Of a stretch of DNA of 64,000 nucleotides, positions 1 through 64,000 are shown in pieces. The DNA lies in contig OZ020585.1 in assembly GCA_963971535.1 (NCBI GenBank), positions 160,076,211-160,140,210 of the forward strand. The letters are read 5' to 3'. The notes beneath the pieces were generated by a model. That model ran no database searches. It was not told the DNA's origin and saw only the letters and a list, made by a program, of their open reading frames with translations. This DNA is from Notolepis coatsorum (taxonomy: Eukaryota > Chordata > Actinopteri > Aulopiformes > Paralepididae). Positions within the stretch are counted from its first letter, which is position 1. Every line of letters starts with the position of its first letter. A program made the translations under genes and the position numbers.

Positions 1-274
1 AACGGAAACCCTGGTCTGCAAACTTGTTCCTGTTCACGGACGACTCAGCCCTGCTGGTCTCTGACAGGAACAAGTTACAGGTTGAAAAAACCCTCGGCAG
101 AATCTGCACCTGGCTCGCTGATAACAAACTATCATTACACCTGGGTAAAACAGAGTCCATTCTCTTCGGTTCAAAAAACTAACTCGGCAAGACCGACGGC
201 TTCTCAGTTACAGTGGGTGACAATATTGTCACAAGGAAAGATGAAATTAAATACCTGGGTTCCATCCTAGAGGC
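1..274 (+). mobile_element. L2-like LINE (family A), reverse transcriptase piece 1
   Basis: A non-LTR retrotransposon fragment. From about position 31 it translates to an RT palm segment with the catalytic box FTDDSALL, followed by LADNKLSLHLGKTES and, after a one-frame slip near 178, DEIKYLGSILEA. This is the typical L2/CR1-type order: YADD-like box, HLGKTE, YLG. The coding frame is broken and the window starts inside the element, so the 5' end is not seen. The sequence stops at a hAT insertion whose 8-bp TSD CTAGAGGC lies at 267-274 and again at 3041-3048, where the same LINE resumes. Clade assignment comes from motif memory, not a search. Confidence 0.82.
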
Positions 275-617
275 TGAACAGTGCGAGATATATGTTGCAC
301 GTGCTACAGCAACATCGGTCTGTGCGATGAATGGATTTACTTTAGTAGCACTGGTGCGATAGGCATTCGGTTCATATCGATAATCCTGTGGTGTCGTATC
401 CGCTCGGCTCCACAGCACACAACAGTACTCGTCTCAGTAGTAGCAGTAGCGTCTGGAACACGCACATTGCAACATAGCAAGGCTAGTAGGCTTGGGCGGT
501 ATGACGGTATACCAGGGTATTTGGAGATCCCGCCGGTATGATTCTCAATACCGTGACGTCACAGACTGCTATTACACTGACACAGAGTTGATTGTAGTGC
601 ACTGCACAGCACGCGCC

Positions 618-971
618 AGCAGAGGGTTACGTGGCTACCGTTCTGGGACTGGGAACTAACGTTAGTAGTAGTACCTGGATGGTGCAGGGTTACGTGGCTA
701 CCGTTCTGGGACTGGGAGCTATCGTTAGTAGTACCTGGATGGTGCGTGCTAACTAGCTACCGTTCTGGGACTGGGAGCTAACGTTATAGTAGTACCTGGA
801 TGGTGCGTGCTAACTAGCTACCGTTCTGGGACTGGGAGCTATCGTTAGTAGTACCTGGATGGTGCGGGGTTATGTGGCTACCGTTCTGGGACTGGGAGCT
901 ATCGTTAGTAGTATCTGGATGGTGCGGGGTTACGTGGCTACCGTTCTGGGACTGGGAGCTAACGTTAGTAG
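618..971. repeat. 60-bp tandem repeat array inside the hAT element
   Basis: Six units carry CTACCGTTCTGGGACTGGGA at 635, 698, 757, 818, 878 and 938, a spacing of 59-63 bp. A seventh unit at 2277 lies beyond the nested hAT at 972-2243, so the array predates that insertion. The units alternate between GGGTTACGTGG and GTGCTAACTAG versions. Confidence 0.9.
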
Positions 972-2243
972 TAGGGCTGGGCGATATGGCCTAAATATGA
1001 TATCACGATATTTTCTGACCTTTCGGCGATACACATCACAATGTTTTTCTTTTTTCCCCCAAACAATTCATTATGAGGCTTACCAAGACAGTATTTGAGT
1101 TTGCAAGCTAACATTAAAGACAAAATAAAATACATTCATTTAGCATTTTTATATTATATATTAGATTTAGATTATTGGTTTATTAGATTATATATTGCAT
1201 ATATTTAGCAATGAGATATTATATGATTTAGATATGAAATATAATGAATTGAAAATGGGGGACCCTGATGTAAACAAGACGAAAGTCTTTCTCTGGTCTG
1301 CATCCCCTTAACAATTGTATGTATTGAGCTGTACTGTACCCATTCTGCAATATGTTAATAAAGTTTTAAATCAATCAATCAATCAATCAATCAATAGCAT
1401 TTTAGCATTTTTATGAAACTACTGTATATTTGTATGTCTCTAAATGTTTTGATGAATTGAAAATGGAGGACCCTTATGTAAAAAAGCAGAAAGTCTTTTT
1501 CTGGTCTTCATCCCCCAGTCCACTGTTGTTGTATTGAGTTGTACTGTATTGTACCCATTCTGCAATCTGTTAAAGTTTTCATTCATTCATTCATTCAGAC
1601 GGCAAACAGAATAATTTCGATTGACAGTCGAGTCTGCCAATTACGTCACACCGCTTGCACCCGCCCTGCTGTTCTTAGCACCAATCGGCAAGCGCGTATT
1701 CATGTTTTACTTCCGCTTTTGTCCGCCATTGATTTTGACGAGAGCTCAATAACATCAACAACGTTAGCTCCCCGCCGCCGACGTTTCGCTTTTAGCTCCG
1801 CAGGATGACTAAACGAGGCATAATGATTTTACTGCAACGAATGTTATAATAAAAGCCTTTCCATACATCTGTCTGATTGAAAACTTTATTAACAGACCGC
1901 AGAATGGGCACAACTTACTCAGCACAGGCTGAGATATGAACCGAGTAATGCTTGCTATCTATCTAGGTTGCTATGTTCGGGTAAATACGCTGATGTTATT
2001 GAACGTGTAACTATATAACGTTAATGCCACAAAACAAATGCATTTGTTAATCATAAGTAGTAACTTTGATGCAGTAGTGTGTGTGTGGGGCGGCGTTTTT
2101 CAAAAGTTTGAACGTGTGGACCAGATTGACGCGACACAATCCTCTTGGGCAAAACATCACGATATCCACGATACGTTTAAAAAGTGTATCGTTAATGAAC
2201 TGTACCCGATATTTATATAATATCGTCATATCGCCCAGCCCTA
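972..2243. mobile_element. hAT element, TIR TAGGGCTGGGCGATAT
   Basis: The left TIR is TAGGGCTGGGCGATATGG and the right end is CATATCGCCCAGCCCTA. A perfect 8-bp TSD GTTAGTAG lies at 964-971 and 2244-2251. The element is non-autonomous and 1.27 kb long. A second copy of the same composite lies inverted at 17,685-18,739 with its own perfect TSD. Both copies carry the same captured LINE tails, so those tails were present before the family spread. Confidence 0.93.
1247..1595 (+). repeat. Two captured L2-type LINE 3' tails
   Basis: Two related segments run GAATTGAAAATGG(G/A)GGACCC, then a CTCTGGTCTGCATCCCC-like block, then ACCCATTCTGCAAT and AATAAAGTTTT, ending in (CAAT)n and (ATTC)n tails at about 1393 and 1595. 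They match the 3' end of LINE family A seen at 31,170-31,248. They lie inside the hAT at 972-2243. A further short inverted piece of the same tail lies near 1875-1915. Confidence 0.8.
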
Positions 2244-2316
2244 GTTAGTAGTACCTGGATGGTGCGTGCTAACTAGCTACCGTTCTGGGACTGGGAGCTA
2301 ACGTTATAGTAGTACC

Positions 2317-2402
2317 TGCAAAAAACAGCAATAATATCGCTTATCGCAATATTTTCTGGGACAATTAATCGCCCAGCAAAATGTGTTATCGTGACAGGCC
2401 TA
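2317..2402. mobile_element. Remnant end of another hAT-like element
   Basis: The sequence runs through AATATTTTCTGGGACAATTA and CGCCCAGC to a terminal-like TATCGTGACAGGCCTA. This resembles the end of a fish hAT family whose TIR starts TAGGCCTGTCACGATA. I found no matching left end or TSD, so limits and identity are weak. Confidence 0.4.
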
Positions 2403-2524
2403 CTTACACGTAACGTGTCTGGCTGTGTGACGTCAACTTGTCAGGATGAAAATTACAGCCAAACATGGCACTGCAACTAAATAACATATACAATAGGCAC
2501 ATTTGTGACTGTTACAAATATAAC

Positions 2525-2932
2525 TAGGGATGGGTACCGAATTCGGTACTTTTGAGGTACCGAACCGAAACACGTCGGTACTACCGAGTATCAAATCAAG
2601 TGAGAAACAAAAAAAAGGAAAAAAAGGAAAAAAAAATGTATTAATTTTTTTTTTTTTTTTTACTTTTTTCTTTTAATGTCAACGTTCACACGCACAATAT
2701 ATGCTTACCTAGGATTTGACTTGATTCAACAACAAAGCAGTCGGAGCAATGACAAGCCGAAAACTGTCGAAATTGTAGTTATTTGAAGTTTGGATTTTTT
2801 TTTTTACAACTGAGGTAGGTAAATAAAATTTCTTGCGACTAAAGTACAGAAAAAAGGTACCGTTGGGTACCGGTATCGATTCACAGGTACCGGTACCGGT
2901 ATCGGTTCAAATGTGAAAGGTACCCATCCCTA
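2525..2932. mobile_element. hAT MITE, TIR TAGGGATGGGTACC
   Basis: A 408-bp element bounded by TAGGGATGGGTACCGA and GGTACCCATCCCTA, with a perfect 8-bp TSD AATATAAC at 2517-2524 and 2933-2940. It has A/T-rich internal sequence and no open frame. The short length and long TIRs mark a non-autonomous element. Confidence 0.92.
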
Positions 2933-3040
2933 AATATAACACGTTTTATACTTGTGCTACAAGATTTTGGCCTGTGCTACAAAACTATCAACCTCTGTAG
3001 CACCAGTGCTATGTGCAAGAAAAGTTAACGTACAGCCCTG

Positions 3041-3527
3041 CTAGAGGCAAATGTTTCCTGTGACAAAATGGCATCCAATGTAATCAAAAAAATCAACCAA
3101 CGAACAAGATTCTTGTACCGGATCTCCTCTCTGGTAAACAAGAATACCCTGAAGACTCTAGCAGGAGCACTCATTCAAGGGTACTACGACTATGCTTGCA
3201 CCTCATGGTACCAAAGCACCTCAAAGGCGCTAAAAACAAAATTACAAACATCACAAAACAAACTGGTCAGACTACTGCTTGACCTTACTACTAGAACCTA
3301 CCTCACCCCTGCCCACTTTGACAACCTAGGATGGCTTAGAGTAGACGACAGAGTACAGCAACTTGCAATGGGCCTGGTCTACAAGATACACTAAGGTACC
3401 CATGTACATGTCAAAATACTTCCCAAAGGTCAGTGAATACCTCGACCACAACACCAGAGGCAGCTCCACAAATCATGTTAAACCCAGATTCGGCTCAAAC
3501 AAGGGACTAAACACGTTTCGTAATTAT
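3041..3527 (+). mobile_element. L2-like LINE family A, RT piece 2 (C-terminal)
   Basis: This continues the LINE at 1-274. An open frame at 3068-3394 gives NQRTRFLYRISSLVNKNTL, QTSQNKLVRLLL and GLVYKIH, the thumb and C-terminal part of an L2/CR1-type ORF2. Beyond the stop, the sequence TACCCATGTACATGTCAA and following matches other family A copies in this window (33,100-33,200 minus), so the frame is broken, not naturally ended. It stops at a hAT inserted in GTAATTAT (3520-3527, repeated at 7282-7289). Confidence 0.88.
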
Positions 3528-3736
3528 TAGGGGTGGGACGATACATCGATCCAGATCGATATATCGATCCAGATCGATATATCGATCTATTATCAATAAT
3601 CAAATAGGATCGATGCCACGTAAAAAGATCGATTCATATTGCAATACTCTTATTTTGAAAATCCGGCGACGGCGACGTCATCGCCCCGCGCCCAGTGTTG
3701 TTGTGAAACTCTGTTTAACATCAACAGCACACAGAG

Positions 3737-5000
3737 CAGGGTTAAAAATTAAAAAAAAAATTCAAGGGCTTTTTTTTGCCCCCCTTAATTGATTTTCGGG
3801 GGCTTTTTTTTATTTCGGGGGCACTGAATTTTTATGATAAACGGTAGGGGTGGGACGGTTCACAAAATGGACGGTTCGGTTCGTATCACGGTTTTGGGGT
3901 CACGGTTTTCAGTTCGGTTCTATATACGTAAATTTTTATAAAAAAAATGTAACACTCAAATCTAAACATGCTTCTCATTTATTAAAAACAAGTTACAGTG
4001 TTACAGTGTTTACAGCCTTAAATAATGTTTGGCACACAAAGACCGAACTGACTGAAAAATATAGGCTACATTTGTAGTATTAACTTAGTGCAAACAAACA
4101 ATATGCTCAGCCAGCACTAGACTTTCCTTTCTTTAATATAAACACAAAAAAACAATGTCAACCATGTTTAAATTCCCTGATTGTCAGTTCTTAATGGAAA
4201 GATTCGTGTTCTGCTTGAAATTATTATGTATCTGTCTACATTTATTTAGACTAAACATTATTTAAATATTGAGTGCAACTGTGGTGGATTACGTAATTCG
4301 GTGAGTTGGAACTATCTATGGGTTGGCGCCGGGTCCCCACGGACATTTTAGTGTCACGCACCTTCAGCTCAGGCAATGTTATTATCAGCTCCGGTAGCTC
4401 CGGTAACGTTAGGAGGTGATGGCATGCAGTGGGAAAGCGGCAATAGTCCCGGTTGGTTAGTAAGTTAGTATGTTAGCCTTCTTGGATGTTGAATAAACGC
4501 CTATCATTGTCTTTAAACACCCCACCTCTCAGACTCCCATTTCCTCCTCTGCTAGCTAGTAGCTACGGTAACATTTCGTTGACTGTATTACCTCGCGGGC
4601 TGATTCTATAGTTAAAACGTGCGTTGTGTTGTACAAACTGCTAACGCTATGGCAAGATGTGTGTATGCCTATGTAATGTTAATGGCTATGTTTTTAAAGT
4701 CGTAATGAAGATTGATTTAGATTGTGCTTGCCATTTGTACACAAACTGACTAGCACCTGGCTCAGCTGCAGTGCTGCTGCTGATGCAGCAGCCAGTGCTC
4801 ACCTCCGCCAAATGATTTTTTTCTTTTTTTGCACGTCATCTGAACCGTACGATACACAGACGCGCCATTACCGGATAAATATATATATATAATTAGTAAA
4901 CTGTCAGGGGCATTTTGTGCCCCCCTTAACTGATTTTCGAGGGCATTTTGTCCATTTTCAAGGGCATTATGCCCCAAGCCCCCGTTAATTTCGAACCCTG
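3737..5000. mobile_element. Nested hAT element, TIR CAGGGTTAAAAATTAA
   Basis: The ends are CAGGGTTAAAAATTAA and TTAATTTCGAACCCTG. The flanks share ACAGAGC (7 of 8 bp). Both subterminal zones carry a CCCCCCTTAA(T/C)TGATTTTCG block (near 3780 and 4920), in the same orientation. A different element start, TAGGGGTGGGACGGTTCAC, lies inside at 3845, but I could not find its right end. The inner element is therefore probably truncated near 4870. Confidence 0.75.
3845..4870. mobile_element. Partial hAT element (GGGACGGTTC type)
   Basis: It starts TAGGGGTGGGACGGTTCACA and continues with GGTTCGGTTC and TCACGGTTTT, a common fish hAT terminus. The right limit is a guess based on TGAACCGTACGATAC at about 4849-4863. 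The expected mirror terminus is absent. The interior is A/T-rich and non-coding. Confidence 0.45.
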
Positions 5001-5014
5001 ACAGAGCGTCACTA

Positions 5015-5522
5015 GAGCAAGACTATTGTGCCTATTCTTTGACCCAAAACATGTCCCTGCTGTTTTATTCCGCAACGGGTCCATGGCATCTAACCTGCTT
5101 TGCAATCCTCGCCACTCCATTATGCCCATGTCGCATTAAAGATCAAAGATAACATTACGTTAGCGCCGTAAGCTAACAAGCTAACCCAGAGCCGAGCAAG
5201 ACTATTGTGCCTATTCTGTGACCCAAAACATGTCCCTGCTGTTTTATTCCGCAACGGGTCCAATGCATCTAACCTGCTTTGCAATCCTCGCCACTCCATT
5301 ATGCCCATGTCGCGTTAAAGATCGAAGATAACGTTACGTTAGCGCCGTAAGCTAACAAGCTAACCCAGAGCCGAGCAAGACTATTGTGCCTATTCTGTGA
5401 CCCAAAACATGTCCCTGCTGTTTTATTCCGCAACGGGTCCAATGCATCTAACCTGCTTTGCAATCCTCGCCACTCCATTATGCCCACGTCGCGTTAAAGA
5501 TCGAAGATAACGTTACATTAGC
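5015..5522. repeat. 179-bp tandem repeat, about three units
   Basis: GAGCAAGACTATTGTGCC recurs at 5015, 5194 and 5373, an exact 179-bp period with few differences. Each unit ends with AGCTAACAAGCTAACCCAGA. The start of a further unit resumes at 6804 after the hAT at 5523-6803, so that element landed inside the array. The open frames seen on the minus strand repeat with the unit and are not genes. Confidence 0.92.
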
Positions 5523-6803
5523 CAGGGCTGTACGTTAACTTTTTTTGCACATAGCACTGGTGCTACAGAGGTTGATAGTTTTGTAGCACAGGCCAAAATC
5601 TTGTAGCACAAGTATAAAACGTGTTATATTTGTAACAGTCACAAATGTGCCTATTGTATTTGTGTTATTTAGTTGCAGTGCCATGTTTGGCTGTCATTTA
5701 GTATATCGCCATGTGTTATTATTACTATGATACTCTCATATGCTATATTATATATTTATATTTATATATTTTCAATTAATATCATAAACAACATAAGGAA
5801 TATTAGCATAATTTTGAGTGGACTGAAGGAATGAGTCAGCGTTAATAGTTTTAAATGCAAATAATTTATTGAAACATAGAAGTGGGGTCGGTTGGGACAC
5901 ACACACACACACACAATGGGGGACCCTGATGTAAACAAGACAAACGTCTTTCTCTGGTCTGCATCCCCTTAACAATTGTGTGTATTGAGCCGTACTGTAC
6001 CCATTCTGCAATCTGTTAAATAAAGTTTTTCATTCATTCACACACACTGTTTCAACTCACCACCCCCACATCATATTGTAGTCTAGTCTGTCTTCAAACT
6101 TCCACTCCTCTCGAAACTTGTTTATATTTGAATATCATTATCTGTCCATCCTCAGTTTACTATAATATACTCCTGTCCTGAGTCCTGACTAGTGACTTCA
6201 TCGTCTTTCCAAACGCACGCACGCACACACACACACAGGGAAGGGGAGAGAGTGCCCCCCCATTTCCCTTTCCACACTGTGTCTGCTGGCTCTGTGCCTC
6301 TGATCAGGATTAGCTTGTTAGCTTGCTAACGTTGTAGTGATTGTAATGGTACATAAACGTTAATTTCGGGCGATGTGCGCATAAAGGAATGGCGACGGTG
6401 CAAAGCATGTAGATGCATTTGACCCGTTGCGAGAAAGAAAAAACACCACAGACTTATTTCGGGACGTGTAGGCGCACTGCTGTGTTAACGCAGCAGTGCG
6501 CACCAACCGACCAACGCGCTGCTCTGCTAGCAGAAGCACGGATAGGGCGGATACGACTCGTCGAGTTGTCACAAGAGTTTTTTCAAAATAAGAGTATCAT
6601 ATGCACCTGAACGTTGCTAGCTTTCGGAGCCTAGCTGGAGCTGCGCGTGGGCAGAAATGAGACCCGCTACAGGATTTTCAAAATAAGAGTATCTATATGA
6701 ACCGAATCCCTATCGCACCAGTGCTACTGAAGTAAATCCATCCATCGCACAGACAGCTGTTGCTGTAGCACGTGCGATATATATGTCGCACTGTACACCC
6801 CTG
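5523..6803. mobile_element. hAT-like element, inverted relative of the one at 275-3040
   Basis: The left end is CAGGGCTGTACGTTAACTTT and the right end is CGCACTGTACACCCCTG. CATTAGC (7 bp) flanks both sides. Blocks such as GCACTGGTGCTACAGAGG and CCAAACATGG-type sequence match 275-3040 in reverse. It has captured a LINE family A 3' tail (about 5918-6040) next to a CA run. Sequence around 6380-6600 contains a short inverted repeat (GCGCACTGCTG / CAGCAGTGCGC). Confidence 0.82.
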
Positions 6804-7281
6804 CATTAGCGTAAGCTAACAAGCTAACCCAGAGCCATAGGCAGAGAGAAGTGGGGACTGGGAAGGAGGGTGCATTCTCGGGATAGCCCCACTAACAGGA
6901 TCTGGCCGGCTTTTCCAGCCAAAATACAGCTCTGTGACAGTGAATAGGATATTAATATCGAGAAAAAAAAGAAAAACAAACCAAAAACAGTGAACAGGAG
7001 GTCTATTTGTATTAAAAACAATAGATTGTTTTTCATTTAAATGTCTGAAAGAGCTCAAAAATAAAAATGTCAAATGATATTTCCATTGACTTTTTTTTGT
7101 TTATTTAAATGTTACTGATTGTGTTAAATGGGCATATAATATCGTCTCATATCGATCGCAGGCACCTGAATCGAATCGTATCATATCGTATCGTGGCAGA
7201 CTGTGTGATATCGGATAATATCGTTGTCCAAAGAATCGATATCGTATCGTATCGTGATGAAACTGGTGATTCCCACTCCTA

Positions 7282-7494
7282 GTAATTATGCAACAACAAT
7301 GTGGAACGCCCTACCCACAGCTGTAAAGGAATCATTCACTACCCACCTTCAAAACCTCTCTAAAAGAGCACCTACGGGAGACTGCAATTCGAAACTGGCC
7401 CCTGTAAATGTCCAAACCCAACCCCCTCCAATGTACAGTTCAACCCCCCGACCCCACCTACCCAATCCCCCCCCCCACCTACCCAACCCCCTCC
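7282..7494 (+). mobile_element. L2-like LINE family A, C-terminal codons and 3' UTR
   Basis: The LINE resumes directly after the GTAATTAT duplication. It reads NYATTMWNALPTAVKES, then LGDCNSKLAPV-like codons, then a C-rich 3' UTR with repeated CCAACCCCCTCC and CCCACCTACCCAA. It is cut at CCTACCCAACCCCCTC by CAGGGCTCGAAATTGCG (7495). The next expected LINE sequence, TACCCAACCTCCTCCAATG, appears at 31,010. Confidence 0.85.
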
Positions 7495-8620
7495 AGGGCT
7501 CGAAATTGCGACCGTATTGGTCGCATACAGGGAGCGAAATTAACTTTTTGACTCACCGGCCAGTGGCGGGTAGATGGGAAGAATCTACCCGCCAAGCATA
7601 TTTCTTACCCGCCAACTTTTTTTTGATAACATTTTTTTTTATTATTATTTTATATAGATTTTTTTTTTAATAAAATATATATATTATATAATCATACTTG
7701 TGATTGTGTTATCTGCGAGACATCGCCACCTCGCCGTCTGCAAACAGCTCCACTGTCTGTGTGTATACTCGAGTGGCCTCCAGCTCCAGCAAGGATTCTC
7801 CGGGGGTGCAGCTGGACCCTAAACGCTACATTCAGCATGCAAAAGAATTCTCCGGCGCTGCACCTGGACCCTAGTCAGCAGCCCTCACTCATGCGATGTA
7901 AACCAGGGACTCGAATACGCATGTTGTTGTTGTAGGACATTGATGCCAAGAGCTATCTGTAGCTACTGCTGGATGGCGTTGGGACAACGCCTCAGTGAAC
8001 TATTTAGTTTACTGCGACATTTCGTAGTGACTAGTTACCTAGCCAACGGAGGTATTATGCACTGGACTATTGCTGGAGGATTTGTTGATGTCGGGAGCTA
8101 TCCGTAGCTAGCCGGCTGGATAACGTTACACAATGCCTTGTGTATTAAACTAAGTGAATAGTTGACTGGGTCATTTTGTAACGGTAGCTAACGTTATCTC
8201 ACGAAGGTCCCACACTGACTAGACTAACGTCACGGTGAGGCAATAGCCTCTGTTTACATGCAGGCATTAGCAGCAGCAGCAGTGCTAACTAACGTCACAG
8301 TGACTCGGAGGCAATAGCCTCTGTTTACATGCAGCAGCAGTGCACGGTGCGCGCTTCATGTCTGCTGAGACAGCGAGTGAGAACTCCGCTAAAGAATTGG
8401 ATCATGATTTTCGGTTTTCACATGACTATTTGATTGCCCGTCACACGGCGCTCAGACGTCTCAGTGGGAGGCGCCAAACGTAAAAACTGAGCGCAAATGG
8501 CGGGTGGCGCTCTCTAGTTTCGGTCCCTGGTCGCATATGCTCCCGAAATTTGATCAGTGCGACCTCAAAATATAATTGGGAGAATTTGTGCGAGTGAAAA
8601 TGATTGTTCTGGTGCGTACT
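7495..8620. mobile_element. Outer hAT-like element (TIR CAGGGCTCGAAATTGCG), right end unresolved
   Basis: The start is CAGGGCTCGAAATTGCGACC. After the nested element at 7528-8529 it continues with CATATGCTCCCGAAATTTG and GTGCGACCTCA. I could not find a mirror terminus or TSD, so the right boundary is arbitrary. The sequence after about 8620 changes to CTCTTATCGATTCG, typical of another MITE family. Confidence 0.4.
7528..8529. mobile_element. hAT element, TIR CAGGGAGCGAAATTAA
   Basis: The ends are CAGGGAGCGAAATTAAC and TAGTTTCGGTCCCTG, with a perfect TSD GTCGCATA at 7520-7527 and 8530-8537. It is 1.0 kb with no transposase. Its interior holds a module reading CTGCGAGACATCGCCACC then AAACAGCTCCACTGTCTGTG. 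That module recurs in two hATs with unrelated ends (17,424-19,036, and 29,011-29,953). Confidence 0.9.
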
Positions 8621-8995
8621 CTTATCGATTCGATACTGCTTAACGGTTCGGTACTTTATCGTTACTCTTATCTGTTATTTTTTATTATTTTGCAAGATTT
8701 TTTTTATTTTATTAAGAACATAATCGACATTGCTTTATTGTTCTCTTATATAACTATATTACTGCACATGGCTACTTTTTGATCAATTAATACAAGCAGT
8801 CAGATAAATTAACTATTTTGGGACTTTCTATTTTATTTAGAAAGTTCTTAAATCAGAATGTCCCACCCAATACCCAGCTGTTAAAAATGGTTCAATACTC
8901 CATTTTATTAGTAGAGATACTTTTAGAACAATAGCCTGATGATATATTTTCCATGAGTTGAGTGGATGCATGACCGGAGCAGGGTGTGTGTGTGA
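8621..8995. other. Unassigned A/T-rich stretch
   Basis: It begins with CTTATCGATTCGATACTGC and GGTTCGGTACTTTATCG, resembling subterminal sequence of TAGGGATGGG-type hAT MITEs. No paired end, open frame or RNA gene was found up to the Harbinger-like start at 8996. Confidence 0.4.
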
Positions 8996-9261
8996 GGGGG
9001 CTTTCACACTAGCCATTCGGGGTCGAATCAGAGCACGATCGCACCAAAATAGGGTGTGATCGTCCCTGATGAGAACGCTCCCCCCCGTCCCCGGGGGCGC
9101 TGATTCGCTCCAAACCTGGACCGCTGGAATAGGTGGTTTCGGGTGCGCGCCAGTGTCCCCGACGAGGGAGCGGGGGGCGTGGTGTGCAAGCTTACTGTAA
9201 TGCTTTCATGCTTGCTTGAATTTTGGGCAGATAAAAACATACAGCAACAACTGGACAATAC

Positions 9262-11339
9262 TAGGGATGCACCGAATGGGAAATTCTTGGCCGAAACCGA
9301 TACCGAAAATAGAAAACAGTTGGCCGAAAACCGAATGCCGAAAGGCCGAAAATTATTCATAGAATACAATTTTTTTTTACCAATGTTGTGGAACATTATG
9401 ATTATGGACAAATATATGATTATGGCTAAACTTAACTTAAATAATAAATAATCACTATTATGGGTCCATAAAACATTTATTCAGCACTTCTGAATGCATA
9501 CAGTACATTAATTCCATATTTTCTCTGGCTGCCGCGGCGGACATCTGTGCTCTACTGAGCGCACCTTTCTAGTCCCCAGATGAATGTGCTCTCTTGACTC
9601 GGCACAGTAGACTCGCGACGTGTATGCTCGAGAAAGATTATATTATCAACGACAGACAGCGTCAATGTGAAAAACACTACCCCCCCCCCCCTCTCGTTCT
9701 GAAGAATATGCATATTAGATCACTCAGTGATAAACCGCGACAGGCATATAGTAAATAAGGATGTTAAAGACGCATTTATTGGACGCGTTGCGCGCAGAGT
9801 TTACATAGAAACAGCGCGACTCCCGACAGCGCGACATCATCACAACAACACGCGTTAGGTTACAGGTTGTTTCTGTTTCTGTGATATATTTTCGGTGAAA
9901 AAACTCTTTCGGCCGAAAGCCGAAAGGACATTTTTTGCCATTTTCGGCCGAAAACTTTCGGTGGCCGAAATTTCGGTGCATCCCATTCCCTAGACCAGGG
10001 GTCGGCAACCTGCGGCCTCGAGGCCGCATGCGGCTCTTTAGCTAATCAGCTGCGGCTCCCTGGCCCAAAAAAATTAAATAAAAATAAAAACTTTTTTTTT
10101 TTTCTTATTTTGGAGATCGATGTCATACTGTGACACTGAAATTAAAAAATATTTCATCAACTAAGATATTTAGTCAACAAAAGGCTTACCTGTATGCCTG
10201 ATATGTGGTGCGAAATTTGCGAACAATGAAACATTTACTTTTTATTTTATAGATTTTCCACAAATAAGGAAAGGACTCTAATAGAGCTGCATAGTTCAGG
10301 GTTTTATTTCAAAGTAGGTCTACAGATACCAGTGTTTTTTCTCCTTTTCTGTGTTTTATTTCAAAGTAGGTCTACACATGGTATTCTTTATTCAAAGTGG
10401 ACTACTTTCTATTTTATAAATGTTCCACAAATAAGGGAAGGACTCAAATATACCTGATTATTACATGGCGTTTTCACATTCGCCGAAATGCTTGCTTGTG
10501 ATTGGTCAATAGCGCGCGTCAGAGGTCAGTTATCAGACAATAATGACCGCTGTGGGACAATAATGACCGCTGTGCGCAGCTGTTCGCAATCAAGCCCACA
10601 ATAATGACCGCTGTGCGCAGCTGTTCGCAATCAAGTGCAAACTGCCGGCTGCCGGGGAAGCTGCTGGGGGGCGGAGCGACGAGCACTCAGCGGAGCCAGA
10701 ACCAGTGTTACTGTTGCGAGTCGATGTAAAATGAATTAGGTATATTGTTAGTAAGTTAGCCATGTAATAAGCGGGATAATGTATAGCTATACTCGATCTT
10801 TGTCGCAAAATAATTGAGGCGGCTCGGTATTTTAAACTCTGTGTCGGTCAATTATTTTGCGACAATGACCTCGTAGCTATACATTATCCCTTACATAGTT
10901 CAGGGTTTTATTTCAAAGTCGGTCTACAGACACCAGTGTTGTCTCCTCTTCTGTGTTTTATTAAAAAACAGGTCTACACAGCCAGTATTTTTTCTCCTCT
11001 TCATAAGAGTTTGAGGTTTTCCTTTGGTAAAAACAGGTAAAAACAGCAATTAAAAAGTCAAAAAAATTATTTTTGTTGCTTTATAATCCCATTAATGCAA
11101 CAAACTGTGTGCTATAAGTATAAAGTATAATAAATCGCAAATTACTTTGGGTATGCAATTGTCAGGCGTTTTATGCTAAATGTGGGGTATGCTTGGGGAA
11201 TGGGGATATATAAAACGTTATACACTGTGTTATCTTCATTTTAAGGGTAAATAGGTTGTGCGGCTCCCTGAGCATTTTATTTTGTGGGACGGGGGAAAAG
11301 TGGCTCTTTTGATAGTAAAGGTTGCTGACCCCTGCCCTA
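9262..11339. mobile_element. hAT MITE, TIR TAGGGATGCACCGA, split by another hAT
   Basis: The left end is TAGGGATGCACCGAATGGG. The right arm is GGCCGAAATTTCGGTGCATC, ending in CCATTCCCTA. The TSD GACAATAC lies at 9254-9261 and at 11,340-11,347 once the nested hAT is taken out. GGCCGAAA motifs fill both arms. This is a very common teleost MITE type. The element net of its insertion is about 0.73 kb. Confidence 0.9.
9996..11334. mobile_element. hAT element, TIR CAGGGGTCGGCAACC
   Basis: The ends are CAGGGGTCGGCAACCTGCGG and AGGTTGCTGACCCCTG, with a perfect TSD CCCTAGAC at 9988-9995 and 11,335-11,342. The ends match the Charlie-like hAT consensus CAGGGGTC. A partly duplicated block AATAATGACCGCTGTGCGCA occurs near 10,550-10,640. 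No transposase frame survives. Confidence 0.93.
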
Positions 11340-12176
11340 GACAATACCCACAAAAACGATATTTATGGGCAATTTGGCGAGTTCAGACCTCAACCAAACA
11401 AGCATGTTGAGCCTCACGGCTCAGTGGATGAAAACTTCGAGATGAAGCCACGTTACAAGCACAAGACTTCCCTGGCTCGCATTAGGCCTGGCAATTTTTT
11501 TTGCCATTGCTATGTTTATACATTGGTTTCTTGTTCGAATGCATTTATTTCTATAGACCAGTGACATGCAATATAATTGACGCGAGCAATGGGCTAACGT
11601 TAGCTGCTAAGTTATTCCATAATAGGCTAAGCTAACTAGCATTAGCCGCTAACACAGGAAACGCTCAAAGCGGACTCCACGACACAAGTTCCATTCGTGA
11701 AGAAAGGGGGTTGTTATTTGAACAGAGGTTCAAATAAAACTTCATATTTATTGGTTATTCGTTTCTTTATATCAGCATCCAGTTTCCATCACCGTGTGTT
11801 AGGTCGCTTTCACATATAGTTTTGGTGGACTCGGTGCGGTTCTGGGGGTGAAGTTGCAACATTGTTGCATTCTTCATTTGGTTCGCCTGCGTTCACATAG
11901 AAATCTGTGAGGCGGACCGAGACCTTCTGAACAATGTCACGCGGTCGAAAAGGGCGCTTGTCTATTGGACAGTGGAAATGTGTGTGGCTGCGAGCCCGTG
12001 TGTGCGCGCGCGCGTGTGTGTGTCTGTGTGTGGACTGTCTGCGAGCCCTCCAGATCAGCGGAGGCGAATTTTGACCACCATCCTCTCGCTAAACAACTTG
12101 TAGACCACGGTGTTTTATTAATAATATAATAAGCCGCGTTTTTTCTTCCTTCTTCCCAAGATGCACAGATATATAC

Positions 12177-12281
<105 letters not shown>

Positions 12282-12432
12282 GCAGTGTGCTTGTTTTGCA
12301 GTGAATGAATGCTGCGAGCAGTGGTAAGGTAATAATAGTATTGACGTGGCATTGATCCATTGATCCAATGCCGTGCGCCTCGGTAATAATAATAAGCCGC
12401 GTTTTGTCTTCCTTCTTCCCAAGATGCACAGT

Positions 12433-12592
<160 letters not shown>

Positions 12593-13013
12593 GCAGTGTG
12601 CTTGTTTTGCAGCGAGTGCTGCGAGCAGTGGTAATAATAATCACTTCCTATATTTGGTTCGCATTTGGTCCGCTGAAGCCGAACCGAGACCTACGTTTTC
12701 AGGCGGACCAGAGTTCGCCTGTTTGGTCCGCGAACCGAGTTCGACGCGCATTCACACAAACCCGAAAAACCGGACTATCGAATTCTGGTCCGAAAGTCCG
12801 GACCAAACAGCCCCTGTGTGAAAGCGACCTTAAACTCTTCCTGTTGTTGACATTCGAGTGTGACATCATCGCCTACGGCAGCTTACACGCTCAAAACGCA
12901 AACCGTAAACAAAATCCGGAGCGCACCAATACTGCAGTGTGTACGCAAACTAGAGGGGGGAAGTTCGCACCCAAGGACGGAGCGGAGCACCCGCTCCTAA
13001 TGAGAAAGCCCCC

Positions 13014-13233
13014 TGAGAGCGCACGCTTTGCGTAGTGGGCGTGTCAACAGTGTCAGCTGAACTCGCACCAAACAAGGCATAGGGAAATAGTCAGACATCC
13101 CAGAATTATTTCATAATACAAAGTTTCTGAATGGATATTTGGATTAAACCAAGTTGTATGCAGTGATGACCGGTCTTTCCCCGCGGAACACAAGTTACTT
13201 AACGTTACACGGGTCGCGCTATGCATGCTTAGC
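13014..13233. other. Unassigned 220-bp stretch
   Basis: Non-repetitive by eye, starting after the TGA duplication and ending at the LINE tail TCAAGTCAAGTCAAG. GTAGTGGGCGTGTCAACA near 13,033 recurs as GCAGTGGGCGTGTCAACA near 24,880 inside a different hAT. No gene was seen. Confidence 0.4.
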
Positions 13234-13912
13234 TTCAAGTCAAGTCAAGAGTTTTATTTGTCACGGCATACAGGTATACAATGAAATGCGGGTGGTCTTG
13301 CCCGCAACGATGTGCAATACAGTAGTAACAACATATAATAGAATCCAATAAAACAACATTGTGCAATAAACAGGTAACATAGTAGGGCATATCGGTATTT
13401 GTACATATTTATTTACAGAGCATGGAGGACATGCTAGGTCCTTTGGTAGTGCAATACACTGTTACTGTTACTATACTATTTTTAAAGTGACCTTTCCTTA
13501 GTGGCCATAAGTGTGGGCGTGTGCAGCATGAGTGTGTGCTTGCTCATGTTAAAGTGGCTGCTTAGTGTGCGAGCGTGTACAGCGTGCGTGTCGTGTGTGT
13601 GCTCATGTGTGCTTGTGTGTGGAGAGTTCAGTGTTCAAGGCTCTGATGGCCTGGGGGAAGAAGCTGAGCCGAAGTCTCTCTGTCCTAGTAGCTGGGGTTC
13701 GCAGGCGTCTGCCTGACCTCAGCAGCTGGAACAGGCTGTTGTTGGGGTGGTGAGGGTCTTTCATTATTCTGCAGGCTCGCATTATTCTTATAGTGCAATA
13801 CCCGTGGTACGCTCGGCTGAGCGCACCACTCTCTGTAGGGCCTTCTTGTCCTGTGCCGTGCTGTTTCCATACCAGGCAGCTCCGGAGTAGAAGGACTGGA
13901 GTATATTCCCAG
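13234..13912 (-). mobile_element. LINE family B (minus): 3' tail, 3' UTR and ORF2 C-terminus
   Basis: The 3' end is on the left: a (CTTGA)n tail, then AATAAAACTCTTGACTTG in reverse, then a UTR rich in CACACGCTC-type sequence. Next come codons for the RT C-terminus, including VVRSAERTTGIAL and AAWYGNSTAQDKKAL on the minus strand at 13,790-13,910. The frame is broken. This is a fish L2/Rex-like family distinct from family A. A hAT at 13,913-14,911 splits it, and it resumes at 14,920. Confidence 0.85.
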
Positions 13913-14911
13913 CAGGGTTTCCGTTAGAAAAAATTGTTGCCGGTCTCCGTGACCTGCAAGATTTCAATCTACCGGACAAATGAGATTAATTCCGGTCATA
14001 GTTTATTGAGCTTTAAAACAATTTATAGGCAGACTATATAAAGAATGTCATCCTCAAGGCATGTAGATTTATAATATTATTATTTAAAACTAGGCTACTT
14101 TTGCGTATACAGTCATTAATATATTCCAAATAAAATAAGTCCCTCGATACTCCGTGCTGCTGCTGACTTGAAATAAAATAGACCGCGTATGTGGGCAGTC
14201 GGTCCGACACTAAACAGCAGTCTGTTATAATCACATTTTTATGAGCTAACGAATTCCGTTATATTGGACATTTGTATTAATTATATCAAGCGAAGAACTG
14301 AGAAATTTTGCAGAGAGAGACGGCAACATTATCGTGGCCGGGTTTGCGTGATGTATATCTCCACCTCCCAACGACTTGGTGCTGGTCATAATGTCCGGTG
14401 AAAACAACTCCCTCCAAGCACAACTTGACCACCCGAACCGTACCAAAACAGGCCAAAATTAAATAGCCTATGCGACGAACGATTCATTACATTCGTTTCA
14501 TCGTTGCTCCACCAAGCAGCCGGTCCAACAATGAAAGCTGTTATCAGCGCGAGCCGGCCGCAGTTAGTTTGCAAGAAGCATCCAGCTGCAGACCCGCAGA
14601 GCAGCTTTCCAGGTCTGGGGACCGCACTGTGCCAGCAAAGCTGGTGGGTTCTGTGGGTCTGCAGCTGCATGCCTTCCGCAAATCCAGCAGCAAGCTCTCG
14701 CTGAGCGAAGCAACGACAACAAACGCAATGATTGTTTCGTTCATCGCATAGGCCACCCAACTCCAGCCCATCCAAATACAATTCAAATAATCAAACTGTG
14801 CCCAGAGGGAACTATTTTCACCGGACACTATGACCGGAGAGATTAAATATGTCGGACTTCAACAGATTTTGCCGGTCAAATACCGGTAATTACCGGCTAA
14901 CGGAAACGCTG
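13913..14911. mobile_element. hAT element, TIR CAGGGTTTCCGTTAG
   Basis: The ends are CAGGGTTTCCGTTAG and CTAACGGAAACGCTG, with a perfect TSD ATTCCCAG at 13,905-13,912 and 14,912-14,919. The interior has an inverted pair CCTATGCGACGAACGATT (14,467) / TTCATCGCATAGG (14,740), and GGTCTGGGGAC-type sequence related to 25,190. A module TAAAGAATGTCATCCTCAAG (14,039) is shared with hAT 24,664-25,705 and the element at 42,050-43,422. Confidence 0.93.
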
Positions 14912-14919
14912 ATTCCCAG

Positions 14920-15290
14920 ATACTCTGAACTTCCTTAACTGTCTCAGGTGGTAGAGGCGCTGCTTCGCCTTTTTTTACGACTGAGTCTATGTGTGTTGTC
15001 CATGTCAGATCCTCTGAGATGTGGACCCCCAGGTACTTAAAGCTGCTCACCCTGTCCACGGTAGCCCCGTTTATCCTCAGTGGTGTGTGTGTCTCCTGCT
15101 GTCCTCTCCTATAATCCACGATCAGCTCCTTGGTTTTACCAATGTTCAGGAGCAGGCTGTTGTCCTGGCACCAGCGTTCAAGTACCTCAACCTCCTCCCG
15201 GTAGGCCTTCTCGTCGTTGTCCGAGATCAGCCCCACCACCACTGTGTCGTCTGCAAACTTCACTATGGAGTTGGAGCTGAACTTGGCCAC
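14920..15290 (-). mobile_element. LINE family B (minus), RT palm
   Basis: The minus strand reads IVKFADDTVVVGLISDND, then NIGKTKELIVDYRR, then VSSFKYLGVHISEDLTW. These are the RT catalytic FADD box, the KTK motif and the YLGV motif, in order. It continues the copy at 13,234-13,912. A run of A residues at GTCGTAAAAAAAGGCG shifts the frame, and the family B copy at 25,997 carries the same slip. The copy ends where TAGGGCTGCAAC starts. Confidence 0.9.
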
Positions 15291-15584
15291 TAGGGCTGCA
15301 ACAATTAGTCGACATAATCGACGACATCGATTATAAAAAATCGTTGACGAGAAATTGTTGCGTCGATTAGTCACTTAAAAAAAATAAAAATAAAAAAAAA
15401 ACGTTATTTAATTTTTTTTTTTTTTTTTTTTTTGTGCACTACCTATCTTTGTGAGAGTGGCTTCTCAGGGTTCCAGACAACATCATAACATGATGATCCC
15501 ATAGCAAATGTTGGACATTGAAAACATTGTTCCCCTGCAGGAGATGATGATCAGACTAGACACACAATACATTACACACGCACT

Positions 15585-15975
15585 CCTCTCACTCACACAC
15601 AGCGATCAGAGTAAGACACACACATACACACTCCTCTCACTCACACACAGCGATCAGAGTAAGACACACACACATACACACTCCTCTCACTCACACACAG
15701 CGATCAGAGTAAGACACACACACATTCACACTCCTCTCTCTCACACACAGCAATCAGAGTAAGACACACACACATTCACACTCCTCTCACTCACACACAG
15801 CGATCAGAGTAAGACACACACACATACACAAATTACACAGTACACACCTCTCACTCACACAGCGATCAGAGTAAGACACACACACAAATTAGTATTACAC
15901 AGTACACACACTCCTCTCACTCACACAGCGATCAGAGTAATACACACACACATACACACATGGACTCCTCTCACA
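15585..15975. repeat. About 50-bp CA-rich tandem repeat
   Basis: CTCCTCTCACTCACACACAG followed by GATCAGAGTAAGACACACAC recurs roughly every 50 bp at least seven times, with length changes in the last units. It lies in the left half of the foldback hAT. Confidence 0.92.
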
Positions 15976-16034
15976 CACAGCAAACAAAAGACCTAGAAGT
16001 CTGTCTGATCTGACTCATCCCCCTCTCCCCTTAC

Positions 16035-17288
16035 TAGGGATGGGAATTGATAGGATTTTATCGATACGATTCCATTATCAATTCTGCTTATCGATTCGAT
16101 TCTTTATCGATTCTCTTATCGATACCTGATCAATTTATAATTTAAATAAATAAATTGGAAATGCAACAGAACTAAGCTGGTTAGAATAACAACATGCAAC
16201 TTGACATTTCTGATTGTCATTTATTGTTGAGCCCCCATGTCAGGGGCGACAGTGGCTCGGGAGGTAGAGCAGTCGTCTGGCAATCCGGAGGTTCCCGGTT
16301 CGATTCCCGCTCCTCCCGGGCAGCGTGTCGATGTGTCCTTGAGCAAGACACTTAACCCCTAACTGCTCCCGATGAGCAGGTTGGCACCTTGCATGGTTGC
16401 CTGCGCCGTCGTTGTGTGAATGTGTGAGTGATTGGGTAAAATGTAAGGAACAAATTGTAAAGCGCTTTGGATAAAAGCGCTATATAAAAAAGCAGCCATT
16501 TACCATGTCAGAAAAATACAAAAACTGTAAAAAATAAAACATTAACTATAGCCTACACTTAAATAAAATAATGTATTTGAGATTCTCTTAAAATGTATTT
16601 ATTTTTTTATTCTTAAACTAATTTAATCTATTGAATAACAGTCGTTATTCCTCTGACTTCTGTCTCACACACACACACACACACACGCAGACACACAGAG
16701 CTCCCTCCCCGGGCCCCTGTCCTGTAGGTATTGGCTTGTGTTGCTACACGGACACATTTGTATGTTGCACCATGGTACTTCCTGTCTGACGGACTCAGAG
16801 TAGAGACTTAGTAAATAAACAATCCGGCTCTTATTATATGTGAACTAAAGAGTACAAGGTTTACACAACAGTCCCCACCCGCTGTTTTATTGTATTTGTA
16901 CCTGTACTATCCGCTGTCAGCTGTTTATCTCTCTTTGTGAGCTTGATTAAATAGCGTTAGCTCACGTTAGCTAGCGATAGCTCCGCGGCAAATTTTAGCT
17001 CACCCTAAACTAAATCAATGACTATGTTCTAAAGCATTCAAGTAGTTTTCACTGCACATAGAAGTAGCCAAACAGCGGGAGCATATTACCAAAACCCACG
17101 CAATTTCGAGCCCTTAATGAATCAAATAGAGTCTGCCATGGCTACATGCTAACGCTAACATTATTACGCAACTAGGAAAAACCTGGCAGCGATAAGGGAA
17201 TCGAAAGTCACGGGAGCCACACGGTTCCAGGCATCGGCCAATTAGGAACCGGTTCCCAACCGGAACCGGTTTTCGATTCCCATCCCTA
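16035..17288. mobile_element. hAT element, TIR TAGGGATGGGAAT
   Basis: The ends are TAGGGATGGGAATTGATAGG and TTTCGATTCCCATCCCTA, with a perfect TSD CCCCTTAC at 16,027-16,034 and 17,289-17,296. ATCGATTC-rich arms are typical of this fish MITE family. It hosts the SINE at 16,244-16,502 and a CA run at 16,670. Confidence 0.93.
16244..16502 (+). mobile_element. tRNA-derived SINE
   Basis: The head carries a box A-like TGGCTCGGGAGGTAGAGC and a box B GGTTCGATTCC. A body with CCTTGAGCAAGACACTTAACC and a tail AAAGCGCTATATAAAAAAG follow. A perfect 9-bp TSD CCATGTCAG lies at 16,235-16,243 and 16,503-16,511. The copy looks full length (259 bp). A minus-strand relative lies at 47,915-48,100, where its 3' end has become part of a satellite. 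Confidence 0.93.
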
Positions 17289-17423
17289 CCCCTTACAGCT
17301 GTTCCATGTCACCCTCCTGGTCCTGGACCAAGTTACAGCCCCATCAGCCGCGGTGCTGGGGGCAGATGCTGCTAGTTATTTTTCTTTTTTATTATTATTT
17401 TTTTAGTAATTTAAAGTACACTT

Positions 17424-19036
17424 CAGGGCTGTACAGTGCGACGAGCTCGTCGCAAATTGCCCCTTTAATTGGCCGTTGCGATTGGTAAATAATATTTGGG
17501 GGCGGGCTTGCGAGTAGGGATTTCAAGCCTTGCATTCGCATTTCACTCCTAAATTATCCAAGCCGTGTGATGACGCCACTCACGCGAGCTGAGCACTCAG
17601 GTATGAGAGTGGGGAAAATCGATTGAGCACTCTGATAGACTGGCTGACTGTCTGATTTGTATGCATGCTGGAGGCTACTCTAGTTAGGGCTGGGCGATAT
17701 GACGATATTATATAAATATCGGGTACAGTTCATTAACGATACACTTTTTCAACGTATCGTGGATATCGTGATGTTTTGCCCAAGAGGATTGTGTCGCGTC
17801 AATCTGTCCACACGTTACTCGTTCATATCTCAGCCTGTGCTGAGATATGCCCATTCCGCGGTCTGTTAATAAAGTTTTCAATCAGACAGATGTATGGAAA
17901 GGCTTTTATTATAACATTCGTTGTAGTAAAATCATTATGCCTCATTTAGTCATCCTGTGAAGCACTGGTCTCCTACTCGACGGCCGCGGGGAGCTAACGT
18001 TAGTAGCTCTGTTGATGTTCAGTGTTCACTTCAGCACACGGGACATTCAGGAAGTCAAAAATTAATAACGCTTGCCGATTGGTGCTAAGAACAGCAGGGC
18101 GGGTGCAAGCGGTGTGACGTCATTGGCAGACTCGACTGTCAATCAAAATGATTATGTTTCCGTCAGAATGAATGAATGAAAACTGTATTAAAAGGTTGCA
18201 GAATGGGTATAATACAGTACAGGAGGATGAAGACCAGAAAAAGACTTTCGGCTTTTTTACATAAGGGTCCTCCATTTTCAATTCATCAAAACATTTAGAG
18301 ACATACATATATACAGTAGTTTCATAAAAATGCTAAAATGCTATTTATTGATTGATTGATTTAAAACTTTAACATATTGCAGAATGGGTACAGTACAGCT
18401 CAATACATACAATTGTTAAGGGGATGCAGACCAGAGAAAGACTTTAGTCTTGTTTACATCAGGGTCCCCCATTTTCAATTAATCATATTTCATATCTAAA
18501 TCATATAATATCTCATATGCAATATATAATCTAATAATCTAAATCTAATATAAAAATGCTAAATGCATGGGTATTTTATTTTGTCTTTAATGTTAGCTTG
18601 CAAACTCAAATACTGTCTTGGTAAGCCTCATAATGAATTGTTTGGGGTAAAAAAGAAAAACATTGTGATGTGTATCGTGTATCGCCGAAAGGTCAGAAAA
18701 TATCGTGATATCATATTTAGGCCATATCGCCCAGCCCTAACTCTAGTACACACAGACAGTGGAGCTGGTTGCATATAGCGAGCATTTTGACTTGTTGCAT
18801 GGTGGCGATGTCTCGCAGATAATACAACTACAAGTATGATTATATAATATATATATTTTATTAAAAAAAATTATATAAAATTATTATTATTATTTTTTTT
18901 TAAATCAAAAACAATCGATATAAATAATGGTAAAATTGTTATTTAAAAATTTGCCCCTAAAAAATTTTTTTTGCCCCTAAATTTCTCATTTAGGGGCAAG
19001 TGTGCCCCTAGTGAAAAAGCTTAGCGTACAGCCCTG
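17424..19036. mobile_element. hAT-like element, TIR CAGGGCTGTAC
   Basis: The ends are CAGGGCTGTACAGTGCGACG and AAGCTTAGCGTACAGCCCTG, flanked by CACTT on both sides (7 of 8 bp if one slip is allowed). The right side holds TTGCCCCTAAA repeats and the module GGTGGCGATGTCTCGCAGAT shared with 7528-8529. Another hAT (17,685-18,739) is nested inside. Confidence 0.82.
17685..18739. mobile_element. hAT element, TIR TAGGGCTGGGCGATAT, second copy
   Basis: The ends are TAGGGCTGGGCGATATGACG and GGCCATATCGCCCAGCCCTA, with a perfect TSD ACTCTAGT at 17,677-17,684 and 18,740-18,747. It is an inverted copy of 972-2243 and carries the same captured LINE tails in reverse (18,165-18,297 and 18,345-18,480). It sits three levels deep: foldback hAT, then CAGGGCTGTAC element, then this one. 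Confidence 0.94.
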
Positions 19037-19189
19037 CACTTCCACTTTAATTTGTATTATTTAATTTATTTATCTTGTTATGAGTGATTGCTGTATTGTT
19101 CTTCAAATACATTTTCATTTAAAGTGGCTTAAGATCCAAATTCAAATCATGAGTCATTATTTTAATTTGCTATGGGATCATCATGTTAT

Positions 19190-19345
19190 GATGTTGTTGT
19201 TTGGTCCTGACAAGAGTCTCAAAGTCTGGGGTGATGGTAGACAAAGCAACTCTGAGGTCATGCTCAATGTCCAATCTGTTCCTCTGCTCCGTCTTCAGCT
19301 GGACCAGAGCTGAGAAGCCACTTTCACAAAGATACTGTAGGTAGT
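19190..19345 (-). pseudogene. hAT transposase C-terminal remnant
   Basis: The minus strand translates to YLCESGFSALVQLKTEQRNR followed by LDIEHDLRVAL and FETLVRTK. This is the C-terminal hAT dimerisation region, as in ZBED5/FAM200-type proteins, where the pattern is CE(S)xFSALxxLKTxxRNRL. Only the last 50 or so residues survive. The left arm of the same foldback element (15,445-15,480) encodes the first few of these residues in the opposite orientation. Confidence 0.82.
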
Positions 19346-19516
19346 GCAAAAAAAAATATATATATAAAAAATATATACTTTTTTTTTTTAATAAATATTT
19401 TTTTCGATTAGTCGACTAATCGAAAAAATAATCGACAGATTAGTCGACTACCAAAATAATCATTAGTTGCAGCCCTAGTCTACACTATAGGCTACACTAC
19501 TAGGTCTACACCAAAC

Positions 19517-19715
19517 TGTGGCGATAAGAAAGTAGTGAGCCAGAGACGTAGGTCGAGTTGAGTACTTTACTTATCCTTACACATAGCATTTACAATAACA
19601 ACAACCGTCACCCGGAATGGGAAGTGGCATTTAACCTTTTCCCTAACCAGTACAACCCACACTCTTAAAGGCACAAGCCCACCTTGGTGAATGTCTCTTA
19701 ATATAGGTCACCACA
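19517..19715 (-). repeat. Gypsy 3' LTR
   Basis: A 199-bp LTR starting TGTGGCGATAAG and ending GGTCACCACA on the plus strand, with TG...CA ends in both orientations. It matches the right-hand LTR apart from a few substitutions and one short indel. No clear short TSD is visible outside the pair. Confidence 0.92.
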
Positions 19716-20188
19716 CAGGCCCCCCCAGAATTCACCAAAACAAAAACTGCAACTAATTAATAGCCAGTGATCAGTCCATCAGTGAACAGATTACAGCATG
19801 AAATAGTCAACGTGGAGGGGGACGGATCAAGCGGCCGAACCGACTGCACTTAACCAGAGGGGGATTAAGGGAGAGAAGTGGGACCAGCGGCCGGGCCACG
19901 GAAGGGGCCAAGGCCAGAACAGAGGACGGGGCAGGGGTCTGAGCCGAAACCGGGGGGGGCCCCCGCCGCGGGGGTAGGGCCAACTGAACTGGTTCGTCCT
20001 TGTCCAAGTGGGCAGGCTTAAGACGGTCTATAGTGACCCGCTCCGGCCTGCCCCCCATGTCCACAACAAAGTTTTTAGTGCCTGCATCCAGGACACGGAA
20101 AGGCCCGTCATAAGGGGGCTGCAGCGGGGTCCGATGGCTGTCGTGCCGGATGAACACATATTTGGCCAATGGCAGGTTCCTGGGGATG

Positions 20189-20545
20189 TAATAATAATAA
20201 TAATAATGACTTGGATTTATATAGCGCTCTTCATGACACCCAGAGCGCTTCACAGAGTCCATTATTCGTTCATACACAGTCATACCGGTGGTGGTAAGCT
20301 ACAATTGCAGCCAGAGCTGCCCTGAGGCAGACTCACGGAAGCGTGGCGAATAATCATCGCCTACGGCCCCTCCGACCACCACCAACATTCATTCACATGC
20401 ATACACATTCATACGAGGCAAGTAGGTTAAGTGTCTTGCCCAAGGACACAACGGCAATGGGATGGACATGGGCTTGAGCGGGATTCGAACCACCAACCCT
20501 TCGATCATTGGATGACCCGCTCTACCCCTGAGCCAAAGCCGCCCC
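20189..20545 (-). mobile_element. tRNA-derived SINE inside the Gypsy element
   Basis: The minus strand begins GGCGGCTTTGGCTCAGGGGT (box A region) with GGTTCGAATCCCGC as box B. It continues through CCTTGGGCAAGACACTTAAC and ends in a (TTA)n tail with CGCTATATAAATCC just before it. Insertion in the same orientation as the host element. Confidence 0.9.
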
Positions 20546-23500
20546 TGTAGGACTGGGGAAGGCAGTGGCGGGATGTTGGAATGGGAATAAGGGCATCGGC
20601 AAGATCCCGGGACACTGTTTGATGGGAGGCGACGGACCAGGAAGCTGTGGTCTCCGGAAGAAACTCCCCAGGGCGCAGCGGCTGGCCGTACACCAGCTCG
20701 GCGGACGAGGCCTGGAGGTCCTCTTTGGGGGCAGAACGAAGACCAAGCAAAACCCACGGGAGGCGGTCAACCCAGTTGCCATCTGTAAGGGCAGCCCGAA
20801 GAGCGGCCTTCATGTCCCTATGGAACCGCTCGCAAAGCCTGTTGCCCTGCGGGTTGTATGCCGTAGTGCGGTGGATCTTCACCCCCAGGTGCTCTGCAAC
20901 TGCAGTCCAGAGCTCCGAAGTGAACTGGGGGCCCCTGTCGCTTGTGATGTCCCCCGGTGTGCCAAAACGGGCCACCCAGCAGCCGATGAAAGCCCGGGCC
21001 ACCTCCGCTGCCATAGTGGAGGACAGTGGAACAGCCTCCGGCCACCTGGTGGTCCTGTCCACCATGGTGAGGAGGTGAGTATATCGGCGGGAGGGGGGCA
21101 GGGGGCCCACCAGGTCCACATTCACGTGATCGAACCACCTCTCCGGCACTATAAACGGTGCCAAAGGGGCTTTGGTATGGCGGTGCACCTTGGCGCGCTG
21201 GCACGCCACACATGAGCCAGCCCAGGTCCTAACATCCTTCCGGAGGCCAGGCCACACAAACTTGACCCCCACCAGCTTAGCCGAGGCCTTCATACCTGGG
21301 TGGGAAAGGCCGTGGATCATGTTAAAAACCCGGCGCCGCCAGGCCGTAGGCACCATAGGGCGTGGTTGGCCAGTGGAGATGTCGCAGAGGAGAGTGGCAT
21401 TAGCTGTGTCGAACACCACATCCTCCAGCTGCAGTGCAGTAGGGCCCGGCCTGAATGTCTGAGTCTGTGGCTTGGTCTTGGTCTTATGCCATGGTGGCAT
21501 AATCGAGTCCCAAGTGGACGGACCCGATGACCGCCCTAGAGAGGCAGTCGGCGACAAAGTTGTCCTTGCCCGCCACGTGCTGAATGTCTGTGGTTAACTC
21601 GGAGATCGCCGATAGCTGCCGCTGCTGACGTCCCGACCATGGCTCCGAGGTCTTGGCCATGGAGAACGTTAGCGGCTTGTGGTCCACAAAGGCAGTGAAC
21701 TGGCGGCCTTCCAACAGGAATCTAAAGTGCCTAGTGGCGAGGAACAGACCCAGCAGTTCCCTGTCGAAAGTACTGTACTTATGCTCGTTGTCACGGAGCT
21801 GTTTGCTAAAAAAGGCCAGTGGCTGCCAGGCCCCGCCCACCCACTGCTCGCACACTGCCCCCACTGCATAGTCAGAGGCGTCTGTTGTGAGGGCGACCGG
21901 GGCAGTGGGAGAGGGGTGCGCCAGCAGAGCAGCGTTGGCTAGCGCGGTCTTGGCAGCCCCAAAGGCGCTGTTTATCCCAGAGGACCTGTCTAACACGTCC
22001 TTGGGCACCTTGCCCCGCAGGGCCTCGTACAAGGGGCGCATGAGGTGGGCAGCATGGGGAAAGAACCGGTTGTAAAAGTTCACCATGCCCAGGAACTCCT
22101 GTAGAGACCGTACGGTGCGGGGGCAAGGAAAAGTGGCAACGGCCTCCACCCTGGCGGGGAGTGGGGTGGCTCCCTGTGGAGCGACGTGGTGTCCGAGGAA
22201 GGTGATGGACTGCCCGAACTGGCACTTGGTCGGGTTGACGATGAGGCCGTGTTTACTGAGCCGCTCAAACAGCTGCTGGAGGTGTGTCATGTGCTCCTCT
22301 ATGGACGCACTGGCTACAAGAATGTCATCCAAATACACAAACAAAAACGGCATGTTCTGGAGCACAGAGTCCATCAGCCGCTGAAACGTCTGCGCCGCCC
22401 CCATGAGTCCGAAAGGCATTCTTAGGAACTCAAAAAGTCCAAAGGGAGTAATGACAGCTGTTTTGGGCACGTCCCGTGGATGGACCGGCACCTGGTGGTA
22501 CCCGCGCACCAGGTCCACCGTGGAGAAGATGACAGCCCCCGCCAGGTTGGTAGAGAAGTCCTGTATGTGCGGGACAGGGTACCGGTCGGGGGTTGTGGCG
22601 TTATTAAGGCGACGGAAATCGCCGCAGGGGCGCCAACCCCCGCCAGCTTTTGTAACCATATGTAATGGAGAAGCCCACGGGCTGTTCGAGCGGCGCACAA
22701 TGCCAAGTCGCTCCATGGTGGAAAACTCCCCCCTGGCGATTGCCAGCTTGGCTGAGTCGAGACGCCGAGCCCGGGCATAGACTGGAGGGCCTTCAGTGGT
22801 AATATGGTGTTCCACCCCGTGTTTGGCCACTGCAGATGAGAACGTGGGTGTGGTGAGGTCAGGGAACCCGGCGAGCAGGCGTTCATACGGGTCCCCGGTG
22901 GCAAGTGTGTTCAACAGGCAGAGAGCTCCGCCCCCCCCAACCGCCCCAAGTGTGCAGGGGTAAGAGGAAAAAGAGAGGGCATCGATCAAGCGACAGTTTT
23001 TAACATCTACCAACAGACTGAAGGCACAGAGGAAGTCGGCGTGGACACCGCAGCCATCACAAAACCCCAGCCGAAACGGCGCCCCCCAAAACACACCTCC
23101 ACATACCTGGTGCCATAAGTACGTATGGGCGTACCGTTCGCTGCGTCCATCTGGGGCCCGTGTCTGCCGTCCATGGTGTCCACGCCCTGTGCCGGCAGGA
23201 TGCTGCGTTGTGTGCCCGAGTCCACCAGCAGCCGCCGGCCAGACAAGGAGTCAGTGATGAACAACAGCTTGCAGTCATGGCCGGCACCCACAGCCACTAA
23301 TGAGCGCCGGCCCTGGCGTTTCCCTGCCCCGTGAAACTGCATGGCTTGCGACATTGCTTGGCCCTGTCCCCAAACCTGGCATGGTAATAACAGAGCCCGT
23401 CGTTGGGTTGGCGTCGGGCTGTCACCGCAGCCGCGGTGTCTGTATAAGCATCCAGTGGTGGGGCTGAGGTGCCCTGGTGGGGCAGCAGTGCATGGACAAA

Positions 23501-23858
23501 CTGCTGCTGCCTGTTGGCCAGGAAAACCCTGTCTGCTTCTGCAGCCAGGCCGCGATAGTCTTTGGTGGAGGAGAGGAGGGAACTGGCCAGTGCCATGCGC
23601 ACAGGCACTGGAAGCTGCCGTAGGAAAATGTGCGTGAACAGAAAGGTTGGGATCAGCTGATCCCAGCACAGCCAGCGTCTTCTCCATCAACTCTGATGGT
23701 TTGCCGTCGACGAGGCCGTTGAGGTACTCTGACAGTTCATACAGCTTCAGAAGGAATGTCTTTAGCGCATTGTACTTGTCAGCTGCCGGCAGATCCTCCA
23801 ACAGCATCATCGCCCGTGCCGTCGTCGAAGCATCCAACGCCGCCACCACATGGAAGTA

Positions 23859-24345
23859 TGCAGCACGGTGGTGTAGTGGTTAACACTGTCGCCTCACAGC
23901 AAGAAGGTCCAGGGTTCGATTCCCGCTTGGGGACCAGGTTTCCATGATGCCAGGTACCCAGGTGGGGTATCTCCCAGGCCTTTCTGTGTGGAGTTTGCAT
24001 GTTCTCCCCGTGCTCGCAAGGGTTTCCCCCCCGATAAGATAAACCCAATGGAAAAACATGCACAACAACAGATCGCTAACGCTGTGGTGTCCTTGACGAA
24101 GACGGACAGGAGCACTTGGATTGGTCCCCGGGGCGCGGCTCACGTTGACGCCCTATCTGCTCCCGGCTGCCGATGGGGGGAAGGACGACGGGATGGGTCA
24201 AGCGCAGAGACTCAATCGCATCGGCGACTGAGGAAAGACAATGCATGTGTGTGTGTGTGTGTGTATCCCGGTGTGTGTGTGCCGCTCCAATTGCATGTCC
24301 AGTTCGTTGCATGCCGAATAAAGACCCCCCTAAAGAGGTCCTGCA
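23859..24345 (+). mobile_element. tRNA-derived SINE (DANA/V-SINE-like head) inside the Gypsy element
   Basis: The head reads GCACGGTGGTGTAGTGGTTA (box A) with GGTTCGATTCCC (box B), then GCCTTTCTGTGTGGAGTTTG and CATGTTCTCCCCGTG, a well-known fish SINE body. A TG microsatellite at 24,245-24,282 and AATAAAGACCCCC lie near the 3' end. The exact 3' limit is uncertain. Confidence 0.85.
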
Positions 24346-24594
24346 TTATTATATTTGGTTATGTCCTGCGTTATTTCTCTCAGCTGGAATTGGGCTTTGA
24401 TGTGTTGAAACCACGGCCGGGGATTATGCTGCCAAAAGTCAGGCAACTTGACGGTCGCAGCGTAAATGTTCGCTTGTAACATATTAGCGTCGTTAGCATT
24501 CGGCTCGGGTGCTTGCGGTTGCGTGACGCCGTTGCCTTGAGACATAATGCTAATGTTGTTAACGTTAACAAATGTTCTTCACAGGGTCACCAAT

Positions 24595-25833
24595 GTGGCG
24601 ATAAGTAAGTAGTGAGCCAGAGACGTAGGTCGAGTTGAGTACTTTACTTATCCTTACACATAGTAGGGGTGGACGGTATAAACGGTATAAACGGTATTAA
24701 TTTGCTCTACGGTATGGATTTTGACTATACCGTTTAACCGGTAGAGCAGCTCTAAAATAGCAATGACGTCATGTAACCACAGCGCGACTATTTCAATCGC
24801 ATTTGCCCCTAAAAATAGATAGAATTAGTCATAGATAATAGATATGTGCAAACTGGAAAAAGTTATTTAGGAGGCTTCGCGCAGTGGGCGTGTCAACACG
24901 CAATTGTCATTTCATAATAAACACATATCACTGCGGCGCACAGCAAGTTTCAATTTCAGTTCCTGGCATTTTTAACCAGTGGAGAAAGGTAAGATATTTC
25001 CCTATCGTTTTTCTTATATGAATTATTCTACGTTAATAAAACATACCTGGTGATCAACTACAGTTTGCTGTAAACATTACGATATGTGTGTAGTGTTATG
25101 ATAACGACGGCAGCAGCGGGAGCCGGGAGGAAGGCGTGCAGCAGTGGATTTGCGAATAGCATGCAGCTGCAGAGCCGCAGAGCCAGTGGCTCTTTCAGGT
25201 CTGGTCACAGGCCCGTCAAACAGCGCCCCCCCACCCTTGCGCCGTTCTGACCCCCATCGTCTCTAAGCATTTTGTGTGTCAATTTGTTGACACATGTGTC
25301 AATTTGTTGACACATGTGTCAATTTGTTGACACAATTGTCAATTCTTAAAGCTGAGGATGAGTGGCACCTTTGTCTCAATTCTTATTCAATTCAATTCGC
25401 TCTGCGGCTCTGCAGCTACATATGCTTCTAGCAAAATCCAGCCCCGCTGTTTGCAATGGGAGCAGGAGTCTCGACTCGGGACTTATTTTATTTGGAATAT
25501 AATGACTTTATACGCAAAAGTAGCCTAGTTTTAAGTTAAAATATTATAAATCTACATGCCTTGAGGATGTCATTCTTTATATAGCCTGCCTATCAGGCAA
25601 AAAAAATTATTCTAACAGAAACACTGATACCGTGATATATACCGTTACCGTCTATGCTTCAAATTATACCGTGATATACATTTTAGACCATACCGTCCAC
25701 CCCTAACACATAGCATTTACAACCGTCACCCGGAACCGGAAGTTGCATTTAACCTTTTCCCTAACCAGTACAACCCACACTCTTAAAGGCACAAGCCCAC
25801 CTTGGTGAATGTCTCTTAATATAGGTCACCACA
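24595..25833 (-). repeat. Gypsy 5' LTR, split by a hAT element
   Basis: The LTR occupies 24,595-24,663 and 25,706-25,833. It starts TGTGGCGATAAG and ends GGTCACCACA, like the left LTR. The hAT at 24,664-25,705 separates the halves, with ACACATAG duplicated at the break. Confidence 0.92.
24664..25705. mobile_element. hAT element, TIR TAGGGGTGGACGGTATAAA, inside the LTR
   Basis: The ends are TAGGGGTGGACGGTATAAAC and CCATACCGTCCACCCCTA, with a perfect TSD ACACATAG at 24,656-24,663 and 25,706-25,713. Because it sits in the Gypsy LTR, it is younger than that insertion. The interior includes a 22-bp palindromic tandem repeat (GTCAATTTGTTGACACAT, 25,278-25,340) and the shared module CTTGAGGATGTCATTCTTTA. 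Confidence 0.94.
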
Positions 25834-25996
25834 ATACTATAGTTTAAGGCTACTTTCACTGTTTTACTGCATTACAGTGCTGTTGTATTGTCGTTTAAAA
25901 ATATATATGTTACATATATTGTTGGTGCTCGTTACATTTTGGTGGGTGCTCCTAAATTTTTGCTGGTGCTCCCAACTTTTTTTTTTTTTTTTTTTT
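25834..25996. other. Unassigned stretch between the Gypsy element and LINE B
   Basis: A/T-rich, with GGTGCTC repeats (TTGGTGCTCG, GGTGGGTGCTCC, TGGTGCTCCC) and a T run at 25,978-25,996 directly before the LINE. No gene was seen. Confidence 0.4.
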
Positions 25997-26442
25997 AAAG
26001 GCGAAGCAGCGCCTCTACCACCTGAGACAGTTAAGGAAGTTCAGAGTATCTGGGAAGATACTACAGTCCTTCTACTCCGGAGCTGTAGAGAGCATCTTGA
26101 CTGGAACATCACTGCCTGGTATGGTAACAGCACGGCACAGGACAAGAAGGCCCTACAGAGAGTGGTGCGCTCAGCCGAGCGTACCACGGGTATTGCACTA
26201 CCACCCCTGCAGGTCCTATACAACAAGAGGTGCAAATCCAGAGCCTGCAGAATAATGAAAGACCCTCACAACCCCAACAACAGCCTGTTCAAGCTGCTGC
26301 GGTCAGGCAAACACCTGCGAACACCAGCAACTAGGACAGAGAGACTTCGGCTCAGCTTCTTCCCCCAGGCCATCAGAGCCTTGAACACTGAACTCTCCAC
26401 ACACAAGCACACATGAGCACACACACAACACACACACTGTAC
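25997..26442 (+). mobile_element. LINE family B (plus), ORF2 C-terminus
   Basis: The frame reads TAWYGNSTAQDKKALQRVV, then RSAERTTGIALPPLQ, then RIMKDPHNPNNSLFKLL and RLSFFPQAIRALN, the C-terminal region of a fish L2/Rex-like ORF2. It starts at the same AAAGGCGAAGCAGCGCC point as the minus copy near 14,970, with the same frame slip. It is cut by a hAT at CACTGTAC (26,435-26,442). Confidence 0.88.
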
Positions 26443-26853
26443 TAGGGCTGACCTTCGAAGCTTTTTTTGGCAATCGAAGCTTCGGGGTCGAGCTTAGATT
26501 TTAATTCGAAGCTTCGATTTTTCTTTTTTAGTTTTTTTTTTATCTTATGTTGTGGGACTTGTACAGCACTTTCGTAAACTTTGTTGTTTTTAAATGTGCT
26601 CTATAAATAAAGTGGGTTGGATTAATTAATTAAGTAGCCCCTTTCGTGACTGTGACGCATCCAACAAGGTTTCACTCGGCTGTGTGATTTAATTCAAGGT
26701 GGATCGCTGTTGTCGTTTGAACAACTTCAGATTTCATGGGAACTACCAATCCCCCAAATCAAGAATGTTTAAGATGAATGAAGTAAGATTTTGATTATTT
26801 GAAATATGGCCTGTGTAGACTAAACTATGCACAGAATTATGTCAGTCTACAAG

Positions 26854-27220
26854 TAGTGATGCACGATATATCGGCCGCCGATATAATATCGGCCGATATG
26901 GCCGTTTTTTTACACATCGGTATCGGTCCGATATCAAGATAGGACCGATATTAAAAAAAAACAAATTTTTTTTTTTTTTTTCTTTCTTCTTTTTACATGT
27001 TTTGGCCTTAAATAGTTTCAAAATATCAGTCATTTCTGAAAATAAGTTACAAAAGTAAAAAAAAATATGCGTTTTGGAAAATAGCTCTTTATTTGATTAT
27101 CATAAAAAAGTGTTTTCTATACAGAGATATCGACATCGGTAAATATCGGTATCGGCCAGAACAGCAATATTAATATCGGTTATCGGTATCGGCCATAATT
27201 TTCACATCGGTGCATCACTA
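26854..27220. mobile_element. hAT MITE, TIR TAGTGATGCACGATA
   Basis: A 367-bp element with ends TAGTGATGCACGATATATCG and TTCACATCGGTGCATCACTA and a perfect TSD TCTACAAG at 26,846-26,853 and 27,221-27,228. ATCGGCCGATA palindromes mark the arms. No coding sequence. Confidence 0.94.
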
Positions 27221-27507
27221 TCTACAAGGTCCGGATTCTACATGGTCCGGCAATGTAGACCTTGTAGACTCCACTACAGACCAATTATCAGTGAATGTTC
27301 ATGCATTTTTAAGAAGGGCAACTTCCACAAAGAAACAAAGAACTCACCAAAACATCTCAGTAGCACCTTATCTAAATGTTATATTTCATATATGGAGATT
27401 CATATTTATTTATGTATTGCATGCATTTCTACATTTTATTTCCTATTTTGTTTATTCATCCCAGTATCTTTCTTTCTATGTGTGGAATTCTACAAGGCGC
27501 GCGCACG

Positions 27508-27545
<38 letters not shown>

Positions 27546-27550
<5 letters not shown>

Positions 27551-27600
27551 ACATTTAGTCATTTAGCTGACGCTTTTATCCAAAGCGACTTACAAGTTCT
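27546..27600 (+). repeat. Fragment of a widespread teleost SINE/LINE 3' sequence
   Basis: It contains CATTTAGCTGACGCTTTTAT and CCAAAGCGACTTACAA, a block I recognise as common in fish genomes as part of a SINE or LINE 3' region. It follows a 50-bp CA run. Family and limits are not certain. Confidence 0.5.
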
Positions 27601-27836
27601 GTACGACAAGACAGCAAGAAGGGTACAACTCTATCAGCTGAGTAACAATGTTCATCAAAGTGTTGCGTGTTACAGTGTAGGTTAGTTTATTAGGACAAGT
27701 GCATGACAGTAAGGTTAGTCACGGTTAGATTTTTAATTTTTTTTTATCATTTCAGATAATGGTTGAAGAAGTGAGTCTTTTTAGTCGACGGCGAAAGATT
27801 GGACGGGATTCGGCTGTCCTAACTGGGATGGGTAGT

Positions 27837-27879
<43 letters not shown>

Positions 27880-28029
27880 TCGAAGTAAAAAAAAAAAAAA
27901 TTTAACACATTTTTTTGAAAAAAAAATATATATATATATTTTTTTTTAAACTTCGATTTTTTTTTAAATGTTCGAAGCTTGTGCCATCGAACGAAGCTTC
28001 GAAGCTTCGAAGTATTTAAGACAGCCCTA

Positions 28030-28306
28030 CACTGTACACGCTCACACACTAGCAGCCACTTTAACATGAGCACACACACACTCATGCTGCACACGCTCAC
28101 ACTTATGGTCACTTTACAAAAGGAAAGGTCACTTTAAGAATAGTATAGTATAACGTGAGATTGTATAATATAGCATTGTATAGCAGTGTACATAAAGACC
28201 CAGTGCCTCATCCGTAGCTAACAGTGTATTGCACTACCACAGGACCTAGCATGTCCTACCATGTTCTGTAAATAATTCATGTACACGATATGCCCTACTT
28301 TGATTA
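28030..28306 (+). mobile_element. LINE family B (plus), 3' UTR piece
   Basis: It resumes after the CACTGTAC duplication with CACGCTCACACACTAGCAGC and ends CACGATATGCCCTACTTTG. The same order, reversed, is visible at 13,390-13,560 in the minus copy. It is interrupted at TTA (28,304-28,306) by a Harbinger-like element. Confidence 0.85.
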
Positions 28307-28461
28307 GGCCTAACAAAAATAATGGTTTGTTTCCGGTTGCCGACCGACCCTGCAGATTTATGTGCGACCCAATTTATTTTATGGGAGTTTCTATTTGCGG
28401 AAAAGAATACGCATTTTGTAGAGCGCCCTTTGTTCCAGTAGAGAGCGCCAGACTCCAGCAA

Positions 28462-28644
28462 ATGGCCGCAAGCTACAGTGTCAACATGGATGTGTGCACC
28501 GTAACCATTGTTTGTTTGTGCGGTGTGCCTCCTGAAATAGTCAGACTGGGTGCAAAAACATTTGAAGACGTGCTCCTAGAAGTAAAACAGTGCACATGTC
28601 GCTTTATATCAGCAGCTGGCAAAGTGGATAGAGCGGACAAATAG
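28462..28644 (+). CDS. Unidentified small ORF in the Harbinger-like element
   Basis: A 60-residue frame starts MAASYSVNMDVCTVTIVCLC, then GVPPEIVRLGAKTFEDVL, and ends at a stop. The same frame stays coding-like beyond the stop for about 24 residues (TDIANDVLSMQPPPSLGR). It reads like a decayed N-terminal exon of a transposon protein: hydrophobic and acidic residues are spaced as in a folded domain. I do not recognise the family. It could also be chance. Confidence 0.35.
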   Translation: MAASYSVNMDVCTVTIVCLCGVPPEIVRLGAKTFEDVLLEVKQCTCRFISAAGKVDRADK

Positions 28645-28709
28645 ACAGACATTGCCAACGATGTATTGTCTATGCAACCACCACCCAGCTTGGGTCGCAT
28701 GCCGGCGCC

Positions 28710-28961
28710 GTGTTAAGCTTATTTCAATTCAAGTACTTAGCACTGAAGTGCAAGGCTCCAGCGCCAGAACCTGTACCCTCCACAAGCCAGTCTGCCTTCG
28801 ACTTGCTGTTTCGTGCACAGCAACGTATACATTTGCCTCCGCTGAGAACTGAACAAAATAAAAAAGACGAGTTGAGGAATGCCATTATCAAGATACCTCC
28901 AAACCAGGCGGTGGGGTTTTCTGTCCAGGCGAGCACAAACCAAGGCTCAGAATTGGTGACG
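28710..28961 (+). CDS. Unidentified exon-like ORF ending in a GTGAGT donor
   Basis: The frame contains KAPAPEPVPSTSQSAFDLLF, RAQQRIHLPPLRTEQNKK and DELRNAIIKIPPNQAVGF. It runs to ACG|GTGAGT at 28,961/28,962, a consensus 5' splice site, and closes soon after. Codon use and residue mix look real. It probably belongs to the same gene as 28,462-28,644, in a shifted frame. Downstream exons were not found before the hAT at 29,011 or after it. Confidence 0.4.
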
Positions 28962-29010
28962 GTGAGTTAACTATTTTACTAAAATGGAACGAGTCTCTGT
29001 CTGTATGTAC

Positions 29011-29953
29011 TAGGGATGCCCCGATCACGTTTTTTGCCACCGATACCGATCACCGATCGTCGTGAGCCATATCGGCCGATACCGATCCGATACCGATCGT
29101 TTTTGATTAAAAAGAAATTAAAAATGATTTTATATAAAAAATTTTTTTCTTTTTTTTTTAATAAAATATATATATTATATAATTAGACTTGTACTTGTAT
29201 TATCTGCGAGACATCGCCACCACGCAACAAGTCAAAATGCTCGCTATCTGCAAACAGCTCCACTGTCTGTGTGTACTCTAGTAGCCCAGCTCCAAAAAGG
29301 ATTCTCCGGCGCTGCAGCGGGACCCTATTGGTAACGTTATGCTTTGGTCATTTCACATTCAGCAAGCCCTCAGCTCGAATACGCATTAAATCAATGTTAT
29401 AAGACATTGATATCAAGAGCTATCTGTAGCTACTGCTAGCCGGCTAGATGACGTTAAGACAGAACTTTAGTTCAATGGGACATTTCGTTTTGAACAGTAA
29501 ACTAACGTCAGCTAACGCAAGCTAACGCAAGCTACCGGAGGTATGAACATGGACTACTAGATTTTCTGGATCATTTGTTGATATCAGGAGCTATCGGTAG
29601 CTAGCCGGCTAAATACCGTTAGACAATGCCTACTAAACGTGAATAGTTGACTGGGTAATTTTGTTTAAACAGTAACGATAGCTAGGTAGCTAACGTTAGC
29701 GCAGGTCGAATGCACTACAGACTCGAGCAGAGGAGCCGCACCTCTTTGTTTACAAACTCTACACGGGGGCGGGCGGGGCTAGGAAGGAGGAGCAGTTTGC
29801 AGGTCCTGTGCGTCTGAGACAAGCGAGTGAGATATCCACTTGATCAGTTTCCGCGATCGGCGAATATGACTCATTATCGGAATTCCCCGATCGCATATTT
29901 ATACTGATTATCGGCCGATAACGATCGGTGGCCGATCGATCGGGGCATCCCTA
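29011..29953. mobile_element. hAT element, TIR TAGGGATGCCCCGATCACG
   Basis: The ends are TAGGGATGCCCCGATCACG and CGATCGGGGCATCCCTA, with a perfect TSD GTATGTAC at 29,003-29,010 and 29,954-29,961. The arms are rich in ACCGATC. The interior carries the CTGCGAGACATCGCCACC / AAACAGCTCCACTGTCTGTG module shared with 7528-8529 and 17,424-19,036. Confidence 0.94.
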
Positions 29954-29961
29954 GTATGTAC

Positions 29962-30858
29962 TGTATCGTTCTGTCATACTAATTGTTAGGAAGAATGAGG
30001 CAGGGTTTATGCTTCTTTGGGGTTGTTTAATTCCATTGATATCGGTTACATACAGGTGAATACCTCACTCGTCATCACACCACAGCTGCTTTTACACGTG
30101 TATTCCACAACAACAAACTAACTTCCGGTGCCACCCCCCATCTCTCCCGGGCGGAAACACACCCCCAGCTAACAGTGACACACACAACATTATTACAGTA
30201 CGTTTCATTTTCATGCAAGCACTGTTTCTGTAATAGTATGAATTTGAGATAATATTTTTTACAATCAAGTTTAATTAAATAGTAAAAAAGTGCAGTCCAT
30301 GTCAAGAATGAGAACAGCTCTCTGACGTCGGGATATTTAGTGAGTATATTTAGGGGTGGCATTTTTTGTACTACCTTTGTACATTGTACTTTTGTAGTAC
30401 AGTGTCTTTGTATTTTAACCTTTAGTACATGTGTGGTATTTACTATAATAAAAGCTTTTTGCTGGGAGTCGGATGTGTGGTATATCTGGTTGTGGATTTC
30501 ATCCTATTCCTAGATCTGACTTGTTTTAATAACATACATAAATATTTCTTCTTTGATTTGATGGGCAGTGGCAATTTCTAGATCTTTCAATCTCTCCATT
30601 GAATGATCAGAATATTGGCACAAAAGGTGTGAATGACAGTCTGACATTTTTATATAAAAAAATAAACTGACATTTCAATTGTTCTGCGCTTTAAATACGT
30701 ACATGAATGTCAGAACTTTAATACTAGAAAAAAAATTCCCTTAGTATCCAGTTGCCGTGGGAAAGAATAAAATAAAATAATAAAATAAAATAAATTCCCT
30801 ACCTACCCATGGCCAAACTGACAACCAACAGGAAACCAGCAATATTTTTTGTTATGCC
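29962..30858. other. Right part of the Harbinger-like element
   Basis: Mostly A/T-rich with no convincing exon. TTATTACAGTACG near 30,192 and similar sites could be acceptors, but no coding stretch follows. An AAAATAAAATAA run at 30,768-30,795 precedes the right TIR. Confidence 0.4.
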
Positions 30859-31008
30859 TTACTTGTATTATTGCACAATGTCGTTCTATTGGATTCTTAT
30901 TATATTATTATATATTACTATTGTATTATGCACAATCGTTGCGGGCAAGACCCCCCGCATTTCATTGTATACTTGTATGCCGTGACAAATAAAACTCTTG
31001 ACTTGACA
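30859..31008 (+). mobile_element. LINE family B (plus), 3' terminus
   Basis: It contains GTTGCGGGCAAGACCCCCCG, CATTTCATTGTATACTTG and AATAAAACTCTTGACTTGAC, the family B 3' end that mirrors 13,234-13,330. Its tail abuts LINE A sequence at 31,009, so family B inserted into the LINE A 3' UTR. Confidence 0.9.
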
Positions 31009-31248
31009 TACCCAACCTCCTCCAATGTACAGTTTCTTCCACCTCAAATGTATACTCTCTTGTTTAGACTCTTTTTGTATCACAAACAGTACTGTATATT
31101 TGTAGATCTGGTATGTCATAAATGTCTAGATGTAACAGTATACTGTCTACCTGTATGTCGTGTATGTTATGATGAATTGAAAATGGGGGACCCTGATGTA
31201 AACAAGACGAAAATCTTTCTCTGGTCTGCATCCCCTTAACAATTGTTG
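31009..31248 (+). mobile_element. L2-like LINE family A, 3' terminus (end of the dispersed copy)
   Basis: It starts ATACCCAACCTCCTCCAATG, exactly the 3' UTR sequence expected after the break at 7494 when compared with the intact UTR at 32,700-32,760 (minus). It then runs through GAATTGAAAATGGGGGACCC and CATCCCCTTAACAATTGTTG to a (TTGA)n junction shared with the inverted copy that follows. Confidence 0.85.
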
Positions 31249-31768
31249 AGCTTGATTGATTGATTGATTGAAAACTTTATTAACAGATTGCAGAATGGGT
31301 ACAATACAGTACGGCTCAATACACACAATTGTTAAGGGGATGCAGACCAGAGAAAGACTTTCGTCTTGTTTACATCAGGGTCGCCCATTTTCAATTCATC
31401 ATAACATTTATGACATACACGAGTCACGACATATACATAGATATACAGTACTGTTACATCCAGACATTTATGACATACAAGATATACAAATATACAGTAC
31501 TGTCTGTTTAAGAGACAGAGTTTCTAAAAGAGAATATATACATTTGAGGGGGAAGAAACTGTACATTGGAGGGGGTTGAGTGGGGTGGGGGGGGTCGTTT
31601 GGACATTTACCGGGGCCAGTTTCGAATTGCAGCCTTCCATGTGCTCTTTGAGAGCGGTTTTGAAGGTGGGTAGGGATTTACATTTTTTACGGCTGTGGGT
31701 AGGGCATTCCACATTGTTGTGGCATAGTTGCGAAACGTGTTTAGTACCTTGTTTGAGCCGAATCTGTG
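31249..31768 (-). mobile_element. L2-like LINE family A, inverted 3' copy
   Basis: Tail-to-tail with the preceding copy: (TTGA)n, TATTAACAGATTGCAGAATG, the GGACCCTGATG block in reverse, a G-rich UTR strand (GGAGGGGGTTGAGTGGGG), and ORF2 C-terminal codons (CHNNVECPTHSRKKCKSLP, minus). A short plus-strand family A tail (31,769-31,828, ATTCTGCACTCTGTTAATAA) is joined to its truncated end. Confidence 0.85.
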
Positions 31769-31828
31769 TTGTACAGCTGTACTGTATTGTACCCATTCTG
31801 CACTCTGTTAATAACATTTTCAATCAAT

Positions 31829-32403
31829 CAAGGCCCAGTCGGTATGGAAAAGTGGCAGAAACGCCCAACATATCATGTGCGGTCTATAAGCATAGCATAG
31901 CCTCTCAAGTAAACCGAAACAGTGGCTGAAATGCTCAACAGTTGAGATGTTCGGTCATTATTAGTAACGAGCTGAATAAAAGCACATTTCTCTCTCTCTA
32001 TACATAGAGTCGCACCAGTTTCTGACCTAACGTCACTCATAACGTGGTATTAGCATAGTGTAGATTTAGCATTAGCATAGCAGCTAGCTGGTCCAGCTAC
32101 CTCTGGCCAAGGCCCAGTCTGTATGGAAAAGTGGCAGAAACGCCAAACAGATCAGATGTGCGGTCAGTAGATGAATAAAAGCAGATTTTACTGTAACAAA
32201 ACGGAGATGTCTACATGAACCTAATGTACCTTTGTTTACCAGAACGACAAGACTCCAGAAATGACCAATAGTATCTACCTGCACAGCCGGAGAGCAACGA
32301 TCACAGGGCCGCGCTGTGGGGTCTGCATGAGCTCCGCGCATGCGCCGTGAGGGCCGCTCAGCAGCGCCACCCACCCAATGGCTGAATTGGAGTATTGCGA
32401 CTG
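31829..32403. other. Unassigned region with a partial duplication
   Basis: AAGGCCCAGTC(G/T)GTATGGAA with AGTGGCAGAAACGCC occurs at 31,829 and 32,108, followed each time by sequence on the theme GTGCGGTC...AATAAAAGCA. This is a diverged 280-bp duplication. No open frame or RNA gene was seen. Confidence 0.5.
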
Positions 32404-32406
32404 GAC

Positions 32407-32454
<48 letters not shown>

Positions 32455-33509
32455 AATTGTATTAACATATTGCAGAATGGGTACAATACAGTACAGCTCA
32501 ATACACACAATTGTTAAGGGGATGCAGACCAGAGAAAAACGTTTGTCTTGTTTACATCAGGGTCCCTCATTTGCAATTCATCATAACATATATGACATAC
32601 ATGACATACAGATAGACAGTACTGCTACATCTAGACATTTATGACATACCAGATTTACAAATACAGTACTGTTTGTGATACATAAAATAGTCTAAAAAAG
32701 AGATATATACATTTGACGAATAAACTGTACATTGGAGGAGGTTGGGTGGGGGGGTAGGTTGGGTAGGTGGGGTGGGGGGGGGGACTGTAAATTGGAGGTG
32801 GTTGGGTGGGTGGGGGGGGGGGGTTGGGTAGGCGGGGTGGGGGGGGGGGTAACTGTACATTTGGAGGGGGTTGGGTTAGGACATTTACTGTACATTGGAG
32901 GGGGTTGGGTTAGGACATACAGGGGCCAGTTTCGAATGGCAGTCTCCCAGTAGGAGCTCTTTGAGAGTGGTTTTGAGAGTGGGTAGTGATTCACATTCCT
33001 TTACAGCTGTGGGTAGGGCATTCCACATTGATGTGGCATAATTGCTAAACGCGTTTAGTCCCTTGTTTGAGACGAATCTGGGTTTAACATGATTTGTGGA
33101 GCTCCCTCTGGTGTTGTGGTCGTGGTATTCACTGACCTTTGGGAAGTATTTTGACATGTACATGGGTACCTTAGTCATGTAGTGTATCTTGTAGACCAGG
33201 CCCATTGCAAGTTGCTGTACTCTGTCGTCTACTCTAAGCCATCCTAGGTTGTCAAAGTGGGCAGGGGTGAGGTGGGTTCTAGGAGTAAGGTCAAGCAGTA
33301 CTCTGACCAGTTTGTTTTGTGATGTTTGTAATTTAGATTTTAGCGCCTTTGAGGTGCTTTGGTACTATGAGGTGCAAGCATAGTCGTAGTACCCTTGAAT
33401 GAGTGCTCCTGCCAGAGTCTTCAGGGTATTCTTGTTTACCAGAGAGGAGATCCGGTACAAGAATCGAGTTTGTTGGTTGACTTTTTTGATTACATTGGAT
33501 GCCATTTTG
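32404..33509 (-). mobile_element. L2-like LINE family A, minus copy with full 3' UTR and ORF2 C-terminus
   Basis: From the left: a (TGAT)n tail, the 3' block, a long G-rich UTR (32,735-32,910 on this strand), then minus-strand codons YATSMWNALPTAVKECESLP, GLVYKIHYMTKVP, and the region of SSLVNKNTLKTLAGALIQG. It ends at CATTGGATGCCATTTTG, where a hAT interrupts. The LINE resumes at 35,932. Several frame breaks are present, for example near 33,366. Confidence 0.9.
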
Positions 33510-34082
33510 CAGGGTTCGAATTATCATCTGAGAGCTATGGGGGCCACCTGAATTTTTTTTCTTTTTTTTACAATTTTTTTCCTGAAATTGTGGCTGTTTT
33601 CGAAGTCATATTTAGAGGAATATCTCATTAGGATATTGTGTGATGTCATTATTCAGTCTCATTCTTAACAATCAATATTTGTTCATTTTCTTACTCACCT
33701 CTGATATATAATGCCATATTTACTTATTTGCATTTTGCACCTTATAAAATACAACAATTTAATTTGAAAAATGAGACCAAATTTATGAATTTGAATTAAC
33801 ATGTATTTGTCTCTGCACTTATAAATCAAAAACTAACAAAATAATCGAATGGAAAATAAATAGTTGTATGGCACAACAGCAGCATTTATCAGGAATCAGT
33901 AAGTAACATTATCATCTGATAATAAAATGAACATAAAATAAATACTTGTATAAATCAAAATAAATAATGTTATAAACAAATGTGCACAGGTAATCAAGAG
34001 AACTGAATGAAAAATAAATTAGAAGTAGCAGCATCTTCTTAGAACAACGAGAAGAAAAGTAACTACTGCAGCACGTCGCCGA

Positions 34083-34183
34083 CATGCAGACCGGAAGAGC
34101 CGGGATTCGAGCCACTGACCTCTTTTATCCAAAGTGAGTAGTGACGACTATAGCTCTACCTCCTGAGCTACAGCCGCCACATC
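34083..34183 (-). repeat. tRNA-like SINE head fragment
   Basis: The minus strand reads GGCGGCTGTAGCTCAGGAGG (box A) with GGCTCGAATCCCGGC as box B, but with an enlarged middle. Too long between boxes for a normal tRNA, so most likely a tRNA-derived SINE head. Confidence 0.6.
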
Positions 34184-34197
34184 ATGATGACTTAAAG

Positions 34198-35119
34198 CAG
34201 TGGTCACCAACCTTTTTAAGCCCAAGATCACTTTTTTTTTGGTGAAGGCAAGATCTACCTATTGAAGCGTTGAGAGAAAAAGACAGCCAAGATTGTACTT
34301 TAAACTAAATTACTTTTATTTGCCTGTATTCTAATTACATGCAATGCTTTGGTCCAACATTAAAACGTCAAAGTAGAACTATTATGTACTTTCTCAGTCA
34401 GTGCTAAGTGCAGTCATCTTATGCAGCATCACTTTTCACATCAAAACAAAAGTAGAACTGTAATGTGGACTTTCTCAGTCAGTGCTAAGTGCAGTCATCT
34501 TATGCAGCATCACTTTTCACATCAAAACAAAAGTAGAACTGTAATGTGGACTTTCTCATATTATTAACATTGACAAACATATTTACAATTAGCATTTTAT
34601 AAAGTAGAACTGTAATGTGTACTTTCTCAGTCAGTGCTAAGTGCAGTCAGTGCTAAGTGCAGCATCACTTTTCACATCAGAACAAAAGTAGAACTGTAAT
34701 GTGGACTTTCTCATATTATTAACATTGACAAACATATTTACAATTAGCATTTTATAAAGTAGAACTGTAATGTGTACTTTCTCAGTCAGTGCTAAGTGCA
34801 GCATCACTTTTCACATCAAAACAAAAGTAGAACTGTAATGTGTACTTTCTCAGTCAGTGCTAAGTGCAGTCAGTGCTAAGTGCAGTCAGTGCTAAGTGCA
34901 GCATAATTTTCACATCAAAACAAAAGTAGAACTGCATGTGTACTTTCTCAGTCAGTGCTAAGTGCAGAATCACTTTTCACATCAAAACAAAAGTAGAACC
35001 TTTAATGTGGACTCTCAGGGTAAGATTATTATTATTATTTTTTTTTTTCATGGAAAGATCTACAGGGACAGTCTCAAAGATCGACCAGTCGATCAAGATC
35101 GACGGGTTGGTGACCACTG
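34198..35119. mobile_element. hAT element, TIR CAGTGGTCACCAACC
   Basis: The ends are CAGTGGTCACCAACCTTTTT and GACGGGTTGGTGACCACTG, with a perfect TSD ACTTAAAG at 34,190-34,197 and 35,120-35,127. The interior is a degenerate array built from AAAGTAGAACTGTAATGTG, CTTTCTCAGTCAGTGCTAAG and CATCACTTTTCACATCAAAA. Confidence 0.93.
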
Positions 35120-35931
35120 ACTTAAAGTGTCACACAGGCAGCCAGGGGTTGATGCCTTTTCTATCTCAGACCACAAGAGTAATAACAACATCTGCAATTA
35201 GAGCTCTGCATTATCAGAAGCCATTACATCAAGCTATAGATTGCATCATCTCAAGTGGCAATTATTACGTTTTTCTTAACACTTTCTCCCACAAATCTGT
35301 CAAAATGCAAAAACTATACAATGATCAAAATACCAGCAGCATGTTACCAAATAAGCAGCAACATTACATCAAGTAAACAACAGTAACAACAACTTCCTCA
35401 GTTTTTCCTCCTACAGCTCTAAAGTGTCTCATGTCAGTCCAGAATCCAGAAGACCCATCACGCCCGCTCCCTGCAGCTGAGTTTTTCCTCTTCACTCGTT
35501 CTCTCTTCGGTTCCGTCTGTCTGCACATTTGAGGTTTATTGTTTATTTATATATGTATAGTTGTTGTGTTACATACATACATTTACTCTATTTCCGAGGG
35601 ACAAATTGTCTGCTTCTTCTTCACTAGGTTGGAGTAGCGTTAAACTCATGGGCGACGCTCATGGGCGACGCATAGCGGCTTGGAGGTGAAATGTAGCCTA
35701 TTCCACAACATTAATTACTCTGTTCTTTTAAAAACTGAAAATAAAAATATGATCTATTAACAATTTATTTAGGTAACATAAATAATAATTCGTACAAAAA
35801 AAAATAAAAAGAAATATTATATAATTTTTTTGAGAGACCCCCACAGGGGGTCTCGACTATGGGGGCTCAGACTATAGCTATGGGGGCTGAGCCCCCATTG
35901 GCCCCCTCATAATTCGAACACTGCCATTTTG

Positions 35932-35966
35932 TAACAGGAAAGATTTGCCTCTAGGATGGAACCTAC
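35932..35966 (-). mobile_element. L2-like LINE family A, continuation after the hAT
   Basis: TAACAGGAAAGATTTGCCTC followed by TAGGATGGAACC is the reverse of the LINE sequence at 262-274 plus 3041-3070. It therefore shows the LINE uninterrupted at the site where copy 1 holds a hAT. The next hAT begins at 35,975. Confidence 0.8.
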
Positions 35967-36292
35967 TAGGCAGTCATGGGCGGAGTTTATGGGGGTGCAG
36001 GGGGTGCATTGCACCCCCTGGTGGCCGGGGGTGAAATTGCGTTTAAAAAAAAAGAAAAAAGAAAAAAAAATCAAGATTATTTTTATTTTAATAAAATTAT
36101 AATAATTGTGAGAAACAAATCTGAATTCTATTATGTTTTGTTTTACAATACATTCATTTTATAGTAGTAATCATGTCATATTATAAGGCGAACCTTCTGT
36201 AGTGTGGCAGTGAAAGGGTTAACGCGGGCCAAGCACCACCATTCGCAGCAGCAGAATGCCCCGCGAGATAGTAATGTAACGCTTGTACAAAG

Positions 36293-36605
36293 CCACTTAT
36301 TCTGAGATGATAATTAATGTATCTGGATAACCAATGCACGGATTTTGTCGAGGCAGGTAGCGTTATTTCGGGAAAATTGATATCTATAGTCTGGTATATT
36401 TTTCGTCCACGAAAAATGGAGGCTGTAATAATAATTATTGCTCGAGAGTCTCTATGAATAATAATAATTAGAGCCTCCATTTTTCATGGACGAAAAATAT
36501 ACCAGACTATAGATATCAATTTCCCCGAAATAACGCTACCTGCCCCGACAGAATCCGTTCATTGGTTATCCAGATACAGATGAATTAGCATCTTAGAATA
36601 ACAAA
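36293..36605. repeat. Near-perfect palindrome, arms about 145 bp
   Basis: TCTGGTATATTTTTCGTCCA (36,391) pairs with its reverse complement ending TATACCAGA (36,500). Outwards, GGCAGGTAGCGTTATTTCGG pairs with ACGCTACCTGCC, and ATGTATCTGGATAACCAATG with CATTGGTTATCCAGATACAG-type sequence. The spacer is only about 20 bp (around CTCGAGAGTCTCTATG). The arms are nearly identical. Confidence 0.9.
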
Positions 36606-37393
36606 TAACACTAAAAGACAAACGCAACATCTTTTTCTTTTCTTTTCTCCAGCGCGACCAGCACATCTTTCGTTGGATTGGCATGTCTAATAATGCTGTT
36701 ATTAGAAAATGTGAACTTTTGTTTGTACAGCCTTTGACAACCTACTGTATGCATACGTGTGCGCGGCTGTGCGCTTGGCAGAGACTTAAAGTGTTGCACA
36801 GTATTTTGTTATTTTTGTATGTCATGTTTGGTACAGTAAAGTGGTCTAGTGGAGCAGCAATATACTTGTTGTGGTCTTTTTATTTTAGTATTTCCTTCTT
36901 TATCTTTGTCACTTTGTCAATGAAACTCTTAGACGACTCTGATATCGCCGGCGCGATAGAATGACGTCGTTGTTTGACGTGATCTGCCTGGGAAATGTAG
37001 TCTATTTCCGGGGTTTTTTCGACGTAGCATTATGACGTGACCTTGAAACTACACGCTACTTTTTATTTGGTGTTGATAAAACAATAAATAACTGAACCAG
37101 GATCATTTCAATTCGATGCTTCAATTCGATGCTAAATAAACCTTTACGCATGCGTAAAATGTGCCAGATTTAATTTGACAGGCGTTACATTTTTATCAAT
37201 ATCTTGGCCATTTGTTGTGCTAGAATCAAGCCGAAAAAAGTGAGAGCCAGTGCTGAAGGAGGCGGAAGTTGACTGCCAGAAAAGAACAGTAGAAGAAGAA
37301 TGTAAGTGAGCGATCCGTTGTTTACAAAATCATTTCTGCAGAACACACGTTTTTCCAGCCAGCAAAACTTTAGCTTTAGTAGTTCGACTTATA

Positions 37394-37556
<163 letters not shown>

Positions 37557-37851
37557 AGAATCTTCATCTTTTGTAGATGACAACAACACAAGGTAAATGC
37601 ACTTATTTTGGAGATTTATTGCAGTCACACTCTTACTGTACTTGTTGGGTTTGCAAAGAACACTCTTTGGATTGTAAATATGTGTATATGTGCTGTGCTG
37701 TGCTGTATAAGATAAGAGATTCCTTGTTGAATGTTGAAAATAATGTGCTTTTTATTTTCTACAGTGAGGAGCAAGGAGCAGATTACCTGTCTTCAACCAG
37801 TTCAGTGCAGGCGAGACATGGAAGGAGGGCTAACCAAGACAGGTGAGAGAC

Positions 37852-37974
<123 letters not shown>

Positions 37975-38047
37975 GTGCTTTTGTTTAGTTATAACTCTGT
38001 TCATAGACAGAAACTGTTTTACTGTGTGGCACAATTGAGCAGTGTCT

Positions 38048-38116
<69 letters not shown>

Positions 38117-38130
38117 ACGTACGTACACAT
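38048..38130. repeat. (CA)n with a CGTA end
   Basis: About 65 bp of CA units followed by CGTACGTACGTAC. Simple repeat within the hAT element. Confidence 0.97.
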
Positions 38131-38951
38131 GAGTGTAGTGTATATATTTCTTTTGGATACACCTCAGGCATCCTGCACTCTATATGACTGCACTCTAGTC
38201 ATATGTGTACTGTATATATGTATATTGAATATCCCACTTTACTTATTTTGTACTTTTTTACTGTAAAACTTTATTTTTTAACTTTTTTTTGTAAAAAACT
38301 TACTTTTACTGACTTTTTGTAAAAAAAAAAAGCATGCTGGTGATTGAGAATCAAATTTTCGTCTGTGTTTATTACCTGTGTATGGAGAAAATAATGATTT
38401 GTAAATTGAATTCTGTTCTGTTCTCTTTTGTTTATGTAAATATGCTACCTAGTGTGCATTTCCACAGTTTTATATGCTTGATTGAATATGTTTGCATTGG
38501 TTCATAGTAAAAATAACACATTTTCTCAATCTGATTTTGTGTTTTGTGTTGTACATTATGCAGTATACAGTATATACAGTATTATACAATATGAAAACTA
38601 ACTGTCAGGTCATATATGTGAGGCTGTGCTGAAAAAAAGGATACCAAACATACCATGGTAAAACATTTTAAAATGGGAATTATACAATTTAAATCAAAAT
38701 TAGCTAAAACATTGAAAATATCCACCAACTCCGAAGGTCAGTTAAAAATGATCCCCGTAGTGCTGTGTGTGTGAGTGTGTGTGTGTGCTGCTGTACTACC
38801 TAAATAAAATAAAAAATTAGGGGTTAGGGCATTGTAAAAACGCTAAAATAATAAAATAAAGGTAAAAAAAATCGCGGAATACCTGCGCGCGGGTATCGTT
38901 CGCCAAGCAGTCGCACCCCCTGGCGTCAAGTTCAAACTCCGCCTATGTAGG

Positions 38952-39730
38952 CAGTGTTGGGAAAGTTCACTTTCTACATGAACTAGTTCAGTTCACAGTT
39001 CACAATTTTTTAAATGAACTAGTTCAGTTCATAGTTCATAATTCAAAATGTTGAACTAAAGTTCATGGTTTCAAAAATGAACTAATTTAGTTCTTTTTAG
39101 TTCTTTTTTTATTTTTATTTTTTTTATAGATTTTTCACATACAGTTACTTACATTACAAAAACACACATTGGGACAAGGGGGGGGGGGGGGGGTCCTCCA
39201 GTTCATCTCTATGCCATCATCCACACCATAAGCAAGCAAAAACAAAACAAAAACAAGCTAAAAGGAAAGCAAACCAAGACAGGCACTGTACAGTATTGCA
39301 CTTGCCTCGAGCCCATTCACATGTAGACATACATATATTTATTTTTTCCTATCCTAGGTCTGTCCATACAATGGGGCACTGGGCCTTTAGAAGGATCTGA
39401 GAAATTTCAGCAGGAAAATAGTCGAATAGTGGTGCCCACACATCCTGAAAGGAAGCGTTGTTGCCTCTATGCATTGCACAGTGTCTTTCATGGGGTAGCA
39501 CACCGAAGATCTCTCTATACCACATTTGTAAGTGTTAGCCTACAGAAGTAATCACATATGTAGCTTGTACCGAGGTCTTTGGACCCTCTCTTTAACGTCT
39601 GTTGTTTTTTTCTTTACTTGGTAAAGGTATAAAAATAGGGTGGCGAGTTTGCACATGAGCCTAAAGCCTTGTATAAAAACCCGTTTTTTACACAAACGAG
39701 TTTATCGTCTGTGGCTGGCGTGCAACTGTT
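38952..39730. mobile_element. Unresolved hAT-like element, left end CAGTGTTGGGAAAGTTCAC
   Basis: It starts CAGTGTTGGGAAAGTTCACT with GAACTAGTTCAGTTCA repeats, a recognised fish hAT end type. The hAT at 35,975 inserted at its very start (TAGGCAGT). No matching right end was found. The segment has a G run at 39,179-39,193, then non-coding sequence. Confidence 0.5.
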
Positions 39731-40170
39731 AAAGGAAAACTCCAACATTTTGGAAAATTAGCTTATTTAACATCTTCCCTGGCGTTAGACAAGAAGATAC
39801 ATACCTTTTTTGTCTCTGTGCGTGCATTTAGCTTAGGGAACAGTCGCTCCGTTAGCGTAGCTTAGCTTCATCACTGGAAGTGGGGGGTTTTTACAGCCTG
39901 ACGTTCCCTACAGTGCCCTACAGTCACCAAATACATCTAACGTTAACACAAAAGGAAAACTCCAACATTTTGGGAAATTAGCTTATTTAACATCTTCCCT
40001 GGAGTTAGACAAGAAGATACATACCTTTTTTGTCTCTGTGCGTGCATTTAGCTTAGGGAACAGTCGCTCCGTTAGCGTAGCTTAGCTTCATCACTGGAAG
40101 TGGGGGGGTTTTACAGCCTGACGTTCCCTACAGTGCCCTACAGTCACCAAATACATCTAACGTTAACACA
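39731..40170. repeat. 220-bp tandem duplication
   Basis: AAAGGAAAACTCCAACATTT starts at 39,731 and 39,951. The two 220-bp units differ at only a few bases, so the duplication is recent. The unit contains AAATTAGCTTATTTAACATC and TGTCTCTGTGCGTGCATTTA, which resembles a repeat common in percomorph fishes. Confidence 0.93.
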
Positions 40171-41196
40171 AACCTAAACTAACGTTACAACTGACCTAAA
40201 GTTAGTTTAGGTTCATGGTAACGTTAGATAATGTACAAAATAAACGTATTCCGCTGCTATAGACGTCGCTCTTTTATTTTGAAAACCCCCAGAAAGGAAG
40301 TCATTATATTAGCTTTAGTATTAGCTCCGGTTAGCTCCGAGCGTGCAGTAGTTAGTAGTATATTATCAATACCAGCCATTGGATTACTGTCGTGTCAGTA
40401 ATCGTGTCAGCCTTCTCTTGAACCTCGACCTCACTGGAGGGGTCGGGTTTGTGGAGGTTGCGACATGGTGCACAGCATACTGAACGCCCCATCCGCCGGG
40501 GTGCTGTTCTCACAGTAGACCCCTTAGGCGCCTGTCTAGTCCGCAGTGCTCCGGGCACAGGTTGAGTTATGCTCTTGGAGTCTTGGGGCCTGTTGCCTGG
40601 ATTGAGGGATCAACCTCTTTGGGGGTTGTCTCCCCGGTGCGCCCACTGGCCCCACAGTGTTGTGGGGATGTAGCCTTTTGTGGTGTGCTTCAGGGCGGCG
40701 TGCCGTAGGGGGGAAGGGCCTACTCTTGGATTGGGCCGTGTCCGTTACGCTGGCGATGTGGGGGGTGGTGTCACCAGTGACCGTCTGGGGTCCCGATGCT
40801 ACGGCATCATTGGCCTCACCAGGCCCCCTTTTTTGGGGGGTCCTGGCCCTCAGGCTGTTCCTGGGGCTGGGTCCTCCTCCACGCTCTGCTGCTACGGCCT
40901 TGCCACAGGTTTGGGTTCTTGACCTTTGACCCCGTGATGTTGGGGGCTGTGACTGGGGTGTTTTGCTTCCTGTCCGTTCCCTGGTGGCATGTGGGATGCG
41001 CGCCTGAGTGGTCGCGGGTCATTCTGTGTGACGGTAAGTCTGTGCGTTTGAGGTGCTAAACCCTCTTCGCACAGTCGGATCCGATTCCCTCCCATCCCCC
41101 TCTAGGGGGGTCCAGGGGGCTCGGGTCCTCCCCGGTTCTGATGGTTGTGGGGGGCCTCAGCGGGTACATCTGTCGAGCTTCTGCTCTGCTCCTGTG
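40171..41196. other. GC-rich stretch of unknown origin
   Basis: From about 40,430 the base composition shifts to G/C-rich with runs such as CCCCTTTTTTGGGGGGTCC (40,826). Frames of up to 90 codons exist on both strands, but their residue mix (W, G, P, L rich) looks non-coding. It may be the UTR of a LINE family. I cannot name it. Confidence 0.4.
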
Positions 41197-41520
41197 TTCC
41201 AATAGAGCAGAACGTAAGCTATACGATAATATAACGTCAGGTTATTCTATAACCCTAGTTATATGAGTATAGCGAGCGCGCTGCTCTGACTCACTGAGGA
41301 CCCTGTGGTCTTCGTCTTCGGTGGTGAAAGACTTGGGAAGGAGCTGATGGTGTGGCCACGACCCCGCTTATGTAGAGGAGCGGATGTGGGTGTGGTCAGG
41401 CGGATGGGTGTGTGCATGTGGAGAAAATTATTCATTATTAGATTGGATAAAGGGATAGTTCCAATAGAGCAGATCGCTCGCTATACTCATATAACTAGGG
41501 TTATAGAATAACCTGACGTT
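41197..41520. repeat. 46-bp inverted repeat pair with flanking direct repeat
   Basis: AACGTCAGGTTATTCTATAA and onward to AGCGAGCG (41,233-41,278) is matched exactly in reverse at 41,475-41,520. TTCCAATAGAGCAG occurs as a direct repeat at 41,197 and 41,459. The spacer is 196 bp. The mixture of inverted and direct repeats suggests the end of a mobile element, type unknown. Confidence 0.85.
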
Positions 41521-41791
41521 TTGAGGTCTCTAGATGTGACTGTTTTGTGACAGCCGGCCTTTTGTTTTAGCTTTTTGCGGGTACAGTGATGAACTGTGAA
41601 CTGACTGTGATGAACATAGCAGCAAATTATGGCATCCTCTCATGTTCCCATTATACTTCATATCAATAGGGTTTAGCTTTGTCAACAACACAGGGAAGTT
41701 CTACAAACAGGCCAGAGGATGTATATATGAGTAAATTAACTATACTTCATAACATGTATTTTTCTTTTCTTTTTTGCTCACACAATATCTT

Positions 41792-42046
41792 GAATGAATG
41801 AATGCGTTTATTTATTTCGAACATAAATTTAAAACAAATGAAATAAATAAAAAAAATTATTAAATAAAACAATGAAGTAATAAACAGATAAAAAAAAAAC
41901 AAGCAAACAGTAATGTTCAAAAAGGAGTAGGATGACACTATTATCTTATGCAACTCATATTAGCAAATTTTCATACAACCCAAACTATGAAAATAAAATC
42001 AGTCACCAGTAATAATACTAATGATAATCCTGCCGAGCACTAGCCA
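41792..42046 (-). mobile_element. LINE family C (minus), 3' end
   Basis: It carries a TGAATGAATGAATG tail and TTTATTTATTTCGAACATA, followed by TGTTCAAAAAGGAGTAGGAT, a recognisable fish LINE 3' UTR in reverse. On its left is TTTGCTCACACAAT (41,773-41,786), which recurs at 63,474-63,487 and so serves as the TSD of the whole LINE C insertion. Confidence 0.8.
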
Positions 42047-42530
42047 CTGGGCCCTGTTCCCCGTACCTGGTTCAACTAAGTCGATCAAGATGTCATTATC
42101 CAGATTCAGTTAACCCGATGTTTGAAGTCGGGATTTTCCTGTTCCTCGAAGGTGGATTCAGTCTCGTTAACTCAAGCCAGACTTGAGACCCAGGATAAGT
42201 GCGCGCGGCCGCTCCAGTTGAAAAGCCAGCACGTATCGATGGCAGAGATCCTGATTCTCTAGCGGCATTGATTGATTAATTGATTTAGAACTTTATTAAC
42301 ATATTGCAGTACGGCTCAATCCCCTCGCCGACAAGTTAAATGCGTTATCTATAGGCTAATTTTAAGTCCCTCATTACCTCAATCAATCAGATTATATTTC
42401 TTTAAACTTGCCTGCTGGATTGAATAATCAAATGAGATCTTGCTAGCGAAAATAATTAGTTGAACTGTTATACAGAATAACGATACGGCTCTCTTCCCAT
42501 TGATTGATGTATGGTCGATCTTTTACTTAT

Positions 42531-42600
42531 CTCCACTGTGGTCTAACGGGTTCTTCTTTTGACTTTCACGCAGACGACCGGGGTTCGAAACCCAGTCTTT
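42531..42600 (+). tRNA. tRNA-Glu(UUC)-like sequence, probably a pseudogene
   Basis: TGGTCTAACGG (box A), an anticodon-loop-like CTTTCAC, and GGGTTCGAAACCC (box B) follow the layout of vertebrate tRNA-Glu(UUC). The acceptor stem does not pair well and the D arm is altered, so it is more likely a tRNA-derived remnant than a working gene. Confidence 0.45.
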
Positions 42601-42756
42601 TCGTTCTTTTTGCGATGTAGGAATAATTCAATTTGGTGCACGTTGAGAGCTATATAAAGAATGACATCCTCAATGCATGTAGATTTATAATATTTTAACT
42701 TACAACTAGGCTACTTTGGCGTATAATCATTAATATTATATTCCAAAAAATTATAT

Positions 42757-42829
42757 TGGAAAGACGGGGATTCGAACACCGGTCGCTGGGTTGCCAGGAT
42801 TGAGCACTACCGCTGCGCCACTGTGCCAG
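42757..42829 (-). tRNA. tRNA-like sequence, minus strand
   Basis: The minus strand reads TGGCACAGTGGCGCAGCGGT (box A) with GGTGTTCGAATCCCCG (box B), spaced as in a tRNA. The anticodon arm (CCTGGCAACCCAG) does not give a normal seven-base loop. It faces the tRNA-Glu-like sequence 160 bp away. Pseudogene or SINE head. Confidence 0.45.
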
Positions 42830-43425
42830 ATGGGATAAATTCATTGTTTATACATTAATGAACGAGAGACCCGTGTTTAGAATATTCTTTATTTTGAATG
42901 AAGTTTTCTCTCTTTATCCTCATTCATTAATGTGACGTCAATGGCTCATTCAATTTCTCAAATCCGTCAAACAGCGCATCTCATCAGACATCTTAATCCC
43001 AGTTACAATTAAAATAACCACATAATGTGTACATCGCACCGAGCGAGCGCCACGGTATATATAACGTGCATTATTTAGGACAAAGTGAATTTAGTATCAG
43101 CATTTTGGGTCTATTTTACATTTCAAAAGCCCCCTCTGGAAGAATGGAGCACAAAAACGTAATTCAGAATGGTATAATGCAGATCGTAGACTGTGGGAAT
43201 AATTTCAGGAAACGAGCTGTCACTTTCTTTGCGGGGGCGTGGCTGTGCTTCATCCGGCTAACTTGAACTTAAACTCTGCTTTCGACCAGGCTCAAACTTT
43301 TGGATCTGTTGTCATGGTGATTTGGACAATCCAGGTACGGGGAACCGGAAAGTCCGGCTTAAGTCAGACTTAACCGAAAGTTATCCGGCTAACTCAGTTA
43401 TCCAGGTACGGGGAACGGGGCCCTG

Positions 43426-43957
43426 GACAGGGACGCCAGGGATCAAGCGATCAACACAACGCCTCCTCAATCCTCATCCATATACCTTTGAGATATAATC
43501 CTTTTATGTTTTTTTTTTAAGTAATTTTTATTTGTGCTTTGTTTTAATTCCACACTCAAACCATTCCACAGATTCACTCCACAAACTGAAATACATATAC
43601 TCTTCATTGTTGAATGAACAGCCTGTTTCTTGAAGTTAGACTCTCCTCTAATTTGTAACCCCCCGTCTCTATCACACATTTTTTGGATGTTACCCGGGAG
43701 TGAATTGTTTCGTGCTTTAAACATGATTTGTGCAGTCTTAAATTCAGCCAGGTCCCTGAGTTTCATGGCATGTGATCTTAAAAACAGTGTGTTCCAGATA
43801 TCCTACTTTATTGATTCCTAATTGCTCTTTTTTGTAGTGTGCATAGTGTAGTGTTAACCCAAATCTCCACACAGTAGTTCAGATATGGTAGTATTAGTGA
43901 GCAATATAGAATGTACAGGGATTTATTCCCACAGATGAAAGTAACCTTCTGAGTCTG
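43426..43957 (-). mobile_element. LINE family C (minus), RT C-terminus joined to endonuclease end
   Basis: The minus strand reads QKVTFICG then NKSLYILYCSLILPYLNYCV, then LRDLAEFKTAQIMFKARNN, then GVNLWNGLSVELKQ. FICG is the endonuclease FxGDFN region. It passes directly into the RT C-terminal region, so the middle of ORF2 is deleted in this copy. The left side is broken by the Harbinger-like element and the right side by the CACTA element. Confidence 0.82.
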
Positions 43958-43984
43958 CACTGTAAAAATGTTCACCCTAAAGTT

Positions 43985-44450
43985 ACAATAAATTACTGGC
44001 AATATTTTGCATGACTTTTACAGTAAGATTCACAATAATTTACTGTGAATGGCTTCACAGCAATGTGTTGTACTTTCACAGTAATGGTAGTACAATACAT
44101 TGTTGTAATTTCACAACTTCATACTGTAAGAAATTACTGTGATATTACAATAAATTACTGGCAATATTTTGCATGACTTTTACAGTAAGATTCACAATAA
44201 TTTACTGTGAATGGCTTCACAGCAATGTGTTGTAATTTCACAGTAATGGTAGTACAATACATTGTTGTAATTTCACAACTTCATACTGTAAGAAATTACT
44301 GTGATATTACAATAAATTACTGGCAATATTTTGCATGACTTTTACAGTAAGATTCACAATAATTTACTGTGAATGGCTTCACAGCAATGTGTTGTAATGT
44401 CACAGTAATGGTAGTACAATACATTGTTGTAATTTCACAACTTCTAACAG
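43985..44450. repeat. 162-bp subterminal tandem repeat, three units
   Basis: ACAATAAATTACTGGCAATA starts at 43,985, 44,147 and 44,309. Units carry ACTGTGATATTACAATAAAT and many ACTGT/ACAGT words that echo the terminal CACTGTAAAAA. This is the left subterminal region of the CACTA element. Confidence 0.92.
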
Positions 44451-44830
44451 TAAGAAATTACTGTGATATCACATTATTCTGTTGTATATATATTACAACA
44501 ATGTATTGTGACTTCACAACATCAAATTGTAAGAAATTACTGTAATATCACATTATTTTGTTGTATATATATTACAACAATGTATTGTGACTTCACAACA
44601 TCAAATTGTAAGAAATTACTGTAATATCACATTATTTTGTTGTATATATATTACAACAATGTATTGTGACTTCACAACATCAAATTGTAAGAAATTACTG
44701 TAATATCACATTATTTTGTTGTATATATATTACAACAATGTATTGTGACTTCACAACATCAAATTGTAAGAAATTACTGTAATATCACATTATTTTGTTG
44801 TATATATATTACAACAATGTATTGTGTATT
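44451..44830. repeat. 79-bp subterminal tandem repeat, five units
   Basis: TAAGAAATTACTGTAATATC recurs at 44,451, 44,530, 44,609, 44,688 and 44,767, an exact 79-bp period. Each unit has the near-palindrome TTGTTGTATATATATTACAA. The units are close to identical, suggesting recent expansion. Confidence 0.95.
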
Positions 44831-45352
44831 TACAATAGCCTACATGTATTTTTGTAGTCCAGCTCCAGTACACTTCCTGAAGGTCACACTTTGGTTTCCT
44901 GTTGTGTTTAATCACGTCATCCTATTGTATCTTGACATGAAACTATTGTATGAGCTTCCTCCAGAAGTATACTGGAGCTGGGGACTATAGAGTTATGCAT
45001 GTCTATCATTGTAAATTGACTGTTATTTTGCCAAATTATATAATATAATAATTATTATTTTTCAATTATTTTGTTGGCAAGTCTTTTGCATTACTTTTCA
45101 GACTTGCCAACAAAATAATTGAATAATAATAATTATTATATTATATAATTTGGCAAAATAACAGTCAATTTACAATGGTATGCATAACTGTATAGTCCCC
45201 AGCTCCAGTATACTTCTGGAGGAAGCTCATACAATAGTTTCCTGTCAAATACTATTGGATGACGTGATTAATCATGACAGAAAACCAAAGTGTGAGCTTC
45301 TGCCAGGAAGTATACTGCGCTGGACTTCAAAAATGCACGTAGGCTATTGTAC
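44831..45352. repeat. Large palindrome, arms about 250 bp, spacer about 20 bp
   Basis: ACAATAGCCTACATGTATTT (44,832) mirrors the sequence ending AGGCTATTGT (45,350). CAAAATAATTGAATAATAAT (45,109) mirrors ATTATTATTTTTCAATTATT (45,052). The spacer is around TTTTGCATTACTTTTCAG. The arms are near-identical near the centre and diverge outward. It sits just inside the left subterminal arrays. Confidence 0.92.
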
Positions 45353-45382
45353 ATTAAAAACAACAGTCCAAACGCACAAATG

Positions 45383-45600
45383 AGGTAAGCCAGCATTTAT
45401 TGTCAAAAGACATAGAATTATTACAAATAATTACACGAGGTAAGCCGGCATTTATTGTCAAAAGACAGAATTATTACAAATAATTACATGAGGTAAGCCA
45501 GCATTTATTGTCAAAAGACAGAATTATTACAAATAATTACACGAGGTAAGCCGGCATTTATTGTCAAAAGACAGAATTATTACAAGTAATTATATACAAA
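45383..45600. repeat. About 54-bp tandem repeat
   Basis: GAGGTAAGCCAGCATTTATT followed by GTCAAAAGACAGAATTATTA recurs four times from 45,383. The last unit runs into the 332-bp array, whose units contain the same TTATTGTCAAAAGACAGAAT. Confidence 0.92.
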
Positions 45601-47914
45601 GAATTATATTCTTATTCTTGAAATGGTAAATGGCTGTTTTCTTTTTTACAATTTGTGCACATTTTACCCATAGGAAAATCCTGCTCGTTGTACAAGGATC
45701 GCAGAGAAAATTCAAAGGTACTCAGTTGCACAAGAGTTTCGGACAGAGAAACGCAATGGTTTGAAAGCTCGGCGTTGCTAATAAACATTTTAAATATTAT
45801 TTTATAAACTGTTGGTCAACACTGCTCAAAACGGCTTTAGCTGACTGATGCGCCTTGCACATCGAGCGTTTCGCCAGTTCTTCAGAGTTAATTATGGGAT
45901 TTTATTGTCAAAAGACAGAATTATATTACAAAGAATTATATTCTTATTCTTGAAATGTTAAATGGCTGTTTTCTTTCTTCTTTTATATACAATTTGTGCA
46001 CATTTTACCCATAGGAAAATCCCATATTAACTCTGAAGAACTGGTCCTCTGCGAAACGCTCGTTGTACAAGTATCGCAGAGAAAATTCAAAGGTACTCAC
46101 AGTTGCACGAGAGTTTCGAACAGAGAAATGCAATGGTTTGAAAGCTCGGCGTTGCTAATAAACATTTTAAATATTATTTTATAAACTGCTGGTCAACACT
46201 GCTCAAAACGGCAAAACTAAGACAAAGTAATCATATTCGTAAGTAAAATGGTAAATGGCTGCTTTTTTTTCTTCTTTTTTTACATATTTGTGCACATTTT
46301 ACCCATAGGAAAATCCCATATTAACTGTGAAGAACTGGTCCTCTGCAAAACGCTTGTTGTACAAGTATTGCAGAGAAAATTCAAAGGTACTCACAGTTGC
46401 ATGAGGGTTTCGGACAGAGAAACGCAATGGTTTGAAAGCTCGGCATTGCTAATAAACATTTTAAATATTATTTTATAAACTTCTGGTCAACACTGCTCAA
46501 AACGGCTTTAGCTGACTGATGCACCTTGTACGACGAGCATTTCGCCAGTTCTTCAGAGTTAATTATGGGATTTTATTGTCAAAAGACAGAATTATTACAA
46601 AGAATTATATTCTTATTCTTGAAATGGTAAATGGCTGTTTTCTTTTTTACAATTTGTGCACATTTTACCCATAGGAAAATCCCGCTCGTTGTACAAGTAT
46701 CGCAGAGAAAATTCAAAGGTACTCACAGTTGCATGAGGGTTTCAGACAGAGAAACGCAATGGTTTGAAAGCTCGGCATTGCTAATAAACATTTTAAATAT
46801 TATTTTATAAACTTCTGGTCAACACTGCTCAAAACGGCTTTAGCTGACTGATGCACCTTGTACGACGAGCGTTTCGCCAGTTCTTCAGAGTTAATTATGG
46901 GATTTTATTGTCAAAAGACAGAATTATTACAAAGAATTATATTCTTATTCTTGAAATGGTAAATGGCTGTTTTCTTTTTTACAATTTGTGCACATTTTAC
47001 CCATAGGAAAATCCCGCTCGTTGTACAAGTATCGCAGAGAAAATTCAAAGGTACTCACAGTTGCATGAGGGTTTCAGACAGAGAAACGCAATGGTTTGAA
47101 AGCTCGGCATTGCTAATAAACATTTTAAATATTATTTTATAAACTTCTGGTCAACACTGCTCAAAACGGCTTTAGCTGACTGATGCACCTTGTACGACGA
47201 GCGTTTCGCCAGTTCTTCAGAGTTAATTATGGGATTTTATTGTCAAAAGACAGAATTATTACAAAGAATTATATTCTTATTCTTGAAATGGTAAATGGCT
47301 GTTTTCTTTTTTACAATTTGTGCACATTTTACCCATAGGAAAATCCCGCTCGTTGTACAAGTATCGCAGAGAAAATTCAAAGGTACTCACAGTTGCATGA
47401 GGGTTTCAGACAGAGAAACGCAATGGTTTGAAAGCTCGGCATTGCTAATAAACATTTTAAATATTATTTTATAAACTTCTGGTCAACACTGCTCAAAACG
47501 GCTTTAGCTGACTGATGCACCTTGTATGACGAGCGTTTCGCCAGTTCTTCAGAGTTAATTATGGGATTTTATTGTCAAAAGACAGAATTATTACAAAGAA
47601 TTATATTACAAAGAATTATATTCTTATTCTTGAAATGGTAAATGCTGTTTTCTTTTTTACAATTTGTGCACATTTGACCCATAGGAAAATCCCATATTAA
47701 CTCTGAAGAACTGGTCCTCTGCGAAACGCTCGTTGTACAAGTATCACAGAGAAAATTCAAAGGTACACAGTTGCACGAGAGTTTCGTACAGAGAAACGCA
47801 ATGGTTTGAAAGCTCGGCGTTGCTAATAAACATTTTAAATATTATTTTATAAACTGCTGGTCAACACTGCTCAAAACGGCAAAACTAAGACAAAGTAATA
47901 ATATTCGTAAGTAA
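45601..47914. repeat. 332-bp satellite containing a SINE 3' end
   Basis: GAAATGGTAAATGGCTG-type starts occur at about 45,620, 45,952, 46,245, 46,621, 46,953, 47,285, 47,632 and 47,911. The 46,621-47,285 units are exactly 332 bp apart. Each unit contains GGTAAATGGCTG and CAATTTGTGCACATTTTACC, which is the reversed 3' part of the SINE seen at 16,244-16,502. The final unit runs into the rest of that SINE. An internal inverted pair, ACTCTGAAGAACTGG / CCAGTTCTTCAGAGT, is present in several units. Confidence 0.9.
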
Positions 47915-48100
47915 AATGGTAAATGGCTGTTTTTTTTCTTTTTTTTACAATTTGTGCACATTTTACCCATTCACACACCGACGGGAGCATGTAGGGGTTA
48001 AGTGTCTTGCTCAAGGACACATCGACACGCTGCCCGGGGAGGAGCGGGAATCTCCGGATTGCCAGACGACTGCTCTACCTCCCGAGCCACTGTCGCCATG
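47915..48100 (-). mobile_element. tRNA-derived SINE at the edge of the satellite
   Basis: The minus strand reads GGCGACAGTGGCTCGGGAGG (box A), TAGAGCAGTCGTCTGGCAAT, then a GAGATTCCCGC box B region with the box damaged, then CCTTGAGCAAGACACTTAAC. It is the same family as 16,244-16,502. Its 3' end is the segment amplified in the 332-bp array. Confidence 0.85.
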
Positions 48101-48151
48101 AAACTAGTACTTCCAGGTCTTACCCGAAAATGGAACTAATGAATACACTTT

Positions 48152-48760
48152 ATGCACTCACTCAAAAGAACAAAAGAGGCACTCAAAATAACAAAAGAGG
48201 CGCAGGGACGACAGGAGCATGACAATTGTCTTTGCAAACCATTCAAAGTCTATGAGCTTCCGAAGAAGGGTGTTCACGTCAGGGGACGACAGGAGAAGGA
48301 CGATTGTCTATACAGATGCAGACCATTCAAAGTCTATGAGCTTCCGAAGAAGGGTGTTCACGTCAGGGGACGACAGGAGAAGGACAATTGTCTTTGCAAA
48401 CCATTCAAAGTCTATGAGCTTCCGAAGAAGGGTGTTCACGTCAGGGGACGACAGGAGAAGGACAATTGTCTTTGCAGACCAAAGTTTATGAGCTTACTTA
48501 CGAAGAAGGGTGTTCACGTCAGGGGACGACAGGAGAAGGACGATTGTCTATGCAGATGCAGACCATTCAAAGTCTATGAGCTTACGAAAAAGGGTGGTCA
48601 CTTGAGGGTTGATGGCGCTTCGCTTCTTTGCCCTGGAGCCTTTCTCCGGGTTGATGCCCAAGAAGAACCTGTTAATAAGCAAAGATACGTTTCAGTTTTA
48701 AATAGACTCAGCATTTATCAAGGTGCTCACCTGTGTTTTTTCATGGTACCTCTAACATAA
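48152..48760 (+). CDS. Repeat ORF of 202 codons, doubtful gene
   Basis: A tandem array with GGACGACAGGAG at 48,206, 48,284, 48,368, 48,446 and 48,524 has spacings of 78, 84, 78 and 78 bp, all multiples of three. The frame stays open and repeats GRQEKDNCLCKPFKVYELP and KKGVHVR. It then continues about 50 codons beyond the repeats to a stop. No known domain, no signal peptide, and no splice context. Units of 78/84 bp could keep a frame by chance, and the gene lies antisense to the two element genes. Confidence 0.3.
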   Translation: MHSLKRTKEALKITKEAQGRQEHDNCLCKPFKVYELPKKGVHVRGRQEKDDCLYRCRPFKVYELPKKGVHVRGRQEKDNCLCKPFKVYELPKKGVHVRGRQEKDNCLCRPKFMSLLTKKGVHVRGRQEKDDCLCRCRPFKVYELTKKGGHLRVDGASLLCPGAFLRVDAQEEPVNKQRYVSVLNRLSIYQGAHLCFFMVPLT

Positions 48761-48986
48761 TGTTTACTCATCCGAATTTTGAAGCCATACTATAATGTGA
48801 ATTAAACCATTATGTCAATTTCTTAACAAGATAGCAGCAACATCAAGTGATGGTGTGGTCCCAATTCACATAGTTGGTTCCAGGCTTCATACTCAAAGCA
48901 TTTAATCTACTTTATGGCCTCTGTAGAAAGGCATGGACTTAATAGCCAGATAGTCTTTGCATGATAAGTCTTACTGATGACATTGA
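48761..48986. other. Unassigned stretch, possible 3' end of the SAMD3-like gene
   Basis: Non-repetitive A/T-rich sequence just downstream (minus sense) of the stop at 48,987-48,989. It would contain the 3' UTR. No clear AATAAA on the minus strand was identified with confidence. Confidence 0.4.
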
Positions 48987-51900
48987 TCATGTGTTCAGAG
49001 TGTTAAAATACCTTTGGATGAACTCAAGTGTGGATGATCCAACGGAAGGATACTCCAGGTTGAAGACATAGTAGCTGGTGAATAAAGCAGCTACCCCATG
49101 CAAAAATAATCATCACAACTTCTCCCTTGATGGATAGCATCCATCCAGAAGGCTGCATTGCGTCACCTGAAATGAACAGATACCCCGTCATGCGTTGTTG
49201 TGGATAGGTATACATTCCTGCAAGGACATGACACAGAACTAAGGCTGTCTTAAATACTTCAAAGCTTCGTTCGATGGGCATGGGATTTGAATATGAAAAT
49301 AAAATTTGATTATTAAAAAGAAAAAGAAAAATGCATATATATATATATATTTTTGCCAAATCAACTCTGCCTCTCTTACAACAAGCAATGCTGTCTCTTA
49401 TTTAAGATGAGGTCGCACTGACAGATTTGTGTTCATTGTGCTGCTTTTATAAAGCCTCAAATGACGGCTTACAATATTTCATGAAAGCAAAGTGTTTTGT
49501 TTGTCTAAGATTTAAAAAGGTTTCAACTTTACAGCACTGACAAAGTTGAACATGAGACATGCCAGCTCAGGATATTATTTATAAGCGTCATATGTGTGCC
49601 GTATCACAAACTGCCTTCGGTCAGATTTTCCCCCTCGATGCAAAGGAACACAAGCTCATCCCTGAACATTATTACCTTGAATTATCAAACAGGGGGTGCT
49701 TGGGAGTGCTGCAGTATTCACATCAGCAACAGTGGCACAGGTCTGCAACAAAGTAACACACAATAGCAGATTTAACATTATGAAAGGATGAAGATAAGCT
49801 AATCCACGCACTACAGCTCACCACACATCAGCTCGGCCCATTTGGAGCAACTTGGGGGTTAAGTGACTTGCTCAAGGACACTTCCGACATGCGGACAGTC
49901 AGAGCCAGGATTCGAACCACCAACCCTACGGTCGATGAACGACCATCTCTACCAACTGAGCTTCAGTCGCCCCTAATGTAATCACTCGCATTTCAAATAT
50001 TTTAATATTTAAATAAACGTACATCAACTTCGAGCAGTAGTTTCTCCGTAGGCTCCTTGAAGTACACCATAAGGAGCAGGACGATGCAGGCACTGATCTC
50101 CGAAACCTCTGGATGATATCTGGCCAGAACATCCCTGATCTTCGGGTTGTCCAGTTTCTGGCAGAACTGCAGGATGGTCCGTCCTCGATGACACAGGGCA
50201 TCTTTGATCTTTTGAAGGACATCGGTGTCTGTCAGGAGGCCAAAGTGGGAGAAAAGCCCCGTCTGAGAGAAGAGAAAAGGCCATTCTTCTTTGACCGCCA
50301 CCATCGTTGGTGGAGGCATTTTATTCAAGTAACGCCGCAGGATGACGTAGGTCCTCTCCATCAGAAGTTCTGCTCTCGCTGTCCCACCCATCCCTTCCTC
50401 TGTGTACAGACATACAAACCAAGTAACAACAATTAGATTTGATGTTGCCACATCTGGGAAATTGAGTGGCAAACCTTTAATTGTATTACTCATTCTGAAT
50501 ATTAAAGTGGCCTTTTTGCTTAATGTGGGATATTTATTCATGGTGTCAATTCACCAAAAGTAAAGTAGATTGCATGCCTGAGTAGATGTTCCGCAGATCC
50601 CTTTTCAAAGCCGCCATGGTTTCCTCTGTCTCCCCGTCCGGTAAGCTTGCTGGGCCCCACCTCACACACCTAGGGATAGGAAGGAATCATAGGCAACCTC
50701 TTAGTAGAATACATAAAAAAAGAAAAATTATAATATATATATTTTTTTATCATTCTTTCCAAAAGAAAAAAGGCCTCTAACGCTAATGGCACGCATACCA
50801 GAGGCTAACTGCCTACGAAAACAGGCACAGAAGCACTGAAAGAGGATTTCACCCATCTAATGAACACACTAGACTAGACAAATATCAAGATGTATCCATC
50901 AGTGGACCAATTGCATGCTTTTGCAGAGGACAAGAAGCCTTCAGACATTAAGCACCCCCCACAGCCCAAATGGAATGATAAAAAAAATATATATATAAAT
51001 ATATATATATATTCTACTTTTTATTTTATTTTTGTCGACTAACTGCACATTTTGGCCAATCATAGTCGACTATCCAAATCCTTAGTCAGGGACAGCCCTA
51101 GAAATTATATTAAAAAAAAATCTACACATAATTTAAACATTCAATCCAAATAACCTAAGTTAGTCGAGCATTGGCAGTGCCACTTTAACCCCTAATTGCT
51201 GCGAGCGTGAATGGAGAGGACACTGGCGCCGTTTGTTTTGCCACCCCTACCCGTATTGGTCAACAGGACCTCTCGTCAGCCTGGACTCTCCTGCCACGCC
51301 AGTGGGCCGTCTTTCCTCTCTGCCTCTGCGGCGTCTAGCCAGAGTGTTGTTCCTGCTTTTATACTCCACTCTTGTTTTTACTTGTTGGAGAAGAGAGTGG
51401 CATCCGTCTCCAACCATTTCACCTCGCCTGCTAATGTCAGCAAAGGTGTCAGGATGGCTCCTGACAATTGTTCGGACGATACTGAGGCACGTGGTTCTGG
51501 TTGGGTTGTGCTCGTGCTCCATCATCTGATCCACCAAAGCGTTCACAAAGGCCCTTCTCTCATCTGGCTTTGGTCTCTGTTCTTTTTCCACTGCACGTTG
51601 AATGGCTGTTGACATCCGGTTCCAGTTGACACAAAAGTCTACATGCCATGCGCTGCCAGGCTGTGAAGAGTTTGGAGTGCTTGGGGGGCTGCACAACAGA
51701 GATTGCATAGAGGTGTTCGGAGAGGACAGAGTGTTCACAGAGCTCGTTGTTGGGGAACTTGAAGCAATTGGATGTGTTGGGGAACTTGAAGCAATTGGAT
51801 GGGGAGGGAGCACCTCCATATTAAGGGTTACTAACCCTAGAAGGGACAAAAACAGTTATGCCAATGTTCCAAGGGCATAGTTCCAAGTGTCACGCAAGTC

Positions 51901-52099
51901 TAAATATGAATTTACCTTTCTTAAGACCATCCATCAGCTTTCGACACTGGATTGGTTTGAGGTGTCGGACCAGATCCACCCTCTCCATTAAGGCCAGATC
52001 TTCGACACTCTCCACTCCAAGATCCTCAAGTAGGGTGGTCAGTAAGTCATCAGGGAGGCCCGGTAAATATGACCAAACTGCTTCCTTTATATCTTCCAT
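48987..52099 (-). CDS. SAMD3-like SAM-domain protein, spliced, CACTA element gene 2
   Basis: Candidate exons are 52,099-51,916 (SAM domain, from MEDIKEAVWSYLPGLPDD to QCRKLMDGLKK), 51,836-51,251 (Ser/Pro/Thr linker, then NALVDQMMEHEHNPTR, SIVRTIVRSHPDTF and a basic ARRRRGREERR), 50,669-50,578 (VRWGPASLPDG), 50,399-50,023 (ILRRYLNKMPPPTM, EEWPFLFSQTGLFSHF) and about 49,217-48,987 (SYYVFNLEYP, TLEFIQR). Phases of the first four agree exactly. Exon 3 would need a GC donor (CAG|GCATGC). The last exon has an apparent frameshift between GEVVM and SYYVFNLEYP and an uncertain acceptor, so the copy may be damaged or an exon is missed. The motif set and order match fish proteins named sterile alpha motif domain-containing 3-like, which are multi-copy. 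The role is unknown; SAM domains often oligomerise. Confidence 0.8.
49815..49972 (-). mobile_element. tRNA-derived SINE in an intron of the SAMD3-like gene
   Basis: The minus strand has GGGGCGACTGAAGCTCAGTT (box A), GGTTGGTGGTTCGAATCCTG (box B), and the body CCTTGAGCAAGTCACTTAAC. It lies between candidate exons 4 and 5, in the same orientation as the gene. Confidence 0.85.
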
Positions 52100-52265
52100 T
52101 ACCTAGTCTCATTGATTAGGGTCAATCATGAATCAGTTTGTGCATATTCCCTACTTGTCTGTTTGCAGTGCACTATATGCGGTTAACTGCCAACATGTGC
52201 TCGCTATACAATCAACAATACAAAATCAACTATCTTAAGGTTATTTGATATCCTGCTCCACTTAC

Positions 52266-52313
52266 GTCTGTCCTCACGTCTGTCATATCCTCCCTTTCCT
52301 GTTTAAACTGCTC
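52266..52313 (-). other. Candidate 48-bp mini-exon between the two element genes
   Basis: On the minus strand CATTCTTTTCCAG precedes GAGCAGTTTAAACAGG, and the stretch ends ACAGAC|GTAAGT, a strong donor. It reads EQFKQEREDMTDVRTD with no stop. Joined to the SAM exon through the acceptor GAGACTAG (before GTAATGGAAG) it stays in frame as TD-V-MEDIKEA. It overlaps the last codons of the upstream transposase frame, so it could be a first coding exon (from its own ATG) or a link between the two genes. Confidence 0.4.
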
Positions 52314-54963
52314 CTGGAAAAGAATGGTGGAGCGCAATAAGCATCTGATCGTGCACGTTGTATGCTGGAAGAGGATAGTAGTCCAGTAAATCTTTGTGCT
52401 TAATGCACACGTAATCCTCTTGGGCCACTCCTAAGTCACAGTACACACCCATGTCAATCAACTTCACACAAATGTGTTTCTCTGAGACAAAGTGGACAGA
52501 GTTTTGGGCAACAATGACCAGCATAATCTTCCCCATGTGAAGTCCTTCATCACTGTTCCCAAACAAGATGAACATCCCCTTTCTGTAGTCTGTGCCTTTG
52601 ACTGTAACATTGTTACAAGCCACTGCAGACTGAGACTCAAATTGACAACTGGCTACAGATGCCCTGATCTTGTTGTTGTAATCATCCAAATAAAAGGCAG
52701 TCCCCTTCTCTACCTGTATAACAGGAGGAAACAAGTTTCCCGCACTCAGGTAGGCCTGGAGGAGTTGGTGTCTCTCTGCTAGTGTTTTGCACAGATTTTT
52801 GAAATTGTGCAATTTTCTGGCACACTGTTTGAAAAAAGTGTGTTTGCTTTCAAACCGCAGAGTCCACAGGCGAATAAGTGGGCCAAAGTGGATGATTAGA
52901 TCTGGATAATGGCCAATATAGTGATGCTTTGGCCTCAGGGGGGCATTGGGGAAGAGCCTTTTCCTGTTGCATATGTACTCCTCTGTGATGACTTTCAGAT
53001 ATGCTACCTGGCCTTCTGTAATGACTGGTGCACAGATAAGCTCAACCATCTCTCTCAGCTGCAAAATGAGCTGCCACACCTCATTGTCACAGGGATCTTT
53101 AATCCTGCCACCCACCAAGAGAGGGAGTAATCTAAGGAAACACCAGTTTTGAACTGCATGCCCACTTAGTTTGTCACTGCTGGGAGAGAGGTCTGCTGGT
53201 TTGTCCCTACCATCGTTCCCTTCATATCGGAACTTGTTTTTGCACCGATTTAACTGCAGGTAAGTAAAATGATTCTCCTGGACTAAATGGCGAATATATA
53301 AAGGAAGGTCATAAGCCATGACTCCCTCAAATAAATCATGGCCTAGACATGGTGGGAGGCCAGGCTGGCAAACATGGAAATGAGAAAGCTGGTTGAAAGG
53401 AGAGTCAAACTTGATACCGCATACAGAGTCTGTGGTACTAGTTTCCAGGTCTTGCAAATTACTTGTGTATGATTGGACCGTTCTTGTGGCACCACACAAC
53501 ACTGGATTCTTCACAAAATCCTCTCTCTGTACCTGACAGTAGCGACAAAAATATTTAGATCGACTGAAGTTTTCTAAAAATCCCCCAATAGAATGGGATC
53601 CTAAGTTGTCTCCTGCAATGGCAACCAAAGAGCCCTTTAGTACAGTGCCATCAGATATGACTACACCTCTCTCCTCCAGGATTTTGAGGTCCTCAATCAG
53701 ATGTGCAAAAACCTTTTTTAGCCCAAAATACTTAAAGTCCTGCTCCCTACATAAGAGAACAAGTTGCATTTGATCTATAGAAGATCTATTGTGAGGCAAG
53801 ATGTCAGTCAGGGTTAGGTAAACAGCTAAGACCTTGTGCTTTTTCTTCCCTGAGCCCAGTGGATTAACAACCTCGAAGGCATCTTGGTACAGTATCAAAC
53901 CAAGTGAGGAAGGGTCAGCTTTCAACATTGGATTACTTTGAAATCCTTCTCCATCCTTGACATCCTGATAGACAGCATCAGTAGATTGCTGCAAACGTGT
54001 CATGTTATACTGTTCTCGTAGAGACTCGTTTTTGAACAGTGTCACCAATGTCTCATGTATAGGTACATACTGAGCAAAGCATTCTTTGTCATTTTCATCA
54101 TTGCCCAAGAGCAAAGGCACGGGATGAACATGGTTGAAACACTCTTTAAAAGCAGACTTCCTATTTGTATCTGTACTGAGTCTTCCCTTGTTAAAAAGTG
54201 TGAGTAGATCATCTCTGTTCACTTCATCAACCATGCTGCTTATAGTGGCCTGAGGGATTCCAAGTTTCTTCAATTTCTCACTCAGAACGTTAAGTGTATG
54301 AGACAGGCCAAGTTCATGAGCAATTTGAAAGTCCTCAATAATGGTTTGTATGGTGCTTGCCGGTAAGAGTAGCTTAGATTGCAATTTCAAATAGAAAAGT
54401 GTAAGGTTATGTAAAAAAAGGGTTTCGTCCACAGCTAATGGCACTTCTGGTTCATCATGTTCACCAGCAGCTTCTGAATACGTCTGACTGGGTTCTGGCA
54501 ATGACTCTGTAGACTTGTCTAGTACCAAGTCATCTAAAACTGAATCCTTGTGTTTCCTGGAAATATGTGAAGCAAAAGTCATTACGTTTGTGAACCTGCA
54601 ATCACAACCTCTAAATGGACATGGCGATTCCATTCCTCCCTTTATGTGTGTCTTCAAATGCTTGATAAGAGAGGCTAAAGTGTCACACTTAAATGCACAA
54701 GCCTCAAGCACACATTTCAAGGATGTGTCAGGTGGTAGAGCTGATCTAGGAGGTCTAGGCGGCTGACCAGCTTGCAGGTAGCACCTATGCAGCCTATATA
54801 TATGAGATCTCAGTGCTGCATGTTTTCTGAACCTCTGTGAGCAGTCAGGTATCCCGCACTGATAAAGATAATTGGGGCCGTTACTGTGGAGCTGCGCATG
54901 CTGGACAAAGGTATGCACACTCTCAGACACATGCTGACATCGAATATATTTACAGTGGAACAT
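52303..54963 (-). CDS. C2H2 zinc-finger transposase-like protein, CACTA element gene 1
   Basis: An intact 886-residue frame. The N-terminus has four C2H2 fingers: C4/C9/H22/H26, C36/C41/H54/H59, C84/C89/H102/H106 and C115/C120/H133/H138, all C-x4-C-x12-H. An acidic linker and a helical middle follow. The core has DAFEVVNPLG (D361), VAIAGDNLGSHSIGGF (D452), a CxxC (473-476), CLGHDLFEG (539-547), KPKHHYIGHYPDL-like sequence near 678-689 and RFESKHTFFKQCARKL (E705). D361, D452 and E705 are my candidates for a DDE triad. The pattern matches multi-copy uncharacterised fish proteins. Its position in the centre of a CACTG-ended element supports a transposase role in terminal recognition and cutting. 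The start is the first ATG, six bases before finger 1. It looks whole, so the element may be or recently was active. Confidence 0.85.
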   Translation of the reverse strand: MFHCKYIRCQHVSESVHTFVQHAQLHSNGPNYLYQCGIPDCSQRFRKHAALRSHIYRLHRCYLQAGQPPRPPRSALPPDTSLKCVLEACAFKCDTLASLIKHLKTHIKGGMESPCPFRGCDCRFTNVMTFASHISRKHKDSVLDDLVLDKSTESLPEPSQTYSEAAGEHDEPEVPLAVDETLFLHNLTLFYLKLQSKLLLPASTIQTIIEDFQIAHELGLSHTLNVLSEKLKKLGIPQATISSMVDEVNRDDLLTLFNKGRLSTDTNRKSAFKECFNHVHPVPLLLGNDENDKECFAQYVPIHETLVTLFKNESLREQYNMTRLQQSTDAVYQDVKDGEGFQSNPMLKADPSSLGLILYQDAFEVVNPLGSGKKKHKVLAVYLTLTDILPHNRSSIDQMQLVLLCREQDFKYFGLKKVFAHLIEDLKILEERGVVISDGTVLKGSLVAIAGDNLGSHSIGGFLENFSRSKYFCRYCQVQREDFVKNPVLCGATRTVQSYTSNLQDLETSTTDSVCGIKFDSPFNQLSHFHVCQPGLPPCLGHDLFEGVMAYDLPLYIRHLVQENHFTYLQLNRCKNKFRYEGNDGRDKPADLSPSSDKLSGHAVQNWCFLRLLPLLVGGRIKDPCDNEVWQLILQLREMVELICAPVITEGQVAYLKVITEEYICNRKRLFPNAPLRPKHHYIGHYPDLIIHFGPLIRLWTLRFESKHTFFKQCARKLHNFKNLCKTLAERHQLLQAYLSAGNLFPPVIQVEKGTAFYLDDYNNKIRASVASCQFESQSAVACNNVTVKGTDYRKGMFILFGNSDEGLHMGKIMLVIVAQNSVHFVSEKHICVKLIDMGVYCDLGVAQEDYVCIKHKDLLDYYPLPAYNVHDQMLIALHHSFPGAV

Positions 54964-55149
54964 TGTTGTGCGTGCTATAGTTACCTACCCAATCATTACA
55001 ACTGCCTCACACTGAACACTGGTTAGCCTGGCTGCCTCACTGAACAAGATGCCACTGAACAGGATACTGTATGTTAAAGACCTCTCTGATGACCTAGAAA
55101 AAAGGAAACCAGAGAAAGGAGAGATTACAGTTTGCATGCAGATTATGAA
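54964..55149. other. Upstream region of the transposase gene
   Basis: A 186-bp stretch between the transposase start and the 253-bp array. It should hold the 5' UTR and perhaps part of the promoter. No TATA box or known site can be called with confidence. Confidence 0.4.
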
Positions 55150-57015
55150 CGTATACTATAGGCTAATCTCAGGTGTACTGCACAGGAAACAAATAGTCTA
55201 TAAACTACGATCTGTGTTGCATATAGGCCTACCTATACAACCAAGAAGCAATCCGTGCATGGATCTGGGGAGACGTCAGTGCAGATTACTGTCCTGTACG
55301 CCTTGTCGGCCGGAACGATTCAGGCAGGCAATCAGTTGGCAGGCCCTAGGACAAGGGAGGGAGGCAAGAGGAAAGAAAAAAAACACAGGGAACGACGCAT
55401 AAATTCATGTCAAACAGTACTGCATGAGGTGATTAATCTCAGGTGTACTGCACAGGAAACAAATATAGTCTATAAACTACGATCTGTGTTGCATATAGGC
55501 CTACCTATACAACCAAGAAGCAATCCGTGCATGGATCTGGGGAGACGTCAGTGCAGATTACTGTCCTGTACGCCTTGTCGGCCGGAAAGATTCAGGCATA
55601 GGCAATCAGTAGGCAGGCCCTAGGACAGAAAAAAAACACAGGGAACGACGCATAAATTCATGTCAAACAGTACTGCATGAGGTGATTAATCTCAGGTGTA
55701 CTGCACAGGAAACAAATATAGTCTATAAACTACGATCTGTGTTGCATATAGGCCTACCTATACAACCAAGAAGCAATCCGTGCATGGATCTGGGGAGACG
55801 TCAGTGCAGATTACTGTCTTGTACGCCTTGTCGGCCGGAAAGATTCAGGCATAGGCAATCAGTAGGCAGGCCCTAGGACAGAAAAAAAACACAGGGAACA
55901 ACGCATAAATTCATGTCAAACAGTACTGCATGAGGTGATTAATCTCAGGTGTACTGCACAGGAAACAAATATAGTCTATAAACTATGATCTGTGTTGCAT
56001 ATAGGCCTACCTATACAACCAAGAAGCAATCCGTGCATGGATCTGGGGAGACGTCAGTGCAGATTACTGTCCTGTACGCCTTGTCGGCCGGAAAGATTCA
56101 GGCATAGGCAATCAGTAGGCAGGCCCTAGGACAGAAAAAAAACACAGGGAACGACGCATAAATTCATGTCAAACAGTACTGCATGAGGTGATTAATCTCA
56201 GGTGTACTGCACAGGAAACAAATATAGTCTATAAACTACGATCTGTGTTGCATATAGGCCTACCTATACAACCAAGAAGCAATCCGTGCATGGATCTGGG
56301 GAGACGTCAGTGCAGATTACTGTCCTGTACGCCTTGTCGGCCGGAAAGATTCAGGCATAGGCAATCAGTAGGCAGGCCCTAGGACAGAAAAAAAACACAG
56401 GGAACGACGCATAAATTCATGTCAAACAGTACTGCATGAGGTGATTAATCTCAGGTGTACTGCACAGGAAACAAATATAGTCTATAAACTATGATCTGTG
56501 TTGCATATAGGCCTACCTATACAACCAAGAAGCAATCCGTGCATGGATCTGGGGAGACGTCAGTGCAGATTACTGTCCTGTACGCCTTGTCGGCCGGAAA
56601 GATTCAGGCATAGGCAATCAGTAGGCAGGCCCTAGGACAGAAAAAAAACACAGGGAACGACGCATAAATTCATGTCAAACAGTACTGCATGAGGTGATTA
56701 ATCTCAGGTGTACTGCACAGGAAACAAATATAGTCTATAAACTACGATCTGTGTTGCATATAGGCCTACCTATACAACCAAGAAGCAATCCGTGCATGGA
56801 TCTGGGGAGACGTCAGTGCAGATTACTGTCCTGTACGCCTTGTCGGCCGGAAAGATTCAGGCATAGGCAATCAGTAGGCAGGCCCTAGGACAAGGGAGGG
56901 AGGCAAGAGGAAAGAAAAAAAACACAGGGAACGACGCATAAATTCATGTCAAACAGTACTGCATGAGGTGATTAATCTCAGGTGTACTGCACAGGAAACA
57001 AATAGTCTATAAATT
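55150..57015. repeat. 253-bp tandem repeat, seven full units plus a partial
   Basis: TAATCTCAGGTGTACTGCAC recurs at 55,164, 55,434, 55,687, 55,940, 56,193, 56,446, 56,699 and 56,973. Inner spacings are exactly 253 bp. The first and last units are 270 and 274 bp because they keep AAGGGAGGGAGGCAAGAGG, which all inner units lack. Units are nearly identical. The repeated 64-codon frames are by-products. The array lies directly upstream of the transposase gene and may act as its control region (inference). Confidence 0.95.
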
Positions 57016-58211
57016 AGTATTGTTTGTCTAGCAGTGTCGAGCTTGAGTGTTATACTCCGAGTACATACTGTAGTATAGACAGCATAGTTGGTGGTAGTAT
57101 AGACATGGTAGCATAATAGTAAAATTCAGTAAGACAGTTATTATTAGTTAAAATTCTGATATTGAAGAAGTTTTGGTTGATAAAGTGGGCAGTTTATCCT
57201 GTGCTGAAAAGTCTCCATTCCAATAGAGAGAGTATATATTTTAGTGTTTATTTGATTGATTTGGCCTTTTATTTATTACGTTTCCACAGTTATTTCCTCA
57301 TACTTTATTAACATTTTGTACATAATACAAGTTCATGTTAAAATGATGACACAAAAAGCCAGACCGAGGGCTTGTTTCATAAACAAACTGAACTTTCTTT
57401 TGCCTGCCTACTGTATTTGTTTGGTGGAAACCTGATCATAAAGTAAAGTAAAAAAAAAAAAAAAAAAAGTAGTGTGCTATTTTTGTAGTGTAGCTTGCTA
57501 CATTTATCTGGGGATAGCTTCCATTGTAGTTGAGCTATATTTAATCGAGAGTAACTAGTGTAGCTTACTACATTTTCCAAGTAGCTTGCCCATCACTGGC
57601 TAAATGCTGCATGTAGCTAGTTAGCTGAACTGAAGCTATATAGGTAGCCAGGTAGCTAAATGGCTGGCTATACTATAGCTCCAGTTCAGAACAACACTTT
57701 TTCACTGGTAGTTTGTGGAAATGAACCAACTTTCCCCTCTTTCACACGGTAAAATTAGTTTGAACAGCCAGGAGCAATATAAAAAAAAAACACAGTGGTC
57801 CCGTTGTTTGGTAAGCAACGTTGCATTACCCAACAGAGGTCAGACATAGCTAACAGCTAACATTAGCAGCAGGCACACATAACGTGTAAAAACGCATAAC
57901 CATGTAAAAAACGAACACAGCACTACTCCGCTGGCGTTTGCAATCGAAATCATAGATACAGAATAATATCCACCATCGACTTTATCATGCACTATATACT
58001 CACGTTTTATTGTCGATTAACGATGCAGAGATACAGCACACGCTGATACAACAATGGAGGAAGGTGCAGGTATTCTGGGAGGCAAGGTACAGGTGTAGTG
58101 CATTCTGGGAGGCGCCCGCCCAGGAAGCTGGTGTGTGTGCAGGCAGCCTAGACAAGTCTCAACATGTCTCCTAATCATGCATTATATAGTGGCCCCCAAT
58201 ACGCAGGTGCA
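57016..58211. other. Unassigned stretch with a hAT-like end
   Basis: 57,460-57,597 contains TAGTGTGCTATTTTTGTAGT, GTAGCTTGCTACATTT and a terminus-like AGTAGCTTGCCCATCACTG, a known fish hAT end type in reverse, but no partner was found. The remainder (GCTAACA-rich, then GCATTCTGGGAGGC twice near 58,070-58,110) has no gene. Confidence 0.45.
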
Positions 58212-58221
58212 GAACGGGTAC

Positions 58222-58261
<40 letters not shown>

Positions 58262-59240
58262 AACTTTATTAACAGATTGCAGAATGGGTACAATACAGTA
58301 CAGCTCAATACACACAATTGTTAAGGGGATGCAGACCAGAGAAAGACTTTCGTCTTGTTTACATCAGGGTCCCCCATAACCTTTCAATTCATCAGGACAT
58401 ACATCGTCATCATCATTTATTTATTCGTACATGGAATTACCACAGTCCAACAGTACATATAATTCACCAAATACCATGGCCGAAAGGAACAGGAAGAAGA
58501 AAAAATCTTCTACACCTGCCCTTACACACACACAACACACCAATAGACTTATTGTGTAAAACAAACAGAATATGCATTTTGCAAAAATGGAAACATCAAC
58601 ACAACCAAATTAAATCAACATAAATAAACCCATTTTGTGTATCTATCAGCAAACTACATATTTCGGTTCATTCATTTACACACACACACACACACACATA
58701 CATGACATACAGACAGTACTGCTACATCTATACATTTATGAAACCGTACATTAGGTGGGGTGGGGTGGGGGGGGGCTGTACATTGGAGATGGTTGGGTGG
58801 GTGGGGTGGGGGGGTTGGGTAGGTTGGGTATAGGAGGGGTGGGTGGACACTGTACAACTGTATACAAGCACATTGGAATATTGACAAAACCATGTTTGGT
58901 AATTTACTGTACATTGGAGGGGGTTGGGTTAGGACATTTACAGGGGCCAGTTTCGAATTGCAGTCTCCCGTATAGGTGTTCTTTGAGAGTGGTTTTGAAA
59001 GTGGGTAGTGATTCACATTCCTTTACAGCTTTGGGTAGGGCGTTCCACATTGATCTGGCATAATTGCGAAACATGTTTAGTCCCTGATTGAGCCGAATCT
59101 GGGTACCAGGCCCATTGCATGTTGATGTACTCTGTCGTCTCTAAGCCATCCTAGGTTGTCAAAGTGGGCAGGGGTGAGGTGGGTTCTAGGAGTAAGGTCA
59201 AGCATGTAGTCTGACCAGTTTGTTTTGAGATGTTTGTGTA
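58212..59240 (-). mobile_element. L2-like LINE family A, minus copy inside the CACTA element
   Basis: It starts with a (TTGA)n tail, then AAAACTTTATTAACAGATTG and the GGATGCAGACCAGAGAAAGA block, then a G-rich UTR strand (58,757-58,850) and ORF2 C-terminal sequence in reverse (TTCCACATTGATCTGGCATA). A 290-bp foreign stretch at about 58,390-58,675 interrupts it. Inserted after the CACTA element arrived, or carried by it. Confidence 0.85.
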
Positions 59241-59592
59241 GCAGGGTGGATTATCCCTATGAACGTTCACCAGGTAGGGGGAACGCAGCATGCAGATCTG
59301 AGTCCAACTGAATCCCTGACTTTAGTGCAGGAGTAGAGTGGAGCTTTAGCAGAGTGGTGGATGGGGCCTATAGGATTTACTAACCTAGGGGTAGTGAGCT
59401 GGTCCTTCTTGCCCTCCAGGGCGACTCGCAGTAATTCCCCACACACCCACACTTCTCCTAATACTACCCGCACCCTCCCACACCTGGTGGCAGTAGTGAT
59501 AGATGATATACTTTCTCCCCAAAGCAGTACCTTTCCTTGCTGATGAGCAGAGACCTGTCCCAATGATATAGGCTCCCCTGTTAGGGAAGTTT
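59241..59592. other. Unassigned 350-bp stretch
   Basis: Mixed-composition sequence with no repeat, frame or RNA gene I can support. The minus-strand frame of 98 codons here has no recognisable features. Confidence 0.35.
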
Positions 59593-59850
59593 AGGCTGCA
59601 GAGGACTATGATGGTCCAGTTCTACACTGCCATCATCCAGTCCATCCTCACCCTCTCCATCATCACCTGGTTCCCTGCAGCCACGGTCAGGGACAAGGCT
59701 GCAGCGGGTGATACGATCAGCGGAGAGTGTGATCGGCTGCCCCCTTCCCTCCCTCAAGTCCCTACATTCCTCCAGGGCCTTGAGGAGGGCGAGGAAGATC
59801 ATGGCAGACCCCGCCCACCCGGGTCACGACCTCTTCACCATGCTTTTCAC
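59593..59850 (+). mobile_element. LINE fragment (fourth family), ORF2 C-terminus
   Basis: The frame reads MVQFYTAIIQSILTLSIITW and FPAATVRDK. After one shift it continues LQRVIRSAESVIGCPLPSLK, SSRALRRARKIMADPAHPGH and DLFTML. This is the conserved C-terminal block of fish L2/Rex-like ORF2, distinct from families A-C. The minisatellite begins straight after it. Confidence 0.85.
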
Positions 59851-60880
59851 CCTAGCAACCACCTAGAAACACCCTAGCAACCACATATAACACCCTAGCA
59901 ACCACCTAGAAACACCCTAGCAACCACTTATAACACCCTAGCAACCACCTAGAAACACCCTAGCAACCACATATAACACCCTAGCAACCACCTAGAAACA
60001 CCCTAGCAACCACTTATAACACCCTAGCAACCACCTAGAAACAACCTAGCAACCATATATAACACCCTAGCAACCACCTAGAAACACCCTAGCAACCACT
60101 TATAACACCCTAGCAACCACCTAGAAACACCCTAGCAACCACTTATAACACCATAGCAACCACCTAGAAACACCCTAGCAACCACTTATAACACCCTAGC
60201 AACCACCTAGAAACACCCTAGCAACCACTTATAACACCCTAGCAACCACCTAGAAACACCCTAGCAACCACCCATAACACCCTAGCAACCACCTAGAAAC
60301 ACCCTAGCAACCACCTAGAAACACCCTAGCAACCACTTATAACATCCTAGCAACCACCTAGAAACACCCTAGCAACCACCCATAACACCCTAGCAACCAC
60401 CTAGAAACACCCTAGCAACCACTTATAACACCCTAGCAACCATAGAAACACCCTAGCAACCACTTATAACACCCTAGCAACCACCTAGAAACAACCTAGC
60501 AACCATATATAACACCCTAGCAACCACCTAGAAACACCCTAGCAACCACTTATAACACCCTAGCAACCACCTAGAAACACCCTAGCAACCACTTATAACA
60601 CCATAGCAACCACCTAGAAACACCCTAGCAACCACTTATAACACCCTAGCAACCACCTAGAAACACCCTAGCAACCACTTATAACACCCTAGCAACCACC
60701 TAGAAACACCCTAGCAACCACCCATAACACCCTAGCAACCACCTAGAAACACCCTAGCAACCACCTAGAAACACCCTAGCAACCACTTATAACACCCTAG
60801 CAACCACCTAGAAACACCCTAGCAACCACCCATAACAGCAACCACCTAGAAACACCCTAGCAACCACTTATAACACCTTA
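59838..60880. repeat. 43-bp minisatellite of alternating 22- and 21-mers
   Basis: CACCCTAGCAACCACCTAGA and CACCCTAGCAACCACTTATA alternate for about 1.04 kb, roughly 24 pairs. Variants (CATATATAA, CCCATAA, ACAACC) recur in the same order in the two halves, which indicates higher-order duplication of about 430 bp. Confidence 0.95.
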
Positions 60881-63245
60881 TTGTGAAATAAGAATAATAT
60901 AATGTGATATGTTGATATGCTATTGTGAGATTACAACATCTGATGTGATATGACAGAGAAAGACTTTTGTCTTGTTTTTTTTAATAAAATTACAATATAT
61001 TATTGTGAAATAATAAATAAATTATGTGAAATATTCATATGCTACTGTGAGATAAAAAAATGTGATGTGATATTACAGAGGATTTTGATTGCAATATTTT
61101 ATTGTGAAATAATAAATAAATTATGTGAAATATTCATATGCTACTGTGAGATTACAACATCTGATGTGATATTACAGAGGATTTTGATTGCGGTATCTTA
61201 TTGTGAAATAAGAATAATATAATGTGATATGTTGATATGCTATTGTGAGATTACAACATCTGATGTGATATTACAGAGAAAGACTTTTGTCTTGTTTTGT
61301 ATAAAATTACAATATTCTATTGTGAAATAAGAATAATATAATGTGATATGTTGATATGCTACTGTGAGATTACAACATCTGATGTGATATTACAGAGGAT
61401 TTTGATTGCAATATTTTATTGTGAAATAATAAATAAATTATGTGAAATATTCATATGCTACTGTGAGATTACAACATCTGATGTGATATTACAGAGGATT
61501 TTGATTGCGGTATCTTATTGTGAAATAAGAATAATATAATGTGATATGTTGAGCTATTGTGAGATTACAACATCTGATGTGATATTACAGAGAAAGACTT
61601 TCATCTTGTTTTGTATAAAATTACAATATTTTATTGTGAAATAAGAATAATATAATGTGATAAATTGATATGCTATTGTGAGATTACAACATCTGATGTG
61701 ATATTACAGAGAAACACTTTCGTCTTGTTTTGTATAAAATTACAATATCTTATTGTGAAATAAGAATAATATAATGTGATATGTTGATATGCTACTGTGA
61801 GATTACAACATCTGATGTGATATTACAGAGGATTTTGATTGCAATATTTTATTGTGAAATAATAAATAAATTATGTGAAATATTCATATGCTACTGTGAG
61901 ATTACAACATCTGATGTGATATTACAGAGGATTTTGATTGCGGTATCTTATTGTGAAATAAGAATAATATAATGTGATATGTTGATATGCTATTGTGAGA
62001 TTACAACATCTGATGTGATATTACAGAGAAAGACTTTTGTCTTGTTTTGTATAAAATTACAATATTTGATTGTGAAATAAGAATAATATAATGTGATAAA
62101 TTGATATGCTATTGTGAGATTACAACATCTGATGTGATATTACAGAGAAACACTTTCATCTTGTTTTGTATAAAATTACAATATTTTATTGTGAAATAAG
62201 AATAATATAATGTGATAAATTGATATGCTATTGTGAGATTACAACATCTGATGTGATATTACAGAGAAAGACTTTCATCTTGTTTTGTATAAAATTACAA
62301 TATTTTATTGTGAAATAAGAATAATATAATGTGATAAATTGATATGCTATTGTGAGATTACAACATCTGATGTGATATTACAGAGAAACACTTTCGTCTT
62401 GTTTTGTATGAAATTACAATATCTTATTGTGAAATAAGAATAATATAATGTGATATGTTGATATGCTACTGTGAGATTACAACATCTGATGTGATATTAC
62501 AGAGGATTTTGATTGCAATATTTTATTGTGAAATAATAAATAAATTATGTGAAATATTCATATGCTACTGTGAGATTACAACATCTGATGTGATATTACA
62601 GAGGATTTTGATTGCGGTATCTTATTGTGAAATAAGAATAATATAATGTGATATGTTGATATGCTATTGTGAGATTACAACATCTGATGTGATATTACAG
62701 AGAAAGACTTTCGTCTTGTTTTGTATAAAATTACAATATTTGATTGTGAAATAAGAATAATATAATGTGATAAATTGATATGCTATTGTGAGATTACAAC
62801 ATCTGATGTGATATTACAGAGAAACACTTTCATCTTGTTTTGTATAAAATTGCAATATCTTATTGTGAAATAAGAATAATATAATGTGATATGTTGATAT
62901 GCTACTGTGAGATTACAACATCTGATGTGATATTACAGAGGATTTTGATTGCAATATTTTATTGTGAAATAATAAATAAATTATGTGAAATATTCATATG
63001 CTACTGTGATATTACAACATCTGATGTGATATTACAGAGGATTTTGATTGCGGTATCTTATTGTGAAATAAGAATAATATAATGTGATATGTTGGTATGC
63101 TATTGTGAGATTACAACATCTGATGTGATATTACAGAGGATTTTGATTGCGGTATTTTATTGTGAAATAAGAATAATATAATGTGAAATCAAAAGATACT
63201 GTCTTTTTTACATGTATTTGTTGGGATATTACAGGAGGCCTTAAT
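60881..63245. repeat. Right subterminal array of the CACTA element
   Basis: Units of about 107-119 bp carry ATTGTGAAATAAGAATAATA, GTGAGATTACAACATCTGAT and GTGATATTACAGAG. Two unit types alternate, one with AAAGACTTTCGTCTTG and one with GGATTTTGATTGC. Larger blocks repeat at 61,348, 61,781, 62,455 and 62,891, giving 433- and 436-bp higher-order periods. TGTGATATTACA and TTACTGT words are shared with the left array. Confidence 0.93.
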
Positions 63246-63311
63246 TACAATATGTTACTGTAAGATAATACTGTTAAATGTTGTGAAATGCTGGTTACTT
63301 TTTACAGTGTG

Positions 63312-63473
63312 GGCAAATAACACCTCTATGCAGTCCTTGAATGCTTCAATGCTGGAATCTGGAGCTCTGTATACACAACTGACAATCACGTTTCTTTGTT
63401 TTTCCATGCAGATCTCTACCGTCATACAATCCATCATACAATGTATCAAGTGAAAAATGTATTTTTATTTTTA
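63312..63473 (-). mobile_element. LINE family C (minus), endonuclease piece and 5' end
   Basis: The minus strand reads MMDCMTVEICMEKQRNVIV, SCVYRAPDSSIEAFKDCI and EVLFA, an APE-type LINE endonuclease segment (the VYRAP motif is typical). It is the upstream neighbour of QTQKVTFICG at the left side of the CACTA element. It ends at TTTGCTCACACAAT (63,474-63,487), the second copy of the LINE C TSD, so the LINE was 5'-truncated on insertion. Confidence 0.85.
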
Positions 63474-63731
63474 TTTGCTCACACAATAATCTTAACAATA
63501 TAACACAAAAGTAGCCGTTATCACGAGCTCTTCTGTGTTCACATAACTTTCCCAAAACAGACTTGTAATCTAAGTTGCCTAAACCAGTTTGTCGATTTTA
63601 AAAGCTCAGAGGACAGAACGGGTTTATTTGTTTATATTTCTTTATTGACAAGGAGGTAGGGAAGAATAGATAGAGGTGGATGGATGGAGGAACAGCTATG
63701 CGGTGCCCAGGTACTCAGCTGGAATCCTTCC

Positions 63732-63805
<74 letters not shown>

Positions 63806-64000
63806 AGTGTTCTGATGCTCCATAGCTAACCACACCAGGATTGCATTTTGTCAATACAGTTGGAAGCTGGAGGAAGCGATATAAAGAAACGAATTGCCAA
63901 TAAATGTGAAGTTATCTTTGGACCTGTTGTCAAGCCTCATCAATATACCCCCCCCCCCCCCCCATTTCCTCACTAATGGAAATGGTATTGCGGAGTCACG
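63474..64000. other. Flank with simple repeats
   Basis: Contains a (GA)n run at 63,735-63,801 and a C run at about 63,948-63,963. Otherwise unassigned; no gene, tRNA or paired element ends. Confidence 0.6.

Follow-up and report, generated by a model that had tools for sequence, protein, structure and literature searches.

A 19,352-bp two-gene CACTA-like transposon pairing a RAG1-like transposase with a SAM-like protein in Notolepis coatsorum

Introduction

Is the 19-kb segment that interrupts a dispersed repeat in the fish Notolepis coatsorum a single mobile element, and do the two genes inside it, one for a transposase and one for a SAM-like protein, belong together? An earlier note on this DNA had proposed a two-gene CACTA transposon inside a LINE, and we followed it up in the 64,000-nucleotide stretch of contig OZ020585.1 that holds the segment (the window). 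We conclude with high confidence that it is a young, multicopy, autonomous cut-and-paste transposon of the CACTA/EnSpm-Mirage-Chapaev-Transib (CMCT) clade, with both genes on one strand. This conclusion rests on the element's boundaries, its 2-bp target duplication, the family of copies, the constancy of the gene pair and the fold predicted for the transposase; we infer youth and autonomy because the copies are near-identical and open.

Boundaries and insertion site

43958..63309, the whole two-gene CACTA-like transposon (from its ends, the TG duplication, the empty site and end pairs across the genome)
43958..43968, plus strand, left terminal inverted repeat CACTGTAAAAA (exact match)
63299..63309, minus strand, right terminal inverted repeat CACTGTAAAAA (exact match)
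43956..43957, target site duplication TG, left (flank sequence)
63310..63311, target site duplication TG, right (flank sequence)
43828..43957, minus strand, LINE-like repeat on the left flank, 3' portion of its frame
63312..63441, minus strand, LINE-like repeat on the right flank, 5' portion of its frame

The transposon measures 19,352 bp, with a terminal inverted repeat of 11 bp in the window sequence. The window has two exact copies of CACTGTAAAAA, in opposite orientation and at precisely the two ends, as the earlier note had described. When one mismatch was allowed, we found 7 window matches where 2.8 would be expected, and 7 or more turned up in 4 of 100 shuffles, so that the 11-mer alone is little proof of the ends. 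The TG duplication that had also been claimed was seen on both sides (the left flank finishes ...GAGTCTG and the right flank starts TGGGCAAATAA). The element ends read CACTG..CAGTG, in keeping with the 5'-CA..TG-3' ends and 2–5 bp duplications of the CMCT clade.

Once the element and one TG are deleted, the reading frame of the flanking repeat continues across the junction. This repeat is dispersed (at least 40 copies at 93–95%), and the insertion point was uninterrupted in all 40 scored copies, 6 of which were aligned; the empty site sought is thus present, in paralogous repeat copies and not at an orthologous locus. The repeat is probably a LINE: its peptide has what we take to be a resemblance to LINE endonuclease and reverse-transcriptase tails. 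The frame is restored as the earlier note had described for a LINE endonuclease; the 92-aa joined peptide had no Pfam match, and the repeat, if a LINE, would be missing its middle.

A family of copies with the same ends

The window's own genome (3.4 Gb) was searched for the ends, with a 29-mer as the right-end pattern. At up to 3 mismatches, left ends number 176 and right ends 280, with none for the reversed-pattern controls, and the left-end 19-mer has 37 exact copies (control 0). Pairing at 16.3–34.5 kb with a listed right end was observed for 56 of the 70 listed left ends (176 in total), and 24 of these 56 enclose one of the 51 scored transposases; the other 14 have no partner among the listed right ends (100 of 280). 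Perfect 2-bp duplications, either TA or TG, flank 11 of 13 inspected elements, with no matching duplication in the remaining two. The shared ends and short duplications that the earlier note had proposed looking for were therefore both recovered, and the window copy belongs to a single cut-and-paste family with many closely similar members.

The transposase

52306..54963, minus strand, transposase, 886 aa, intact (ORF, predicted fold, alignment)

The full-length transposase-like gene noted previously is an open frame of 886 aa counted from its own ATG, with C2H2 fingers at residues ~1–135, a RAG1-like DDE core at ~180–747 and a possible BAH-like domain at the C-terminus (748–876). Its RNase H-like core is related to RAG1/Transib: Foldseek with the predicted model gave RAG1 as best match and Transib next, and the fold cannot choose inside the CMCT clade because no EnSpm transposase is among the matches shown. 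D361, D452 and E705 are the probable catalytic triad, assigned by spacing and secondary structure of the predicted model. These residues are invariant in 70/70 transposase sequences together with C473, C476, H680, H681 and H685; C473-x2-C476 and H680/H681..H685 lie between the second D and E, and C(2)C and H(3-4)H at this position form the CMCT clade motif in the available text of PMC12730594. The window transposase did not match PF02992 (Transposase_21), and P0048 reached 12 bits against PF02992 at a cut-off of 28.6. NCBIfam returned nothing relevant, and a profile search of viral contigs with the transposase alignment found no match.

Among full-length genome matches, 50 of 51 are stop-free (best 51 of 2,489 candidates scored). 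On eight contigs, a correctly oriented right end lies no more than 30 kb from 32 of 35 transposases, a wrongly oriented one from none. Of the fetched copies, 2 of 8 carry stops in the transposase; the gene is interrupted or incomplete in three fetched paired copies, and in one paired copy (C8:172683467) no transposase match lies between the ends.

The SAM gene

51916..52099, minus strand, exon 1 with SAM-like domain (tblastn with P0121, splice model)
51251..51836, minus strand, exon 2 (tblastn, splice model)
50578..50669, minus strand, exon 3, GC splice donor (tblastn, splice model)
50023..50399, minus strand, exon 4 (tblastn, splice model)
49676..49742, minus strand, exon 5 (tblastn, splice model)
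49012..49166, minus strand, exon 6, frameshift deletion (tblastn; limits by eye)
48557..48664, minus strand, last exon, limits approximate (tblastn)

The multi-exon SAM-domain gene of the earlier note proved to have about seven exons, running from 52099 down to 48557 on the minus strand, but the window copy is frameshifted by an exon-6 deletion that is missing from 9/9 other fetched copies. The GC donor of exon 3 is kept in all nine. Exon 2 is open in 146 of the best 150 of 4,721 candidates scored, and the coding sequence carries stops in 3 of 9 fetched copies. For most of its length, a Trematomus protein (74% identity) matches the window gene, exon for exon; the sources name homologues si:dkey-15h8.17 or, for P0147, SAM domain containing protein 3. 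Foldseek with the model of the SAM protein gave no match at E ≤ 0.001, and nothing noteworthy came from searching the PDB with a profile of the SAM alignment.

Linkage of the two genes

In 49 of 51 scored transposases, SAM exon 2 lies 456–471 bp downstream on the same strand, at exactly 468 bp in 47 of the 49; the other two have no SAM exon among those listed (best 150 of 4,721 candidates). About 200 bp past the transposase stop codon, a separate start ATG opens the SAM gene. SAM exons were present in 9/9 fetched paired copies and transposase sequence in 8/9, always in the same order, as the earlier note had anticipated; 8 of 9 fetched end pairs enclose both genes. SAM exon 2 lies within 40 kb of 83 of 99 listed right ends, whereas five megabase shifts each give 0. 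Looking inward from the 37 exact left ends, we met a listed SAM exon 2 at a distance of up to 30 kb in 21 cases. On eight contigs, 17 of 100 SAM exons lack a listed right end.

The pairing extends beyond this genome: seven gene models from six fish species fuse transposase and SAM protein in that order, with transposase identities of 51 to 86%, four of the seven holding only 38–83 transposase residues. Because six species share the pair at such identities, it is older than the Notolepis coatsorum burst. Other SAM-protein partners in gene models (KDZ P0181, Harbinger-like P0217, RT P0177, BRI3BP P0135, RFX-labelled P0201, P0203 and P0208, and C2H2 P0206) are possible gene-model joins, and were set aside because the pairing with the CACTA transposase is seen repeatedly, in seven models and 49/51 scored genomic copies.

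Changes among copies numbered 34 nonsynonymous versus 5 synonymous in the transposase (neutral ratio ~3.0) and 25 versus 6 in the SAM gene (~2.8), giving no support for purifying selection among copies in the Notolepis coatsorum genome for either gene. Absent constraint is expected if the copy differences arose after insertion.

Repeats inside the element

43983..44826, subterminal tandem repeats at the left end, in units of 162 and 79 bp (carry TGTRATATYACA)
60868..63289, subterminal tandem repeats at the right end, in units of 99, 119 and 238 bp (carry TGTRATATYACA)
44828..45354, large inverted repeat, adjoining the left subterminal array on its inner side
48205..48608, 78-bp tandem repeat that arose from the final coding segment of the SAM gene
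55164..57016, tandem repeat with a 253-bp unit, upstream of the transposase gene
59848..60880, 43-bp minisatellite

The palindromic 12-mer TGTRATATYACA is clustered at both element ends, with 7 copies in the left 880 bp, 21 in the right 2,450 bp, and none in the middle or outside. The middle was likewise free of it in 8 of 9 other copies, the ninth having 5 matches.

Discussion

In the mechanism that we propose, the transposase would bind the element ends through its zinc fingers, cut with the RAG1-like DDE site and insert the element at TA or TG. The SAM-like protein, whose role we infer, would be a dedicated partner that may bridge the 12-mers at both ends; alternatively, it may counter silencing, as does TnpA in maize Spm.

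The partner role competes with the reading of the SAM gene as passenger cargo, a captured host gene hitch-hiking in the lineage with no part in transposition, which is possible if rather unlikely. The missing purifying selection among copies, the window copy that lost its SAM frame while its transposase is intact, and the host-gene name of P0147 are consistent with cargo; the pair retained across six species, the open exon 2 and the exon-by-exon alignment of the Trematomus protein argue against it. Another reading, likewise possible if rather unlikely, makes both genes one transcription unit, with the second protein arising through alternative splicing or read-through as for tnpD/tnpA of Spm. 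The common strand, the near-constant 468-bp spacing and the fused gene models in six species would suit a single unit, but the transposase frame closes with a stop codon of its own and the SAM gene starts later.

A bolder joint reading of the partner role is doubtful as a whole: the SAM-like protein would be an obligate second transposition protein, equivalent in animals to TnpA and functionally parallel to RAG2. It would polymerise on the 12-mer arrays and pair ends 16–34 kb apart, while the RAG1-like enzyme would be tethered to a chromatin mark by its BAH-like tail. If the SAM partner were indeed obligate, the fish genes joined to SAM protein would be domesticated transposon parts.

A different superfamily for the transposase (KDZ/Zisupton, or the RAG-like/Transib lineage proper) is quite improbable. 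The RAG1 and Transib matches and the unmatched PF02992 lean that way, but Transib is not known to have the fingers or subterminal arrays, and the cysteine–histidine motif is common to the whole clade in the available text of PMC12730594. The same text gives duplications of 3 bp for fungal EnSpm and 8 bp for Zisupton, unlike the 2 bp found here, and the CACTG ends with a 2-bp duplication resemble animal SmTRC1 in the portion of PMC1636069 at hand. The name CACTA thus holds at the level of the CMCT clade (motif, ends, duplication), and because PF02992 is unmatched we file the element as CMCT-clade and CACTA-like. Nested repeats are common in the window, yet a chance adjacency of two unrelated mobile elements is wholly implausible given 49/51 scored copies at nearly one spacing and a single end pair around both genes in 8/9 fetched copies.

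Our literature search found no paper on SAM or sterile alpha motif with CACTA, a description solely in Repbase or Dfam being possible, and none on a BAH domain with CACTA. Unnamed multicopy fish proteins, including si:dkey-15h8.17 and SAM domain containing protein 3, are likely parts of mobile elements. The two-gene transposon is an apparently recent animal element of RAG's clade, with at least 50 stop-free transposase copies, and would allow direct tests of the role of a second transposon protein.

Among known systems, RAG1/RAG2, ProtoRAG (BbRAGL) and Transib make 5-bp duplications and their zinc fingers differ from those of the fish element, in which a RAG2-like partner was not identified. 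Maize En/Spm has short CACTA-type ends and subterminal repeats like the fish element, but a 3-bp duplication, and its TnpA is unrelated to the SAM-like protein. Two element proteins, TnpD transposase and TnpA, are a shared feature, whereas En/Spm is a plant element with one alternatively spliced unit (PMC1636069, available portion). SmTRC1 of Schistosoma mansoni is likewise an animal CACTA relative with 2-bp direct repeats (7 of 14 copies), two tandem ORFs on one transcript and similar sequences in Danio rerio; it differs in its ~4.7 kb cloned copy, CCC ends, 54-bp inverted repeats and extra proteins without detectable relatives, the available portion of PMC1636069 making no mention of a SAM-like protein. 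The earlier description as very large for an animal DNA transposon has to be set against published CACTA elements of 16–20 kb: the enlarged EnSpm of Chondrus crispus shares this size and the presence of extra genes, while residing in a red alga and carrying 4–5 ORFs (PMC6431247, available text).

Boundaries and insertion site of the element

Within the 64-kb window, exact CACTGTAAAAA is found only twice across both strands, starting at 43958 and, in inverse orientation, ending at 63309 (7 matches when one mismatch is allowed, vs 2.8 expected); both ends are bordered outside by TG, in agreement with the inverted ends and TG duplication described in the earlier note. The length between the ends, inclusive, is 19,352 bp.

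When the flanks are joined with one TG, the reading frame stays open through the junction, as had been claimed for removal of the element. The joined 173-nt query, searched against the 3.42-Gb assembly containing the window, yielded 40 scored matches (of 332 candidates), all spanning the junction at 93–95% identity. None of the six matches aligned carries an insertion at the junction. There, all six depart from the window at the second position of the duplicated TG, and one of them at the next position too; these uninterrupted repeat copies are a paralogous empty site. Judged from its joined peptide, the flanking repeat resembles an L2/Rex1-type LINE that has lost an internal part, but a Pfam search with this peptide gave no match.

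Features of the element in the window
Just inside the left end: left subterminal tandem array, 162- and 79-bp units
44828–45354: inverted repeat of 527 bp directly inside the left array; longest ungapped arms 86 nt, 95%
From ~200 bp beyond the transposase down to 48557, − strand: SAM gene, about seven exons
48205–48608: 78-bp tandem repeat, a duplication of the last coding stretch of the − strand SAM gene
52306–54963, − strand: transposase, single open frame, 886 codons
58222–59104: probably a nested smaller repeat, by similarity to 31.0–33.1 kb and further places in the window
Just inside the right end: right subterminal tandem array, 99/119/238-bp units

In the window element, the left 880 bp contain 7 copies of the palindromic 12-mer TGTRATATYACA and the right 2,450 bp contain 21, those within one array not being independent of each other; there are none in the 16-kb middle or in the 44.6 kb of the window outside the element. 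The same two clusters recur in nine other copies, with 5 to 9 occurrences in the outermost 3 kb on the left and 7 to 26 in the outermost 6 kb on the right. Eight of the nine showed no occurrence in the middle and the ninth showed five, the scan covering all but ~1 kb of the middle in two of them.

The two genes

Both genes lie on the − strand. Relatives of the transposase comprised 437 of 7,991 scored candidates at E ≤ 1e-3, the closest among the 120 matches listed being from Nothobranchius furzeri (78% identity); for the SAM protein 79 relatives were found, the closest in Trematomus (74% identity). Exon 3 of the SAM gene has a GC donor, the same in all nine other fetched copies, and exon 6 of the window copy carries a small frameshifting deletion that is absent from all nine. 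Stops occur elsewhere in the SAM coding sequence in three of these nine, and in the transposase in two of eight fetched copies. The transposase reported earlier is full-length and open, and the multi-exon SAM gene is present, yet frameshifted in the window copy.

Copies in the same genome

The left-end 19-mer had 37 exact genome matches, and at up to 3 mismatches the left-end 30-mer had 176 and the right-end 29-mer 280; the control for each was 0. Positions were used for 100 of the 176 left and 100 of the 280 right ends, and since all 100 right ends are mismatch-free, variation of left and right ends is not comparable from these lists. Left ends include sequence variants, such as a longer T run following CACTGTAAAA.

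Of the 70 left ends listed for eight contigs, 56 pair with a properly oriented, listed right end 16.3 to 34.5 kb off (at most 54 distinct right ends, two being used twice), and 24 of these 56 intervals each contain a transposase from the scored set of 51. Target site duplications were inspected in 13 elements, namely the window element, nine fetched paired elements and the junctions of three more: 11 have matching 2-bp TA or TG on both sides, and two have unmatched flanks (TG/TA and CA/TG). SAM exons are present in 9/9 fetched elements and transposase sequence in 8/9, with constant order and strand; the transposase is interrupted or incomplete in three of those eight. Further copies with the same ends, short target duplications and the same gene order, which the earlier note proposed to look for, were found.

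Two arrangements were observed besides. In a 32.8-kb copy (G000:C1:76348517-76381345), full-length transposase matches number two and SAM exon-2 matches three, at a spacing of ~7.8 kb; the gene pair may have been tandemly duplicated inside this element. At G000:C8:180424212-180460438, two elements stand back to back in opposite orientation, 346 bp apart.

Linkage of the transposase and the SAM gene

Genome-wide, 51 transposase matches were scored (best of 2,489 candidates), all over residues 1–886 and 50 stop-free, together with 150 SAM exon-2 matches (best of 4,721 candidates), 146 stop-free; these stop-free fractions describe the best candidates, not the whole family. SAM exon 2 lies 456 to 471 bp downstream on the same strand in 49 of the 51 transposases (exactly 468 bp in 47). 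For the same eight contigs, a mismatch-free right end in proper orientation lies no more than 30 kb from 32 of 35 transposases (wrong orientation, 0) and no more than 40 kb from 83 of 100 SAM exons (wrong orientation, 3); when the right-end positions were moved by 1 to 5 Mb, 0 SAM-exon associations were left in each of five trials. Viewed from the ends, a listed SAM exon 2 lies inward of 83/99 right ends vs only 21/37 exact left ends.

The pairing recurs in other fish. Seven of 217 proteins in the set are gene models in which part of the transposase, aligned over 38 to 749 residues, is followed by the SAM protein: Coilia grayii, Leuciscus chuanchicus (2), Amphiprion percula, Dissostichus eleginoides, Melanotaenia boesemani and Anabarilius grahami. 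In some fish gene models (P0201, P0206, P0208, P0135), a different N-terminal part precedes the SAM protein (RFX-labelled, C2H2 or BRI3BP), possibly through domestication or gene-model error.

Proposed mechanism and comparison with known elements

The analysis established the limits of the element, its duplicated target site, the empty site, the family of copies and the constant gene pair, and gave a predicted fold for the transposase; the enzyme would act by DDE cut-and-paste transposition, with its zinc fingers recognising the ends. The SAM-like partner may serve in DNA bridging or anti-silencing, favoured by analogy with TnpA of maize Spm as presented in PMC1636069, and this job is the least certain step of the mechanism. 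No purifying selection among copies was detected in either gene (transposase 34 N : 5 S; SAM 25 N : 6 S), as expected for copies decaying after insertion, and this gives the partner role no support.

In the literature searched, which excluded most subscription papers, no published description of the transposase–SAM pair or the possible BAH-like tail was found. Neither the large size of the element nor its carrying two genes is new in kind, because PMC6431247 describes CACTA elements as usually having 1–2 ORFs and reports red algal elements of 16–20 kb with 4–5 ORFs.
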